Below, in pieces: positions 1 to 64,000 of a stretch of DNA of 64,000 nucleotides (position 1 is its first letter; the number at the start of each line of letters is the position of its first letter). The stretch is taken from assembly GCF_014201655.1 (NCBI RefSeq), contig NZ_JACHEX010000005.1, positions 62,001-126,000 on the forward strand, in the 5' to 3' direction. Below the pieces are notes generated by a model, which saw only the letters and a list, made by a program, of their open reading frames with translations, did not search any database and was not told the origin of the DNA. The translations under genes and the position numbers were made by a program. Source of the stretch: Thermosipho japonicus (lineage in GTDB: Bacteria > Thermotogota > Thermotogae > Thermotogales > Fervidobacteriaceae).

Positions 1-146
1 AATATCAATTTTGCAAGTTCTTTACTTATACCTTTTTTTAGAAGATTTTCTCTCTTTTCAAGAAGTTCATTTAGCAACTGAAAATTCTCTTCTTCAATAG
101 CTTTATCAATCATTTCCTCAATCTTTATAATTTCTTCATCTGCCAA
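1..146 (-). CDS. Small hypothetical protein, C-terminus cut by the window edge
   Basis: The reverse strand reads open from a TTG at 146 to the window edge, giving at least 48 residues (beginning MADEEIIKIEEM). The TTG lies 7 nt after a GGAGG, which supports it as the start. The visible part is charged, rich in Glu, Lys and Leu, and looks like a helical hairpin or coiled coil. I do not recognise a family. It overlaps the end of the AcpS-FolK gene by 22 nt, so it is probably translationally coupled as the next gene of the infB-oadA operon. Confidence 0.55.
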   Translation of the reverse strand, partial: MADEEIIKIEEMIDKAIEEENFQLLNELLEKRENLLKKGISKELAKLI

Positions 147-943
147 TTTATTACCTCCCAATTTTCCTCAAGACTAGAGTAATATTCATTCATACTCATA
201 TTAAAAATAGGATCCACAAAATCTTTTGCAATTTCGTACATGGGAGCTATGAAAAAATCTCTATTTTTGAAATCATAATGAGGAACCTTAAGATTTTCAT
301 TTTCTACAACCAAGTTTCCATAAAATAATATATCAATGTCTATATTTCGCGGTCCCCACTTTATTTCTCGTTTTCTCTTCATTATCCTTTCTATTTCCAT
401 AATTGTATTTAATAATTCAAATGGAGATAAATCAGTGTCAACCTCTATTGCTATATTAAAAAAATCATCCTGCTCAAGATATCCATAAGGTTTTGTTATA
501 TATATACTTGAAACTCTTAAAATGTTTATTCCAAAATTTTCAATATATTCTAAGGCTTTCTTTAAATTTTCTTCTCTATTTCCTATATTACTACCAAGAC
601 CTAAAAATATCTTTCCTTTAACTTTCTCAAGAATTACCATGGAACTTGCAAACTTATCGTGAGAAAGTGTAATATGGCAAAAATTAAATCCTTTAAAATC
701 TTTATGCATAACAAAATAAGGCCTCCCATTTTTGTTACTTAAAAAAGAAATATCTTTAAATGAATTGTTAGATACTCCAGTACCAATTGCTTTAAAAAAT
801 GATTCCTTTAGAGAAAAACGCCCAGCAAGATATTGGGCGTTTAATTTTTTGTTCTCTTTTTCTATATTTGTTAAAATTCTATCAACAAGTTTTAGATCAA
901 ATCTATTTATCTCTACAATATCATTTCCCAAACCTACAATCAA
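125..943 (-). CDS. Fused holo-ACP synthase / HPPK (AcpS-FolK)
   Basis: This 272-residue protein joins two complete enzymes. Residues 1-108 match holo-[acyl-carrier-protein] synthase, which transfers phosphopantetheine from CoA to ACP: the N-terminal MIVGLGNDIVEI block with Asp8, the GRFSLKES block with Glu47, and a late LSHDKFAS strand. Residues about 111-265 match 6-hydroxymethyl-dihydropterin pyrophosphokinase of folate synthesis: FLGLGSNIGNREENL at the start and the signature WGPRNIDIDILFYG (196-209) with the two metal Asp. The start is a TTG overlapping the oadA stop by 4 nt. No stop codon or internal ribosome site was seen between the domains, so one polypeptide is expected. The fusion is unusual, since these pathways are normally encoded separately. 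Confidence 0.9.
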   Translation of the reverse strand: MIVGLGNDIVEINRFDLKLVDRILTNIEKENKKLNAQYLAGRFSLKESFFKAIGTGVSNNSFKDISFLSNKNGRPYFVMHKDFKGFNFCHITLSHDKFASSMVILEKVKGKIFLGLGSNIGNREENLKKALEYIENFGINILRVSSIYITKPYGYLEQDDFFNIAIEVDTDLSPFELLNTIMEIERIMKRKREIKWGPRNIDIDILFYGNLVVENENLKVPHYDFKNRDFFIAPMYEIAKDFVDPIFNMSMNEYYSSLEENWEVINWQMKKL

Positions 944-2316
944 ACAGGATAACCTCCCCCAAGTTCATCAACAAGCTGAAGATCAACTTTAATTTTTTCT
1001 TGATACTTATTATATAAATATTTTCTTCCTACTTCTCCAAGTAAAATATAAATTAATAACTCTTCATCAGTTTCTGCTAAAACCCCAATTTCTTTTCTTG
1101 CTCTTTCAACCTCAGGTTCAATTAAATCAGCTGGCCTACAATCTATTGGTTTCTCATCGCCGAGAATTTTTCTCTTGAGTTCTTCGTCAATTGGTGCAGG
1201 TGGTTTTCCATACATTCCTTTAACATAGTTTTTTACTTCATTAGTCACTTTCTTGTACCTTTCACCTGTTAGAACATTTAAAACTGCTTGAACACCTACA
1301 ATTTGACTTGTAGGAGTTACAAGTGGTGGATAACCTAAATCTTTTCTTACTCTTGGAATTTCATTTAAAACATTTTCAAGTTTATTTAGCATTTTTTGTT
1401 CTGAGAGCTGTTTGACAAGATTTGAATACATACCACCAGGAACTTGTGAAACTAAAATTCTATAATCTATGCTTTTCATCATAACATCATAATCTTTATA
1501 CTTTTCTCTAACTGCTTTAAAATGCTCAACTAAAACTGATATTTTCTTCCAATCTATATCAGGTAAATTTCTATATTCCCTTACAGCATAATACATTGCT
1601 TCAAACGGTGGTTGAGATGTTCCAAGAGCAAATGGAGATAGTGCCGTATCTAAATAATCTGCCCCCGCTTCAACCGCAGCTAGATAATTCAAATCACCGA
1701 GCCCTGCTGTACAATGAGTATGTACTTCAACCGGTACATTAAATCTCCTTTTTAACTCACTAACTAGTTCGAACGAAGATTTTGGAGTCAAAAGTCCTGC
1801 CATATCTTTAATACAAAGTGAATTAACGCCTTTTTCAACTAACTGTTGAGCATAACTAAGATAATACTCAAGTGTATGAACAGGACTAATTGTATAAGAA
1901 ATCGCACCTTGAACATGTACACCATTGGCTAAAGCAATTTCAATACTTTTTTCCAAATTTCTAATATCATTCAATGCATCGAAAACCCTAATTTTGTCTA
2001 CTCCATTCTCTATTGCTTTTTTGACGAACAATTCAACTACATCATCGGCATAATGCCTGTAACCTACAAGATTTTGACCTCTTAACAGCATTTGAGTCTT
2101 AGTTTTTTTCAAATGTGATTTGATAGTTTTTATTCTTTCCCATGGATCTTCATTTAAAAATCTTACACATACATCAAAAGTAGCCCCCCCCCAGACTTCC
2201 ATCGCCTCAAATCCTAACTCATCCATGTCATTCAAGGCTGGGAGCATATCTTTAATACTCATTCTTGTCGCGATAAGTGATTGATGACCATCTCGTAAAG
2301 TCGTATCTACAAACAT
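940..2316 (-). CDS. oadA: Oxaloacetate decarboxylase alpha-type carboxyltransferase (OadA / PycB 5S)
   Basis: The 458-residue protein is a carboxyltransferase of the HMGL-like TIM-barrel family. It opens with the metal and substrate motif DTTLRDGHQSL and carries EVWGGATFD and the HTHCTAGLG block typical of OadA and pyruvate carboxylase subunit B. The C-terminal conserved region is present, but the biotinyl domain (an MKM motif) is absent, so a separate biotin carrier must exist elsewhere. It starts 2 nt after infB ends and overlaps acpS-folK by 4 nt, so it is in the same operon. A beta subunit (oadB) lies at 34935-36071. The WGG codons contain a run of nine G, unusual in this A+T-rich sequence. 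Confidence 0.9.
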   Translation of the reverse strand: MFVDTTLRDGHQSLIATRMSIKDMLPALNDMDELGFEAMEVWGGATFDVCVRFLNEDPWERIKTIKSHLKKTKTQMLLRGQNLVGYRHYADDVVELFVKKAIENGVDKIRVFDALNDIRNLEKSIEIALANGVHVQGAISYTISPVHTLEYYLSYAQQLVEKGVNSLCIKDMAGLLTPKSSFELVSELKRRFNVPVEVHTHCTAGLGDLNYLAAVEAGADYLDTALSPFALGTSQPPFEAMYYAVREYRNLPDIDWKKISVLVEHFKAVREKYKDYDVMMKSIDYRILVSQVPGGMYSNLVKQLSEQKMLNKLENVLNEIPRVRKDLGYPPLVTPTSQIVGVQAVLNVLTGERYKKVTNEVKNYVKGMYGKPPAPIDEELKRKILGDEKPIDCRPADLIEPEVERARKEIGVLAETDEELLIYILLGEVGRKYLYNKYQEKIKVDLQLVDELGGGYPV

Positions 2317-2318
2317 CT

Positions 2319-4409
2319 TTATTCCTCTCCTTTGTCTTCCTCAAAAGTTAGCTTTCTTGCCACTTTCTTTAATACTGAAAATTCAAGTTCATCTCCCTCT
2401 TTTATATCATCAAAATTTTCAAGTTTTATTCCACATTCTTGAGGTGCATCAACTCTTTTAACATCCTGTTGATAATGCTTTAAAGATTCTATCTTTCCTT
2501 CATAAACTAGTTTACCACTTCTGTAAACTTTAACAAGCCCTTCTTTCTCCACATAACCTTCAATCATTTGAACACCTGCTATGGAACCAACTTTTTTTAT
2601 CTTAAATACCTTTTTAATTTCACCACGACCAGTTATTTCCTCAACTTCTTCCGGCTCTAACATACCTTCTAATGCTGCTTGTAATTCCTCTATTAGTTTA
2701 TATACAATCGTGTATGTTTTAATCTGAATACCTTCAGCTTCAGCCATTTTTCTTGCTTGACTGTCTGCCTTAACCCTAAAACCAAGAATAATTGCATCTG
2801 ATGCAGTAGCTAACATAACATCACTTACAGTAATTGAACCAACCCCAGAGTGAATAATATTTATACTAATTTCCTCACTCTGCAATTTATTTATAGCACC
2901 AGATAATGCCATTAGTGAACCTTGAGTATCTGCCTTTAAAACCAATCTCAATTCTTTTTTCTCAGATTGCTCCATCATTTTCAAAATTTCTTCCAATTTC
3001 ATATGTCTTTTTCTTCTAAGTTCTTTCTGTTCAATTTCTCTCATCTTTTCAGAAATTTCTCTTGCTTTATCAAGTGAATCAACACTATATACTATTCCAT
3101 GAGAATCTGGTAGTTCTTCAAAACCAACTATCATAACTGGAGTAGATGGTCCTGCTACTTTTATTCTCTTTCCCTGATCGTTAACAAGAGCTTTTACTTT
3201 TCCCATTACTTTTCCTGAGATTATATAATCACCAATCTTTAAAATACCATCTTTAATTATCACGTTTGCAACTGGTCCAAAACCTTTGTCAAGTTTTGAT
3301 TCAATAGTTACAGCTCTAACAGGCCCATCAGGAATTCCCTTAATTTCTTGCATTTCAGCAACTAAAAGGATCATTTCAAGTAATGTATCAACATTCTGTC
3401 CTTTCTTTGCAGATATTGGAACAACTATTGTATCCCCACCCCATTCCTCTGGAATGAGGTTTAATTTGTTTACAAGTTCTTGCTTAGTTTTTTCAACATT
3501 TGCATTTGGTTTATCAATTTTATTAATTGCAACTATAATAGGAACATTTGCAGATTTTGCATGGTTATATGCCTCAATAGTCTGAGGCATTACACCATCA
3601 TCAGCAGCAACAACTAAAACGACTATATCAGTTGCCTGTGCACCACGTGCTCTCATTTCCGTAAAAATTTCGTGTCCTGGTGTATCAATAAACGTAATTT
3701 TCTTGCCGTTAACTTCAACTTGATAAGCACCAATGCTCTGGGTAATCCCGCCTTCTTCTCTTTCAGCAACTCTTGTTTTTCTTATATAATCAAGCAACGT
3801 TGTTTTACCATGATCAACGTGCCCCATTACCGTAACTACTGGTGGTCTTTCTTTCAAATTTTCAGGATCTTTGTACTTTTCTTCAAAGTATTTTTCTATT
3901 CCACTTAGAGGATTTTCTATAACTTCTTCCTTTTCCTCAGTTTCAAATGAAATTCTCACATCATACATTTTGGCAATTTTTTTCGCAAGTTGCAGATTGA
4001 GCGACTGACCTGGTTTCAGGATTTCACCTTTCATAAAAAAGTCCTGTATAATCCTGTTTTGTGGTACTCCAATTTTTTCAGCAAATTTGTCCAATTTTAG
4101 ATCTTCTTCAGTTATTTTTACTGAATTTTTCTTTTTGTTTGTTTGTAGCTTTTCTAAAGAACCTTCTTTGTTTTTAAAGTGTTTCCCATTAACTTCTTCA
4201 TCAATTTCTTCATATTCTTCATACTCTTCAATAAGTTCCTCTTCTTCCTCATTAGTCCCATACATCTCGAGAAGAAGATTAACTGTTTCTTCATCGATAT
4301 AACTCATATGACTTTTTATCTCTATTCCCAATTCATGTAACTCCTTCATTAACTCTCTTGTATCCATCTCTAGCTGCCTAGCAAGTTCATATACTCTTAA
4401 TCGAGCCAA
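2319..4409 (-). CDS. infB: Translation initiation factor IF-2
   Basis: IF-2 delivers initiator tRNA to the 30S subunit and hydrolyses GTP at subunit joining. The 696-residue form has the short N-terminal IF2_N module ([12 protein letters not shown]), an acidic linker, a second IF2_N-like module, then the G domain with GHVDHGKTT (G1), DTPGHE (G3) and NKID (G4), followed by the two beta-barrel domains and domain 3. The open frame extends 7 codons upstream, but the TTG at 4409 follows GGAGGTGATT at good spacing and gives the family-typical ARLRVYEL start, so I place the start there. It lies 25 nt downstream of the DUF3783-like gene and 2 nt before oadA. Confidence 0.96.
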
Positions 4410-4434
4410 TAGAATCACCTCCAAAAACATTTCT

Positions 4435-4641
4435 CTACTTCTGCTTCGTCTTTTTCATGAATTCATGCTCCTTTTCAATTTCAACTATCAAATCTGATAG
4501 TTTCCATTCTAAATTAGTTGGGGTCGTCGTTGCAAAAATCAGCTCCTTTTCTGGAAAATTATCTTTTAATAGCTTTATTAATTTAAATAATTCATCCTTT
4601 TGCTTAAAACCATGTATTATTAAAAAAGCTTTTTCTTTCAT
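4435..4641 (-). CDS. DUF3783-like small protein
   Basis: This 68-residue protein begins [18 protein letters not shown] and contains a [17 protein letters not shown] segment, a pattern I associate with the DUF3783 family found in Thermotogota and some Clostridia. The function is unknown. It sits 15 nt after the chemoreceptor gene and 25 nt before infB, inside the same minus-strand operon. Its position next to IF-2 rather than to the sensory pair could suggest a housekeeping role, but that is a guess. The family name comes from memory of the motif and has not been searched. Confidence 0.6.
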
Positions 4642-4656
4642 TAATTTCCTTCCTTT

Positions 4657-5496
4657 CTACAACTTTAAATCTTTTAAAGAATTTTGTGCTTTGACAATAG
4701 AACGAATAACTTTACTAATCGTATTAAATTCATTAGAAGTTTCACCCAAAATTTCTACAGCATTTGACAATAGTTCATATTCATTTTTCAAACTTTCACT
4801 CGTATTCTCATACAACTTTTTTGAACTTTCCAACACCTGAATATTATTTTTCATATAATTCAATGCTTCGCTTAACGAATTTTGAACAGCATTAAACAAT
4901 CCTTCTATTTGCTTCAAAGAATTAATTGATTCATTCACAGAGTTTGAAATTTCAGAAATTATCTTTGAAATATTAGTCGACGCTTCTTGTGATTCTTCAG
5001 CCAACTTTTGAATTTCAGCAGCCACAACCGAAAAACCTTTTCCATATTCACCGGCTCTTGCAGCTTCAATCGATGCATTTAATGCTAACAAATTTGTTTG
5101 CTTTGCAATTCTTTGTATTGCTTTTATAAGTTCTTCAACTCTTGAAAATTTTTCAAAAGTTTCCGAAGTTTTACCTATTGTATCTTTAAATTTGGATGAA
5201 ACGTTATCAACATCAGTTCCAAGATTTTTTAAATCATCATTAATTTTTTGATTAACCTCGGTTGCATAGTTCACATTTTCAACTATACTCTTACTTTCTT
5301 TCGAAAAATTATCAAGAAGATTAAAAATGTTATTATTCAACTCTTCAAATTTATTGGTAATTTTTTCAATATCAGATTTTAAATTCGTTATTCTTGAAAC
5401 TAATACTTCATCTAACTGTGACATAAAAGATAACATTAAATTTTGTACATAAAAAGCTGATGATAAAGTATTTAATGTTTTTTTATCCATTTTCAT
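4657..5496 (-). CDS. Soluble methyl-accepting chemotaxis protein
   Basis: The 279-residue protein carries the highly conserved MCP hairpin tip ([21 protein letters not shown]) flanked by long coiled-coil segments, so it should form CheA/CheW signalling arrays. There is no transmembrane segment and no periplasmic domain, so it is a cytoplasmic receptor that must sense through a partner. The frame opens at 5505, but GGGAG lies directly against that first ATG. The ATG at 5496 has 9-nt spacing and is preferred. It is tightly linked to the upstream ODP-like gene, which probably provides the sensory input, as in the ODP-receptor pair known from Treponema denticola. Confidence 0.9.
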
Positions 5497-5501
5497 ACAT
5501 A

Positions 5502-6266
5502 TCATCTCCCGTAAAATTGTTCAATTATATCACTACCACACTTCAAAGTCTTAAACCAGTTTAAAAATTCTTTAATTACATTTCCCTTTAAAACGGCACC
5601 ATGCTGTGGAGCAATCATATCTATTTCATATTCTGATACTCTATCAACCCAACGCTTACAAGCAGCATTTGAGGTCATATACCTTCTATGAAAACCTTCC
5701 ATGGCATTTTCTAAACTTTTAAAGTCTCCTTCAAAAATTTGCACTCTTTGATTAAATGGTAGTAAAGAAACACCTATATCACCACTGAACAATATTTTAG
5801 ATATTGGATCATAAACATTAAATTGTCCTGGAGCATGTAAAAAATGCGCAGGAACAAAATCAAGTGTGTAGCCAGAAAATCTAACTCCTTTTTCTCCACT
5901 ATCCTTTAGCCCGACTATCCTCTTTTTATCAAAAACACCAAAATGAGGTAAAAATCTTATCCAAAGTTCTGAAATATAAATTTTTGCTCTACTTGCAATT
6001 GTAAGCCACATCGTTATTCCTGAAGAAACGTCTGGATCCTGGTGTGAATAAAATATTCCTTCAATATTTTCCGGTGCAATAATTTCAGAAACATTTGCAA
6101 GTACCCTTGGAAAAACATGAGCTCCCCCTGGATCTAATAAGAAACCCTTATTTTCATGTACAATTAGGTATTGATTAGTTGGAACCATATTTGCATCCTC
6201 TGTTTCTTCCCATCCAAGAAGGTAATATTTATGCTTACCATTATCATATAAACATATGCTTTTCAT
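5502..6266 (-). CDS. ODP-like di-iron oxygen-binding protein (FprA-type metallo-beta-lactamase fold)
   Basis: This 254-residue protein is the metallo-beta-lactamase half of a flavodiiron protein, without the flavodoxin domain. Candidate metal ligands are His75, Asp77 and Asp79 (in [10 protein letters not shown], where true flavodiiron enzymes have HxExDH), His144 (HAPGQ), Asp163 (SGDIG) and His222 (APQHG). Loss of the final His of the first motif and of the flavin domain argues against an NO or O2 reductase. It fits the ODP family, which binds oxygen and signals to chemoreceptors. It is coupled to a soluble MCP gene just downstream, which supports a sensory role. The assignment is by motif and neighbourhood. 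Confidence 0.8.
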
Positions 6267-6300
6267 ATTCTTTCCCTCCCTTTTTACTACTTTACTATTT

Positions 6301-6329
6301 ATTATACCAGAAAAATAAACATTTTTCAG
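6301..6329 (-). promoter_or_regulatory. Probable promoter of the ODP-MCP-infB operon
   Basis: On the minus strand a perfect TATAAT (6301-6306) lies 17 nt from CTGAAA (6324-6329), a partial match to the -35 consensus. It is about 35 nt upstream of the ODP start. No other promoter-like sequence was seen before infB, so this may drive the whole run to the window edge. Confidence 0.5.
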
Positions 6330-6408
6330 TTTTTTTGAATTATAAAAAATATTAACAACACAAACTTTTAAATTTATAAATATTTAAGGTTATTAACTTT
6401 ATTTTTAC

Positions 6409-6437
6409 TTGAAATCTATTACACAATGTTATAGAAT
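6409..6437 (+). promoter_or_regulatory. Probable promoter of the queuosine-precursor transporter gene
   Basis: TTGAAA (6409-6414) and TAGAAT (6432-6437) are separated by 17 nt, a good sigma-70-type arrangement about 45 nt ahead of the ATG. I saw no riboswitch-like fold in the short leader. Confidence 0.5.
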
Positions 6438-6481
6438 AAGATGCTAAATGAATTGTTAATTTATAGACAAGGAGGTTGATC

Positions 6482-7114
6482 ATGGAAAAATCACAGGAAA
6501 AATTAATACTTCTAACAGGATTATTTACTGCCGTCATTATCATCTCAAACATAATAGCAGGAAAACTAGTTAATATTGGCCCATTTGTTATCACTTTATC
6601 AGTTTTGATTTATCCACTTAGTTTTGGAATATCTAACATTATATTTGAAGTTTACGGTTCTAATATAGCTAAAAAGGTTATCAAAATAGGCTTTTTAGCT
6701 TCTCTTATCTTAGTTGCATATTCATATCTAGTAATATTTTATCCACCATCGAATATTTTTGATAAAAATGATGCATATATTACAGTCTTTAATTCAACGC
6801 CAAGAATAATTCTAGCAAGTTTTCTAGCCTATCTTTCTGCACAATATACAAATATTTGGGCATTTAATTTACCAAAAAGATTATTTAAATATGAAAATAT
6901 TACATTTAGAAATGTTTTTTCAATGGTAATAACCCAATTTATTGATTCCATAGTATTCGTTGTAGTATCATTTTTTGGATTATATGATCTTAACGTATTG
7001 TTTAATATGATATTATCACAGTATATAGTAAAGCTGGCTTTATCAATTCTCAACAGTCCAATAATCAATATGAGTGTAAAAAAAATCAAAAACGAATTTG
7101 CTTTCGAAGAATAA
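6482..7114 (+). CDS. Queuosine precursor transporter family protein (YhhQ/DUF165-like)
   Basis: This 210-residue integral membrane protein has about six hydrophobic segments and family features of the VUT/YhhQ (COG1738) group: an early SNIIAGKLV segment, LIYPLSFGISNIIFEVYG in the second helix pair, and a TQFIDSIVF segment near residue 160. The family imports preQ0/preQ1 or related queuine precursors for tRNA modification. The frame opens at 6476, but the ATG at 6482 follows AAGGAGG by 6 nt. The gene is monocistronic and divergent from the ODP operon. The exact substrate cannot be read from the sequence. Confidence 0.8.
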   Translation: MEKSQEKLILLTGLFTAVIIISNIIAGKLVNIGPFVITLSVLIYPLSFGISNIIFEVYGSNIAKKVIKIGFLASLILVAYSYLVIFYPPSNIFDKNDAYITVFNSTPRIILASFLAYLSAQYTNIWAFNLPKRLFKYENITFRNVFSMVITQFIDSIVFVVVSFFGLYDLNVLFNMILSQYIVKLALSILNSPIINMSVKKIKNEFAFEE

Positions 7115-7151
7115 TACGCAATTAATTGGCTTTTTCTAAAATAATTAAAGA

Positions 7152-7179
7152 TTACAAAAATTATAATTTTTGTTATAAT
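7152..7179 (+). promoter_or_regulatory. Extended -10 promoter of the cobalamin-riboswitch operon
   Basis: TG at 7171-7172 followed by TATAAT at 7174-7179 forms an extended -10 element. A weak -35 (TTACAA, 7152-7157) lies 16 nt upstream. Transcription would begin near 7186, just ahead of the riboswitch P1 strand. The lysine riboswitch promoter shares the same TGTTATAAT core. Confidence 0.6.
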
Positions 7180-7202
7180 TCTCTAGAAAAGTGAATATTA
7201 TT

Positions 7203-7368
7203 TTGGAATAAAGGTGCCTATTTGGCTTAAAAGGGAAGCTGGTGAAAAACCAGCGCGGCCCCGCCACTGTAACCGAGGACGAAATCCACAACATGCCACT
7301 GGGAATATTCCTGGGAAGGCGTGGAGAGTAGGATGATTCGGAAGCCAGGAGACCTGCCTTTATTCCAA
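7203..7368 (+). promoter_or_regulatory. Cobalamin (adenosylcobalamin) riboswitch
   Basis: The leader has the conserved elements of the cobalamin aptamer in order: GGTGCC after the closing stem, a GGGAAGCTGGTGAAA segment, GCGGCCCCGCCACTGTAA, a GCCACTGGG segment, GGGAAGGCG and GAAGCCAGGAGACCTGCC. A perfect 12-bp P1 helix pairs 7203-7214 with 7357-7368. In this family, binding of the vitamin normally favours a downstream terminator and lowers expression, and a terminator follows immediately here. The regulated genes (succinyl-CoA ligase-like subunits and an AspT-like exporter) are not typical cobalamin synthesis or uptake genes. Confidence 0.95.
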
Positions 7369-7373
7369 AACGT

Positions 7374-7410
7374 TTCTCAATCTCGAGGGAAGATTGAGAA
7401 AAAATTTTTT
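7374..7410 (+). terminator. Riboswitch-controlled intrinsic terminator
   Basis: A perfect 10-bp stem (7374-7383 with 7391-7400) and a 7-nt loop are followed by A4 and T6. It begins 5 nt after the cobalamin aptamer and precedes the GGAGGTGAG ribosome site of the sucC-like gene, so it is the expected expression platform. Confidence 0.88.
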
Positions 7411-7434
7411 ATTTAATACTTTGGAGGTGAGATA

Positions 7435-8451
7435 GTGAAAATTCATGAGTTTGTTGGCAAAAAACTTTTAAAAGAATCAGGAATTGAAACACCAAAAGGC
7501 TATGTAATTAAAAACTCAGATAGTCTACAAGTAAAATTTCTTCCAGCAGTTTTAAAAAGTCAAGTCCTTGTTGGAAGTAGAATGAAAGCAGGTGGAATAT
7601 TATTTGCAAACACAAAAGATGAATTTTTCACCAATGCATCAAATTTATTAGAAAAAGAAATTCGTGGTGAAAAACCTTATGCAATTCTCGTTGAAGAAAA
7701 AATAAATATTAAACATGAATATTATATTTCTTTATATATTGACAGAATAGAAAAAGATATAAAAATTCTTTTCTCAGAAAATGGTGGTATAGAAATTGAG
7801 AACAATAAAAATAATATTTTAAATCTAAGCATAAATGATTATAAAAAGCTGCCCGATAAATTTCACGATATTGTTATTAAGCTACATAAATTATTTACTG
7901 AAAAAGACTTGATTCTTCTTGAAATTAATCCTTTTGCAGAAGATGAAAATGGCAAGTTAATCGCGCTTGATTGTGTAATGCATCTTGATGACAATGCATT
8001 ATTTAGACAAAAATGGGCTCGAGAATTTGTAAATGATTCATATCCATTTCATTTCGTAAAATTAGATGGTGATATTGGCATTATCGGTTGTGGGGCTGGA
8101 ATAGTTATGGCAACAATGGATGCAGTAAATCTATATGGTGGAAAACCTGCCAACTTTTTGGATCTTGGTGGTGGCGCAAATTCAAATGTGACTTTAGAAG
8201 CGTTGAGATTACTAAAGTCACTAAATGTAAAAAAAATCATAATGAATATATTTGGTGGTATTACAAAATGCGACGAAATAGCAAAAGCAATCGTAAAATT
8301 CAAAAACGAAAATAAAAATCTTCCTATATTTGTAAGAATTACCGGAACTAATGAAGAAGAAGCCAAACAAATATTAGACGAAAATAACATAGCTTATTTT
8401 GATGATATGTACGAAATGATTAAATTTGCAATAAGGGGGGAGTATCAATGA
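7435..8451 (+). CDS. sucC: Succinyl-CoA ligase (ADP-forming) beta subunit-like protein
   Basis: The 338-residue protein has the SucC layout: an N-terminal ATP-grasp domain with KSQVLVGSRMKAGG (about 36-49), a LLEINPFAED block and LDDNALFRQ, then a ligase-CoA domain with GGGAN and NIFGGITKCDEIA. It would pair with the next gene to interconvert succinyl-CoA or a similar acyl-CoA and the free acid with ATP formation. It is about 50 residues shorter than usual SucC, mostly within the ATP-grasp half, so substrate range may differ. The GTG start follows GGAGGTGAG. Expression should respond to cobalamin through the leader. It overlaps the sucD-like gene by 4 nt. Confidence 0.85.
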   Translation: MKIHEFVGKKLLKESGIETPKGYVIKNSDSLQVKFLPAVLKSQVLVGSRMKAGGILFANTKDEFFTNASNLLEKEIRGEKPYAILVEEKINIKHEYYISLYIDRIEKDIKILFSENGGIEIENNKNNILNLSINDYKKLPDKFHDIVIKLHKLFTEKDLILLEINPFAEDENGKLIALDCVMHLDDNALFRQKWAREFVNDSYPFHFVKLDGDIGIIGCGAGIVMATMDAVNLYGGKPANFLDLGGGANSNVTLEALRLLKSLNVKKIIMNIFGGITKCDEIAKAIVKFKNENKNLPIFVRITGTNEEEAKQILDENNIAYFDDMYEMIKFAIRGEYQ

Positions 8452-9290
8452 TTAATGGAAATGAAAAAGTCTGTGTTCAAGGTATTACTGGAAAATATGG
8501 TAAATTTCACACAAAAAAAATGATTGAATATGGAACAAATATAGTTTGTGGAGTTTCAAAAAACAATAAAGTAACAAATATTGAAAATATTCCTGTTTTA
8601 GATAACATGTTCGAAGCCGTTAAAAAATATAAATGTGATACTAGCATTGTTTTTGTTCCGGCCCCTTATGCTAAAAGTGCTATATTTGAAGCCATTGATT
8701 CAGGAATTAAAAAAATTATCACAATAACTGAACACATTCCAATTCACGATATGATCGAAATACATAAAAAAGCAAAAGAGAAAAATATAACATTTGTAGG
8801 TCCAAATTGTCCAGGAATTATTCTTCCAGGAATAAGTAAAATTGGAATAATGCCATCATCTGCTTTCAAACCTGGGGATATAGCAATTATTTCAAAAAGT
8901 GGTACTTTAATGTACGAAGTATCCAATTACCTTTCAAAAAAGTCCACTGGCATTAAAATTGCAATTGGATTAGGCGGTGATCCAATAATTGGAACTTCAA
9001 TAGATGAAGCTTTAGAATTTGTTACGCATTTAAATCCAAGAAAAATCGTTATCATCAGTGAAATAGGCGGTAATGATGAAATAATAGGTATAGAAAAATT
9101 TCTAAAAAAAGGTTATAATGCTAATATACAAGTATTTTTTGCTGGAAGAACTGCTCCAAAAGGTAAAAGAATGGGACATGCAGGAGCTATTATTGAAGGC
9201 TATGAAGGTTCAATAGAATATAAAGAAAACAAATTAAATAATATAGGGATTTTTGTTGCTAAATATATCGAAGAATTATTGGAGGGGTAA
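8448..9290 (+). CDS. sucD: Succinyl-CoA ligase alpha subunit-like protein
   Basis: The 280-residue protein has the SucD order of motifs: CoA-binding GITGKYGKFHT near residue 12, FVPAPYA, TEHIP, GPNCPGII, KSGTLMYE and the phospho-histidine motif GHAGAI with His244. His244 is transiently phosphorylated in the catalytic cycle of this family. It begins in an ATGA overlap with the beta subunit gene and is followed within 2 nt by the transporter gene, so the three form one cobalamin-riboswitch unit. The natural acyl-CoA (succinyl-CoA or another) cannot be fixed from sequence alone. Confidence 0.88.
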   Translation: MINGNEKVCVQGITGKYGKFHTKKMIEYGTNIVCGVSKNNKVTNIENIPVLDNMFEAVKKYKCDTSIVFVPAPYAKSAIFEAIDSGIKKIITITEHIPIHDMIEIHKKAKEKNITFVGPNCPGIILPGISKIGIMPSSAFKPGDIAIISKSGTLMYEVSNYLSKKSTGIKIAIGLGGDPIIGTSIDEALEFVTHLNPRKIVIISEIGGNDEIIGIEKFLKKGYNANIQVFFAGRTAPKGKRMGHAGAIIEGYEGSIEYKENKLNNIGIFVAKYIEELLEG

Positions 9291-9291
9291 A

Positions 9292-10434
9292 ATGAACAAT
9301 CCATTTTTTCTATTATTCATTTCAATTTTAAGTGGGTTATTGCTCGGAAAAATTCATTTTAAAAACTTTAAACTAGGTGCTTCAGGTACACTTTTTGCTG
9401 GTCTTTTCTTCGGCTGGCTATTTCCATTGTTTACAAACTCTCAAAAAGAATTAATTAATATTCAAAATACTTTAAACACGTTTTTTAATTTCTCACTTAT
9501 TTTGTTCGTCTCTTCCATAGGTTTAATTGCTTCGAGTGATATTAAAAAAATTCTCAAAACTCACGGCTTTAAATTTATAATTTTAGGTTTTTTAATAACT
9601 TTTTCAGGATTTATTTCAACATTACTTTTTACCTACTTTACCAATTTAAACAACCTTAATCTGTTAGGAATTTTTTCTGGGAGTATGACAAGCTCACCTG
9701 GTCTAGCTAGTGCTCTTGAAAGCGTAAAAGAAGGCTCTGCCGATATCATTTATGGCTATACAGTTGGTTATATACCTGGTGTTTTAGCAGTAATATTTTC
9801 AATCTATTTTATCCCGATAATTTTTAAAATTAATATATATGAAGAAAAAGAATCATATAAAATTGAAAGTATCGATAATTCTAAAAATTACAATTTTAAT
9901 TTTATTAGCTATTCAATAGTTATAATTTTAGGTATATTAATTGGAAATTTAAATTTTAACCTTAAATTTGCATCGCTTAAACTTGGAAACACTGGAGGAA
10001 TATTATTAAGTTCTTTATTTTTGGGCTCACTTGGAAAAATAGGCAATCTAAGTTTTGAATTTAATAAAAATATACTTAAGGTCTTCCAAAACCTAGGACT
10101 TGTAATATTTTTATCATCAATTGGTCTAAGGAGCGGTTATAAGGTAATTTCAAATTTCAACAGAGAAAGTTTATATCTTATGGTGATTTCATTTGTCTGC
10201 GCCATCTTTTCAATTTTAGTTGGTTATATAATAGGAAAATATATCTTCAAACTTGATTGGATAATACTTGCTGGTGCAATAACTGGTGGTATGACTAGTA
10301 CTCCAGGACTAGGAGCTGCTTTGGACTCAACAAAAAGTGAACTTGTAACAGCAGGATACGGTGCAACGTATCCTTTTGCACTGCTTGGAATGGTTATATT
10401 TAACAAACTATTTTCTATATTAACTAATTTGTAA
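9292..10434 (+). CDS. AspT/YidE-family (Asp-Al_Ex) transporter, possible dicarboxylate exporter
   Basis: This roughly 380-residue membrane protein has two homologous halves of about five helices each, with the paired motifs GSMTSSPGLASALES and GGMTSTPGLGAALDS. This duplicated pattern marks the aspartate:alanine exchanger family, which also includes SucE-type succinate exporters. The central cytoplasmic TrkA-C regions found in larger members are absent. The frame opens at 9253, but the ATG at 9292 follows GGAGGGG and gives a normal N-terminus. Linkage to succinyl-CoA ligase-like genes favours export of succinate or a related acid, but this is inference. Confidence 0.78.
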   Translation: MNNPFFLLFISILSGLLLGKIHFKNFKLGASGTLFAGLFFGWLFPLFTNSQKELINIQNTLNTFFNFSLILFVSSIGLIASSDIKKILKTHGFKFIILGFLITFSGFISTLLFTYFTNLNNLNLLGIFSGSMTSSPGLASALESVKEGSADIIYGYTVGYIPGVLAVIFSIYFIPIIFKINIYEEKESYKIESIDNSKNYNFNFISYSIVIILGILIGNLNFNLKFASLKLGNTGGILLSSLFLGSLGKIGNLSFEFNKNILKVFQNLGLVIFLSSIGLRSGYKVISNFNRESLYLMVISFVCAIFSILVGYIIGKYIFKLDWIILAGAITGGMTSTPGLGAALDSTKSELVTAGYGATYPFALLGMVIFNKLFSILTNL

Positions 10435-10453
10435 CATATATTTTCTATAATTC

Positions 10454-10462
10454 TGTTATAAT
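10454..10462 (+). promoter_or_regulatory. Extended -10 promoter of the lysine operon
   Basis: TG at 10454-10455 precedes TATAAT at 10457-10462, an extended -10 element. No good -35 is present at 17 nt. The start of transcription would fall near 10469, just before the riboswitch P1 strand at 10474. Confidence 0.6.
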
Positions 10463-10473
10463 AGCTAATAAAT

Positions 10474-10645
10474 ACGATCGGAGGCGCGTCCGAGATGAGT
10501 AAGATTCTCCATCAACGGGAGAATATTGGGAGAATCTGAAAGGCGAGGACGCCGAAGGGTGTAAGGTTTCTCCCGCCTTACATACCTGGGGGTACAGGGA
10601 ATACCTGTGCCACTGTCACGGAAATATCCGTGGAGAGCCGATCGT
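10474..10645 (+). promoter_or_regulatory. Lysine riboswitch (L box)
   Basis: The element has the lysine aptamer landmarks: GAGGCGCG after P1, an AGTAAGA loop-E-like segment, AAGGCGAGGACGCCGAAGG, a CTGGGGG segment, CCACTGTCACGG and GGAGAGCC at the 3' end. P1 is an 8-bp perfect helix pairing 10474-10481 with 10638-10645. Lysine binding in this family stops expression of lysine synthesis or import genes. Here it precedes a complete run of Dap pathway genes, which fits. Confidence 0.95.
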
Positions 10646-10672
10646 TGAGAATAATTTTATATTTTCTCAACG
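10643..10672 (+). promoter_or_regulatory. Candidate antiterminator hairpin of the lysine switch
   Basis: CGTTGAGAA (10643-10651) and TTCTCAACG (10664-10672) form a perfect 9-bp stem. Its first three bases overlap the 3' strand of riboswitch P1, so the two helices compete at their border. Its exact role in switching is inferred, and it could simply be a spacer hairpin. Confidence 0.5.
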
Positions 10673-10674
10673 AA

Positions 10675-10700
10675 CGCCTCTTCACGAGGCGAGTTTTTTT
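10675..10700 (+). terminator. Lysine-riboswitch intrinsic terminator
   Basis: CGCCTC (10675-10680) pairs with GAGGCG (10686-10691) around a TTCAC loop and is followed by seven T (10694-10700). It ends 16 nt before the asd ATG and is the expected off-state structure. Confidence 0.85.
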
Positions 10701-10716
10701 ATTAGGAGGTGTTCAA

Positions 10717-11685
10717 ATGAAAATTGGTATAGTTGGTGCAACAGGTGAAGTTGGAAGAACAATGATTAAAGTACTAGAAGACTTTAAAATTCCTGTAAAA
10801 GAATTAAAACTCTTTGCATCTAAAAGATCTTCTGGAAAAACTTTAACTTTTAATAACACTTCAATTGTCGTTGAAGAATTGACTGAAGACTCAATGAAGC
10901 AAAAATTCGACTTTTTACTGTTTTCAGCTGGTTCAACTGTTTCAAAAATCTTTGCACCAATTGCTGCAAAAGCAGGAAATATAGTAATAGATAACTCATC
11001 CGCTTTTAGAATGGAAAACGAAATTCCTTTAGTTGTTCCTGAAATTAATGGGCATTTATTAAAAAACTATAAGGGAATAATAGCTAATCCAAATTGTTCA
11101 ACAATTCAAATGGTTTTATCTCTATATAAAGTTCATGAAAAGTTCAAAATCAACGAAATATTTGTTTCAACATACCAAGCTGTTTCAGGAGCTGGTCACA
11201 AAGCAATTGCAGAATTGCAAAGACAATTAGCTGGGGATAAATCAAAAACAATTTTTCAAAAGCAAATTTCTCACAATGTTATTCCATTAATCGGTGAAAT
11301 CGAAGAAGATGGTTTTACTACAGAAGAACATAAAATGATTAATGAAACAAGAAAAATCCTTGATGATTACTCAATAAACGTCTATCCTACTACCGTAAGA
11401 GTCCCTGTATTTTATGGACATTCAGAAACTATTGTTGTTAAAACAAAAATCCCTTTTAATAATATTTCATTAATTGAAAATCAAATTAAAAATTCAAAGA
11501 ATGTTATTCTTACTAATGAAATAATAACTCCTATCGATGTAGTAGGAAGTGATTATGTATATGTTTCAAGACTTAGAAAAATTGATGAATTTACATTTTC
11601 TTTTTGGAATGTAGCAGATAACATTAGGGTAGGAGCAGCAACAAATGCGATTAGAATTTTAATGCTAATGGTGGGATTGTTATGA
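10717..11685 (+). CDS. asd: Aspartate-semialdehyde dehydrogenase
   Basis: The 322-residue enzyme reduces aspartyl phosphate to aspartate semialdehyde with NADPH. It shows the NADP loop GATGEVGRTM at the N-terminus, the catalytic NPNCSTIQM block, and the SGAGHKA segment of the family. The open frame extends back to 10630, but that stretch is the riboswitch 3' end and terminator. The ATG at 10717 follows AGGAGGTG and begins MKIGIVGATGE. It overlaps dapF by 4 nt and is the first gene of the lysine operon. Confidence 0.96.
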   Translation: MKIGIVGATGEVGRTMIKVLEDFKIPVKELKLFASKRSSGKTLTFNNTSIVVEELTEDSMKQKFDFLLFSAGSTVSKIFAPIAAKAGNIVIDNSSAFRMENEIPLVVPEINGHLLKNYKGIIANPNCSTIQMVLSLYKVHEKFKINEIFVSTYQAVSGAGHKAIAELQRQLAGDKSKTIFQKQISHNVIPLIGEIEEDGFTTEEHKMINETRKILDDYSINVYPTTVRVPVFYGHSETIVVKTKIPFNNISLIENQIKNSKNVILTNEIITPIDVVGSDYVYVSRLRKIDEFTFSFWNVADNIRVGAATNAIRILMLMVGLL

Positions 11686-12395
11686 TAGTTGAAAAGTTCA
11701 CAGCTACTGGAAATTCATTTATAGTATGTGATATTTTAGATTCAAAATTAAGCGATGAGGAAAAAAGTAATTTCGTACTTAAAAATTCAAAAGATAGAGA
11801 TGGCGTAATTTTTGCTGAAAAAAGAGATGGTCAATTTTTTATGGATTATTTCAACAAAGATGGAAATAGAGCTTCATTCTGTGGTAATGGAGCAAGAACA
11901 TTTTTATATTACTTGATGAAAAAAGGGTACGTTAAAGAAAATTTTGTTAAATTTAATACATACGCTGGAGAAATTACTGGAAAGCTCACAAAAAATGGTG
12001 TCATGATTAAAATGCCTGCACCAAATATGCCACAAAAACTAACAATCGATTCTTTCAGTGGTTTTCTTTTAAATGTTGGAGTACCACATTTTGTAATTTT
12101 TGTTGGTAACGTAGAAAATATAGATGTTAGCAAAATTGGAAAACATTTAAGAGAAAAGCTAAATAGTAACATTAATTTTGTCCAAGAATTAGATGGAAAA
12201 ACAATTAAAATTAGAACTTTTGAAAGGGGTGTTGAGGCTGAAACCCTTGCATGCGGAAGCGGAACAACAGCTAGTGCATATGTCTTCAACAAAAATAACT
12301 TAGAAAAAATAGAAGTAAAGGCACGTGGCGGAACTCTTTTTGTTCATTTCTTAAATGATGGTATCTACCTTGAAGGAGGTGTGGAAAATGTTTGA
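11682..12395 (+). CDS. dapF: Diaminopimelate epimerase
   Basis: This 237-residue enzyme converts LL- to meso-diaminopimelate. Both catalytic cysteines are visible, in FCGNGART (first half) and LACGSGTTAS (second half), together with the ATGNSFIV opening. It is somewhat shorter than the usual 270-280 residues, with a compact region between the halves. It begins in an ATGA overlap with asd and overlaps dapA by 8 nt. Confidence 0.94.
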   Translation: MIVEKFTATGNSFIVCDILDSKLSDEEKSNFVLKNSKDRDGVIFAEKRDGQFFMDYFNKDGNRASFCGNGARTFLYYLMKKGYVKENFVKFNTYAGEITGKLTKNGVMIKMPAPNMPQKLTIDSFSGFLLNVGVPHFVIFVGNVENIDVSKIGKHLREKLNSNINFVQELDGKTIKIRTFERGVEAETLACGSGTTASAYVFNKNNLEKIEVKARGGTLFVHFLNDGIYLEGGVENV

Positions 12396-13269
12396 AGGAA
12401 TAGGAACTGCAATTGTTACACCTTTTAAAGAAGGGAATTTAGATATAGAAAGCTATGAAAAACTATTAAGTTTCCAAATTAACAATCAAATTAATGCAAT
12501 AATAGTTTTAGGAACAACAGGTGAAGCCCCAAACATTTCTCTAGATGAAAGAGAAATATTGATAAAAAAAGCAAAGGAAGTATCTGGTAATAAAGCCCAA
12601 GTTATTGTTGGTGCCGGATCAAATGGATTAAATCATACAATAGAATTAATTAAAAATGCCGAAAAAAACGGGGCAGATGGTCTTTTAATTGTAACCCCTT
12701 ACTATAACAAGCCAACCCAAAATGGGTTGTATGAATATTATAAATATATCGCTGAACTTACAGATTTAGATATAATTGTATACAATGTTCCTAGCAGAAC
12801 TGGCATAAATATACTCCCAGAGACCGTATACAAAATTGCTAGTGACTGCAAAAATGTTAAAGCATTAAAAGAAGCAAATTCATCATTTGAACAAATCAAT
12901 AAAGATTTACTATTATTAAAAGAATTAAAAGATTTTAAAATCTTTTCAGGAAATGATGATACGGCTTTTCAACTACTTGCAAGCGGTGGAGATGGTGTAA
13001 TTTCAGTAGCATCAAACGTTATACCTTTACAAATGGTTCAAATGTTTAAGTTTATAAAAAACGGGGAAATAGAAGAAGCTAGAAATATTCATTTTTCATA
13101 TTATAAGCTATTTAAAAACTTATTTATTGAAACTAATCCAATTCCTGTAAAAGCTGCTTTATCAATAATGGGATTTATAAATAATGAATTGAGGCTGCCA
13201 CTTGTCCCGGCTTCAGAGCCAACAATGAAAATAATAACTGAAACACTTAAAGGATGTGGTGTTATATGA
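12388..13269 (+). CDS. dapA: 4-hydroxy-tetrahydrodipicolinate synthase
   Basis: The 293-residue TIM-barrel lyase condenses pyruvate with aspartate semialdehyde. It has IGTAIVTPF at the start, the GTTGEAPN substrate loop, YNVPSRTG with the active-site Tyr, and the Schiff-base lysine in VKALKEAN. The frame opens at 12355, but GGAGGTG precedes the ATG at 12388, which gives the standard start. It overlaps dapF (8 nt) and dapB (4 nt). Confidence 0.96.
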
Positions 13270-13919
13270 GATTTGGAGTTGTTGGCTTTAAAGGGAAAAT
13301 GGGAAAAGTAATTTTAGATGTCTTTTCAAATGATGGACACACACCAGTTTTACTCATTGATAAAGATGAAATAATCGAAGAAGATTTTCCAGAAGTTATT
13401 GTAGATTTTTCTACACCGGATGCACTAGAAAAAACTTCAAGTTATTGTGAAAAATACAATAGCAATCTGGTAATTGGAACTACTGCACTTACTGAAAAGC
13501 ATTTAAAAATATTAGAAAATTTATCAAAAAAAGTTGCTGTTGTGCAATCGTACAATTTTTCAATTGGTATTAATATACTTTTAGATCTTTTAGAAAAAGC
13601 AACAAAAATGCTTAAAGATTGGGATTGTGAAATAACTGAAATTCATCATTCAAAGAAAAAAGACAAGCCTTCGGGTACTGCTATTTTATTAAAAAATGCT
13701 TTAAATAGAGAAGTAAAAATTCATTCTCTTAGATTAGGTGGAATCCCCGGGGATCATACTGTTTTGTTTTCAAACGAAGGGGAATTAATTGAAATAAAAC
13801 ATAGAGCAATCTCAAGAAAAGTTTTTGCATTAGGAGCACTAAAAGCCGCAAAGTTTATTTTAAATAAAAAAAGTGGTTTTTATACATTCAAAGACATTAT
13901 AAAGGAGGCTTCCATATGA
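13266..13919 (+). CDS. dapB: 4-hydroxy-tetrahydrodipicolinate reductase
   Basis: The 217-residue NAD(P)H-dependent reductase has the N-terminal GFKGKMGK dinucleotide loop, VIGTTAL, the catalytic [15 protein letters not shown] block and a C-terminal GALKAAKF helix. It is shorter than the common 240-270 residues, as in other Thermotogota forms. The frame could begin at 13254, but the ATG at 13266 overlaps the dapA stop as ATGA and gives [10 protein letters not shown]. It overlaps dapH by 4 nt. Confidence 0.95.
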
Positions 13920-14617
13920 ATACACAGGAAATTATAAATTTAATTGCAAATTCAAAAAAGAAAACTTTAACAGTTGCTTACTTAACAGGGGATCTCAAAA
14001 ATATCAACTTTAAATCCCTTGAATTTTTTGGAACTGAAAATTTTGGAATTTTATTTGGTGAGTATGAAGAAATAGTTAAGTTAATTGAAAATAACAAAGA
14101 ACATATCGAAAAATACAAGTTAGAAATCAAAGCAAGAAATTCTGCGACCCCCCTTGCTAACTTAGCAAAATACAATGCAAGGATTGAACCCGGAGCCATA
14201 ATTAGAGATTTAGTCGAAATCGGCGACGGTGCAGTAATAATGATGGGAGCAGTTATCAATATAGGAGCAAAAATAGGCGAAGGAACAATGATAGATATGA
14301 ATGCAGTAGTTGGCGGAAGAGCTATAATCGGCAAAAATTGTCATATTGGTGCTGGTGCTGTTATAGCTGGTGTAATTGAACCTCCCAGTGCTCAACCAGT
14401 AATTATTGAAGATAACGTAATGGTTGGTGCAAACGCAGTAATTCTTGAAGGAGTACATATTGGACAACACAGTGTAATCGCCGCCGGAGCTGTTGTTATA
14501 GAAGATGTTCCACCAAACTCAGTAGTAGCTGGTGTTCCTGCAAAAGTTATTAAAAAAGTTGATGAAAAAACAAAACAAAAAACACAAATCGTAGAAGGAT
14601 TAAGAAAATTGAGGTGA
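13916..14617 (+). CDS. dapH: Tetrahydrodipicolinate N-acetyltransferase
   Basis: The 233-residue protein has the DapH layout: an N-terminal helical domain (about 1-85), then a left-handed beta helix of hexapeptide repeats, with [25 protein letters not shown] and [29 protein letters not shown], and a helical C-terminus. This type uses acetyl-CoA, so the operon follows the N-acetyl branch of DAP synthesis. The matching N-acetyl-DAP deacetylase is not adjacent. It begins in an ATGA overlap with dapB. Confidence 0.93.
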
Positions 14618-14621
14618 TCAA

Positions 14622-15821
14622 ATGATTGTTGTACAAAAATATGGTGGATCATCTGTAGCAGATGTGGATAAAATTTTAAAAGTTGCAAAAAGGATTAAAA
14701 AAAGAATTGAGAAAGGTGATAAAATAATTGTAATTGTCTCTGCAATGGGAAAAACTACCGATAACCTTATTAATCTTGCTAAATCTTTAAGTAAAAATCC
14801 TCATCCTAGAGAAATGGATATGCTTTTAACAACTGGAGAACAAATGTCTGTAGCTTTACTTTCAATTGCATTAAATGAACTTGGAATTAAATCAAAATCG
14901 TTAAACGCTTTTCAATTAAATATAAAAACAACAACCGATCATACAAAGGCTAGAATAATTGATATCGATATAGATAAATTAAATAATGAGCTTCAAAAAA
15001 ATGAAGTTATTATTGTAACCGGTTTTCAAGGTATAACAGAAGATGGTGATCTAACAACACTTGGAAGAGGTGGATCTGATACTAGCGCAGTTGCAATAGC
15101 TGCAAAATTAAATGTTAATTGTGAAATTTACAGTGATGTAGATGGAGTATATACTTGCGATCCAAGAATAGTTAAATCAGCTAAAAAATTAAAATACATA
15201 ACATATGATGATATGTTAGAATTATCTTCTCTTGGTGCAAAGGTATTACATTCTAGAGCTGTTGAACTTGCAAAAAAATACAATATAAAAATATATTGTG
15301 CTTCATCTTTTTCTGAAGAGGAGGGAACTTGGGTGGTTGATAAATTACCAGAATGGCTAGAACAACCTGTAGTTACAGGCGCAACTATAGAAAAGGATCA
15401 AATAAAAATAACTTTAAATAACCTTCCCAAAGACAAAAAAATAATTGAAAAAATATTTAAAACATTAAGTGATAATAAAATAAACATTGACATGATTTCA
15501 ATGTTTGCTGATAATGAAAAATTCCATTTATCATTTTCAGTATTAAATGATCTTAGAGAAACTATAGAAAAGTCAATAAGGACAGCAAATCCATTAATTG
15601 AAATGTCTTATCAAGGAATGTTTGATAAAGTATCGATTGTTGGAGTTGGCATGAAATCAAGTCCAGGTGTTGCCGCAAGATTCTTCAAAGTTCTTTATGA
15701 AAATAACATTATTCCAGAATTAGTTACTACTTCAGAAATAAAAATATCTGTCTTAGTTTCTAAAGAAAAATCTGAAATATTGTTAAAAGAACTTGCAAAA
15801 GAATTTTCACTTGGAGGATGA
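14622..15821 (+). CDS. lysC: Aspartate kinase
   Basis: This 399-residue kinase makes aspartyl phosphate, the entry step for the lysine and threonine families. It has VQKYGGSSVAD at the N-terminus, the TTGEQMS and FQGITEDGDLTTLGRGGSDTSA blocks of the catalytic domain, and two C-terminal ACT domains, which in this family usually bind lysine for feedback inhibition. It sits 4 nt after dapH. Regulation by both the lysine riboswitch and the ACT domains is likely. Confidence 0.95.
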   Translation: MIVVQKYGGSSVADVDKILKVAKRIKKRIEKGDKIIVIVSAMGKTTDNLINLAKSLSKNPHPREMDMLLTTGEQMSVALLSIALNELGIKSKSLNAFQLNIKTTTDHTKARIIDIDIDKLNNELQKNEVIIVTGFQGITEDGDLTTLGRGGSDTSAVAIAAKLNVNCEIYSDVDGVYTCDPRIVKSAKKLKYITYDDMLELSSLGAKVLHSRAVELAKKYNIKIYCASSFSEEEGTWVVDKLPEWLEQPVVTGATIEKDQIKITLNNLPKDKKIIEKIFKTLSDNKINIDMISMFADNEKFHLSFSVLNDLRETIEKSIRTANPLIEMSYQGMFDKVSIVGVGMKSSPGVAARFFKVLYENNIIPELVTTSEIKISVLVSKEKSEILLKELAKEFSLGG

Positions 15822-15825
15822 AAAT

Positions 15826-16986
15826 ATGTTTATTTCAAACACTTACAAAAGATTACCAATAAAAGTTAAAAATGCTAAAGGTATATGGATTTATGATGAA
15901 AGTGGTGAAAAATACCTTGACACATTTTCTGGAATAGGAGTTCTTTCATTTGGGCATTGCGATGAAGAAATTAATGAAGCAATTTCAATGCAAATAAAAA
16001 AATATACGCACATTTCAAACTTTTTTATCGATGAAAATGCAATTATTCTAGCAAAAAGACTTGTAGAAGAAACTAAAAAAGATGGTACTGTATTTTTTGC
16101 AAACTCTGGAGCAGAAGCAAACGAAGCAGCTTTGAAAGCTATAAAGAAATTAAAAAAAGGAATTATTATTTCATTTGAAAATAATTTTCATGGAAGGTCT
16201 ATTGGTTCTCTTTCTATAACTGGATTTCTAAATTTAAGAGAGCAATTTGAACCATTACTTTCAAATATTGCATTCTTACCATTTAATGATTCAAAAAAAC
16301 TTGAAAATTTTATTGAGAAAAAAGGTAAGAAAATATCAGCAATTTTTGTCGAATGTGTACATGGAAGTGGTGGCCTTGATACCGTCAACAAAGATTTTGT
16401 AGATGTAATAAATAAGTATAAAGATATTTATGATTACATTATCATTGCAGACGAAGTTCAAGCTGGTTTAGGAAGAACTGGAGAATTTTACTCATATCAA
16501 AATTTTAATCTTAATTCTGATATTGTGACAGTCGCAAAATCACTTGGCGGCGGCTTACCACTATCTGCCGCTATATTTACAGGGAAATATAAGGATGTTT
16601 TTTCTGTTGGTGATCATGGTTCAACTTTTGCACCAAATCCTGTTTCTCTTGCTGCAGGAAAAACTGTTATCAATAGAATAACAAAAACATTTTTAGATAG
16701 TGTGAAAGAAAAATCAAGCTACCTAAAAAATAAATTATTAACTTTAAAGAAAAATTATCCAATAATTAAAGAGATTAAAGGTATTGGTTTAATGCTAGGT
16801 ATTGAAATTAATAATAACAATTATTCAGAAAAAATCATTGAATATGGTTTAAACGAAAAAATACTACTAAATGTTGTAAAAGGTAATACTATTAGATTAC
16901 TTCCAGCACTTAATATTACGCATCATGAAATAGATGAAATGCTATACAGACTTGAAAAAGTAATTAAAAAACTTAATTCATGTTAA
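15826..16986 (+). CDS. Class III aminotransferase, probable N-acetyl-LL-DAP / acetylornithine aminotransferase
   Basis: The 386-residue PLP enzyme is of the acetylornithine aminotransferase (ArgD) type: the FSGIGVLSFGH start, ANSGAEANEAALK, FHGRS, the DEVQAGLGRTG block and the PLP lysine in VAKSLGGGLPL. As the last gene of the dap operon it probably catalyses the transamination of N-acetyl-2-amino-6-ketopimelate. A dual role in arginine synthesis is possible. The frame opens inside lysC at 15793, but the ATG at 15826 follows GGAGGATG and is the preferred start. Confidence 0.88.
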   Translation: MFISNTYKRLPIKVKNAKGIWIYDESGEKYLDTFSGIGVLSFGHCDEEINEAISMQIKKYTHISNFFIDENAIILAKRLVEETKKDGTVFFANSGAEANEAALKAIKKLKKGIIISFENNFHGRSIGSLSITGFLNLREQFEPLLSNIAFLPFNDSKKLENFIEKKGKKISAIFVECVHGSGGLDTVNKDFVDVINKYKDIYDYIIIADEVQAGLGRTGEFYSYQNFNLNSDIVTVAKSLGGGLPLSAAIFTGKYKDVFSVGDHGSTFAPNPVSLAAGKTVINRITKTFLDSVKEKSSYLKNKLLTLKKNYPIIKEIKGIGLMLGIEINNNNYSEKIIEYGLNEKILLNVVKGNTIRLLPALNITHHEIDEMLYRLEKVIKKLNSC

Positions 16987-17032
16987 AATCATGTTAAAAT
17001 AGAATTATATAAATAATGAATATGTTGAAAAT

Positions 17033-17722
17033 ATGTACTACTGTTTTGGAGACAGTTTAACAGAAAGGAATACCAGGAGTGTCATACGTAAAATATTTAG
17101 GAAAAGAATTTCTTAATTATGGAAAAGGCGGGGATACTACTCTTGGTCTATACAATAGGCTTAAAAATTTTCTAAATAGTCAAGCTGTAGAAAATATCAT
17201 AATCGAAATTGGAACTAATGATATACTTTTGCCATTCTTATATAACTACTCACCAGAATGGCAAAAAACAGTTAAAAAGATTATTGCTTCAGGAAGAATT
17301 CCCTCAAAAAACATAGAAGAATTTGAAAAAAAAACTATAAAAACTTATTAGAACTATTGGTAGATAAAAACGTCTTAGTCATAAATATACCATGTATAGG
17401 AGAAGATTTAAATAATGAGTTAAACAAAAAAGTTGATGAATACAATAAAATAATACATAAATTATGTAAAGATTACTCGTTTAAATTAGTTGACTTCAAT
17501 TTCTGGAAAAAATCTCAATTAAAAACTAATACAAACAAATATTTTATTCCTAAAAAGCCGTTTAAGATGGTACTTGATTTTATTTTTGTTAGATCTCCAA
17601 AAATTTCAAACATTGTCAGCAAAAAAAGAAATCTTGTTCCAACAATTGATGGTGTACATCTTAATGATCATTCTGCAAGAAAGTTAGCAGAATTAATAAA
17701 AGAAAAAATTTCTAGCAAATGA
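17033..17722 (+). pseudogene. SGNH/GDSL-type hydrolase interrupted by two compensating frameshifts
   Basis: Read in pieces, this region encodes a GDSL esterase: FGDSLT (block I) from the ATG at 17033, IEIGTNDILL (block III) in the middle frame, and DGVHLND (block V, Asp and His) at the end. The first break is one extra A in GAAAGG near 17064. Removing it gives LTEGIPGVSY, a typical family sequence. The second break is one missing A in a run of nine A at 17326-17334. The last segment returns to the starting frame, so a corrected gene gives about 229 residues. The catalytic blocks are intact, so this is either recent inactivation, sequencing error, or rescue by slippage. Confidence 0.8.
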
Positions 17723-17957
17723 TATAAAAATAAAAACAAAAAAGACTTTTTCTTATCAACGCAACTAAATCTGCTAATTTATTATTATTAAACTGCCTGA
17801 CTTATCTATGTTTCCTCCATAAACCACTAAATTTATCCATTGACTAAAATATAAGTTATTTTAGTTTATCTTTCTAAAAAAGTTAATACCTGCAAATTTT
17901 CTAATAACTGTGTTATACTTATTAGTGAATTAAAACTCAATAATTAGGGGGAATTAG
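17723..17957 (+). promoter_or_regulatory. Intergenic region with extended -10 promoter (17911-17919)
   Basis: This 235-bp gap carries no open frame I can support. TG at 17911-17912 followed by TATACT at 17914-17919 forms an extended -10 element about 38 nt before the DegT ATG, with only a weak -35. The rest is A+T-rich sequence without a clear terminator or riboswitch. Confidence 0.5.
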
Positions 17958-19091
17958 ATGAAAATACCACTTTCAAATGCTTCGATTTCAAAAGAAGATA
18001 TTGATGAGGTTTTAAACGTTTTAAAAAGTGGTAGATTAGCGTTAGGTCCTTACCTAGAAAAATTCGAAGATATAGTAGCAAAATATATCGGAGTAAAATA
18101 TGCTATTGCTGTCAATAGCGGAACTTCAGCACTACATTTGATACTAAAATCATTATCTTTTCAAGAAGACGATATAATATTAGTTCCTTCATTTACTTTT
18201 ATTGCCTCTGCAAATGTTGCACTTTTTGAAAAAGGCGTTCCAGTATTTATAGATATTGAAAAAGATACAGGTAATATAGATCCAGATGCTATAGAAGAAT
18301 TCATGGAAATGGTACATTCAGGTAAAACAAAATATGATCCTAAAAAAGTAAAGTTTTTAATGGCCGTAGATATATTTGGGCATCCATTAAATTGGGAAAA
18401 AATTATAAAAATTGCGGAAAAATATAACATTCAAATCATTGAAGACTCATGTGAGGCTTTGGGAAGTGAATATAAAGGAAAAAAATGTGGCACTTTTGGT
18501 AAAGCTGGTGCTTTCGCTTTTTATCCTAACAAGCAAATAACCACTGGTGAAGGTGGAATAATAGTAACCAACGACGAAAAAATAGCTCATCTTTCCAGAG
18601 CTATGCGTAATCAAGGAAGAACAAACAATGGCTGGCTATCTCATGAAATAATTGGTTATAACTATAGGTTAGATGAAATGTCTGCTGCTCTTGGATATTC
18701 ACAAATGAAAAAAATTGACTATATTATTGAAAAAAGGAATAAAGTTGCAATGTATTATAACAAAATTTTAGATTTTGTTGAAACTCCAACTATAAAAGAC
18801 TATGTTACAAAAATGTCTTGGTTTGTTTACGTTGTAAAATTGCCTGAAGGTGTTGATATAAATAAGGTTATAAACTATTTAAGTGAAAATGGCATAGAAT
18901 CCAGAAACTACTTTTCTCCAGTACATCTTCAACCATTATACAGAAATTTGGGATACAAAGAAGGTATGTTACCTGTAACAGAAGAACTTTCGAAAAGAAC
19001 ACTTGCAATTCCATTTTACACAGATCTAAAAAAGGAAGATCAAGATAAAGTTGCTTATTATCTAAAAAAATCTATTGAATTATTCTCATAG
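17958..19091 (+). CDS. DegT/DnrJ/EryC1-family sugar aminotransferase
   Basis: The 377-residue PLP enzyme has the family order: GRLALGPYLEKFE near the N-terminus, AVNSGTSALHL, VDIFGHP, EDSCEALGSEYKGKKCG and the PLP lysine (Lys192) in YPNKQITTGEGG. These enzymes aminate keto-sugars for surface polysaccharide or lipid carrier precursors. An insert of about 15 residues at 108-128 separates it from the shortest members. The ATG follows GGGGG. No other sugar-nucleotide genes are next to it, so the substrate is unknown. Confidence 0.88.
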   Translation: MKIPLSNASISKEDIDEVLNVLKSGRLALGPYLEKFEDIVAKYIGVKYAIAVNSGTSALHLILKSLSFQEDDIILVPSFTFIASANVALFEKGVPVFIDIEKDTGNIDPDAIEEFMEMVHSGKTKYDPKKVKFLMAVDIFGHPLNWEKIIKIAEKYNIQIIEDSCEALGSEYKGKKCGTFGKAGAFAFYPNKQITTGEGGIIVTNDEKIAHLSRAMRNQGRTNNGWLSHEIIGYNYRLDEMSAALGYSQMKKIDYIIEKRNKVAMYYNKILDFVETPTIKDYVTKMSWFVYVVKLPEGVDINKVINYLSENGIESRNYFSPVHLQPLYRNLGYKEGMLPVTEELSKRTLAIPFYTDLKKEDQDKVAYYLKKSIELFS

Positions 19092-19102
19092 GTGGGATAG
19101 TT

Positions 19103-20557
19103 ATGATTTTTGCAATAATCTCATCAATTCTTACAGCACTTTCAATGCCAGGCTTTTTATGGGGCGGTATTGTTTGGTTTTCACTAATATTTTTATTTAA
19201 ATCAATGGAAAATAGGAAACTTTCATTTTTGTATGCATTTTTATATGAATACTTATTGATTTTTATCTCAATGTATTGGGTAATTCCAATTCTTACAAAA
19301 AATCTTCCAGAATTTTTTGGAAAATTTTCTTCTGTAACTGGTTTCTTTGTATATTTGCTTTTATGTCTAGTTGAAGCTATTCCTTTTCTATTATTTGGCG
19401 CATTATATAGTTATTTTATAGACAGAATAAAAGGCGATATTCCAAAAGCTCTATTTGTATCTTCTGCATTTACATTTTCAGAGTTTTTACGCGGAATTGG
19501 TGAACTAGGGTTTACTGGTATTCGACTTTCCGATGCATTATATAAAGATATTGGTATTATTCAAATTGCATCAATTACAGGAACCCTTGGAATAGTGTTT
19601 TTAATAGTATTCATTAATTACATACTCTACATTAAAAAGTCAAAAATACAAGTAATTATAATTACAATTAGCTTTATATATCTTGCAAATTGGATAGTTT
19701 CAACTAACCTTCCACTTAATAGCGCTAATGTTCCAATAGTTGCAGTTCAAACAAACTACGAACAACAAGTAAAATACACATCAAAAATCGAAAAAATTAT
19801 GTACAACATTGAAAATTTAATTGCTAATACCCCCAATAACTACCTTCATATCTTGCCAGAGGCAGTTTTTGCAACTGAGGATATCAGAAATTCTCAGCTT
19901 GAAGAAAAATTAAAAAATATAAGCAAAAGAAAACCTATTATTTTAGGTTTTCCAACTTATGACTTACAACCTAAAAATAGTGCTTTAGTTTATGCCAACG
20001 GAAATCTAGTAGGTAAGTACGATAAAATAAAACTTTTTCCATTTGTTGAGTTCTTACCCTATGAAAAATTCTTTAAAAAGTTTGAATTCTTAAAAGGAGT
20101 AGCTTATTTTACTCCAGGAGATGAATTCAAAACATTTAAAATCGATGGATTCCCTGAATTTGGTATTCAAATTTGTTTTGAAAGCTATTTCCCTGAAATT
20201 TCAAGAAATCTTTCAAATAATGGGGCAAAAGTTTTGTTTGTTATTACAAATGACGGTTGGTATAAGCATGATACTGCTTTATGGCAACATTTTTCAAAAA
20301 TTGTTTTTAGAGCAATAGAAAATCAAAGATATGTAGTACAGGTTTCAAACACAGGTATAAGTGGTGTAGTTGATAATTTTGGAAGAATTCAAAAAATCCT
20401 TCCACTTAGAAATCAAACAACTGGAATTTTAAACATAAGTGTAAAAAACACAAGAACATTTTATCAAAAATTCGGTGATTGGTTTTCTATACTCTCAATA
20501 CTTTTAACTTTATTAATTCCATTACTTTATAAAGACATAAGAAAAAATAGGATATAA
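19103..20557 (+). CDS. lnt: Apolipoprotein N-acyltransferase
   Basis: The 484-residue protein has about six N-terminal membrane segments and a C-terminal nitrilase domain. The catalytic triad of Lnt is visible: Glu253 (ILPEAVF), Lys308 (YDKIKLFPF) and Cys358 (QICFESYFPE). The enzyme adds the third acyl chain to lipoproteins at the inner membrane, which agrees with a bacterium that has an outer envelope. A short RBS (GGTGGGAT) lies before the ATG, 11 nt after the DegT gene. Confidence 0.93.
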   Translation: MIFAIISSILTALSMPGFLWGGIVWFSLIFLFKSMENRKLSFLYAFLYEYLLIFISMYWVIPILTKNLPEFFGKFSSVTGFFVYLLLCLVEAIPFLLFGALYSYFIDRIKGDIPKALFVSSAFTFSEFLRGIGELGFTGIRLSDALYKDIGIIQIASITGTLGIVFLIVFINYILYIKKSKIQVIIITISFIYLANWIVSTNLPLNSANVPIVAVQTNYEQQVKYTSKIEKIMYNIENLIANTPNNYLHILPEAVFATEDIRNSQLEEKLKNISKRKPIILGFPTYDLQPKNSALVYANGNLVGKYDKIKLFPFVEFLPYEKFFKKFEFLKGVAYFTPGDEFKTFKIDGFPEFGIQICFESYFPEISRNLSNNGAKVLFVITNDGWYKHDTALWQHFSKIVFRAIENQRYVVQVSNTGISGVVDNFGRIQKILPLRNQTTGILNISVKNTRTFYQKFGDWFSILSILLTLLIPLLYKDIRKNRI

Positions 20558-20572
20558 AAAAGGAGGAAGATT

Positions 20573-21865
20573 ATGACTAGACTTCATCCAAAGGTATTTA
20601 AATTACCAATTGATAAAATAAGAATGGGATATTATTCTGATAAGTATTTTACAAGGTATGTTGAAATTTTAAAACAAGATAACCACCATCCAAGAGTTTA
20701 CTACCAATTCTTTCCACGCCAAGATGCAACTATATGTGGTATTGATGAAGCACTTGCAATATTAAAGTTCTGTACTGGATACTATAAAGATGAAGATAAA
20801 GCAAGAGAATTATTCTCAAAAATGCTTGAAATAGATAAAAAGATGCAAAGTCTTAGTATTGAAGGAGATATAAATGAAATAGTTAAATTAACTGAAAACA
20901 AATGGCAGCTTAGATTAAAACTAAACGATCTCTGGGTAGATAAGTGGGATGAAATTGAAGTAAGAGCAGCATATGATGGAGATGATGTGAAAGAAGGGAC
21001 GCCTATTTTAACAATAGAAGGTGATCCTACATATTTTGGCTATCTTGAAACTGTATTGCTAGGTGTTATTGCAAGAGCTTCAAGTACAGCAACCGCAGTA
21101 AAAAGAGTCGTAAATGCTGCTAATGGAAAGCCAATCCTATTTTTTAGTGCACGCTTTGACCATTACTGGGTTCAAGCCACTGATGGCTATGCTGCACTAA
21201 AAGCTGGAGCTTTCGGTGTTTCTACAGATGCAAATGCTGACTATTGGGGTATTGAATCTATGGGAACAATCCCTCACGCCTTAATTGCCGCTTATAACGG
21301 ACAAACAGATATTGCATCAATTGCTTTTGATAAATATATGCCAGAACATGTAAATAGAATTTTCCTAGTAGATTGGGACAACGATGTAATAAACACAACT
21401 TTTAAAGTAGTAAAAAGCTTTTATGAATATGTCACGGGGAAAAAATTCATTTTAGGTCAGACAGATCCATCTATCATTATTGGAGAAGGTAAAAATAAAA
21501 TTTGGGGTGTAAGATTTGATACTTCAGGAAATTTAAGAGATAAATCCGTAGTTCCAAAAGATGAAAGTTCTTTTGGGGTTTGCCCAGAACTTGTCTGGCG
21601 TGCAAGACAAGAATTTGATAAAGTTGGACTAAAGGATTTGAAAATTGTAGTTTCTGGTGGTTTTGACGAAGAAAAAATAAGACTTTTTGAAAAGTTACAA
21701 GTTCCTGCCGATGTATATGGTGTTGGCTCAAAATTATTAAAGAAAAAGATTGATGTAACAGCAGATATAGTTGAGGTTAATGGAAAACCTTGCGCAAAAG
21801 TTGGGCGTTATAAAAAAGATAATTCCCATCTAAGTATAGTTCCAAAAAGGTTTTGGGAGAATTAA
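20573..21865 (+). CDS. pncB: Nicotinate phosphoribosyltransferase
   Basis: This 430-residue enzyme forms nicotinate mononucleotide from nicotinate and PRPP in NAD salvage. It has YQFFPRQDATICGIDEAL in the first third, the FFSARFDHYWV block, the MGTIPHAL segment with the candidate phosphorylated His, and DPSIIIGEGKNKIWGVRFDTSG near the PRPP site. It starts 15 nt after lnt behind AGGAGGAAG. Its length is within the family range. Confidence 0.9.
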   Translation: MTRLHPKVFKLPIDKIRMGYYSDKYFTRYVEILKQDNHHPRVYYQFFPRQDATICGIDEALAILKFCTGYYKDEDKARELFSKMLEIDKKMQSLSIEGDINEIVKLTENKWQLRLKLNDLWVDKWDEIEVRAAYDGDDVKEGTPILTIEGDPTYFGYLETVLLGVIARASSTATAVKRVVNAANGKPILFFSARFDHYWVQATDGYAALKAGAFGVSTDANADYWGIESMGTIPHALIAAYNGQTDIASIAFDKYMPEHVNRIFLVDWDNDVINTTFKVVKSFYEYVTGKKFILGQTDPSIIIGEGKNKIWGVRFDTSGNLRDKSVVPKDESSFGVCPELVWRARQEFDKVGLKDLKIVVSGGFDEEKIRLFEKLQVPADVYGVGSKLLKKKIDVTADIVEVNGKPCAKVGRYKKDNSHLSIVPKRFWEN

Positions 21866-21982
21866 CATAAATTAACACGACAAAGAATGAACATAAATAT
21901 TTTTAATAATTGCATTTTATTGTTCATAACTGAATTTTAACAGTTTAAATTCTGGTGTTAGAATATGAATGGAGATGAAATT

Positions 21983-23293
21983 GTGTGGAAAAAACTTTTA
22001 GAAGTTGATGGAGAAATAAACGCAAAGTTAATTGAAGGAATGCTAAAAACAAACAATATCGATTGTGTCATAAAATCAGTTGATGAACCATTTCCCAAAG
22101 CTTACTTTGGTTCAACTTCTTTTTTTGAAATTTATGTACCTAAAGATCTTTTTGATGAAGCAAATAATTTGCTTAATTCTTTTAAAAAGGAGGAATTATA
22201 TATGAAATATACACCATTGTATGAGCAGCATGTAAAGTTAGGGGCCAAGATGGTTGATTTTGCAGGTTTTCAAATGCCTATTCAATATACTGGGATTAAA
22301 GATGAAGTAATTGCTGTAAGAAAAGATGTTGGTATGTTTGATGTTTCTCACATGGGACAAGTATCAGTTGAAGGAAAAGATTCAACTAATTTTGTTAATT
22401 ATTTAATTACCAATGATTTTAAAAATCTCTCAAATGGTGAAATTGTTTATACAGCGATGTGTAATGAAAATGGAGGCTTCATAGACGATTTGCTTGCTTA
22501 TAAAATCTCAGACGAAAAAGCTTTCCTTGTTATAAATGCTGCAAATATTGAAAAAGACTTTGAATGGATGAAAAAAGTAGCATTAAACTTTGATATCAAG
22601 TTAGAAAATAAATCAGATGACTATGCGCTTATAGCAATACAAGGCCCAAATGCACAAAAGACTTTGCAAAAATTGACTGATATAGATTTAGAAAGTATAG
22701 GATACTATACATTTGCTTTTGGAAAAGTAAAAGATGTTAAAGCTTTAATATCTAGAACAGGTTATACAGGAGAAGATGGTTTTGAAATTTATACTACTGA
22801 TAAAGATGGAATAGTAAAAATATGGGAAGAATTACTTAATTTAGGTGTTAAACCCGCAGGACTTGGCGCAAGAGATACTTTGAGGCTTGAAGCTTCACTA
22901 CTACTATATGGCAATGACATGGATGAAACAGTAACACCACTAGAAGCAGGTATAAAATGGGCCGTAAAATTTGACAAAGAATTTGTCGGAAAAGCTGCTT
23001 TAGAAAAGCAACTTGAAGAAGGTTTAAAAAGAAGATTAAAAGGTTTCAAATTAATAGATAAGGGAATAGCAAGACACGGTTACAAGGTTTTCAAAGATGG
23101 AAAGGAAATTGGTATAGTTACAAGTGGCACCTTTTCACCTACGTTAAATGAATCAATTGGTATGGCATTAATAGAAACTGGTTATAAGTCAGGAGATACA
23201 ATTGAAATAGAAATTAGAAACAAATTGGTTAAAGCTGAAATAGTTAAAATGCCATTTTATAGGGGAAGTGTAAGATCAAAAAAGAAAAAATAA
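21983..23293 (+). CDS. gcvT: DUF2007-like domain fused in frame to glycine cleavage T protein
   Basis: The frame encodes two modules without a stop between them. Residues 1-73 (from GTG 21983, behind GGAGATG) resemble the DUF2007 putative signal-transducing domain: WKKLLEVDGEINAKLIEGML and FEIYVPKDLFDEANNLL. From the ATG at 22202 the remaining 363 residues are a full-length aminomethyltransferase with YEQHVKLGAKMVDFAGFQMP, FDVSHMGQ, the SRTGYTGEDGFEIY folate block and AGLGARDTLRLEA. The T protein passes the methylene group to tetrahydrofolate. A strong internal ribosome site precedes 22202, so free GcvT may also be made. The frame itself opens at 21965. Confidence 0.9.
   Translation: MWKKLLEVDGEINAKLIEGMLKTNNIDCVIKSVDEPFPKAYFGSTSFFEIYVPKDLFDEANNLLNSFKKEELYMKYTPLYEQHVKLGAKMVDFAGFQMPIQYTGIKDEVIAVRKDVGMFDVSHMGQVSVEGKDSTNFVNYLITNDFKNLSNGEIVYTAMCNENGGFIDDLLAYKISDEKAFLVINAANIEKDFEWMKKVALNFDIKLENKSDDYALIAIQGPNAQKTLQKLTDIDLESIGYYTFAFGKVKDVKALISRTGYTGEDGFEIYTTDKDGIVKIWEELLNLGVKPAGLGARDTLRLEASLLLYGNDMDETVTPLEAGIKWAVKFDKEFVGKAALEKQLEEGLKRRLKGFKLIDKGIARHGYKVFKDGKEIGIVTSGTFSPTLNESIGMALIETGYKSGDTIEIEIRNKLVKAEIVKMPFYRGSVRSKKKK
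22187..22204 (+). promoter_or_regulatory. Internal ribosome binding site and ATG for GcvT
   Basis: AAGGAGG at 22187-22193 lies 8 nt ahead of ATG 22202, exactly where GcvT proteins normally begin (MKYTPLYEQH). It is in frame with the upstream DUF2007-like domain, which lacks a stop codon. Confidence 0.75.
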
Positions 23294-23314
23294 TAAAAGA
23301 AAGGATGAGTGAAT

Positions 23315-24634
23315 ATGCATAGATATATTCCACATACTGAAGAAGAAATAAAAGAAATGTTAAAAGAAATAGGTATTAATTCTATAGAAGATTTATATAT
23401 GGATGTTCCAAAAACAATTGAAGAATACAATCTTGAAAACGGAAAAGATGAATTTTCAGTTTTAAAAGAAATTAAATCATTAAGTAAACTCAACAAAGTC
23501 TTTGAACCAGAAAAGGTTTTTGCAGGTGCTGGAATATATTTTCATTACATTCCAACTGTAGTTGAAACATTATCCAATAACCAAAATTTCGTTACTGCAT
23601 ATACACCTTATCAAGCTGAAGTATCCCAAGGAACCTTGCAAGCTTTATTTGAATATCAAACAATGATGTGTGAACTTACTGGAATGGATGTAGCAAATTC
23701 TTCAATGTATGACGGAGCAACTGCCCTTGCTGAAGCAATGTTAATGGCTGTTAGAATTAATAATAAAACAAAAATTCTTGCCGCTGGTTCTATAAACCCT
23801 GAATTTTTGGCTACAAGCAAAACATATTGTACTCCCCAAAATATTGAAATTGAAACTGTTAAATGGACCGAAAGTGGAACAATAGATCTAGAAGATCTAA
23901 AATCTAAGATTGACGATAACACCTCGGCTGTTGTAGTTGGTTATCCTAACTTTTTTGGAATTGTAGAAGATTTAAAACAGATTAAAGAAATACTTCCAGA
24001 CAATGTGGTTTATATAGTAGTAAGTGAACCAATAGCGCTTTCAATCTTGGAAGCTCCTGGTAAATTTGGTGCTGACATTGTTGTTGGTGAAGGTCAATCT
24101 CTTGGAATAACACCAAATTACGGCGGACCTGGAATAGGTTTCTTCACAACTTTAGCAAAACACGTAAGAAAGATGCCTGGAAGAATAATTGGCGAAACAA
24201 AAGACGTTGATGGAAAAAAAGGTTACGTTATGATTTTACAAACCAGAGAACAACATATTAGAAGAGCTAAAGCAACTTCAAACATTTGTTCCAATCATGC
24301 ATTAATGGCTCTTAAAAATGCAATTTATATGTCTGTTATAGGACCTGAAGGACTTAGAAAAGTAGCAAGAATGTCTTATAACGCTACTCATTATCTTGCA
24401 GAAAAATTAGTTGAAAAAGGTTACAATTTGACATTTAATGGACCTTTCTTTAACGAATTTGTATTTAATGCAGGAGAAAACTATTATGAGAAATGGAAAA
24501 CAATGGCCAATGAAGGAATTCTTGGTCCTCTGCCATTAGAAAAGGCAATGCCAAACTTTAAAAATTCTGCTCTTGCATGCTGTACTGAAGTAAACACAAA
24601 AGAAAGCATTGATGAGCTATTAAAACATTTTTAA
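23315..24634 (+). CDS. gcvPA: Glycine dehydrogenase (decarboxylating) subunit 1
   Basis: This 439-residue protein is the N-terminal half of the P protein: RYIPHTEEEIKEML, the YTPYQAEVSQGTLQALFEYQ block, SMYDGATALAEA and LGITPNYGGPGIGFF. With GcvPB it decarboxylates glycine and loads the aminomethyl group on the H protein lipoate. The frame opens with GTG at 23309, but AAGGATGAG is better placed for ATG 23315. In the sequence it follows gcvT directly, with no gcvH between them. Confidence 0.95.
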   Translation: MHRYIPHTEEEIKEMLKEIGINSIEDLYMDVPKTIEEYNLENGKDEFSVLKEIKSLSKLNKVFEPEKVFAGAGIYFHYIPTVVETLSNNQNFVTAYTPYQAEVSQGTLQALFEYQTMMCELTGMDVANSSMYDGATALAEAMLMAVRINNKTKILAAGSINPEFLATSKTYCTPQNIEIETVKWTESGTIDLEDLKSKIDDNTSAVVVGYPNFFGIVEDLKQIKEILPDNVVYIVVSEPIALSILEAPGKFGADIVVGEGQSLGITPNYGGPGIGFFTTLAKHVRKMPGRIIGETKDVDGKKGYVMILQTREQHIRRAKATSNICSNHALMALKNAIYMSVIGPEGLRKVARMSYNATHYLAEKLVEKGYNLTFNGPFFNEFVFNAGENYYEKWKTMANEGILGPLPLEKAMPNFKNSALACCTEVNTKESIDELLKHF

Positions 24635-24653
24635 TAAGATTGGAGGGAAATAA

Positions 24654-26096
24654 ATGACAATTTTTGAAATCTCCAAAGAAGGAAGAATAGGTTTTCAGTT
24701 ACCTGACAACAATATAAAAGATTTCGAAATAAATCTCCCAGAACATCTTTTAAGAAAATCTTTGCCAAGACTTCCTCAAGTTAGCGAAGTTGACGTTGTA
24801 AGACATTATACCAATCTTTCTACAAAAAATTATTCAGTTGACGTTGGTTTTTACCCACTTGGTTCATGTACAATGAAATACAATCCAAAAGTAAATGAGA
24901 AAGTAGCTTCATTTGAAGAATTTAGTATGATTCATCCATTTCAGCCTCATGAAACTGTTCAAGGTGCTTTAAAGTTAATGTATGATCTCAAAGAAATGCT
25001 CTGTGAGATTACTGGAATGGATGATATGACGTTAATACCATCTGCAGGTGCTCATGGTGAGTTAACTGGAATGTTAATATCAAGAGCCTATCACTTAAGT
25101 CGTGGTGATACCAAAAGAACAAAGGTAATTGTACCTGACAGTGCTCATGGAACAAACCCAGCTTCAGCTAGAATGGCTGGATTTGATGTAATTGAACTAA
25201 AATCAGGACCAGATGGAAGAGTTGACTTAAATGAACTTGAAAAAGTTTTAGATGAGACTGTTGCAGTAATCATGCTTACAAACCCAAATACTCTTGGATT
25301 ATTTGAAAAAGATATATTAAAAATTGCACAAATGGCACACGAAAAAGGTGCTCTTCTCTATTATGATGGAGCAAATTTAAATGCAATTTTGGGAAGAACA
25401 AGACCTGGAGATATGGGATTCGATATTGTCCACCTAAATCTTCATAAAACATTTAGCACTCCTCACGGAATGGGAGGACCTGGAAGCGGACCAGTTGGTG
25501 TAAAAAAACACCTTGCTAAGTTCTTACCAATTCCAGAAATAGTTAAAACTGAAGATAAATACACATTAAATTATAATAAACCTGAAAGCATAGGATTTAT
25601 AAGAAGCTATTTTGGAAATTTCTCGGTCATGGTTAGAGCATATACATATATTAAAACAATGGGAAAAGATGGATTAAAAAGGGTTGGAGAAATGGCTGTT
25701 TTAAACGCCAACTATTTGAGAGTTAAAGTAAGCAAAATAATGGATATTGCATATCCAGGTATATGTATGCACGAATTTGTATCTACGTGTGAAAAATTAA
25801 CAAAAGAGACCGGTGTGAAAGCATTAGATATTGCTAAAAGATTATTAGACTACGGAATCCACGCTCCAACGATGTATTTCCCATTAATTGTCCATGAAGA
25901 CTTTATGATTGAACCTACTGAAACTGAAAGTAAAGATACATTAGATAAATTTGCTCAAATACTTGAAAAAATATTTAACGAAGCACGTGAAAATCCTGAA
26001 CTCATAAAAGGTGCACCATATAACACTCCTGTAAGACGTCTTGACGATGTAAGTGCTTCAAGAAAACCAGTATTTAAATACAATTTTGAGGAGTGA
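24654..26096 (+). CDS. gcvPB: Glycine dehydrogenase (decarboxylating) subunit 2
   Basis: The 480-residue C-terminal half of the P protein carries the PLP site: the lysine of [18 protein letters not shown], together with [17 protein letters not shown] near residue 60 and [12 protein letters not shown]. It starts 19 nt after gcvPA behind TTGGAGG and overlaps the RBS region of the alcohol dehydrogenase gene. The split P protein is the form common in thermophilic bacteria and Gram-positives. Confidence 0.96.
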
Positions 26097-26101
26097 TAAT
26101 A

Positions 26102-27181
26102 TTGAGATTCTTTCTTCCAACAAAGGTTTTCTTCGAAGACAACTACAATGAATCAATAGATGAAATAAAAAAGTTAGGTGAAAGCTTTTTAATAATAACA
26201 GGAAAAAGCTCTAAAAAAAATGGAAGTCTTGAGGAATTAACAAATATCTTAGAAAAATTGAACAAAAAATATGAAATTTTTGACGAAACACTTGAAAACC
26301 CTCCTAAAGAGATGATAGAAGAAATTATAAGGAAATTTGGTAAAAATTGGGATGTAATTGTTGGTCTTGGCGGCGGTAGCCCAATGGACACCGCCAAGGC
26401 TATTGCTGTCTTGTGTAAAAACGATATTTCAATTGAGGATCTTTATGATCAAGATAAATACAAAACTGCATCTAAAATAATTTGTATTCCAACAACCTCG
26501 GGTACAGGAAGTGAGGTAACACAATATTCTGTACTAACTATCAATAACGTAAAAAAAGGATTTAAACATGAAATAGTATTCCCTACATTGTCAATTCTTG
26601 AGCCTAAATATACTTTAACCATGTCAAAAGAACTTACAATTTCTACGGGTCTTGACGCCTTGTCACATGCAATTGAGTCTGCACTTTCTCTGAAGTCAAA
26701 TTCTTTCTCCGACCTTTATGCATTCAAAGCAATTGAAATCATTTCTCAAGATTTACCAAAACTCGTTAACAATCTTTCTGACTATTCATTAAGAAAAAAT
26801 TTAATGCTTGCATCAATGTATGCAGGGGTAGCTATAAGTGTTACTGGAACAACAATAGCACATTCATTGGGATACTCTCTTACAACTGACAAAAATATTA
26901 AACATGGTCTTGCCACAGCAGTTTTTCTACCTTTTGAAATCGAAAACTCAGGCTCAAATAAAGCCGAAGAGATTAAAGCAATCATGGGAAATACCCTTGA
27001 TTTTCTTAAAAAACTAGAAATCAAATTAAATTTTGAATTTAGTGAAAATGAAATTGAAAAATGGGCAGAAAGAGTTAAAAATTCTTCTCATGTAAAAGTT
27101 ACACCTGGAAATTATACTAAAGAGAAAATTATAAAAGCTTATAAATGGTTCTTTGATGAATCTGGTTTATTTGGAGGGTAA
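26102..27181 (+). CDS. Iron-containing alcohol dehydrogenase
   Basis: The 359-residue Fe-ADH-family protein has GLGGGSPMDTAKA for NAD(P)H binding, TTSGTGSEVTQYSV, and the metal ligands in GLDALSHAIES (Asp and His) and in GTTIAHSLG and KHGLATA (two His). These enzymes interconvert aldehydes and alcohols, typically as reductases in fermenters. A GTG at 26093 opens the frame but lies within the GAGGAG ribosome site, so TTG 26102 is preferred. It follows gcvPB at once, but a functional link to glycine cleavage is not evident. Confidence 0.88.
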   Translation: MRFFLPTKVFFEDNYNESIDEIKKLGESFLIITGKSSKKNGSLEELTNILEKLNKKYEIFDETLENPPKEMIEEIIRKFGKNWDVIVGLGGGSPMDTAKAIAVLCKNDISIEDLYDQDKYKTASKIICIPTTSGTGSEVTQYSVLTINNVKKGFKHEIVFPTLSILEPKYTLTMSKELTISTGLDALSHAIESALSLKSNSFSDLYAFKAIEIISQDLPKLVNNLSDYSLRKNLMLASMYAGVAISVTGTTIAHSLGYSLTTDKNIKHGLATAVFLPFEIENSGSNKAEEIKAIMGNTLDFLKKLEIKLNFEFSENEIEKWAERVKNSSHVKVTPGNYTKEKIIKAYKWFFDESGLFGG

Positions 27182-27183
27182 TA

Positions 27184-28353
27184 ATGAAAGTTTATTTAAA
27201 GAAAAACATTAAAAATAGAGTTAAAAATGGACATCCATGGATTTATGAAAATGAAATCGAACACATTGATGGAACACCTCAAAATGGTGAGGTTGTTAGT
27301 GTCTTTAACCATGAAAAGCATTTTGTTGGTAAAGGTTACATTAATTTTAACTCTAAAATAAGGGTTAGAATCTTAACAAGATTAAATGAAGAAATAGACA
27401 AAAGTTTTTTTGAAAAAAGAATAAAAGAAGCATTATTTAGGAGAAATCCCAAAGAAAAAAGCTTTAGAATAATTTTTTCAGAAGCCGATAATTTACCTGG
27501 AATCATAGCAGACAAATTTGGAGATTATATAGTAATTGAAATTAACACTCTTGGAATGGAAAAGTTTAAAAACGAAATTTTAGATATTTTGATAAATACT
27601 TTTTCACCAAAAGGAATATTTGAAAAATCAGAAAGTACATCAAGAGTAAAAGAAGGACTTCAAAAACATGTTGGTTGGATCTATAAATCAGGGCCTGAAT
27701 TAATACCTTATAAAGTAAATGATATTTTATTCTTTGCTGATACTTTAGGACAAAAAACTGGGGCATTTTTAGATCAAAGATTCAATGCATTATCACTAAA
27801 AAATTATTCAAAAGATGCCATATGCCTAGACGCATTTTGTTATACTGGAAATTTTGGAATGCATATGCTAAAGTTTGGTGCAAAACATGTAACGTTTTTA
27901 GATTATTCTGAAAGAGCAATTGAAGTGGTAAATATTACTGCTAAGAAAAACAATTTTAAAAATTACGACACTATAATCGGAAATGCCTTTGACATTTTAA
28001 AATCTTATGACAACAATTCAAAAATATTTGATATTATCTCAATTGATCCACCAGCTTTTGCAAAAAATGCGAATAGCAAAGCTAATGCAAAAAGAGGTTA
28101 TAAAGAGATAAATTTAAGAGCTATGAAAATACTTAAAAATAATGGACTACTTGCAACATCATCCTGTACTCAAGTAATAACAGAAGAAGATTTTAAAAAT
28201 ATTATATTTTCAGCAGCAGTTGATGCTGGAAAATTAGCAAGAGTGCTCTTTCGTGGAGATCAACCATATGATCACCCTTATGTATTAAATATTCTTGAAA
28301 CAAAATATCTTAAATTTTTACTTTTACAACTTGAAAATATGAAAGGTGTGTAA
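27184..28353 (+). CDS. RlmI-like class I SAM-dependent rRNA methyltransferase
   Basis: The 389-residue protein starts with a PUA-type RNA-binding module (KNRVKNGHPWIYENEIEHI), followed by a linker domain and a Rossmann methyltransferase with LDAFCYTGNFGMH, FLDYSERAIEV and the catalytic IDPPAFAKN. This is the architecture of the m5C methyltransferases RlmI and related YccW/YwbD proteins that modify 23S rRNA. It begins 3 nt after the alcohol dehydrogenase stop, behind TTGGAGGG. Confidence 0.88.
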   Translation: MKVYLKKNIKNRVKNGHPWIYENEIEHIDGTPQNGEVVSVFNHEKHFVGKGYINFNSKIRVRILTRLNEEIDKSFFEKRIKEALFRRNPKEKSFRIIFSEADNLPGIIADKFGDYIVIEINTLGMEKFKNEILDILINTFSPKGIFEKSESTSRVKEGLQKHVGWIYKSGPELIPYKVNDILFFADTLGQKTGAFLDQRFNALSLKNYSKDAICLDAFCYTGNFGMHMLKFGAKHVTFLDYSERAIEVVNITAKKNNFKNYDTIIGNAFDILKSYDNNSKIFDIISIDPPAFAKNANSKANAKRGYKEINLRAMKILKNNGLLATSSCTQVITEEDFKNIIFSAAVDAGKLARVLFRGDQPYDHPYVLNILETKYLKFLLLQLENMKGV

Positions 28354-28354
28354 A

Positions 28355-30016
28355 ATGAAAAAGCTATTATCTATACTATTTGTTTTTCTTACAATACTTT
28401 TATTTTCTCAAATTTATTTTCTTACTGATGATGGGATTTATAAATCAACGGATAAAATATTGGATGGAAAATTTAAAGATATTTGCTTTTTAGACAACAA
28501 AATTTATGCAATTTATAATGATTCTATAGTTGATATTTTTACAAAAAAAGAAATTTATATAGAATCTCCAATCTACATTGGAGAAGGTTATTTTTTATCT
28601 AACAATAGATTATATAAATTTGAAAATGGAAAACTTGAATTAATAAGAATCATTTCGAATCTTGAATATCCTTTTGTTTATAAAAACGTTATATTTGGTA
28701 TAAATATGGGAAATGTTGTTGCTTTAGATAACGGAAAAATTGTATGGTCGCTCAGCCCTAATAATGGAAAAATACATAAAATTAGAATTATAAATGGAAA
28801 ACTTGCAGTTTTTTCTTCTTCAGATTTATCAATTTTTGATATTGAAAATCCTAAATTTCCAAAATTCATAAAAAAATTCAATATAGCTGATGATTATGTA
28901 TACAACGGTTATCATGTTATTTTAAAAAATAACTTATTACAGTTTTACGATGAAAATAATAAACTAATATTCTCCAAAAATGTTAATGGCAATAAAATAA
29001 TTACCGATGGCGAAAATATAATAGTAGGCAATTACCTAATTACAAAAGATTTTAATGTTACAACTTATCCATTCAAAATAATTGCTTTTATTAATGTAAA
29101 TCATGAAATTAATTTTACAACTAATAAAGTTAAGCTCCTATGGCAAATAAACCTTGATCAAGAGATAACATCAAAACCCGTTGCCAAAGATGGAACTCTC
29201 TTCGTTGCCGCGACAAATGGGAAAATATTCAAAATCGAAGATGGGAAAACTACATGGAATTATACTTTACCTTTCATTGTTACTGGACATCTTACTCTAA
29301 ATAATGATGGGCTATTAATTACTTGTTGGGATGATTATTTATACCAATTTGATTTTAATGGAAATCTAATATGGAAAGTAGAACTTGACTCTGATTTAAC
29401 TTTAGGAGCTGCTTTCGATGGTCAAATAATTTATGTGGTATCTGACGATGGAATCTTATATGAAATTAAAGATGGGAAAATTTTGAACCAATATGAAGTT
29501 GGAAAATGGCCCATTTCAGGTCCTTTTGTTTCATTATCAGGAAGTGTTTACATTGTAGATGGTATGGGATATTTATGGAAAAACAATAAAAAAGATAGGT
29601 TTGTTGGAAATGTCAAAAACTTAGCTTTTTCATTAGAAAACCCTCAAATCCCCCCAGAAAATTCTTTCATATTGCTCGACATACTAAATAATAGATATAC
29701 ATTTAAAGAAAATAATATATACAAAAATGATAACTTGATATTATCACTTGATGATAATATTCAAGATGGTATTATTGGAAATAAATTTCTATATGTTTTA
29801 ACAAGCGGTAGTAAATTGTATGTAATTGATTTAAAAAATTATAATATAGTCTACAATAACTTCTTTGAAAACTCAAAGTTTCTGGTAATGGACAATATTG
29901 GAAATCTATTTATAATTGGAAAAAATATTTATGCATTATCAACAAATGACATGCCAAGTGATTCTTGGTACAGCATTTACAAAAATCATTTAAACTCATC
30001 TTCTGTAAATTTCTAA
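28355..30016 (+). CDS. Exported PQQ-type beta-propeller protein
   Basis: This 553-residue protein begins with a signal peptide (MKKLLSILFVFLTILLFSQ) and then consists of repeated blade-like units such as DGTLFVAATNGKIFKIEDGKT and DDYLYQFDFNGNLIWKVELD, which resemble the PQQ-like and BamB repeat pattern. No catalytic motif is evident, so it may be a scaffold in the periplasm. The frame opens at GTG 28346, but the ATG at 28355 gives the signal peptide. It starts 2 nt after the methyltransferase gene. The function is unknown. Confidence 0.75.
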   Translation: MKKLLSILFVFLTILLFSQIYFLTDDGIYKSTDKILDGKFKDICFLDNKIYAIYNDSIVDIFTKKEIYIESPIYIGEGYFLSNNRLYKFENGKLELIRIISNLEYPFVYKNVIFGINMGNVVALDNGKIVWSLSPNNGKIHKIRIINGKLAVFSSSDLSIFDIENPKFPKFIKKFNIADDYVYNGYHVILKNNLLQFYDENNKLIFSKNVNGNKIITDGENIIVGNYLITKDFNVTTYPFKIIAFINVNHEINFTTNKVKLLWQINLDQEITSKPVAKDGTLFVAATNGKIFKIEDGKTTWNYTLPFIVTGHLTLNNDGLLITCWDDYLYQFDFNGNLIWKVELDSDLTLGAAFDGQIIYVVSDDGILYEIKDGKILNQYEVGKWPISGPFVSLSGSVYIVDGMGYLWKNNKKDRFVGNVKNLAFSLENPQIPPENSFILLDILNNRYTFKENNIYKNDNLILSLDDNIQDGIIGNKFLYVLTSGSKLYVIDLKNYNIVYNNFFENSKFLVMDNIGNLFIIGKNIYALSTNDMPSDSWYSIYKNHLNSSSVNF

Positions 30017-30031
30017 CTGAGGTGACAAATA

Positions 30032-30583
30032 ATGTTTATAGGTGCAGAAGAATATGCTGTTGTAGTTCCTATAGTTAACAAAAAATATTTTTTATTAGAA
30101 ATTAGATCAAATTTACTTAGAGTACAACCAGGGGAAATTGCTTTTCCTGGCGGGAAAATAGAATATGGAGAAACCCCAAAAAGTGCTGCAATAAGAGAAA
30201 CAGTAGAAGAAATTGGTGTACGACCAAATATAATTTCAAATCTTCCTCCAGTTTATACTCCATTTAATATTATTATACATCCCTTTATTGGTATTTTAGA
30301 AAGCTCTAATTTAAATATAAACAAATATGAAGTCGAAAAAACTATTGAAGTGCCAATTGAAATTTTTAAATCACCTAAGTATACATATGACTTAAAAGTA
30401 AAAATCATTCCTCCTAGTTCTTTCTCATTTCATCTAATTCCAAATGGAAAGGATTATAAATGGAGAAGTGGAAAATACAAAGTTATGTTTTTTGAATATA
30501 ATGATCATATTATCTGGGGAATGACAGCTTTAATTGCACACGAAGCATATAAAAGAATAAATGAAAAGGGGGAAAAACAATGA
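30032..30583 (+). CDS. Nudix hydrolase, CoA-pyrophosphatase-like
   Basis: The 183-residue protein contains the full Nudix box, GKIEYGETPKSAAIRETVEEIG, preceded by LLRVQPGEIAFPGG. That upstream segment resembles the extended motif of CoA pyrophosphatases (UPF0035 type), which cleave CoA or related pyrophosphates. Substrate assignment is therefore suggestive only. It overlaps the next gene by 4 nt (ATGA), so the two are co-translated. Confidence 0.82.
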   Translation: MFIGAEEYAVVVPIVNKKYFLLEIRSNLLRVQPGEIAFPGGKIEYGETPKSAAIRETVEEIGVRPNIISNLPPVYTPFNIIIHPFIGILESSNLNINKYEVEKTIEVPIEIFKSPKYTYDLKVKIIPPSSFSFHLIPNGKDYKWRSGKYKVMFFEYNDHIIWGMTALIAHEAYKRINEKGEKQ

Positions 30584-31803
30584 AAGAAAAGATTATCAAA
30601 AGAGTTGAAGAAATTCAAGAAGACATTAAAAATTCGATGAAAAAGTTTATTTCAATCAACTCAGTGAACCCAAGATCTGGAGGCCCAGGTGAAAAAGAAA
30701 TGGCTGAATGGCTTCAAAGTTTAATAAAAGACTGGGGTTTTGATTCAATTGAAAGGTATGATGCTAAAGATGATATTGTTCCGTATGGATTCAGGCCAAA
30801 TATCGTTGCAAGATATAATGGAACAGTTGGAAAAAGAACAATTTGGATAATTACACATATGGACAAAGTACCAGCTGGAGATTTAAGTTTGTGGAAAAAT
30901 GATCCTTTTACACCTGTAGAGAAAGATGGAAAAATTTACGGGCGAGGCGCGGAAGATAATGGTTCTTCTTTAATTGCATCTTTATTTGGTTTGAAGACAA
31001 TAATGGATCTAGGTATTCGTCCAAAAGATAATATTGCTTTAGCTTTTGTTTCTGATGAAGAAACTGGTTCTGATTATGGTATTAAATATCTTGTTAAACA
31101 AAATCTCTTTAGTAAAAATGATTTGTTCATTGTGCCTGATTCAGGGGAACCTGACGGTTCATTTATTGAAATAGCTGAAAAATCAATACTTTGGTTTAAA
31201 GTAATTGTTTCCGGAAAACAAGCTCATGCTTCAAGGCCTGATATTGCTAAAAATGCTCACAGATACGGAGCAAAATTTTTAACAATTTTAGATGAATATT
31301 TAAATTCAAATTATAACAAAGAAGATTTACTTTTTGATTATCCAAAAAGTTCATTTGAACCCACAAAAAAAGAATCCAACGTTGAAAATGTAAATACCAT
31401 TCCTGGTACAGATATTTTCTATTTTGATTGTAGGATATTACCACAATATAACTTAGAGGAAATTTTTAAAAACATTGTAAGTTTAGGTAAAAAATTTGAA
31501 AAAGAAAATGGAGTAAAAATCCAAATTGAAAAACTCCAATTTGAACAAGCGGCTCCTCCTACTGATAAAAATTCAGAAATAGTAGTTAAATTAATAAATG
31601 CAATTAAAGAAATGAGAAATATAACACCAAGAGTAGGTGGAATTGGTGGTGGAACTTGTGCTGCAATTTTAAGAAATGAAGGTTTACCAGCTGCTGTGTG
31701 GGCTACTATTGATGAAACTGCCCATCAGCCTAATGAATATGTCGTAATTAAAAACTTAATTGAAGATACCAAGGTCTATGCCTATTTAATTGCAAATTCA
31801 TAA
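30580..31803 (+). CDS. M20-family metallopeptidase / deacylase
   Basis: The 407-residue protein is an M20 di-zinc hydrolase. Candidate ligands and catalytic residues are His93 and Asp95 (THMDK), Asp126 (GRGAEDNG), Glu160-Glu161 (DEETGSD), Asp187 (VPDSGE) and the late His in AHQPNE. A dimerisation domain lies between. Family members include dipeptidases and the deacylases DapE and ArgE. The lysine operon in this window lacks its N-acetyl-DAP deacetylase, so that role is conceivable, but peptide or amidase activity is equally possible. It overlaps the Nudix gene and precedes hutU. Confidence 0.82.
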
Positions 31804-31822
31804 AAGAAAAGGGGGAAAAACT

Positions 31823-33472
31823 ATGGAAAGAATTATTAGAGCACCTAGGGGGACAACATTATCGTGTAAAAGTTGGCAAACGGAAGCTCCAATGAGAATG
31901 CTTATGAACAACCTTGATCCAGAAGTTGCAAGAGATCCAGCAAATTTAATCGTGTATGGTGGGACCGGTAGAGCTGCAAGAAACTGGCAATGCTTTGATA
32001 AAATAGTGGAAACACTAAAAACTTTGGAAATGGATGAAACATTACTTGTACAAAGTGGAAAGCCTGTTGCAGTATTTAAAACAAGTGAATGGGCTCCTCG
32101 TGTCTTGATTGCAAACTCAAACTTGGTACCAAAATGGGCAAATTGGGAATATTTCAGAGAGTTAGAAGAAAGAGGCCTTATTATGTATGGTCAAATGACT
32201 GCTGGAAGTTGGATATATATAGGAACTCAAGGTATTTTGCAGGGAACATATGAAACTTTTTATGCAGTCGCTAAAAAATATTTTGGTGAAACTTTAAAAG
32301 GAAAATGGGTACTTACTGCTGGACTTGGCGAAATGGGTGGAGCTCAACCTCTTGCAGTAACATTAAATGATGGTGTTGTACTCGCTGTTGAAATAGACAA
32401 AAGAATGATTGAAAGAAGACTTAATACTGGATATCTAGATACTTGGACGGACAACTTAGACGAAGCACTCGAAATGGTTCAAAAAGCAGTTAAAGAAGAA
32501 AGACCATTATCAGTTGGTCTTCTTGCAAATGCAGCAGAAGTTCATCCTGAACTTGTCAAAAGAGGAATAATCCCTGATATAGTTACTGACCAAACTGCAG
32601 CGCATGATCCACTAACTGGATACGTTCCAGCTGGAATGTCATTTGATGAAGCATTAAAATTGAGAAAAGAAAATCCTCAGAAATACTTAGAATTAGTTTA
32701 TGAGAGCGTTGTAAAGCACATTAACGCAATCCTTGAAATGCAAAAACAAGGTGCAAAAGTATTTGAGTACGGTAATAATATTAGAAGACTTGCATATGAT
32801 CATGGTGTAAAAGATGCATTTAATATCCCAGGATATGTACCCGAATATATTAGAGATTTGTTTGCCGAAGGAAAAGGACCATTTAGATGGGCAGCTCTGT
32901 CAGGAAATCCTGAAGATATTTACAAAACTGATAAGAAAGTGCTCGAGCTATTCCCATATGATGACCATCTAAGAAAATGGATAGAACTTGCACAAAAGAA
33001 AGTAAAATGGCAAGGGCTACCTGCAAGAATTTGCTGGCTTGGTCAAGGAGAACGTGCAGAATTTGGACTTGCAATTAATGAAATGGTCAAAAAAGGTGAA
33101 TTAGAAGCACCAATTGTTATTGGAAGAGATCACCATGATACTGGCTCAGTAGCAAGTCCATATAGAGAAACTGAGGCTATGAAAGATGGAAGTGATGCAA
33201 TTGCAGATTGGCCAATCCTAAATGCAATGTTAAATGTAGCAAGCGGTGCAACATGGGTATCATTCCATCACGGTGGAGGTGTTGGTATTGGTTATTCCTT
33301 ACACGCAGGTATGGTTATAGTTGCAGATGGAACAGACCTTGCACACAAAAAACTTGAAAGAGTCTTGACAAATGATGTTGGTTTGGGTGTTGTAAGACAT
33401 GCTGATGCCGGCTATGAAATTGCAATCGAAACTGCTAAAAAACATAATTTAAGAATGCCAATGCTTGACTAA
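31823..33472 (+). CDS. hutU: Urocanate hydratase
   Basis: The 549-residue enzyme converts urocanate to imidazolone propionate in histidine breakdown. It has the N-terminal [15 protein letters not shown] block, [12 protein letters not shown] in the NAD-binding region, and [18 protein letters not shown] and [17 protein letters not shown] toward the C-terminus, all typical of HutU. The frame starts at 31790, but the ATG at 31823 behind AAAGGGGG begins [10 protein letters not shown], the usual start. It is followed by a terminator, and no hutH, hutI or hutG lies nearby. Confidence 0.96.
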
Positions 33473-33486
33473 AACTTCTTACTATA

Positions 33487-33523
33487 AAAAATGGCTTTGG
33501 GGTTTACCCAAAGCCATTTTTTT
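33487..33523. terminator. Bidirectional intrinsic terminator between hutU and korA
   Basis: A 15-bp perfect stem (33487-33501 with 33507-33521), including AAAAA on one side and TTTTT on the other, has a 5-nt loop. Because the stem is flanked by A-run and T-run it can act on both strands, and it sits between the ends of two convergent transcripts. Confidence 0.92.
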
Positions 33524-33542
33524 AATTACTTTTGTTTAACTG

Positions 33543-34703
33543 CTAGTAATCATATCCTTCTGTTAGAATTTCATTAATTCCATCAAGTATTTCTTCAGGG
33601 GTAATTAATTCTCCACCTACTTTATTAATAAATTTAACTTTCGTTCCTGGTTTTACCAACCTTAAAATTTCCCTTCCATATTGCCCCAAATTCATTTCTG
33701 GAATTATTACTGCCTCGACTTTTGAAAGTCTTTTTCTAAGTTCGTGAACTGGAAGTGGCCATATTGTTATTGGTTTAAACAACCCTACCCTCATTTTATC
33801 ATTTCTTGCAATTTTCACGGCTTCTTTTGCGCTTCTTGCAACTATTCCATATGCAATTACCAAAACTTCTGCATCTTCTGTTAAATATTCATCATATATT
33901 GAGATTTCATCAATATGTAATTTTATTTTGTTAGATAATCTTTTAATAAGCTTTTCTGCTGTATCATATGCCGCATTTGGAAAACCAGATTCATCGTGTA
34001 CGAGACCAGAAACATGGAATCTTGTCTTTCCCATCTCAACTAACGCAGTTGGTTTTGGCTCTGCATATTCACTTTCAACATATGGGACAAATATTTCTTC
34101 TTCCTCTAGATCTTTTTCAGAAATTCTATTTACAATTTCAACATTCTTTAAATCAGGCAACTCAAAAGCTTCCCTCATATGACCAAGTGTTTCATCCATT
34201 AAAAATACTACTGGAGTTCTATATATTTCAGCTAAATTAAATGCTTCTATCATATATCTATATACCTCTTCAACAGTTGAAGGATACAAAGCTATTATGG
34301 CATGATCCCCGTGAGTTCCCCATCTTGCCTGCATTATATCGCCTTGAGCGGGTTTAGTTGGTAAACCTGTTGAAGGCCCACCCCTCATTACATTTACAAA
34401 TACGCAAGGCGTTTCAGTCATTACTGCGTATCCTAATGCTTCTTGCATTAAGCTAAAACCCGGTCCACTTGTTGCAGTCATTGATTTTACACCAGCAAGA
34501 GAGGCACCTATTATAGCAGCAGCACTTCCAATTTCATCTTCCATTTGTATAAAAACACCATTTACTTTTGGAAGCTCTCTTGCCATAGTTTCTGCAATTT
34601 CTGAAGATGGAGTTATAGGATATCCTGCGTAAAATCTACATCCTGCCTTTAAAGCCCCATAGGCTGCAGCTTCGTTTCCCTGCCAGAAAACAAGTTTACC
34701 CAT
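33543..34703 (-). CDS. korA: 2-oxoacid:ferredoxin oxidoreductase, alpha subunit
   Basis: The 386-residue protein has the KorA/VorA layout: GNEAAAYGALKAGCRFYAGYPITPSSEI, EDEIGSAAAIIGASLAG, TATSGPGFSLMQEALG and the MRGGPSTGLPT segment. It forms part of a thiamine-dependent enzyme that oxidises 2-oxoacids to acyl-CoA with ferredoxin. GTG at 34712 lies within the RBS, so ATG 34703 after AGGTGA is chosen. It overlaps korD by 8 nt. The TPP-binding beta and gamma subunits are absent here, since the run stops at the hutU terminator. Confidence 0.88.
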   Translation of the reverse strand: MGKLVFWQGNEAAAYGALKAGCRFYAGYPITPSSEIAETMARELPKVNGVFIQMEDEIGSAAAIIGASLAGVKSMTATSGPGFSLMQEALGYAVMTETPCVFVNVMRGGPSTGLPTKPAQGDIMQARWGTHGDHAIIALYPSTVEEVYRYMIEAFNLAEIYRTPVVFLMDETLGHMREAFELPDLKNVEIVNRISEKDLEEEEIFVPYVESEYAEPKPTALVEMGKTRFHVSGLVHDESGFPNAAYDTAEKLIKRLSNKIKLHIDEISIYDEYLTEDAEVLVIAYGIVARSAKEAVKIARNDKMRVGLFKPITIWPLPVHELRKRLSKVEAVIIPEMNLGQYGREILRLVKPGTKVKFINKVGGELITPEEILDGINEILTEGYDY

Positions 34704-34923
34704 TTTTTTCACCTACTTTTTCAGTTATATCTACAATATTTATAGCAAAATCTGGACACAAATTTTCACATATAAGACAGCCAATACAGGTTGAATGATC
34801 TTCAACTACCGGTCTTTTAAGTTCTCCCTCCTTGATAGTTTTTGTTGGGCACATATGATAACAAATTCCACAGCTTTTACACCAATCATAATTTATATCT
34901 ACTCTAAAGCTTCTTTTTGCCAT
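34696..34923 (-). CDS. korD: 2-oxoacid:ferredoxin oxidoreductase, delta (ferredoxin-like) subunit
   Basis: The 75-residue protein carries two 4Fe-4S motifs: CKSCGICYHMCP and CIGCLICENLCP. It is the electron-carrying delta subunit that partners KorA/VorA. It lies 12 nt after oadB and overlaps korA. A stand-alone ferredoxin is the alternative, but position and size favour the subunit role. Confidence 0.88.
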   Translation of the reverse strand: MAKRSFRVDINYDWCKSCGICYHMCPTKTIKEGELKRPVVEDHSTCIGCLICENLCPDFAINIVDITEKVGEKNG

Positions 34924-34934
34924 CTAAAACCACC

Positions 34935-36071
34935 TCACTTAATTAATGATAAGAATATTCCTGCGGCAACAGCTGAACCAATAACACCAGCAACATTTGG
35001 GCTCATTGCATGCATTAAAATAAAGTTTGTTGGATCTTCTTCTTGTGCAACCCTTTGTGCAACCCTTGCAGAATCTGGAACCGCGGATACTCCCGCTGCA
35101 CCAATCAAAGGATTTATTTTATCTTTTAAGAATAAGTTCATTAACTTTGCAAATAAAATCCCAAAAGTTATAGCAGTAACAAATGCAACTGCTCCCATCC
35201 CAAAGACTAAAAGAGATTTAGGCGTTAAGAAAATATCTGCTCTTGCAGATGCACCAACCGAAACACACAATAAAATTGTTACTGTATCTAAAATATACCT
35301 ACTTGCAGCTTCTACTAATCTCTTAACAACTCCAGCCTCTCTTAAAAGATTTCCAAACATAAGCATTCCTATCAATGGCAATGATTTTGGAATTATCAAA
35401 GCAACTATTATAGTCGTTATAATTGGAAATAATACTCTTTCAGTTTTTGTTACTTTTCTAGGTGGTTTCATTCTTATTTTTCTTTCTTCCTTGGTTGTAA
35501 GCAATTTTGAAACCATAGGTTGTAAGACAGGAATTAGTGCTATATATGAATATGCTGAAATTGCAATTATTGATAATAGTTCTGGTGCAAACTTAGAAGT
35601 AATATATATTGATGTAGGTCCATCTGCCCCTCCAATAATCCCTATCGAAGCAGCTTGCTTTAAAGTAAATCCGAAAAACCTAGCTAAAAGGAATGTTATA
35701 AATATCCCCATCTGTGCCGCCCCACCAAGGAAAATTGTAATCGGATAAGATAGCATAAATGAAAAGTCAGTTAAAGCACCTATACCTAAAAATATCAATG
35801 GAGGGTAAATTCCGAGGACCAAGCCCTGTTGCAAATACCAGAGCACACCACCAGGTGAAGTTTCTGTAGGAGGATTTAAAATTCCAGTCACATCTGGAGG
35901 TACATTTGCAAGAATAATTCCAAAAGCTATAGGTATTAATAACAATGGTTCAGCATCTTTTGCTATTGCTATGTATATTAAAACGCCAGCAACAGCAAAC
36001 ATAACTAAATTACCAATAGATAAATTCATAAACGCCGTACTTTGAAAAAAAGCCATTAGTGATTCTAACAA
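34935..36071 (-). CDS. oadB: Na+-translocating decarboxylase beta subunit (OadB/GcdB type)
   Basis: This membrane protein (about 378 residues) has roughly nine hydrophobic helices and the conserved GIIGGADGPTSIYIT and GAAGVSAVPDSARVAQ segments of the biotin-dependent decarboxylase beta subunit, which couples decarboxylation to Na+ export. It is preceded by AAAGGAGGAG, which sits 2 nt from TTG 36077 and 8 nt from TTG 36071, so the latter is preferred. The alpha-type subunit OadA is in a separate operon at 940-2316, and no gamma or biotin carrier subunit is visible in the window. Confidence 0.9.
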   Translation of the reverse strand: MLESLMAFFQSTAFMNLSIGNLVMFAVAGVLIYIAIAKDAEPLLLIPIAFGIILANVPPDVTGILNPPTETSPGGVLWYLQQGLVLGIYPPLIFLGIGALTDFSFMLSYPITIFLGGAAQMGIFITFLLARFFGFTLKQAASIGIIGGADGPTSIYITSKFAPELLSIIAISAYSYIALIPVLQPMVSKLLTTKEERKIRMKPPRKVTKTERVLFPIITTIIVALIIPKSLPLIGMLMFGNLLREAGVVKRLVEAASRYILDTVTILLCVSVGASARADIFLTPKSLLVFGMGAVAFVTAITFGILFAKLMNLFLKDKINPLIGAAGVSAVPDSARVAQRVAQEEDPTNFILMHAMSPNVAGVIGSAVAAGIFLSLIK

Positions 36072-36105
36072 GTCCAACTCCTCCTTTATTTTTATTTCTA
36101 CTCTT

Positions 36106-36134
36106 ATTATATATCACTATTTAAAATAATGAAA
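36106..36134 (-). promoter_or_regulatory. Probable promoter of oadB-korD-korA
   Basis: On the minus strand TATAAT (36106-36111) lies 17 nt from TTTCAT (36129-36134), a weak -35. It is about 35 nt before the oadB start. The -35 position falls on one arm of an inverted repeat. Confidence 0.45.
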
Positions 36135-36155
36135 GAAATATTAACCTTCATTATT
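36125..36155. repeat. Inverted repeat at the holB-oadB junction
   Basis: AATAATGAA (36125-36133) and TTCATTATT (36147-36155) are perfect 9-bp arms around 13 nt. The repeat sits between the holB stop and the oadB promoter and covers the -35. It could be a weak A+T-rich terminator for holB or an operator for oadB. Confidence 0.5.
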
Positions 36156-36166
36156 CTTAAAAATTT

Positions 36167-36964
36167 TCATTCTTGCTTTATAGCATCATTTAAGCTCAAC
36201 AATATAAAGTAATACGTAAGTTCATAATTATAATTTGCAACTTTTGAAGATAATATTGAAGATAACACCTTTGCAAATTTATAATCACAACTAAACTCCT
36301 CACATATCCAGAGGGCTATTTTAGATAATACTTTTAAAAAATTAAAATCTTTTATACTTGATAAACTAGCAACAAAATTATTAATCTTCTTAGCATCTTC
36401 CAAGCTTTCTTTCACTTTTAAGTAAAGTGAATAGCAATAACTAGGACTTACTTCAAAATTTTCAATTTCAACGATTTTCAAATTATTTGCCTTTATTTCA
36501 TCTACTTTGTCTGGAAACTCAATTGCTAGTTTTTTTAATATAAAATCCTGTAATCCTAATAAAATATCTTTTGGAACACTTACATAATACTTTTGCAATC
36601 TACTTCTAATAGTTGGATATAATGCTTTCCAATTAGTAGTTGTAAGAACTATAAGTGAATATGAAGGTGGTTCTTCTAATGTTTTTAACAAAGCATTTTC
36701 AGCTTCTGGAAGCATTTTTTCTGCATTAAAAATAACTACAATCTTTTTTCCTTTATCAGATGAAAATGATAAAAACTCTTGAATATTTCTAACTTGATCT
36801 ATCTTAATATTATTTTCATCAATCATTAAATATCTTTGTATATTATAATTAGTAACATCTAAAACTGCTTGCTTTACTTTATCATTAACATATCTTTTAT
36901 TTTCACCAACAATGGCTATAGAATTTCCAGAATTATTCTCAATTAATTTTCTTATTTTCTCCAT
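36167..36964 (-). CDS. holB: DNA polymerase III delta-prime-like clamp loader subunit
   Basis: The 265-residue protein has the AAA+ clamp-loader motifs of delta-prime: IKIDQVRNIQEFLSF, a KKIVVIFNAEKMLPEAENALLKTLEEPPSYSLIVLTT block and TIRSRLQ in the sensor region. Its phosphate-binding loop is degenerate (IVGENKRYVN), as expected for a non-ATPase delta-prime subunit, and there is no zinc module. It starts inside the 3' end of the ECF ATPase gene (13-nt overlap) behind AAGGTGGAG. Confidence 0.82.
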   Translation of the reverse strand: MEKIRKLIENNSGNSIAIVGENKRYVNDKVKQAVLDVTNYNIQRYLMIDENNIKIDQVRNIQEFLSFSSDKGKKIVVIFNAEKMLPEAENALLKTLEEPPSYSLIVLTTTNWKALYPTIRSRLQKYYVSVPKDILLGLQDFILKKLAIEFPDKVDEIKANNLKIVEIENFEVSPSYCYSLYLKVKESLEDAKKINNFVASLSSIKDFNFLKVLSKIALWICEEFSCDYKFAKVLSSILSSKVANYNYELTYYFILLSLNDAIKQE

Positions 36965-37620
36965 ATTGCTCCACCTTCTTCATAGTACTCTTCTAATACT
37001 TTTTCTAATGCTTCTCCATCATATTTTACAAGACCATCTTTCATTAAAATTACTCGATCAGCTATATCATTAAAAATCTCTACATGATGTGTTGCAAGTA
37101 TTATACCAATACCAGTTTTTTTTAATTGCTCAACTAATCTTTTAATAATCATTCTATCGTACTTATCCAACATTGCAGTTGGCTCATCAAGTAGCAAAAA
37201 TTTTGGCCTCATTGCTAAAATAGAAGAAATTGCAAGCTTTTGTTTCTGACCTCCAGATAAACTATATGGATCAAAATCTTTATAATCTAATAATCTGGTA
37301 GTTTTCAATGTTTCTAAAGCTCTTTTTTCAATTTCTTCTCTTTCAAGTCCTATATTTTCAAGTCCAAAAATTACATCTTCCCAAACAGTACTGCCAACAA
37401 TTTGCGTTTCAGGATTTTGAAAGACATAACCAGTTGCCATATAAAATGGCTTACCATCGCTAGATATTATTTCACCTTTAAAATTTACCACACCCGCAAG
37501 GGCTTTTAAAAATGTTGTTTTTCCACTGCCGTTATGGCCTAATAATAATACTAATTCATTCGTTTTGAATTTTATATTTATAGGGCCAATTATTTTCTTA
37601 TTTGTATAAAATACTTCCAA
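36952..37620 (-). CDS. ECF-type ABC transporter ATPase
   Basis: The 222-residue ATPase has Walker A (GHNGSGKTT), the Q-loop segment GYVFQNPETQIVGSTVWEDV typical of EcfA/CbiO, the signature LSGGQKQK, Walker B (LLLDEPTAMLD) and an ATHH switch. It would energise uptake of a vitamin or metal with S and T components not found here. The frame's first standard start is TTG 37620, without a ribosome site. The frame stays open upstream, and an ATT at 37644 lies 5 nt after GGAG and would restore the first beta strand, so the true start may be there. Confidence 0.85.
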   Translation of the reverse strand: MEVFYTNKKIIGPINIKFKTNELVLLLGHNGSGKTTFLKALAGVVNFKGEIISSDGKPFYMATGYVFQNPETQIVGSTVWEDVIFGLENIGLEREEIEKRALETLKTTRLLDYKDFDPYSLSGGQKQKLAISSILAMRPKFLLLDEPTAMLDKYDRMIIKRLVEQLKKTGIGIILATHHVEIFNDIADRVILMKDGLVKYDGEALEKVLEEYYEEGGAIWRK

Positions 37621-37637
37621 ATTATTAGTTATTAATT

Positions 37638-38396
37638 CTATAATATCAACTCCAATAAATCTCCAGTATTGAATTTTAATATATCATTTGCTCTATATTG
37701 ATTTGCAGCAATTTCAACATATCCAGTACTATCATTATGTATCAGTAATTGTCCTTTTTCAACTTCAGAATAATAATTTGCTATGGGAATTTCTATTCTC
37801 TTTCTATTTTTAACTATTGTAACTTTTTCAAAATCCTTAATCCAATCATAAGGAATATTTGTTTCAATATTTCCAAATTTATCAATATAAGCAATTTCTC
37901 CTCGAATATTATTCCCAGATTTTTTTGGTCTAATATATGGAAGAGTTCCATAGTTATACAATTGATCTCCAAGTTGTTCAAATTTTCCTAGGTGAATGTA
38001 TGCAGCAGCTGGAGAAAAAATATCTCTTCCATGAAAGGTTTGAGAATCTCCATAATAAAATTCTTTATTATTAAGCTCTCTTATCTCTATTGGTTTTTCA
38101 ATTTCAAAGGTAAGTGTAAATACACCATTATCCGGTCCTACAAAGTAATAGTTCTCAGTTTTTGCTGCTATAGCCTTTCTAGAACTTCCTACACCATAAT
38201 CAACCACACATAGGAAAATACTTCCCTTTGGAAAATGAATAAAAGAGCGCGAGAGGATGTACATTGCCTCTCGCACATTAAATGATGAAATATCATGAGT
38301 TAGATCTACTACCTCTACATTGGCAATTTTTCGCATAACCCCTTTGCAAATTCCAACATAATGAGATAAACCCCAATCAGTCATAAATACAATCAT
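37638..38396 (-). CDS. SAM hydroxide adenosyltransferase (DUF62 family)
   Basis: The 252-residue protein belongs to the SAM-dependent halogenase/hydroxide adenosyltransferase family: MTDWGLSHYVGICKGVM at the start, VVDLTHDIS, FPKGSIFLCVVDYGVGSSR (Asp and Arg of the catalytic region) and FHGRDIFSPAAAYIH (His). Most bacterial members hydrolyse SAM to adenosine and methionine. The usual second Asp in the first motif is His here. It starts 9 nt after the PFK paralogue, and its last bases carry the ribosome site of the ECF gene. Confidence 0.88.
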   Translation of the reverse strand: MIVFMTDWGLSHYVGICKGVMRKIANVEVVDLTHDISSFNVREAMYILSRSFIHFPKGSIFLCVVDYGVGSSRKAIAAKTENYYFVGPDNGVFTLTFEIEKPIEIRELNNKEFYYGDSQTFHGRDIFSPAAAYIHLGKFEQLGDQLYNYGTLPYIRPKKSGNNIRGEIAYIDKFGNIETNIPYDWIKDFEKVTIVKNRKRIEIPIANYYSEVEKGQLLIHNDSTGYVEIAANQYRANDILKFNTGDLLELIL

Positions 38397-38405
38397 ATTA
38401 TCACC

Positions 38406-39413
38406 TTAATAAAATAACTTGGTTAACTCCTTTAAATAATAATCTACAGGTCTGTAATTTAACATTGTCTCTGAATAAGGAATTTCAGTAATAGAAAACC
38501 CTTTTACACCAACTGCATGATAAACTTTTCCCATTTTTATCATTTCTATTGCATGTGCAGCCATCTGAGTTGCGATAATTCTATCCATTGCTGCTGGAGA
38601 TCCGCCTCTTTGTAAATAACCAAGATTAGTATATCTCCATTCAATCCCAAACTTTTCTTTTAATTTTTTTTCAATATACTTTCCAATAATTTCTGAAGAA
38701 CTTAACTTCTCAAATCCATCACACTCTTTCTTTATCTCTTCAGGTAATTCAACTCCAGATTCCACTACTATTAATGAAAATCTTTTTTTACCTTCATATC
38801 TTCTCTTTATAATTTCAATCAGTTCATCAAAGTTTGGTTTTTCAGCAGAAGTAATTATATAATCAGCTCCACCTGAAAGTCCTCCAATTGTAGCAATCCA
38901 GCCACCAGGTTTTCCCATTGTCTCAACTATCATAACCCTATGATGTGATTCAGCTGTAGAATGAAGAACATCCAATGCATTTTTAACATGCTCAACTGCA
39001 GTGAAAAAGCCTATAGAAAAATCAGTAAATGCTAAATCATTGTCAATCGTTGCGGGTACCAAAACTGAGGGAACTCCTATTTTCATCAAATTTATTGCTG
39101 CCTTTGCACCAAGTCTTCCTCCTAAAATAAGCAAGGATGAAATCCCATACTGTTCAACTTTTTCCTTAACTTTTTCCACATTTTTCTCAGGAACATATAG
39201 TGATGTTCCAAGCATAGTTCCACCTTGATGTAATATGTTTGATACATTAGGTCTCAATAAAACTTCTAAATCATCTCTCAATAACCCTTCAAATCCATCT
39301 TTTATTCCCATAACTTCAATATTTAGGTCTAACCCTCTAACTACAGCTGAACGTATTGCTGCATTTATACCTGGGGAATCATTTCCTACACATAATACAC
39401 CTACACGTCTCAT
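38406..39413 (-). CDS. Phosphofructokinase-family paralogue with altered nucleotide site
   Basis: The 335-residue protein keeps the PFK fold and fructose-6-phosphate features: NDSPGINAAIR, TIDNDLAFTD (122-131, catalytic Asp) and LGYLQRGGSP. However, the Mg-ATP loop GGDGS is GGRLGA at 98-103, so the metal-binding Asp is Arg100. The Arg at E. coli position 72 is Leu72, and the Arg of MGRHAG is Lys168. Pyrophosphate-dependent PFKs also keep GGD, so neither class fits. It lies 8 nt after hppA on the minus strand. It may be a regulatory or new-specificity paralogue. Confidence 0.75.
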   Translation of the reverse strand: MRRVGVLCVGNDSPGINAAIRSAVVRGLDLNIEVMGIKDGFEGLLRDDLEVLLRPNVSNILHQGGTMLGTSLYVPEKNVEKVKEKVEQYGISSLLILGGRLGAKAAINLMKIGVPSVLVPATIDNDLAFTDFSIGFFTAVEHVKNALDVLHSTAESHHRVMIVETMGKPGGWIATIGGLSGGADYIITSAEKPNFDELIEIIKRRYEGKKRFSLIVVESGVELPEEIKKECDGFEKLSSSEIIGKYIEKKLKEKFGIEWRYTNLGYLQRGGSPAAMDRIIATQMAAHAIEMIKMGKVYHAVGVKGFSITEIPYSETMLNYRPVDYYLKELTKLFY

Positions 39414-39420
39414 ATAATTA

Positions 39421-41367
39421 CTACCCCCTTACAATTGTCATTAATACTATTGATGTAATAGCCATTAATTTTATCAGTATATTAATCGAAGGTCCTGAAG
39501 TATCTTTATATGGATCTCCTACTGTATCTCCAACCACTGTCGCTTTATGCGCAAAGGAACCTTTACCTCCAAAATGTCCCTCTTCAACAAATTTCTTTGC
39601 ATTATCCCATGCTCCACCAGAATTAGCCATGAATATCGCCAACATAACTCCTGAGACTGTAGCTCCAATCAACAATCCACCAACACCTATTGAACCAAAA
39701 AGAAAATATAGTAATGTTGGTGAAAGAATAGCTAATACTGCAGGAAGTACCATTTTCTTTAATGCACCTTTAGTCGCAATTTGTATACATTTTTGATAAT
39801 CTGGTGTAGATTCACCACTTAATATTCCAGGAATTTCTTTTATTTGACGTCTAATTTCCTCAACCATATCATCTGCAGCATCACCAACAGCATGCATAGT
39901 TAACGCTGAAAAGAAGAATGGCAACATTCCACCAATTAAAGCACCTAAAAATAGATATGGATTACTCAAATCTACTGAGCTAACATTTGATATTGCGCTA
40001 AAGTTAGCAAATAACGCAAGTGCAGTAAGTGCTGCTGAACCAATTGCAAAGCCTTTACCCATAGCTGCAGTTGTATTACCAACAGCATCAAGAGAATCTG
40101 TAATATCCCTGACTTTAGGATCCAATCCTGCCATTTGTGCTATTCCACCAGCATTATCCGCTATTGGCCCATAAGCATCCACAGATAAACTTATACCTAA
40201 AGTAGAAAGCATGCCAACACCTGAAAGTGCAACACCAAAAAGTCCTAAAATTTTATATGACAGTACAACTGCAAGTGCTATTAACAAAGTTATAATAAAT
40301 GTTGACTCCATTCCAAGTGCAGTTCCACTAATTATTACATTTGCAGGGCCCATAGTTGACGTTTTTGCAAGATTTTCAACCTTTTTTCCTGAAGTATACC
40401 ACTCAGTAATCAACCCTATTAATAATCCAACAAAAACTCCAAAAAAGACCACATAAAAGATATTCAACCAATTTACTAAATAACTATATACAAATGTTGC
40501 TGTAAGTGTTAAAACGCCAGCAAAAATTGTTCCAAACCTCAAAGTTTTAGCAGGATCAGCAGATTTTTTTGCCCTCAATAAAGTTGTAACTATTCCAACA
40601 AGTGAAGATAATAATCCAAAAATTACAACAAACACAACTGAAGTAAAGCCTTTCTCTCCAAAAAATAAACTTCCAAGAACAATTGCAGAAAAAATTGATC
40701 CTACATATGACTCATACAAATCAGCACCCATTCCAGCAACATCACCAACGTTATCTCCAACATTATCAGCAATAACTGCTGGATTTCTAGGATCATCTTC
40801 TGGAAGATTCGCTTCAGTTTTTCCAACAATATCTGCTCCAACATCAGCGGCTTTAGTATAAATTCCACCACCAACTCTTGCAAACAATGCAACAAATGAT
40901 GCACCTAACGAATAATAACTTATTAATTCAATATCTTTTGTAACATAATATGTCAAAGAAAGTCCTAAAATTCCAAGCGTGGATACAGTTAATCCCATAA
41001 CGGCTCCACCAGAAAATGAAACACTTAAAGCTTCACCTAAACTTTTGGTTGCTGCCCAAGCAGTTCTTGCATTTGCTCTTGTAGCAATAGCCATTCCAAA
41101 ATAACCTGCCAAAACAGAAAAGGCTGAACCTATAAGTAAGGCAATACTTGCCTTAATACCCACTATAAAATAGAAAAATATAGCTAGAGCAAAAATAACT
41201 GGAAAAAATACTTTGTATTCCTGCAGTAGGAAGGACTTTGCACCCTTTTGAATAATCTCTGATAGCTGAGTTGTCCTCTCATTTCCTGAGGATTTTTCCA
41301 AGATTTTAAAAGCAAGAATCAAAATAAAAACAACTGAAATTGCTCCAGTTATCAAAAAATAAGCCAA
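39421..41367 (-). CDS. hppA: Membrane-bound K+-dependent Na+-pumping pyrophosphatase
   Basis: The 648-residue protein has about 16 membrane helices and the pyrophosphatase motifs DVGADIVGKTE, EDDPRNPAVIADNVGDNVGDVAGMGADLYES and GDTVGDPYKDTSGPS. The GNTTAAMGKGFAIGSA segment has Ala where K+-independent enzymes have Lys, which marks the K+-dependent subfamily. Thermotogota members pump Na+. It hydrolyses cytoplasmic PPi. The start is TTG 41367 behind GGGGTGAG. It precedes the PFK paralogue, so the two may be co-regulated. Confidence 0.92.
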   Translation of the reverse strand: MAYFLITGAISVVFILILAFKILEKSSGNERTTQLSEIIQKGAKSFLLQEYKVFFPVIFALAIFFYFIVGIKASIALLIGSAFSVLAGYFGMAIATRANARTAWAATKSLGEALSVSFSGGAVMGLTVSTLGILGLSLTYYVTKDIELISYYSLGASFVALFARVGGGIYTKAADVGADIVGKTEANLPEDDPRNPAVIADNVGDNVGDVAGMGADLYESYVGSIFSAIVLGSLFFGEKGFTSVVFVVIFGLLSSLVGIVTTLLRAKKSADPAKTLRFGTIFAGVLTLTATFVYSYLVNWLNIFYVVFFGVFVGLLIGLITEWYTSGKKVENLAKTSTMGPANVIISGTALGMESTFIITLLIALAVVLSYKILGLFGVALSGVGMLSTLGISLSVDAYGPIADNAGGIAQMAGLDPKVRDITDSLDAVGNTTAAMGKGFAIGSAALTALALFANFSAISNVSSVDLSNPYLFLGALIGGMLPFFFSALTMHAVGDAADDMVEEIRRQIKEIPGILSGESTPDYQKCIQIATKGALKKMVLPAVLAILSPTLLYFLFGSIGVGGLLIGATVSGVMLAIFMANSGGAWDNAKKFVEEGHFGGKGSFAHKATVVGDTVGDPYKDTSGPSINILIKLMAITSIVLMTIVRG

Positions 41368-41389
41368 AATCTCACCCCTTTAGATAAAG

Positions 41390-41413
41390 TTGAGGGCCTC
41401 CAAAAGCCCTCAA
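41390..41413. repeat. Hairpin between secF and hppA
   Basis: TTGAGGGC (41390-41397) and GCCCTCAA (41406-41413) form a perfect 8-bp stem with an 8-nt loop. On the minus strand it lies after the secF stop but is followed only by CTTTATC, so it is a weak terminator at best. It may be an RNA processing or partial termination element separating sec genes from hppA. Confidence 0.5.
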
Positions 41414-41430
41414 TTTAACTTATTTTTTAT

Positions 41431-42339
41431 TCACTTTTTTATCCATCTTATCACAATTGGGCTTGCTATATATAGGGATGAATATGTTCCAACTATAGTA
41501 CCGATTGTCATACCAAACGCGAATGGTTTTATACTATTTCCTGAGAACAACAATAGTATAAATATTACTATGAAAGTTGTCAAGGATGTATTTATAGTTC
41601 TCTTAATAACTTGATTAATACTATTATTCACCAATGTTTCAATAGTACTACCACGTGATCTTCTTAAATTTTCCCTGATTCTATCGTAAACAACTATAGT
41701 ATCGTTTAAAGAATAACCTATCAAGGTTAAAACGGCTGCCACTGCCGCAACATTTAATTCATAGTTAAAGAATGAATAAAATCCTAAAGTTATGATAACA
41801 TCATGTATCAATGCAACTACTGCACCTACACCAAAGACAAACTGGAATCTTAAAGTTATGTAAATTAAAAGTGCAAGTAATGTAAATACAATTGCTTTCC
41901 AAGTAAGATTCTTAATCTCTTGCGCTGCATAACCACTTGTTTCGTTAAATCCAATTACCTCTGCTGTATAATTATTATTCTTAAATGCTTCAACTATTTT
42001 TTGGCTAAGTACAGATTTTTCTTCTCCAGTGTAAACTTTTAATTCTCCATTTTCATCTTTTGGTGAAACTACAATTGAAAACTTAGAAATTCCTTTTGGA
42101 TCATCAACGCTTTTTATTTGGGTAATTCTGGCATTTTCAAACTCAGGTGCCAGGTTCTTTATTATTTGTCTAACGTCTGATTCACTAACTTCTGCATTTA
42201 CTTTTAAAATTATTTCCGAGCCACCTAAAAATTCAACACCAAAGTTAAAACCTTTAGTAAAAATACTTATCAGAGATGCCACTACTAAAATTAGTGAAAT
42301 TACTATAAATATTTTTCTTTTTCCAACGAAATCAATCAT
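41431..42339 (-). CDS. secF: Protein translocase subunit SecF
   Basis: The 302-residue protein has an N-terminal membrane segment, the FNFGVEFLGGSEIILK motif of the first periplasmic region, and a five-helix bundle with AAVAAVLTLIGYSLNDTIVVYDRIREN. SecDF uses ion motive force to assist protein export. It starts in a 4-nt overlap with secD. The C-terminus ends with IASPIVIRWIKK. Confidence 0.95.
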   Translation of the reverse strand: MIDFVGKRKIFIVISLILVVASLISIFTKGFNFGVEFLGGSEIILKVNAEVSESDVRQIIKNLAPEFENARITQIKSVDDPKGISKFSIVVSPKDENGELKVYTGEEKSVLSQKIVEAFKNNNYTAEVIGFNETSGYAAQEIKNLTWKAIVFTLLALLIYITLRFQFVFGVGAVVALIHDVIITLGFYSFFNYELNVAAVAAVLTLIGYSLNDTIVVYDRIRENLRRSRGSTIETLVNNSINQVIKRTINTSLTTFIVIFILLLFSGNSIKPFAFGMTIGTIVGTYSSLYIASPIVIRWIKK

Positions 42340-43769
42340 GCCCTGGCACCTCCCTTGCTAGCACCTTTAACTTTAATTGCTCCAGAGAATAATTCAAGGA
42401 AAAATCTTGAAACAACAAGGTTAACAAACAAACTACCAAGAACACCAATAATTAACGTTATAGCAAAACCTTTCACTGTTCCTGTACCAAAATAATACAA
42501 GAACAAACCAGCTATAATTGTAGTTAAATTAGCATCAAACAAAGTTATAAATGATTTTGAAAATGCAGTTGAAATTGCTGCTTTTACAGAACTTCCTCTT
42601 CTGATCTCTTCCTTAATTCTTTCATAAATAATTATATTTCCATCGACAGTAGTACCAATTGTCAAAATGATACCTGCAATTCCAGGTAATGTAAGTATTG
42701 AACCAGTTGCAGCTAAAATTCCAAGTAATAAGAAAGTATTATATAAAAGTGCAATATCAGCTACAATTCCCATTACTCCATAGAATATTATCATGTAGAT
42801 TAAAACTAATATAATTCCAATTATACCTGCCTTGAGAGAAGCTGAAACAATATCTGCTCCTAAAAGAGGTGCAACCCATCCAGATGAAACCTTTTCAAGT
42901 CTTGCTGGCAACGCACCACTTTTTAATATAGCAGCAAGTTGTTTTGCTTCATCAAGTGTAAAATTACCTTTAATTAAAGCACTTCCATCTGTAATTTTTG
43001 CTGTAACAAACCCAGCAAATTGCACTCTATCATCCAAAACTATCGCAAGTCTTTTTTTCAAAGCTTGCTGGTATGCTACACCACCTTGGTTAATTAAGTC
43101 TTCTGGAACATATAATTTTTCCGTAATTCTTTTAAAAACGTCTGCATACTGCTTATCCAATTTGAATGTTACAACATAACCTGCAACATTATTTCTATCA
43201 ACTTGTGGAATTGCTTCTACTATTTTTGGAGAAACAAGTTTCAAATTAGAAATATTTGCTATTTCCTTTTTTACCAAGTACCAAGTTTTGCCCTCTCTAT
43301 CAAGTAGCCATTCTGCCTTTTCCCTTTTTGCTTCATTTATAAGATTTGGATCAATATTTGGATCTGATGTTGTAGAATCAATAACTTGACCAAACCAAAG
43401 AAGTCCTGTAGAACCTATCAATTGTTCTGCACGGGCTGTATCAGTAGCTCCAGGAATTTCTACAATTATAAATGTATTTTCCTCACGAAATGTTTGTTTT
43501 ACAACCGCTTCCGTATAATTTGCCATATCAAGTCTGTTTCTTAAAACGGTCCAAACATCTTCTGCTACTTGTGAAGGATTCTCAACTGATTTATCAATAT
43601 CTACTTTATATTCAATTCTGGCTCCACCACTTATGTCAAGTCCAAGTTTTATTCTACTGAAAAGACTTGCAAGTCCCTTGTATCCTTCACTTGTTGGCCA
43701 GAGCAGCGAAAGAAAAGCAAGTGCGATAACGATAAGTGTAATAATTCCCCTAACTTTGTTATCTTTCAT
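42336..43769 (-). CDS. secD: Protein translocase subunit SecD
   Basis: The 477-residue protein has the N-terminal helix, a LGLDISGGARIEYKVD motif, the large periplasmic P1 domain and the TTVDGNIIIYERIKEEIRRG segment in the membrane bundle. It works with SecF and YajC at the SecYEG channel. It starts about 18 nt after yajC, giving the standard yajC-secD-secF order. Confidence 0.95.
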   Translation of the reverse strand: MKDNKVRGIITLIVIALAFLSLLWPTSEGYKGLASLFSRIKLGLDISGGARIEYKVDIDKSVENPSQVAEDVWTVLRNRLDMANYTEAVVKQTFREENTFIIVEIPGATDTARAEQLIGSTGLLWFGQVIDSTTSDPNIDPNLINEAKREKAEWLLDREGKTWYLVKKEIANISNLKLVSPKIVEAIPQVDRNNVAGYVVTFKLDKQYADVFKRITEKLYVPEDLINQGGVAYQQALKKRLAIVLDDRVQFAGFVTAKITDGSALIKGNFTLDEAKQLAAILKSGALPARLEKVSSGWVAPLLGADIVSASLKAGIIGIILVLIYMIIFYGVMGIVADIALLYNTFLLLGILAATGSILTLPGIAGIILTIGTTVDGNIIIYERIKEEIRRGSSVKAAISTAFSKSFITLFDANLTTIIAGLFLYYFGTGTVKGFAITLIIGVLGSLFVNLVVSRFFLELFSGAIKVKGASKGGARA

Positions 43770-43787
43770 CTCATTACCTCCCCTGGC

Positions 43788-44180
43788 TTATTCTTTATTG
43801 TCTTCTTGACTAGATTTAGAATTTTCTTCTGTTTTATTTTTATTTTTCAAAACTTTTGAAATATATACTTTTGCTACTTCAAGTTCGGTAGTATTACTTG
43901 TCTTTATTTTCAAAGTGTCTTTTTTTACATCTATGACTTTTCCAACAATACCACCAGAGGTTATAATTGTATCTCCTCTCTTAATTTCAGAAATCATCTT
44001 TTTAAATTCTTTTTCACGCTTTCTTTGTGGTAGAATTACCAAAAAATACATCATTACAAAAAAGATCAATAAAAGAAACAACATTTGAAATAATCCACCT
44101 GCAGCACTTGGAGCAGCAGCTGTTGCACCACCCGTGCTTGCTGATGGATCAGGGACACCTGAATAAACAATATTTGCCAT
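43788..44180 (-). CDS. yajC: Preprotein translocase subunit YajC
   Basis: This 130-residue protein has one hydrophobic segment (FQMLFLLLIFFVMMYFLVILP) followed by QRKREKEFKKMISEIKRGDTIITSGGIVGKV, the family signature. An Ala/Ser/Gly-rich N-terminal tail and an acidic C-terminal tail extend it. It is the accessory SecDF partner and lies directly before secD. Confidence 0.94.
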   Translation of the reverse strand: MANIVYSGVPDPSASTGGATAAAPSAAGGLFQMLFLLLIFFVMMYFLVILPQRKREKEFKKMISEIKRGDTIITSGGIVGKVIDVKKDTLKIKTSNTTELEVAKVYISKVLKNKNKTEENSKSSQEDNKE

Positions 44181-44198
44181 AAAAACACCTCCTGTATT

Positions 44199-45023
44199 TT
44201 AAAAATTCATTTTTTCTGCTGATTTTACAACATGTTCCATTAATAATGCAGTAGTTATCCTACCAACACCTCCTGGGACAGGTGTAACTTTTGCAATTTC
44301 AGATACTTCTTCCTTCACATCTCCTACTATTTTCCCATCAACTACATTTATTCCAACATCGATAACAATTGAATCAGCGTTTACCATTTCTTTGGTTACA
44401 AGTCCTGCTTTTCCAGCAGCTGCAACAATAATATCAGCGTTTCTAGTAATTTCTGCAAGATTTTTTGTTTTTGTATGACATACAGTCACTGTTGCACTTC
44501 TATCTCTTCTTAAAAGCATTGTTGCTAGAGGTTTTCCAACAGTTGTACTTCTTCCAATAATTACAACATTTTTACCCGTAATTTCTGTAACATTTTCTAA
44601 AATCTTTACTACTGCTTCAGCAGTACATGGAGCAAAAAACTCATTTCCATACATTAACATTCCAAGATTATACGGATGTCTTCCCTCAATATCTTTTTCA
44701 GGAGACAGATTTTCAAAAACCAACATTTCATCTAATTCGGGTAAAGGATGAGTTACAAAAATCCCATTAACACTTTTATCTTCAGATAAATTCCTCAATT
44801 TTTCTAACACTTCACTTGAATTAGAAGCCTCAAAAATTTCGTAATCTAGCCCAAACCTTTTTGCCGCTTTCTCTTGACTTTTCAAATAACTTATTGTTGA
44901 AGGATCTGGCTTATAAGTTACTGCAACCAATTTTGGTACTTTTTTTAACTTAGACATGCGGTCCATGATTGAATTTTTAATTTCAGAATATAATGGCTTA
45001 ACATCAATTAACAATTTGCTCAT
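44199..45023 (-). CDS. folD: FolD-like methylenetetrahydrofolate dehydrogenase with altered active site
   Basis: The 274-residue protein keeps the FolD fold and NADP site: EKDIEGRHPYNLG, VIIGRSTTVGKPLATMLL, CHTKT and VIDVGINVVDG. The catalytic YxxxK motif is Y46-L-K-S-Q50, so the cyclohydrolase lysine is Gln. The usual VQLPLP is VTHPLP (Thr91-His92), and KDVDG is KDIEG. Activity may be limited to the dehydrogenase or otherwise changed. A GGGGG lies against the ATG at 45023, so a start at TTG 45014 is also possible. It lies between yajC and the DRTGG gene. Confidence 0.85.
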   Translation of the reverse strand: MSKLLIDVKPLYSEIKNSIMDRMSKLKKVPKLVAVTYKPDPSTISYLKSQEKAAKRFGLDYEIFEASNSSEVLEKLRNLSEDKSVNGIFVTHPLPELDEMLVFENLSPEKDIEGRHPYNLGMLMYGNEFFAPCTAEAVVKILENVTEITGKNVVIIGRSTTVGKPLATMLLRRDRSATVTVCHTKTKNLAEITRNADIIVAAAGKAGLVTKEMVNADSIVIDVGINVVDGKIVGDVKEEVSEIAKVTPVPGGVGRITTALLMEHVVKSAEKMNF

Positions 45024-45040
45024 CCCCCTTGAGTACTGTT

Positions 45041-45391
45041 TTAAAATTTATTTATTGGTTTAAGACCATGCTTATATAAAATACCACAGGTTTCAAACAT
45101 GCCATATTTTGTAAGGATCAAACTTATACCGTTTAATTCTGCTATTTTTATAGTCTCAGGCATTATCTCTCTATTTCTGACAATAATTACCGCTGGTATT
45201 CCTACAACACTTGCAGTTCTTACGCACTGAGGGCTTGCAAGCCCTGTTACAAGCAATGAACCTTCCTCACCAAATGCTAATACATCACTCATTAAATCAG
45301 ATGCAGCAACTTTTTCAACTTCAATATTTTCTATTCCATTATCAACAATTAGTTTAGCATTTAAAAGATTTATAATCTCTTTTAATTTCAT
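45041..45391 (-). CDS. DRTGG-domain protein
   Basis: This 116-residue protein has the DRTGG-type fold: KLKEIINLLNAKLIV at the start, VEKVAASDLMSDVLAFGEEGSLLVTGLASPQCVRTASVVGIPAVIIV in the core and LTKYGMFETCGILYKHGL at the end. DRTGG modules occur near CBS domains, AcK-type kinases and PTA proteins, and the small stand-alone members in Thermotogota and Clostridia are often encoded near redox or metabolic genes. A precise function cannot be named. It shares one base with the thyX stop (TAATG). Confidence 0.72.
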   Translation of the reverse strand: MKLKEIINLLNAKLIVDNGIENIEVEKVAASDLMSDVLAFGEEGSLLVTGLASPQCVRTASVVGIPAVIIVRNREIMPETIKIAELNGISLILTKYGMFETCGILYKHGLKPINKF

Positions 45392-46077
45392 TATTCCCCC
45401 CCTTTTAGCAAATCACCTTTATACGCAAACTTTAAAAATGCTTCAAAAGTCCAAGGACATTTTTCTCTAAAAATATTTGCAATATTCAACGCATATTGCT
45501 GTATTTCCCACTGAGCATGAGAATCCGCTCTAAGATTTAAAAAGTTCATCAAACTTCTTGCATTAACGGTCCAATAAAATTGTGTATACGAAGACATTGG
45601 AAGAACAATTCTTGCCATTTCTCTTGCTACACCCATTTCTAAAAGCTCTTTATACACTTTATATGAATTTTCTATTGAAGATTCTATTAAATCTAAAGCC
45701 TTTTGTTTTAACTGTTCATCATCAACTCTTATAGCTTTTTGTTTATCTTCAACTACGTTTTTTCTTACATGATCTGGGATATAAAATTCATCCTTAAGTT
45801 CTGTATACCTTAAGCTTGCTTCATTAAAAGATCCAATCCTATGCCTAAACCATTGCCTTGCTACAAAAATAGGCGCTTTTACATGAAATGTAAAAACTAT
45901 ATGCTCAAATGGTGTTTCATGCCCATGCTCCATAAGATAAAATATAAGATTTCTATCTTTTTCAGGTGTCTTAATACCTTTTCCATAAGAAACACGAGCA
46001 GCTTTAACAGCTGCATAATCATCTCCCATCATATCCACAAGCCTTAAAAATCCCTTATCTAGTATCTTGTATTCCAA
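45391..46077 (-). CDS. thyX: Flavin-dependent thymidylate synthase
   Basis: The 228-residue enzyme makes dTMP with methylenetetrahydrofolate and FAD. The ThyX motif is seen at residues 77-91: [15 protein letters not shown], matching RHRxxSxNExSxR. The HETPFEH block and a late [12 protein letters not shown] segment are also conserved. The start is TTG 46077, which follows GGAGGTG and overlaps rnhB by 23 nt. Its neighbour folD may supply or recycle the folate cofactor. Confidence 0.96.
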
Positions 46078-46720
46078 AAAGAGGCACCTCCATTTTGCTA
46101 ATTATTTTTTCATACCTTTCTTCATCTATCATACCACTTTTATACCATTCTTCAAGTTGAGTTATACTTAATAATTCCATAACAGGTTTATAAGTCAATC
46201 TATGCAAGGGAGTCAACCCATGTTCTTTAATTAATTTTAAATGAAGTTGCGTTGGATAGCCTTTATGCTTCTCTAGCTTATAACTTGAAAACTTTTTTGC
46301 ATATGAAACAATTATCCTATCTCTAACTACTTTAGCTAATATTGATGCAGCAGAAATTTCCTTTACTAATGAATCGCCTTTCACAATACATTTAAAAGGA
46401 AATTTCAAATTTAAATTTTTTCCATCAACAAATGCTATATCAAAATCTACCTTTTTCTTTAATTTTTCTAAAGCCCTATTCATAGCAATTTCTGTAGCAT
46501 GCAAAATATTATATTTATCAATCTCATCAGCAGTTGCAATCGAAATTGCAAAATAGCTTTTTTTAATTATTTCCAAAAACAACTTCTCACGTTTTCTGCT
46601 TGTAAGTTTTTTAGAATCATCTAGTCCATCAATTTCTTCATTTAAAACTACTGCAGCTGCTACAACAGGGCCAAACAATGGACCTCTTCCTGCCTCATCA
46701 ACACCTGCAACTACCATCAT
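46055..46720 (-). CDS. rnhB: Ribonuclease HII
   Basis: The 221-residue nuclease cleaves RNA in RNA/DNA hybrids. It has [20 protein letters not shown] with the first acidic residues, the [11 protein letters not shown] segment, FVDGKNL, the [12 protein letters not shown] helix and a later KHKGYPT strand. It starts in an ATGA overlap with the small membrane-anchored gene. A second ATG follows immediately and could equally be the start. Confidence 0.95.
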
Positions 46721-47193
46721 TGAATCATCCCATAAACTTTATTAATATATTCAAAGAATTCTTTAGAATTATTCCCTGTTATTACAAACAACCAATTTCC
46801 TTTCCACCACGTAATAACATTAAGGTCTTCAAACTTTGTTTGCAAATAACCTCTATCAAATAAACTAAATTTAAAATAATTAATTTTCAGAATACTTCCA
46901 AATGTCTTTATCAATCTATTCCAGTCATTTTTAGTAAGTTTTTCATCTTCATATTTAAATACGTAAAACATTCCATCAAAGTTTTTAAATACTCCATACA
47001 TTCCTCTATTTAGCTGCACACCATACAAAGAATTTATCTTTCCTGCCTCTACCAACGGATATTCAAAGCTATCTAATAAACTAATTGCACTCTTTAATGA
47101 AAAACTACCAGGCAAAGAAGGTGTTTTAATTATTAAAGTACAGCTAAATGCTATTAATAGCACTAAAACTATTGCTACTAAAAGTTTTCCCAT
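46717..47193 (-). CDS. Hypothetical membrane-anchored or secreted protein
   Basis: The 158-residue protein has an N-terminal hydrophobic segment ([21 protein letters not shown]) with a Cys at residue 18 that could be a lipobox-like site, although the context is not a clear LxxC. The rest is soluble, aromatic-rich and shows no motif I know. It lies between the lipase-like gene and rnhB and is translationally coupled to both. The function is unknown. Confidence 0.6.
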
Positions 47194-48188
47194 TAAACTC
47201 CCTCCCCAATAAAACCAAAGAACTCAGCTGCCTTTTCTATTATATCACGCCTCATTGCAAGGTCTGCATGATTTGCACCATAAAATATAAAATTAATATC
47301 ACTATCCTGAGTTGCGCTAAAAACTGGAACCATTCCGTCATTTTCTAAAAAAATTGAATTCTCAGGATAAATATTATCCACAATATACTTTAAAAAATAT
47401 AGTCCTGTAAAATATATCGGATTTGATTTTAAAATATCATCAATAGTCTCAACACTAACCTCTAATCTTCCAACAAAATTTACTCTTTTTACATAATCAG
47501 GAATAGGAGGAAATTTTTTACCAAAAATTAAATATTTATAATTTGGGGCTAAAATATAACCATTAAAAAAATTTGCAAGTAAAAGCGCTCTCTTTATAAG
47601 CTCTACTTTTGGTGTTGTGAAAAAATTCAAAATACTAGTCTTTAAAAATATTAATTGTGCCAGTGGGCTTCCAACATGTGATGTACCTGCAAAAATTACT
47701 TTTTTTACCTTCCTTGAAAACTCTTTATCTTGAAGAGCAAATCTTAGTAAAATCCCACCCATGCTGTGTGCATAAACATAAATTTCTTTAAAAGAATCTG
47801 TCAATTCAATCAGCTTTTTAGAACTATATTGTAAATCTACCGAAAGGGACGGATAAAGAAAAAAATATATACCAACATCATCTGGCATTACTTCTTTAAA
47901 AGAATCAATCATACTTTTTTTGTAAAATCCCAACTTCTCATCTACCTCTTTGGGAGCTATTCCATGAATCAAGATCAGCTTTTTTCTACCTTCTCTAACG
48001 GTAATCAATTCAGGTTCAAATGGAAAATAATCTTTAACTTCCACCTCATCATATTCAAAAAACGGTTTAATTTTTATGCCTAAACTTCTAAAAACCACAA
48101 CCCCGCTCATTTTATAACTATATAACGGAATAGATAAGACCACTGTTGAAACCGCTAGTAAAAATAAGATTAATATAAATCTTTTCAA
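47193..48188 (-). CDS. Exported alpha/beta hydrolase (lipase-like)
   Basis: This 331-residue protein has an N-terminal signal segment (MKRFILILFLLAVSTVVLS), the strand and loop LILIHGIAP, and the nucleophile elbow AHSMGG about residue 146, typical of lipases and PGAP1-like esterases. A GANHADLAMR segment near the end holds a candidate catalytic His. It overlaps the sirtuin gene by 4 nt. Substrate is unknown, but esterase or lipase activity on the outer side of the membrane is likely. Confidence 0.75.
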   Translation of the reverse strand: MKRFILILFLLAVSTVVLSIPLYSYKMSGVVVFRSLGIKIKPFFEYDEVEVKDYFPFEPELITVREGRKKLILIHGIAPKEVDEKLGFYKKSMIDSFKEVMPDDVGIYFFLYPSLSVDLQYSSKKLIELTDSFKEIYVYAHSMGGILLRFALQDKEFSRKVKKVIFAGTSHVGSPLAQLIFLKTSILNFFTTPKVELIKRALLLANFFNGYILAPNYKYLIFGKKFPPIPDYVKRVNFVGRLEVSVETIDDILKSNPIYFTGLYFLKYIVDNIYPENSIFLENDGMVPVFSATQDSDINFIFYGANHADLAMRRDIIEKAAEFFGFIGEGV

Positions 48189-48892
48189 TCAACAACCTCC
48201 TCAAAATATTTAGCAATTTTTTCAAACGTTTTAACTATATCATCATATATGATAATGTCTGCATAATCATCTAACGGTGTCTTATCTTTATTTATTATCA
48301 CTAAAGTCTTATTTTGTTTTTTAGCATAAATTGGCAAATACGCAGCAGGATAAACTTGAAGTGAGCTTCCAACTACAATTAAAGTTCTTGAATTATCAAT
48401 CAAAGAGTAAGATTCTTCTAAATATCTTACACTTTCTGAAAAAAATACAATATCTGGCCTTATTAATCCACCACACTCACAAATATAACCATCAAAAATG
48501 TTTTTTGATTGTTTTCCACATTTTGTACAGTAAAATCTTGTAGCATTTCCATGGAGTTCCAATACATTTTTCGAGCCTGCTTTGTAATGAAGATTATCAA
48601 TATTTTGAGTTATAATACCATTTATATATCCATTTTTTTCAAGCTTTGCAAGAAACATATGAGCAAAATTTGGTCTTGCATCATACATTTTTGGAAACTC
48701 TTTGTATACAAAACTATAAAAAGCAGAAGGATTTTCAAAGAAAAATTGAAGATCAAAAATTTTCTCTCCATATTTTTGATACAGTCCATCTTCACTTCTA
48801 AAATCTGGTATTCCGCTCTTGGTACTAATACCAGCGCCTGTCAAAACTACAATCTTACCATTTTTTATTATCCTTATTAATTCTTTTAACAT
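48185..48892 (-). CDS. cobB: Sir2-family NAD-dependent protein deacylase
   Basis: The 235-residue protein has the sirtuin blocks: TGAGISTKSGIPDFRS, TQNIDNLH, the active His in LHGNA, and zinc cysteines in CTKCGKQ and CECGG. It deacylates lysine residues using NAD+. The start at 48892 follows GGGGAG by 8 nt and overlaps the ChrA-like gene by 38 nt. The C-terminus is close to the usual length. Confidence 0.93.
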   Translation of the reverse strand: MLKELIRIIKNGKIVVLTGAGISTKSGIPDFRSEDGLYQKYGEKIFDLQFFFENPSAFYSFVYKEFPKMYDARPNFAHMFLAKLEKNGYINGIITQNIDNLHYKAGSKNVLELHGNATRFYCTKCGKQSKNIFDGYICECGGLIRPDIVFFSESVRYLEESYSLIDNSRTLIVVGSSLQVYPAAYLPIYAKKQNKTLVIINKDKTPLDDYADIIIYDDIVKTFEKIAKYFEEVVD

Positions 48893-49403
48893 AATAAAAA
48901 CTCCCCACTAAAAAAATAAATATATATATTGAAAATTTTCTAAAAAATACCGCAAAAAGGACTGAAGCTAACAATATAATAACTTTTAAAAGATTCCACT
49001 TTTGAATTTTCACTATAGAATACAAAACACCAAGAACTAGGCCTATTATAGAAGCATAAACTCCCTCAAAAAAACCATGTAATTGGGCTGAATATTTTCC
49101 AATTATACTTCCTGCTAATATAATTATTGACACAGGAGGGATTAATACACCTAAAACAGAAAGCAATATCCCACTAAATCCAATTACTTGCTCGCCTATT
49201 AATATAGCTAAATTTATAGCTATTGGCCCTGGCATTGATTGTGCAAAAGATAAAATTTCTGCAAATTTTTCCTCATCAATATACTTGGAAAATTTTCTTT
49301 TTAAAACTGGAACCATAGCATAACCACCTCCCAAAGTAAAAAGGGAGGTTATGAAGAATTTTCCAAACAATTCAAAACTTTTTTTAAAATAATTCTTCTT
49401 CAT
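48855..49403 (-). CDS. ChrA-family transporter, single half
   Basis: The 182-residue protein is one ChrA domain: an N-terminal FFITSLFTLGGGYAMVPVLKRKF, an FAQSMPGPIAINLAI segment, and about five helices. Two adjacent halves or a fused double protein are normal for this family, but here only one is present, so it may act as a homodimer. Substrates in these families include chromate and other anions. It begins inside the xseB 3' end and ends inside the sirtuin gene. Confidence 0.82.
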   Translation of the reverse strand: MKKNYFKKSFELFGKFFITSLFTLGGGYAMVPVLKRKFSKYIDEEKFAEILSFAQSMPGPIAINLAILIGEQVIGFSGILLSVLGVLIPPVSIIILAGSIIGKYSAQLHGFFEGVYASIIGLVLGVLYSIVKIQKWNLLKVIILLASVLFAVFFRKFSIYIFIFLVGSFYYVKRINKDNKKW

Positions 49404-49653
49404 TTTCTTTTTCTATCCTCTCTAAAAACTCCATATATTTTTTATCTATTTCCTCTTTCTCCTTTTTAAAATTTATAAGCTTTTTTCTTGCAACTGCAAG
49501 CAAATCAACCGCTTTTCCATACAACTTTATTGCAACTTCAATATCAACATCATTTTTATGAAAATAATTCTTTACAATCTCTATTTTTTCAACTAATTCA
49601 TTAAAATCTAATTTTTCCATATCTTCAATTTCTAAAGAGAGTATGTCCTCCAT
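49384..49653 (-). CDS. xseB: Exodeoxyribonuclease VII small subunit
   Basis: The 89-residue protein has the XseB helical pattern: LDFNELVEKIEIVKNYFHKNDVDIEVAIKLYGKAVDLL. It stabilises the large subunit. The start behind GGAGGAG overlaps xseA by 29 nt, and the end overlaps the ChrA-like gene by 20 nt. A short N-terminal tail is present before the usual start. Confidence 0.9.
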   Translation of the reverse strand: MEDILSLEIEDMEKLDFNELVEKIEIVKNYFHKNDVDIEVAIKLYGKAVDLLAVARKKLINFKKEKEEIDKKYMEFLERIEKENEEELF

Positions 49654-51070
49654 AAAGCTCCTCCTTTTTTATTTTTTTCTCTGTTACAACCTTAGTTTTT
49701 ACTTTTCCGTCCTTCAAAAATAAATCTAATTTATCTCCTATTTTCATCTGTCTAATACTTTTTACAAAATGTCCACTTTTCATAACTAATGCCCCACCAA
49801 ATAAAAGTGGTGCAAATTCTTCTCGTTTTAAAAGCTCTTGAAATGTTTCATTAAGCATTGTTTCTTTATTTGAAAGTAAAATTGATATATCTCTTTCAAG
49901 TATTTTTTCAAAATTTTCAACACTATCTTTTTTGGATTTCAACTTATTTTCGAGAGAATTAGATATAAACCTTAAAAAATCTTCAGATAATCTCTGAGAT
50001 GAATCATTTATTTTGTAACTAACAAAATTTTCAATCTTTTCATAAGTTTCATCCAGATCTTTTACTATCTTTATAAAATCACTTCCTATAACTTTCTTCA
50101 TATAATCTATCAAACCTAATTCTACTGTTCTTTCATAGACTTTAAAAACATTAGAAAGTAAAATTCTTAAGTCATTATAACTATCATCTAATTTTTTTAC
50201 ATTATCTTCTATTTGCTTTGATATAGCTCTTGCAACTTCTGTTGGAGTAGCAAATCTCTTCCAGGCAACATAATCCGGGATTGTAAAATCTCTTTCATGC
50301 CCTATACCCGACAAAATAGGGCAATACTCATTAAATTTTGCAATCTCTATTCCAAGCGACAAATCATCAAAATACATCAGATCACTTCTTGCACCACCAC
50401 CACGAGCAATGACAACAACATCATAGTCTATATTCGATTTTCTTATACGATTAAGCGCTAAAATGATACCGGAGGCAGTTTGTGCCCCTTGCATAGGTGA
50501 TTCATAAAGATGCACAATAGGACGGTACAAATAATGAACTGTCAAGTTTTTTAAAAAATCTTCGTAACCAGCTGCACTTTTAGATGTTATAATAGCAATC
50601 TTTTTTATCGGTGGCAATTCAGAAAGATCATGCTTTTCTTTCATTAATAAATTCCTAACCTCAAGCTCTTTCAATATTTCTTTTCTTCTTTTTTCAATCT
50701 CAGATTCTCCCATCGGAGCTATTGTATCTGCATAGAAGGTAAAACTCATTCTATCTCTGAAAAAAGAAAGTTTTCCTTGAAAAATCCATTTTTTCCCAAC
50801 AAGCTCCTTAACATTAGAAACCTTTATAACTTCCAAAATTTTTGGTGCAAGATATCTAGGTACATACACTGTAATTTCAATATTTCTTGTTCCATTCTTT
50901 GCAGTATAAGGTTGTGAGACATCAATATACAAACCTGTAGAATGGTTATTTGCTCTTACAACATCAGCATAAAACCTAAAGGTCTCGCTTGTAAGACCCG
51001 TCATTTCTATTTTTTTTGTAACATATTCATTTAATTCTATAAGATCTTTAAATTCCTTTACCCCTGCCAT
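49625..51070 (-). CDS. xseA: Exodeoxyribonuclease VII large subunit
   Basis: This 481-residue nuclease degrades single-stranded DNA. It has an N-terminal OB-fold (WIFQGKLSFFRDRMSFTFYAD), the catalytic block with IAIITSKSAAGYEDFL and VVIARGGGARSDLMYFDD, then ISGIGHERDFTIPDYVA-type sequence and a long coiled coil. GTG 51079 opens the frame, but ATG 51070 overlaps the polA stop (TAATG) and is preferred. It is followed by xseB. Confidence 0.92.
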   Translation of the reverse strand: MAGVKEFKDLIELNEYVTKKIEMTGLTSETFRFYADVVRANNHSTGLYIDVSQPYTAKNGTRNIEITVYVPRYLAPKILEVIKVSNVKELVGKKWIFQGKLSFFRDRMSFTFYADTIAPMGESEIEKRRKEILKELEVRNLLMKEKHDLSELPPIKKIAIITSKSAAGYEDFLKNLTVHYLYRPIVHLYESPMQGAQTASGIILALNRIRKSNIDYDVVVIARGGGARSDLMYFDDLSLGIEIAKFNEYCPILSGIGHERDFTIPDYVAWKRFATPTEVARAISKQIEDNVKKLDDSYNDLRILLSNVFKVYERTVELGLIDYMKKVIGSDFIKIVKDLDETYEKIENFVSYKINDSSQRLSEDFLRFISNSLENKLKSKKDSVENFEKILERDISILLSNKETMLNETFQELLKREEFAPLLFGGALVMKSGHFVKSIRQMKIGDKLDLFLKDGKVKTKVVTEKKIKKEELYGGHTLFRN

Positions 51071-53748
51071 TATTCCCACTCTTTTCCATAATAAACATCT
51101 ACTTTTAAAGGAACATCTAGCTTGACTGCATTTTCCATCTCATCTTTTACTATATCTTTTACAATCTCTAATTCATTATCGGGCACTTCAAAAACTAACT
51201 CGTCATGAACCTGCAATATCATTTTTGAACGTAGATTTTCCTTCTTCAATCTATTATGAATATTAATCATAGCTATCTTTATTATATCAGCTGCTGTTCC
51301 TTGAATCGGAGTATTTACAGCTATTCTTTCTCCTTCTTGAACTCTATTACCATTTTTCGATTTTAACTGTGGAATATATCTGCGCCTTCCAAAAAGCGTT
51401 GTAACATAACCTTTTTTCTTTGCTTGTTCCTTCATTCTTTTTAAATACTCAAAAACTCCTTTATAGTATCTAAAATAGTTATCTATTATTTTTTTTGTCT
51501 CTGAAACATTAAGACCAATTCTCTTTGAAAGACCATACGGTGAAACTCCATAAATAATTGCAAAATTTACCATCTTTCCAACTCTTCTCATTTGTTCACT
51601 AACAAACATCTCTGAAACACCAAATATATTGGCAGCAGTAATTGTATGAACATCTAAATTATCTTTAAATGCTTTAAGTAGATTTTCATCTTTACTTACA
51701 TGCGCCAAAACCCTTAATTCTATCTGAGAATAATCAGCACCTAAAATCCACCAATCTTGTCTTTGAGGTCTTACTGCTTTTCTTATTTCTTTTCCCTCTT
51801 CGCTTCTTGTTGGAAGATTTTGCAAATTTGGATTTGAACTACTTAATCTTCCAGTAGAAGTTCCTGTTTGATGAAAAGTAGTATGGACCCTGTTTGTTTT
51901 TCGATTAATAGATAACGGTATTGAATCAATATATGTACTTTTTAATTTTTGATACTTTCGATACTCCAGTAACAATTTTGCAATTTCATGTTCTTTTGAA
52001 AGTTCCTCTAAAACTTCCGCATTAGTTGAAAACTTACCAGTCGCTGTTTTTTTGTAAGGAGCAATATTTAATTTTTCAAACAGTATATATGCTACTTGAG
52101 CTGAAGAATTTAAATTGAACGTTTCACCAGCTATCTCAAAAACTTTTTCTTTAATTTCATCCATTTTTTCTTGATATTTTTTTGATAATTCTTTTAAATA
52201 GTCCGCATCAAAATACACTCCATTTAGTTCCATTTCTGAAAGAACATCTATTAAGGGCATCTCAATTTCATAAAACAAGTTTTCCATCTCATTTTCATAT
52301 ATCTTCCTACCAAGCTTTCTAAATATTCTGTATGTCACATCCGCATCTTCGCAAGAATACTCCACGGCCTTTTCTAGTGGGACATATGAAAAGTCATTTC
52401 CAAACAATGGTACATTTTCATTTACTAATTCATCAAACGCGATCATTTTATAACCCAAATATTTTAAGGATAACTCTTCAAGATTAAAACGTTTTTCATC
52501 TGGATTTAAAAGATAGGCTGCAATCATCGTATCAAAATGCGGAATATTTGGAGAAAATCCCATGCTTTTAAATATTTCATAGTCAAATTTTAAATTCTGA
52601 CCAACGATATTATAATCTTTCTCTTGCAAAATTTGTTTTAGAAATTTATCTATTAAACTTTTAGAAATATTCTTAGCTCCAAAATGAGATACTGGAATAT
52701 AATACGCCTTACCTTCCATTGTGGAAATAGAGACCCCGACTAGTTTAGCTTCAAATGGATCAAGTGAAGTTGTTTCCGTATCTATTGAAAAAGTTTTGTA
52801 TTTTTCTATTTCATCTGCTAGTTTTTTCAATTTATCTTCATTATCTACCAGTATATATTCTTTTTCTAATTTCTCCTGTAAGTTTAATTCTTTAATTATA
52901 GATGAAAATTCATACTTTTTTAATACCTTTAAAAGCTTATCGGAGTTATATCCCCTATAAATTATTTCATCTTTTTCCAAATCCACTGGTACATCATATA
53001 TCAACTCCACAAGTTCTACACTTTTTTGCAAATCTTCCTTTGAATTTTCCAAAAGCCTTCTTAATTTCTCCGTCAAAAGGTTAATATTTTTTAATACATT
53101 TTCCAAGCTATTATATTTTTTCAAAAGCGAAACAGCTGTTTTCTTTCCTATTCCTTTAACCCCTGGAATATTATCAATCTGATCACCAACAAGAGATAAA
53201 TAATCTTTGAATTGTTCTGGGTAGATTCCATATTTTTCAAAAACTTTATTTCTATCGTACAATACCAAATCTGTTATTCCTCTTTCAACTCTCCAAACAA
53301 AAACCTTATCAGAAATAAGTTGTAAAAGATCCTTATCTCCAGTTATTATGTTTACTTTTTCAAAATCATTTTCAAATTTTTTAGAAAGCGTAGCAATAAT
53401 GTCGTCAGCTTCAAAGCCTTCTATTTTTAAAACTTTTATTCCAAGAGCATCAACAAATTCTTCTACATATGGAATTTGCTCTAAAAGTAAATCAGGCGTT
53501 GATGGCCTATTTGCTTTATATGTTTCAAGAATATTTTTTCTTTTTTTGCTACCGCCTTTTGAATCTAAAACAAAAACACAAGCATCTTTTCCAATATTGA
53601 TATGTTCTTTTAAAAATTTTATAAGCATTTTAGTAAGTCCGTATACAGCATTAGTGTGCAAACCAGATGAAGTTTGAAGAGATTGATCTATAGCATAAAA
53701 TGCTCTGTATACTAATCCAGTTCCATCAAATAGAAACATCTTTCCCAT
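51070..53748 (-). CDS. polA: DNA polymerase I
   Basis: The 892-residue protein has the three PolI modules: a 5'-nuclease domain (GDKDLLQL and GVKGIGKKTA, about 1-290), a 3'-5' exonuclease with an active FSIDTETTSLDP and YSCEDADVTYRI (about 320-470), and the polymerase with SNPNLQNLPTR, DYSQIELRVLAH, the O helix RRVGKMVNFAIIYG and QVHDELVFE. Retention of the 3'-5' site agrees with Thermotogota PolA. The frame opens at 53790, but ATG 53748 follows GGGAGATG and gives MGKMFLFDG. It overlaps the CMD gene by 23 nt. Confidence 0.96.
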   Translation of the reverse strand: MGKMFLFDGTGLVYRAFYAIDQSLQTSSGLHTNAVYGLTKMLIKFLKEHINIGKDACVFVLDSKGGSKKRKNILETYKANRPSTPDLLLEQIPYVEEFVDALGIKVLKIEGFEADDIIATLSKKFENDFEKVNIITGDKDLLQLISDKVFVWRVERGITDLVLYDRNKVFEKYGIYPEQFKDYLSLVGDQIDNIPGVKGIGKKTAVSLLKKYNSLENVLKNINLLTEKLRRLLENSKEDLQKSVELVELIYDVPVDLEKDEIIYRGYNSDKLLKVLKKYEFSSIIKELNLQEKLEKEYILVDNEDKLKKLADEIEKYKTFSIDTETTSLDPFEAKLVGVSISTMEGKAYYIPVSHFGAKNISKSLIDKFLKQILQEKDYNIVGQNLKFDYEIFKSMGFSPNIPHFDTMIAAYLLNPDEKRFNLEELSLKYLGYKMIAFDELVNENVPLFGNDFSYVPLEKAVEYSCEDADVTYRIFRKLGRKIYENEMENLFYEIEMPLIDVLSEMELNGVYFDADYLKELSKKYQEKMDEIKEKVFEIAGETFNLNSSAQVAYILFEKLNIAPYKKTATGKFSTNAEVLEELSKEHEIAKLLLEYRKYQKLKSTYIDSIPLSINRKTNRVHTTFHQTGTSTGRLSSSNPNLQNLPTRSEEGKEIRKAVRPQRQDWWILGADYSQIELRVLAHVSKDENLLKAFKDNLDVHTITAANIFGVSEMFVSEQMRRVGKMVNFAIIYGVSPYGLSKRIGLNVSETKKIIDNYFRYYKGVFEYLKRMKEQAKKKGYVTTLFGRRRYIPQLKSKNGNRVQEGERIAVNTPIQGTAADIIKIAMINIHNRLKKENLRSKMILQVHDELVFEVPDNELEIVKDIVKDEMENAVKLDVPLKVDVYYGKEWE

Positions 53749-54091
53749 TTTTTTGCATCTCCCTGATATCCTCAAGCAATTTAACAGCACGTCTTAAATG
53801 AGGAATTACTATTGAACCTCCAACTATCAATGCCACATCAAAAATTTCAAAAAATTCTTCATCACTAACTCCAAGTTGCGCACACCTTATCATATGATAA
53901 GTAATACAATCATCACATCTTAAAACCATTGAAGCAACAAGTCCCATTAACTCCTTTGTTTTCTCGTCTAATGCACCCTTTTTGTAAACATTTCCATCTA
54001 AGTTAAAAAATCTCTTAGTATTTAAAGTCCCTTCTTCAAGAATTTTTTCATTCATCTTTTCTCTGAATTTTTTGAATTCTTCAAGATTCAT
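53726..54091 (-). CDS. Carboxymuconolactone decarboxylase / AhpD-like protein
   Basis: The 121-residue protein belongs to the AhpD-like fold: DEKTKELMGLVASMVLRCDDCITYHM with the redox CxxC (CDDC) and a downstream His, then GVSDEEFFEIFDVALIVGGSI. Members act as peroxidase-type disulfide reductants or as decarboxylases. A thiol role seems more likely given the CxxC, but the substrate is unknown. It lies 4 nt after the FtsA-like gene and overlaps polA. Confidence 0.85.
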   Translation of the reverse strand: MNLEEFKKFREKMNEKILEEGTLNTKRFFNLDGNVYKKGALDEKTKELMGLVASMVLRCDDCITYHMIRCAQLGVSDEEFFEIFDVALIVGGSIVIPHLRRAVKLLEDIREMQKNGKDVSI

Positions 54092-54095
54092 ACCT

Positions 54096-56183
54096 TCACC
54101 CCTTCAATTCATATGTAAAAATCACTTCATCTCCATCTTGCAATGATTCTGTAAAAAAGGCAGTTTGACCATTTTTTAAAAGCTGATATGACTTTATTTT
54201 CTTTAAATCAACGTCAAGATAGGTAAATATATCTGCTACTATTATTGAACTATCTTCAGGGGTTGTTGAATATATTTTATCACCATTTTTTATCTCATAC
54301 TCTTTACTAACAATTACCCCATTTACTTCATAAAGCAACGAATCTTTTTCAAGAATAACCTCTTTACCATTCAAATTTATTTTTACCCTTTTTATTTCTC
54401 CCTGTGTTAAATCAGCAATTTTCAAAGGTTTTTTTTCTAATACAACCCTCAATTTCTCACCAGGATTAACTTGATTTTTATCTGAAAGTTCTAAATCACC
54501 CTTGTATATTTTCACAACTCCTTGCTTTCTTTCAAAATATACATCATTAAAGAAAAACTCTACATTTGCAAGATTTTTTTCCAAATTTTCCCTTATGGTT
54601 CCAACAAACACTGGATCATAATTTATAATATCCCCATCATTCAATTCAACATTTTCATTTACAACCTTGCCGTTTAAATTCACTGGTGGATAGTAATACT
54701 CAATTTTACCTCCAAAATCTAGCTCAATTGGCGGTACAACATCATACAACCTATATTTTTTTTCAAAATTTTGAGAAGGTTTCCCAACAAAAATTCTATC
54801 ACCGTGTTTTACTTTATCCCTTAGACTTGCTTTTTTACCATTTATAAATATCGGTGCTGGTTTTGGAAGCTCCCCTTTTAATATTTTCATTTTCCCATTT
54901 ACTTCAAGCACAATTGACTCTGATGGTTTCCCAATTAGCTCTGAAAGAGAATACCCACATTGTAATAAAACGTCACTTAACGTATGGCCACCAGAAAATC
55001 CAACAAGTTGAATTGGCTCATCATTTACAAAAACTTGTTCAAAAATCGTTCCGCTTCTGGTAAGAGCGGTATATGCAATACCGATGGGTGTAACAAATTC
55101 ACTTCCCTCAATTATTCCTGTGTTATCAATAATATTTAAATTCTTTGCATTTTTTAAAGATATATTATCGAGATCTATTCCCAATTTTTCTGACAAAGAT
55201 TCTACAAAACCCGGTACCTTTGCGCCACCTCCAACTACCATTACAACTTGAGGAGCTTGACCATTTAACCTTAAAATCTCTTCTGCAACTTTATCCGTAA
55301 TATTTTGAACTACCGGAGAAACTAATTTTTTTAGTTCATCTCTTGTTATTTCCTTTTCTTTATCTAAAATATTTCTATATAATTTCTTATCGTCATCACT
55401 ACTACTTGAAAGCCACCTTTTTAATTCTTCTGCTGTTGAAAAATCAACAAGCAAAGTCTTCGTTATTGTCTCTGTAATTTCATCACCTGCAAGAGGAACC
55501 ATACCATATGCGACAATAGTTCCCTCTTTGGATATTGCAATATCACTAGTTCCTGCTCCAACATCAACAAGCGCAATGTTTAAAATCCTTAAATCTTCAG
55601 GAACTGTAACATTTATAGCAGCAATAGGTTCCAATGTCATGTGAGTCATTACAAGATCTACTTTTCTTAAAACTGAAATCATTGCATCAACAACTTGAAT
55701 CGGCAAAAATGCTGTTACTACCTGTAAACTCGCCTTTTTTCCACGTAAGCCTCTTATGTTTTTAAGCCAATTCCCATCCAATTCATACCTTATAACAGAA
55801 TATCCTACACAGTACATATTTTCCGACTGGATATTTTGAACTGCTTTATCTACCGCAGACAATTCCAACCTTGTTACAATTTCATCACTTATCTCGTTAA
55901 CTTGAGATATATCCTCTTCATACTCTCCTATAGCAGTTTGAAGAAATCTTCCAGCAAGTGCTACTGCTACTTTTTCTAATTTTATATCATTTCTTTTCTC
56001 AAGCTCTTCTTTTACTTTTTTTACAACTCTTGCAACTTTATCTACATCATGAATTTGACCATCAAGCATAGCTCTATGTTCATGCTCTTTTATAACTACA
56101 TCATGAATTACTATTTTTTCATCTTCCAGTGTTGATAAAATTCCAGCAATTTTTCTCGTTCCTACATCCAAAGCAAAAATCAA
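54096..56183 (-). CDS. FtsA-like actin-fold protein with long C-terminal extension
   Basis: The first 390 residues of this 695-residue protein have the FtsA/PilM fold: ALDVGTRKIAG (5-14), DVGAGTSD (207-214) and VGGGAKVPG (317-325) for nucleotide binding, and an SHS2-like insert near 70-130. The rest (about 390-695) contains at least four short units with an NGK and then (D/K)(G)D-I pattern at 427-467, 501-523, 602-640 and 666-690, which look like repeated beta-rich modules. The function is probably in cell division or envelope organisation. The C-terminal membrane helix of FtsA is missing. It follows mutS2 by 5 nt. Confidence 0.8.
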   Translation of the reverse strand: MIFALDVGTRKIAGILSTLEDEKIVIHDVVIKEHEHRAMLDGQIHDVDKVARVVKKVKEELEKRNDIKLEKVAVALAGRFLQTAIGEYEEDISQVNEISDEIVTRLELSAVDKAVQNIQSENMYCVGYSVIRYELDGNWLKNIRGLRGKKASLQVVTAFLPIQVVDAMISVLRKVDLVMTHMTLEPIAAINVTVPEDLRILNIALVDVGAGTSDIAISKEGTIVAYGMVPLAGDEITETITKTLLVDFSTAEELKRWLSSSSDDDKKLYRNILDKEKEITRDELKKLVSPVVQNITDKVAEEILRLNGQAPQVVMVVGGGAKVPGFVESLSEKLGIDLDNISLKNAKNLNIIDNTGIIEGSEFVTPIGIAYTALTRSGTIFEQVFVNDEPIQLVGFSGGHTLSDVLLQCGYSLSELIGKPSESIVLEVNGKMKILKGELPKPAPIFINGKKASLRDKVKHGDRIFVGKPSQNFEKKYRLYDVVPPIELDFGGKIEYYYPPVNLNGKVVNENVELNDGDIINYDPVFVGTIRENLEKNLANVEFFFNDVYFERKQGVVKIYKGDLELSDKNQVNPGEKLRVVLEKKPLKIADLTQGEIKRVKINLNGKEVILEKDSLLYEVNGVIVSKEYEIKNGDKIYSTTPEDSSIIVADIFTYLDVDLKKIKSYQLLKNGQTAFFTESLQDGDEVIFTYELKG

Positions 56184-56188
56184 GGTTA

Positions 56189-58486
56189 CTACACCTCCAC
56201 AACTGTTACACCTACTCCACCTTCACTCGGCCTACCAAAGCGATAACTTTTCACCCTTTTATCATTTCTAAGGAAATTCCAAATATTTGACGCAAGACTT
56301 CCAGTTCCTTTCCCATGGATAATATATCCACTTGAAAAGTCTGATAAGACGAGATCGTCTATAAATTTATCAACTACATCTAATGCTTCTTCAACTGTCA
56401 TTCCACGCAAATCAATTTCATTACTTTTCAAAGGACTAAATGATACTAAATGAACTGATTCACTAACATCATGAGTTTGTTTATCAACTTGAACATCTAC
56501 CTGTACAAGTTTATTCTTTTTAACTTCTATCTTTAACCCATTGAAATCAACCAAGAATTTATTTTCGCCTCTTTTCTCTATAACTTTTCCAACCGTTGTT
56601 CCATCTTTTAATCTTACATACTTTCCAACATCAATTTCCCCTTCAACTTCAGGATATTTCATCGTTTCAATTCTGCTATCAATTTCTTGTATAGTATTTT
56701 CTTTCTCTTCTATATTTTTAAGTCTCTTCTTTATTAAACTTTCATTTTTAGTTTTAGCAGAAAACAGTGCGTTTTGAAGTTCTTTTTTTGCATTTCTAAA
56801 TTCTTTATACATTTCTCTAAGTTCATTATCTAATTCTTCTATTTTTTTCATCTTTAAAACATTGTATTTTCTCTCATATTCTTTCCTCAACCGTTCATAT
56901 TCACCTAATGTCTTTTCAAGTTCTAATTTTTTACTCTCAAGTTCACTTACTTTTGAATTCAATCCTTTGATTAAGTTTTCAATTTTTAAATGATCTTTTG
57001 AAATATGCTGCTTTGCTTTCGCAACAATTTCTTTTGGAAGCCCCAATCTTTCAGATATTTCAAATGCATGAGATGCCCCTGGAGTGTTTAATAATAGTCT
57101 ATAAGTTGGTCTTAATGTCTCAAGATCAAATTCCATCGATGCGGTAATAATATCATCTCTTTCCATAGCAAAAAGTTTAACATTGGTAAGGTGAGTTGTA
57201 ATAACAAACTTTATATTTTTTTCAATCAGATATTCTATTATTGAAATAGCAAGCGCACTACCTTCAAATGGATCAGTTCCAGAACCAAGCTCATCTATAA
57301 TCACCAAAGAATTTTCATCAGCATTTTTTATTGCATCAATAATTCTAACCATATGTGATGAAAAAGTACTTAAATTTTCAACTACGTCCTGAGAATCACC
57401 AATATCCAAATACAATTGAAAATCAGGAATTCTTGTTCCGTGATCTGCCAAAATGGGCATTGCATGTTGTGCCATAAAGATAAATAGAGCTATGGTTTTT
57501 AATGTAACTGTTTTTCCACCAGTATTTGGCCCAGTAATTATTAACCCCTTTTTATCCACTGGTAAATCAATTGAAATAGGAACAACAATATCCTTTGGAA
57601 TTAAAGGATGTCTTGCATTAACAAGTTTTAAATATTTCCCCTCGGGTTTTACAACAATAGCTTTATTTTCATATGCATATTTAGCTCTTGCGTACAATGA
57701 ATCAAAAAAACCCACAATTTCAATATCATTCATTAAGTTACCGTATCTATCATGAATTTTGCTTGTTATTCCCCTTAAAATCTTGTCTATTTCAATTTTT
57801 TCCTCACTAAGTAAAATTTCATATTTATCATTAAGGGCAATAAACTCTTTTGGTTCAAAAAATAAAGTTGCACCTGTATTAGAAGTTCCATGTACAATAC
57901 CTTCTAAATTACCACGAGCACCGGATCTTATTAAAAATACATATCTACCATTTCTTCTTGTATACAATTGCTCTTGCAAATACTTACTATTTTTTGAAAT
58001 AAACTTTTCAATTCTTTGCTTTATTTCTAATTGATGCCTTTTTATTTCCTTTCTAATCACAGATAAATTTTTTGAAGCATTATCTTTTATATTCCCATCA
58101 GAATCAAATATTCTATCAATTTCCTCAATAATTGAAGAATAATTTCCCAATTTGGAAAGATAATAGGAAAGCTTATACCTTGAACTAGGTACTACTTTTT
58201 TTGCATCCTCAACAAATACCAAAAAATCTTTTATTTTAAAAATCTCTTCTGGCAGTAAAACTGAATAATTTTTCGTTTTTTCAAGTATTGGCCTTATATC
58301 ATCAAGCCTATGAAATACAGGTAACCCAAGGGTTACCTGTATTTCATATATTTCATTTAAGTATTCATACTCATCATCTTTGGGCTCATTTTCAACCAAT
58401 CTTTTCAAATATTCTTGGCCGTATGGAGAAAAAGTATACTTCAAAAAATCTTGAAAAACTCTGTCAAAATCAATATATTGTTTCAT
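56189..58486 (-). CDS. mutS2: Endonuclease MutS2
   Basis: The 765-residue protein has the MutS2 order: N-terminal lever region, core, ATPase with TGPNTGGKTVTLKTIALF, LSTFSSHM and VIIDELGSGTDPFEGSALA, a long coiled coil (520-620) and a C-terminal Smr domain with EIDLRGMTVEEAL and IIHGKGTGSL. It lacks the mismatch-recognition domain. The family acts in recombination control and in ribosome collision rescue. Codons for residues about 47-59 form a perfect 18-bp inverted repeat. It starts 11 nt after the OMP-like gene. Confidence 0.94.
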   Translation of the reverse strand: MKQYIDFDRVFQDFLKYTFSPYGQEYLKRLVENEPKDDEYEYLNEIYEIQVTLGLPVFHRLDDIRPILEKTKNYSVLLPEEIFKIKDFLVFVEDAKKVVPSSRYKLSYYLSKLGNYSSIIEEIDRIFDSDGNIKDNASKNLSVIRKEIKRHQLEIKQRIEKFISKNSKYLQEQLYTRRNGRYVFLIRSGARGNLEGIVHGTSNTGATLFFEPKEFIALNDKYEILLSEEKIEIDKILRGITSKIHDRYGNLMNDIEIVGFFDSLYARAKYAYENKAIVVKPEGKYLKLVNARHPLIPKDIVVPISIDLPVDKKGLIITGPNTGGKTVTLKTIALFIFMAQHAMPILADHGTRIPDFQLYLDIGDSQDVVENLSTFSSHMVRIIDAIKNADENSLVIIDELGSGTDPFEGSALAISIIEYLIEKNIKFVITTHLTNVKLFAMERDDIITASMEFDLETLRPTYRLLLNTPGASHAFEISERLGLPKEIVAKAKQHISKDHLKIENLIKGLNSKVSELESKKLELEKTLGEYERLRKEYERKYNVLKMKKIEELDNELREMYKEFRNAKKELQNALFSAKTKNESLIKKRLKNIEEKENTIQEIDSRIETMKYPEVEGEIDVGKYVRLKDGTTVGKVIEKRGENKFLVDFNGLKIEVKKNKLVQVDVQVDKQTHDVSESVHLVSFSPLKSNEIDLRGMTVEEALDVVDKFIDDLVLSDFSSGYIIHGKGTGSLASNIWNFLRNDKRVKSYRFGRPSEGGVGVTVVEV
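58310..58347. repeat. Perfect 18-bp inverted repeat inside mutS2
   Basis: ATGAAATACAGGTAACCC (58310-58327) and its exact complement (58330-58347) are separated only by AA. The repeat lies wholly in the mutS2 reading frame and encodes EIQVTLGLPVFH on the gene strand. It would form a strong RNA hairpin or DNA cruciform. Confidence 0.95.
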
Positions 58487-58497
58487 TGCACTCTCCT

Positions 58498-59142
58498 TTA
58501 AAATGCTATATTTAAAGCAACGTCAAAATCAATAGAATTCATAGGTTCTATATCACTAACAACTTCTTTTCCAGTTTCAGTTTTTGCCCCCATGAAAAAT
58601 TGAATGTTATAATAGACTCTTCCACTAAATGTAACATCTTTACTAAAAATAAAATCTGCTCGTAACCCCGGTTTTAGAGTAAATGAGTTCACAATTATTT
58701 TGTTATAATGTGAAAAACTTACGCTTCCAAAATCAGATAAATTGCTGCTTGAACCAGCTTCTTTTTGAAAAATTTCCTTTTTATAAAAAACTTCACCTTG
58801 AAATCCTAATTGAAGTTTTTCACCTTCATTAAATAACGTTACTCCAAAAACTTTTACTGCAAAATCAAACGAAGCTCCTCTGACTATGTATTCCTTATCA
58901 AAATCCAAATTTGAATATATTCCAAAACCATATGAGACAGGTGAATTATGCTGAGGATCAATATTTTTTTGGTATCCATAATATAAAATCAGATTATCAA
59001 TAAACTCAGGCTTTGGCAAAATATCATTTTTTAAATCTACAGGATTATTTATTCTAATTCCAAATGTTCTTTCCTGATACCTTGTAAATGAAAAAGAAAC
59101 AAGTGAAATTACAATTAATGCTATTATCATTATTTTTTTCAT
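58498..59142 (-). CDS. Exported beta-barrel-like hypothetical protein
   Basis: The 214-residue protein has a signal segment (MKKIMIIALIVISLVSFSF) followed by alternating strands such as YSFGIYSNLDFD-like patterns, FDFAVKVFGVTLF, LQLGFQGEVFY and VTFSGRVYYNIQFF, and ends in a terminal Phe (DVALNIAF), typical of an outer-membrane barrel. It may be a small toga porin or surface protein. No family is recognised. It precedes mutS2 by 11 nt, though their roles do not obviously connect. Confidence 0.6.
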   Translation of the reverse strand: MKKIMIIALIVISLVSFSFTRYQERTFGIRINNPVDLKNDILPKPEFIDNLILYYGYQKNIDPQHNSPVSYGFGIYSNLDFDKEYIVRGASFDFAVKVFGVTLFNEGEKLQLGFQGEVFYKKEIFQKEAGSSSNLSDFGSVSFSHYNKIIVNSFTLKPGLRADFIFSKDVTFSGRVYYNIQFFMGAKTETGKEVVSDIEPMNSIDFDVALNIAF

Positions 59143-59174
59143 TATCTCACCTCCGAAAATAATTATATCACAAC

Positions 59175-60368
59175 TTACGTCAATATTATATACAAAAGAG
59201 CACTAACTCCAGCTGCAAATGGTACCGTAACAAACCAGGAAATAATTATGTTCTTTAAAATTCCAACATTCACAACTTCTATTCCTCTTGCAAAACCTAC
59301 ACCTGATACTGCACCTACCACTGTATGTGTCGTTGAAATAGGCATTCCCATAGTAGAAGCTATAAGAACTGTGGTTGCAGTTGAAAAATCAATTGAAAAG
59401 CCTCTGGTGTTATTAAGTTCAGTAATATCTTGACCAACTGTTTTCATAACCCTGTAACCCAAAATTGCAACACCAAAAGATATACCAATACCACCCATAG
59501 CTAATATATATTTTGGTATTTCAATAGCACCTTTTACACTACCCGATGTGATTATAATGTACATTAATGCAAGTGGACCTACTGCATTTGCTACATCATT
59601 TGCTCCATGAGAAAAACTGACATAGCATGAAGTTACAACCTGTGCTTTCTTGAAAATTTTCTCAACTATATCATATTCATTATCTCCAACTTTTGCCCTT
59701 TTTAAATACAAAAAGGAGATAAGAAAAACTATAAACCCAATTACAATTCCCGCGTAGTTTCCTAATAATATATCCTTTTTCATTGTTTTTACAACAAAAA
59801 GCACTGCAATTGTATAAAATGCAACACCTAACAAAATTGGAGCAACATATTTTGCAGCTTTAGCTGGATGTTTTCTATGTAAGATTGAAAAGGAAATAAA
59901 TTTAAAGATCACATAAGCCATTGCTCCACCAATAAGTGGTGAAGTAATCCAGGTAATAACTATTTTTAATAAAGTCATCCAATTTACTATTTGAAGCCCA
60001 CCAGCTGCAAGTCCAAAACCAACCATTCCACCAACTATTGAATGAGTTGTTGAAACTGGCATTCCCCAAAAAGTAGCAAGTAATATCCAAATAATTGAAG
60101 CAATTAATGCTGAAAAAGCACCAACCAATATATTATTTGGATCAGATATCATATTTAAATCAACTATACCTTTTGCAATTGTCTTGGTAACGTGTGCTCC
60201 AAAAAGAACTGCACCTAAAAATTCTAAAATAGAAGCTATTAAAACTGCTTGTTTAGGCGTTATTGCTTTTGCACCAACAGCTGTTGCCATACTATTTGCA
60301 ACATCATTTGCACCTATGGAAAACGCCATACCAAAACCCACCAAAAATGCTCCTACTATCAGTAGCAC
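59175..60368 (-). CDS. pit: PiT-family inorganic phosphate transporter
   Basis: The 397-residue membrane protein has the duplicated PiT signature: FSIGANDVANSMATAVGAKAIT near the N-terminus and SFSHGANDVANAVGPLALMY in the second half, plus two copies of MPISTTH/MPVSTTH segments. It imports phosphate with Na+ or H+. The GTG start follows AAGGAGGCG. It sits 12 nt after the DUF47 gene, forming the usual regulator-transporter pair. Confidence 0.93.
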   Translation of the reverse strand: MLLIVGAFLVGFGMAFSIGANDVANSMATAVGAKAITPKQAVLIASILEFLGAVLFGAHVTKTIAKGIVDLNMISDPNNILVGAFSALIASIIWILLATFWGMPVSTTHSIVGGMVGFGLAAGGLQIVNWMTLLKIVITWITSPLIGGAMAYVIFKFISFSILHRKHPAKAAKYVAPILLGVAFYTIAVLFVVKTMKKDILLGNYAGIVIGFIVFLISFLYLKRAKVGDNEYDIVEKIFKKAQVVTSCYVSFSHGANDVANAVGPLALMYIIITSGSVKGAIEIPKYILAMGGIGISFGVAILGYRVMKTVGQDITELNNTRGFSIDFSTATTVLIASTMGMPISTTHTVVGAVSGVGFARGIEVVNVGILKNIIISWFVTVPFAAGVSALLYIILT

Positions 60369-60380
60369 TTTATCGCCTCC

Positions 60381-61052
60381 TTATCTAATAATCATTCTAA
60401 TTCTTTCAACAACATTTTCAGCCCTATCTGCTATTTTCATCATTAAAACTACAATACTGTTTAAAAACAAAATATCAACAGGATTCATTTTATTTTTATA
60501 TGAATATAGCGTTTTTCCAATTTCTATTCCCAATGAATCTGTTTTTGACTCATCCTTTTCTACATCAAAAGTTAAATTATCTTCTTTATTAATCTCATTT
60601 GGAGAAAAGTCAGATTCTACAACAGTTCTAAGTTCATCTACAGAAACTTTCATAAATTTTATAACATCTGCAACATAGTCTCCCATAAGTTTTATTTTTT
60701 CAATTACTTCTTCAGGGCATTCATCAACTTTATTCATAGTAAGGATCTTTACAAAATCGTCAACGGCATCTATGATCGAATCTTGGTTATGTATAATCTC
60801 AAGTGCATCTATTCTATCAAAGTAGCTCCATCTAAGTTTTGTATAGATCTCTCTCAATCTCGTTTTAATCTCATCAGCACTAGACTCAAATTTATCAATC
60901 TCTTTAGAGTATTGCATTATATCTTTTCCATTAAAGTAATCATCTAAAATCTGCGGTACAATAGTACCTGCTTTCATACAATACTCTGCATGTTCACTGA
61001 GTAATTTCGTTGGTGATACTTCCGGAAATAACCTATCAATAAACCTTTTCAT
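60381..61052 (-). CDS. DUF47 (PhoU-like) phosphate transport accessory protein
   Basis: The 223-residue protein has the DUF47 layout: FPEVSPTKLLSEHAEYCMKAG, IDKFESSADEIKTRLREIYTKLRWSYFDRIDALEIIHNQDSIIDAVDD and a C-terminal MKIADRAENVVERIRMI helix. The family resembles PhoU and controls the neighbouring PiT carrier. Acidic residues in the helices likely bind metals. It lies 23 nt after the flippase-like gene. Confidence 0.92.
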   Translation of the reverse strand: MKRFIDRLFPEVSPTKLLSEHAEYCMKAGTIVPQILDDYFNGKDIMQYSKEIDKFESSADEIKTRLREIYTKLRWSYFDRIDALEIIHNQDSIIDAVDDFVKILTMNKVDECPEEVIEKIKLMGDYVADVIKFMKVSVDELRTVVESDFSPNEINKEDNLTFDVEKDESKTDSLGIEIGKTLYSYKNKMNPVDILFLNSIVVLMMKIADRAENVVERIRMIIR

Positions 61053-61075
61053 CTTATCCCTCCTTTTAAAGTTTA

Positions 61076-62068
61076 TTAAATTCTTTCACTAGTTGAAATT
61101 TTTGTTATAAAGAAACTTCCCAACAAAAGTGGAATATAAAATGTAACAACCCGATACACCGTAATTATTCTTATGGAAACATCCGGGCCCAAAATTTGAG
61201 AAAATACTATCTGATAAGTTCCTTCAACTCCTCCGCTTGAACCTGGTGTTGGAATGTAATAAGCAACAGAATTTAAGAGCGAAATTATACCTAATAAGTA
61301 TAAGTATTCTATAGCTGAAAATTTATCAACAAAAATATAGAAAATATATGTATAAAGCAAAATTGTAACAAAGTACAGTATTATATCCAAAATTAAAATC
61401 CATGGATTTTTAACCCACAAAATTTTTATACTTTCATGTAATGAATCAATCCATTCTATTATTTTTTCTCTCTCTAGCTTTTCTCTAGAAAATTTTCCAA
61501 AAAAAGATAATATTTTTTCTAAAAATTTCTTGTTTATAAATCCAATTAAAATTAAAAGAGAAATTGAAAAACTAACTATAAAGCCCGTTAAAATTAACGA
61601 CAACCCAAAACTTTTAGGATAAGCAGATAAAATAGGTCTAATAGATAAAATATCAATAATTAAAACTACAAAAGACATCTCTAACGTTCTTGAAATTACA
61701 ATATTTGTTGCATCCTCTGTTTTTACTCCCACTTTTGAAAGATGATATATCTGGTAAGGTTGGCCGCCTATAGACATTGGAGTGATATAAGAAATGAATT
61801 TACCGAAAAATATATTTTTGAAGGTCTCTTTAAAAGGAAGGTTATATTTAAAAAATTTTAATAGCATTGAAAGTCTCAAAGTATCTATCAAATAAATTAT
61901 TACAAGTACAAATAAGCTAATTAAGAATTCTATAGTAAGTAAATCTCTTAAAAATGAAACTTGCGTTGAATAAAAAAATTGAAACAGAATAATCATCGAA
62001 AAACTAATTATCAATGAAATAAAAACCTTTCTAAAAATTGACTTTTTGCTTCTATTAGCCTCCGACAA
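61076..62068 (-). CDS. Lysylphosphatidylglycerol synthetase-type / UPF0104 flippase-like membrane protein
   Basis: The protein of about 330 residues has 7-8 hydrophobic helices, and family motifs include FGKFISYITPMSIGGQPYQIYHL and YYIPTPGSSGGVEGTYQIVF. These occur in the transmembrane part of MprF and in stand-alone lipid or glycan flippase relatives. No synthetase domain is present. The frame opens at TTG 62077, but GGGAG is better spaced for TTG 62068. It overlaps ispD by 14 nt. The lipid moved is unknown. Confidence 0.78.
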   Translation of the reverse strand: MSEANRSKKSIFRKVFISLIISFSMIILFQFFYSTQVSFLRDLLTIEFLISLFVLVIIYLIDTLRLSMLLKFFKYNLPFKETFKNIFFGKFISYITPMSIGGQPYQIYHLSKVGVKTEDATNIVISRTLEMSFVVLIIDILSIRPILSAYPKSFGLSLILTGFIVSFSISLLILIGFINKKFLEKILSFFGKFSREKLEREKIIEWIDSLHESIKILWVKNPWILILDIILYFVTILLYTYIFYIFVDKFSAIEYLYLLGIISLLNSVAYYIPTPGSSGGVEGTYQIVFSQILGPDVSIRIITVYRVVTFYIPLLLGSFFITKISTSERI

Positions 62069-62735
62069 TTTTATCAACTCCCATTAGATGCAAATCTTCT
62101 ACTGTAGTTATTTTTATATTCTTTTTATTACCTTCTGTTATAGAAACTTTATAACCTGAAGCAAGTACAACTGAACCATCATCAGTAAAATTATCCAATC
62201 TATTTGAAAATTTTGAAAATGAATCTTTTAAAACTCCATATTTAAATGTTTGCGGTGTTTGGATTATAAATATACTCTCTCTCTTTGGAACAGATAAAAT
62301 AAAATCACTTTCAACTACCGCTATAGTATTTTCGGAAGGAATTGCTGTAACTGTTGCTCCAAACTTTTTTGCATTTTCAATGTTTTTTTCAATTATATCT
62401 TTATTTACAAATGGCCTTGCCCCATCATGAATCAAAACAATATCATTTAAATCAATCTTATTTTCTAAAAATTTTATAGCATTAAAAGTAGAATATTCTC
62501 TAGTTTTTCCACCTTCAATAATGTATATTTTTTTTTCAAAGTTTTTTAAAACTTCTACGCTTTTATTGATATAATCCCTATTTGACACTACTACTAAAAA
62601 ATCAAAGCAATCTAATAAAAACTTTTCAACTGTATGTTCCATCAATGTCCTACCATTGAACTTCAAAAATTGTTTTGGAAAAGCTTTAGAAAATCTTGTT
62701 CCTTTTCCACCAAATAGAATTACACCAACTATCAC
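62055..62735 (-). CDS. ispD: 2-C-methyl-D-erythritol 4-phosphate cytidylyltransferase
   Basis: The 226-residue enzyme catalyses the third step of the MEP isoprenoid pathway. It has the nucleotide motif LFGGKGTRFSKAFPKQFLKFNG, HDGARPFV, QTPQTFKYG and a late TDDGSVVLASGY segment. The frame opens at GTG 62744, but the RBS AGGTG covers that codon, and GTG 62735 has 6-nt spacing. It follows the degenerate regulator closely and overlaps the flippase-like gene. Confidence 0.93.
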   Translation of the reverse strand: MIVGVILFGGKGTRFSKAFPKQFLKFNGRTLMEHTVEKFLLDCFDFLVVVSNRDYINKSVEVLKNFEKKIYIIEGGKTREYSTFNAIKFLENKIDLNDIVLIHDGARPFVNKDIIEKNIENAKKFGATVTAIPSENTIAVVESDFILSVPKRESIFIIQTPQTFKYGVLKDSFSKFSNRLDNFTDDGSVVLASGYKVSITEGNKKNIKITTVEDLHLMGVDKIVGG

Positions 62736-62740
62736 ATTTA

Positions 62741-63607
62741 TCACCTTTTTTTAGAGTTTTCAATACCATAAAGTTTTATCTTGTGAGAAAGGGTTTTATA
62801 ATTTATTTTAAGCATTTTAGCCGCTTTAAATCTAGAATCAGATTTTTTTAATGCAAGCATTATATATCTCTTTTCAACGTGCTTTACAAGCTTACTAGTA
62901 AAATTTACAAGATCTATACCTTCAAAATTACTGGTTTTAAATTTAGGTATATCAATTCTTCCAGTTGCTGCATAATTACTAGCAACCTTAACCAATTCTT
63001 TTGTATTACCAGGCCAGTTATACTCTTTTAACAGTTCATATTCATTGTTATCTGGTATCTTTTTATCCAAGTTCTTATGTTTTAGGTACAAAGACGAAAG
63101 AACAATATCAAAGATATATGGAATATCTTCTTTTCTATCCCTTAAGGGGGGAATTTTAACACCTTTTTTCTTAGAAAATTTTACTTTTGTATGAGGTAAT
63201 CTACTTCCAAAAAATGTTCTGTATTCATTTACATACATTCCATCTTCATATAATAACACTAATTCATTCTTTTCTTTAAAATCTAATATAACTTTTTGCA
63301 AAAATTCTCTTATTATAGGCCCTTGGAGTTCTGGGAAAGAGTACAACATATCATACTCTTCTTTTAGCCTTCTATATTCTTCCTTTATTTCAAAAAACTT
63401 AACAGCTAGCTCCAATTCCCTTAAGGAATATACCAAAATTTTTCCCGGAACAGTTTTTTCTTCCGTTAAATAAACTATATCCCAGTAATCTTCTCTAATT
63501 TTTTCTTCTAAATTTGAATTATAAATGTCAAAAACAACTTCTCTATGTTCATATAAAAATTCCCTCAGGTTCTCCAAAAGAACCTGAGGGATTAAAAGCT
63601 TAATCAA
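62741..63607 (-). CDS. Degenerate NtrC-like regulator without a working ATPase site
   Basis: The 288-residue protein keeps the tail of an NtrC-type AAA+ activator: PPLRDRKEDIPYI (153-165), NWPGNTKEL (197-205) and a C-terminal Fis-type helix-turn-helix (about 246-284, with RFKAAKMLKINYKTLSHKIKLYG). The Walker A and GAFTGA motifs are absent, and the N-terminal 150 residues look like eroded remnants. It should bind DNA but not activate sigma-54, so it may act at sigma-70 promoters or as a repressor. The start is TTG 63607 behind GGGGTGAG. The leader can form competing hairpins. Confidence 0.72.
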   Translation of the reverse strand: MIKLLIPQVLLENLREFLYEHREVVFDIYNSNLEEKIREDYWDIVYLTEEKTVPGKILVYSLRELELAVKFFEIKEEYRRLKEEYDMLYSFPELQGPIIREFLQKVILDFKEKNELVLLYEDGMYVNEYRTFFGSRLPHTKVKFSKKKGVKIPPLRDRKEDIPYIFDIVLSSLYLKHKNLDKKIPDNNEYELLKEYNWPGNTKELVKVASNYAATGRIDIPKFKTSNFEGIDLVNFTSKLVKHVEKRYIMLALKKSDSRFKAAKMLKINYKTLSHKIKLYGIENSKKR

Positions 63608-63650
63608 AGACTCACCCCTTATTGTATATTATTATGATTCCCTCAGGTTT
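63561..63650 (-). promoter_or_regulatory. Candidate RNA switch in the regulator gene leader
   Basis: On the minus-strand transcript, segment A (63649-63639, AACCTGAGGGA) lies before the RBS, segment B (63591-63579) just after the start codon, and segment C (63573-63561) further inside. B pairs with C over 13 bp around a 5-nt loop. A pairs with B over 11 bp and would enclose the RBS and TTG start in the loop. Only one of the two pairings can form at a time. Confidence 0.6.
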
Positions 63651-63668
63651 CCCCCACCTTTCTATTGT

Positions 63669-63677
63669 ATTTTAACA
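63669..63677 (-). promoter_or_regulatory. Extended -10 promoter of the degenerate regulator gene
   Basis: On the minus strand TG (63677-63676), T and TAAAAT (63674-63669) form an extended -10 element, without a good -35. The predicted start near 63662 would include segment A of the leader. A TACAAT overlaps and could be an alternative -10. Confidence 0.45.
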
Positions 63678-63707
63678 TATTCCAAATAAATATTAAATAC
63701 CATAAAA

Positions 63708-64000
63708 TTACTTGCTAATTGCTGCAGCAATAGCTATTGAATTTCTTTTTGATTCGCTTGTATCGGCTCTTGAAACGATAATTATAGGAACTTTTGCTCC
63801 CATAATTATTCCAGCAATCTTACCATTTGCAAGGTACACTGCAGACTTTCCAAGGAAGTTTCCGCTATGAATATCTGGAACAACTAAGATATCTGCTTTT
63901 CCAGCAACCGGACCTGTAACCTTCTTTACTTTCGCAGCAAACTCACTCAATGCGTTATCTAAACCAAGCGGTCCATCAATTTTACATCCTTTTATCTGTC
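63708..64000 (-). CDS. ptb: Phosphate butyryltransferase (C-terminal part)
   Basis: The gene enters from the right edge, so its start is missing. The visible part reads IDGPLGLDNALSEFAAK, GPVAGKADILVVPDIHSGN, IIMGAKVPIIIVSRADTSESKRNSIAIA, matching the C-terminal domain of phosphate butyryltransferases or acetyltransferases. Such enzymes convert butyryl-CoA (or a similar acyl-CoA) to an acyl phosphate that a kinase uses to make ATP. A butyrate kinase gene would be expected nearby but outside the window. Confidence 0.9.
   Translation of the reverse strand, partial: QIKGCKIDGPLGLDNALSEFAAKVKKVTGPVAGKADILVVPDIHSGNFLGKSAVYLANGKIAGIIMGAKVPIIIVSRADTSESKRNSIAIAAAISK

Follow-up and report, generated by a model that had tools for sequence, protein, structure and literature searches.

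What purpose is served by a sequence that is present twice around the start of a gene, with its complement in between? This question is raised by a regulator gene of Thermosipho japonicus, found in the 64-kb window analysed here (the window being the whole stretch of 64,000 nucleotides). On the minus strand of the window, AACCTGAGGGA is found at 63649-63639 and again at 63571-63561, and its complement lies between the two copies. The first-pass annotation of this DNA had described the repeat as the basis of either a hairpin of 13 bp formed locally or an alternative helix of 11 bp, and both are indeed present in the sequence. Its proposal was a switch of translation, possibly under the control of the encoded protein. 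We arrive at a different reading, to which we assign a probability of roughly 58%: judging from sequence and its conservation, the element may be a cis-acting RNA attenuator embedded in coding sequence, in which a terminator competes with an antiterminator.

The regulator gene and its two alternative helices

The features of the locus, in window coordinates, are the following.

62055..62744, minus strand: ispD, the next gene downstream, which attenuation would reach too
62741..63607, minus strand: regulator gene, 288 aa, a degenerate NtrC-type AAA remnant (AAA_lid_14) with a Fis-type HTH_8
63555..63559, minus strand: U5 tract, one base past the stem
63561..63573, minus strand: 3' arm of the hairpin, AGAACCTGAGGGA, regulator codons 12-16
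63579..63591, minus strand: 5' arm, TCCCTCAGGTTCT, regulator codons 6-10, the strand common to both pairings
63605..63607, minus strand: start codon of the regulator, TTG; of the 9 species, only G007 has ATG instead
63612..63620, minus strand: Shine-Dalgarno (SD) sequence of the regulator, AAGGGGTGA, which overlaps the arcC stop codon in arcC-linked species
63639..63649, minus strand: upstream copy, AACCTGAGGGA, a candidate for the antiterminator strand; it lies between genes in this window and within arcC codons 300-303 in seven further species
63708..63998, minus strand: 3' end of PTA_PTB (phosphate acetyl/butyryltransferase), the upstream neighbour in the window's species

The arms of the local hairpin are complementary at 13 of 13 positions across a gap of 5 nt, and the region spanning regulator codons 5-19 has a folding energy of -24.3 kcal/mol. 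The same 5' arm is complementary at 11 of 11 positions to the upstream copy, 47 nt apart, and this second pairing encloses the ribosome-binding site and the TTG start. Both strands of the 64-kb window contain exactly three occurrences of AACCTGAGGGA, every one of them at this element. In the neighbourhoods fetched from other genomes, exact CCTGAGGG was likewise found only at the hairpin element, barring one unrelated coding match each in G012 and G014. A chance repeat was rejected on the basis of these three occurrences in 64 kb, the presence once per genome, and the recoding test and codon constraint given below; a repeat or mobile element was also rejected, as the palindrome is single-copy per genome. 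The first-pass annotation had recognised no known riboswitch family, and this holds against the Rfam 15 covariance models, which gave nothing near gathering score.

The gene order in relatives is dnaA (divergent), amidase, ptb, arcC, regulator, ispD, flippase-like, phoU-like, pit and mutS2, where the names other than ptb and ispD were judged from the sequences. Butyrate kinase was considered as the relatives' upstream gene and rejected, the sequence being that of a carbamate kinase (arcC). Only in G000, the window's own genome, and its sister G001 is arcC gone from the locus (window 63610-63710); elsewhere, both genomes carry a more distant arcC of about 70% identity (G000:C1:731826-732761).

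No Walker-type ATPase region was recognised in the regulator. Its structure model is NtrC/NtrX-like with a Fis-like HTH, at a poor global fit (TM about 0.2-0.4) that gives no functional detail. The genomes searched from genera g1 and g4, the window's included, gave no sigma-54 DNA-binding domain, whereas G007 has one. The regulator has been kept in G000-G003, G006, G010 and G012, and because no sigma-54 DNA-binding domain was found there, it probably acts independently of sigma-54 in these genomes.

Conservation of both pairings

A full-length regulator ortholog is present in nine genomes, with the other eight 53-96% identical to that of the window; these nine species are related, and G000 and G001 count as one case. 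All nine Thermosipho-type genomes with the regulator contain the palindrome CCTCAGG-N-CCTGAGG once per genome, always at codons 6-16, and it is absent from the remaining 11 genomes of the family. Allowing 3 mismatches, no second site was found in the six hairpin genomes searched in that way. No consistent analogous hairpin was observed at the same place in related families.

In each of the 9 species, the hairpin is more stable than 500 out of 500 synonymous recodings. Synonymous identity reaches 1.8 times the expectation in regulator codons 1-18 and is mostly 0.9-1.3 elsewhere, so that the rest of the gene is near saturation. Among 92 amino-acid-invariant columns of the regulator, just five have the same rare codon throughout the species, and all five are inside the hairpin: codons 6 (ATC, 10% usage), 8 (CAG, 20%), 12 (GAG, 17%), 14 (CTG, 4%) and 15 (AGG, 19%). 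The core is fixed even at positions where a wobble pair would do (C6.3, C13.3 and C14.1).

The N-terminus encoded by the hairpin (regulator residues 8-20) is largely invariant in Thermosipho and unrelated in families f2 and f3. The contrast between codons 8-16, largely invariant in Thermosipho, and their different counterparts in relatives suggests that the RNA element has shaped the protein sequence of the regulator.

The upstream copy is also constrained. It lies within a translated frame in seven species (arcC codons 300-303) and is intergenic in G000 and G001. In the seven, it reads YTGAGGGG in arcC codons 301-303, Leu301-Arg302 included. Over 213 comparable columns of arcC only two are fixed on one rare codon, namely Arg302 AGG, which belongs to the upstream copy, and Lys311 AAG, which is part of the regulator SD. 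Leu301 is the sole column that is always YTG among 19 invariant Leu columns. YTG AGG was found in no unlinked arcC gene where the motif could be read; such genes have CTA AGA, TTG AGA, CTC AGA and similar. Synonymous recoding of the upstream pairing gave p = 0.0015 to 0.05 per species. For Ala300, Leu301 and Arg302 jointly, the independent-codon probability is 2e-12 over the seven species, and 1e-5 with only three lineages taken as independent.

The nine core pairs of the upstream pairing keep a standard pair through all changes except in one cell (G001), and the copy itself varies as C/T opposite G, within standard and wobble pairing. In G000 and G001, without arcC at the locus, the upstream copy was retained and lengthened to AACCTGAGGG. 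Their 5' arm matches the changed copy (GGUU, against GGCU elsewhere), and this change also abolishes the C-A mismatch of the hairpin. The spacing of the upstream copy is 55 and 56 in these two sisters and 59 in the others.

Neither helix showed a double-sided compensatory change among the nine species, all changes being one-sided. We consider this weak negative evidence, because the shared 5' arm would demand three coordinated changes, and two-sided changes are a supporting rather than a defining property of an attenuator. The mutual exclusion of the two pairings, as first proposed, is borne out by these data: both are kept at the nucleotide level in nine species. Loss of conservation, named beforehand as an outcome that would speak against the proposed switch, was not observed.

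A putative terminator inside the regulator gene

The U5 tract directly behind the hairpin, a feature missing from the first description of the locus, follows one purine after the stem in 9 of 9 species and is found on the sense strand only; no T-run of five was observed behind the palindrome on the opposite strand in the 9 species. No terminator-like site of the 64-kb window is more stable than the hairpin, at -23.5 kcal/mol; the runner-up, an intergenic one, has -17.7. According to a study in E. coli, terminators are efficient when located in the first 100 bp of a coding region, the reason being that the ribosome has yet to catch up (PMC4824070). Because of the U5 on the sense strand, the rank of the site in the window and this precedent, the best reading of the hairpin appears to be that of a terminator, with the upstream copy as antiterminator. 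The U-tract has just 5 U, and TTT is the default codon for F17 anyway.

The element would then work as follows. While the polymerase passes from the upstream gene into that of the regulator, two partners would be available to the 5' arm (codons 6-10). Pairing with the upstream copy would constitute the antiterminator, while pairing with the 3' arm (codons 12-16) would form a hairpin of 9 to 13 bp with U5 behind it, some 53 nt into the regulator gene, and would stop transcription of the regulator, of ispD and of the genes behind. Occupancy of the upstream copy by anything would favour the terminator, and in the seven arcC-linked species the likeliest occupant would be the ribosome finishing arcC. 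A ribosome that had started on the regulator and covered the 5' arm would instead lead to read-through. We infer termination itself from the hairpin and its U-tract, and the direction of control, the signal and the extent of read-through are likewise putative. The next gene, ispD, is probably essential, so termination would have to be incomplete or another promoter would have to supply ispD transcripts.

When the 3' arm is omitted, the upstream copy is predicted to be 83-100% paired in all 9 species; when it is included, at 37 C, six of the seven arcC-linked species are predicted to be bistable, G007 being the exception. At 65-75 C, the balance is predicted to lie with the terminator in all species, being nearly even in G002, and the hairpin always dominates in G000, G001 and G007. 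Given this dominance, switching would be kinetic, or would need masking or stabilisation by the ribosome or another factor.

A more specific version of the attenuator reading is tentative, and we regard it as possible rather than probable. It would be a leaderless, operon-internal attenuator whose three competing strands belong to, or descend from, protein-coding stretches of two neighbouring genes; whether transcription reads through into the regulator and ispD would depend on translation of the last part of arcC, and the last bases of arcC would have been kept as a stand-alone leader after the loss of the gene in one lineage. We found no reports of the Thermosipho element in the literature.

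Intragenic operators such as lac O2 and gal OI, which act by blocking or looping, share with the Thermosipho element a conserved palindrome just inside a coding region. Here too, the palindrome might be a DNA operator that binds a transcription factor, possibly the Fis-type HTH protein which the gene itself encodes, and that blocks the polymerase or loops the DNA with the upstream half-site. We consider this unlikely. Such a role would fit the strict conservation of the extended palindrome even where G-U wobble would preserve the RNA helix, the half-site cores are about two helical turns apart, and the regulator protein keeps HTH_8. However, the palindrome is not conserved together with the DNA-recognition helix: this helix (NYKTL.YKIK.YG) is nearly identical in families f2 and f3, whereas the palindrome is absent from the searched f2 genomes, has a single different-spacer case among the f3 genomes, and is not replaced by an inverted pair near the f2 and f3 regulator genes. 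The near identity of the helix in families whose genomes are without the palindrome also argues against the autoregulation suggested in the first-pass annotation. Moreover, no second site exists in the genomes searched, and the spacing of the upstream copy shifts by 1-4 bp among species. Changes in that copy are just C-to-T opposite G, which is the wobble pattern of RNA, and the element differs from lac O2 and gal OI in this wobble-tolerant third copy, in a U-tract that is one-stranded, and in not being conserved along with the HTH in related families.

An improbable alternative is that of a constitutive element, be it a partial terminator, a 3'-end stabiliser or an RNase III site, which would set the ratio of ptb/arcC to regulator/ispD without any switching. 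A strong hairpin with a U-tract directly behind the upstream gene would suit this role, and E. coli is known to have ORF-internal 3' ends that arise through termination or through processing (PMC7815308), but it would account neither for the constraint on arcC codons 301-302 in favour of pairing nor for the retention of the copy in the absence of arcC.

The translation switch originally favoured, in which the upstream copy and the 5' arm would enclose the ribosome-binding site and TTG and block initiation while the local hairpin would free both, we consider quite improbable as the primary output: every species does have the SD and start flanked by the two strands, the start is a weak TTG in 8 of 9 and both pairings are conserved, but the terminator-like U-tract would be unneeded and yet is invariant, the SD is placed in a large loop and not in a helix, and its predicted pairing shows no consistent difference between the two states, which makes a purely translational switch less likely. 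Attenuation and control of translation could operate together.

Comparison with known attenuators and other hairpins

The putative attenuator has in common with those of the pyrBI and trp type (surveyed in PMC2965389) two exclusive pairings over a shared strand, of which one is a hairpin backed by a U-tract, and an upstream strand open to occupancy by a ribosome. In contrast to them, the terminator lies inside the ORF (+17 to +53) and not in a leader, and the competing strand is in the coding sequence of the upstream gene. No leader peptide, aptamer or T-box was found at the Thermosipho element. An intrinsic-terminator-like element soon after the start codon, within the first 100 bp of the coding region, is also found in a synthetic tR2 construct (PMC4824070); the Thermosipho element differs in being natural, conserved and provided with a competing pairing. 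The ORF-internal sites of premature termination of E. coli also comprise 3' ends inside ORFs, some of them by intrinsic termination (PMC7815308), whereas the present case belongs to another phylum, is deduced from sequence alone and has a conserved alternative pairing.

Searches for attenuators normally target 5' leaders, and the Thermosipho element can be recognised solely by rare codons that have stayed frozen among the species. Thermotogales have scant intergenic room for regulators (T. maritima, PMC3636130), and a search based on codon constraint could reveal more such elements in compact genomes.

Some other hairpins were observed. A more distant genome has a perfect short palindrome, CCTCAGGAATCTTCCTGAGG, with a different spacer (G021:C85:7492-7511, L103). 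At 33491-33516, the window has a strong bidirectional intergenic terminator, TGGCTTTGGG...CCCAAAGCCA, where each strand carries T-runs. Another hairpin of terminator-like form, weaker and intragenic, is found at 10693 on the plus strand (CGCCTCTTCACGAGGCG then AGTTTTTTT); it lies about 60 bases into ORF 10630-11685 and is possibly a similar case.
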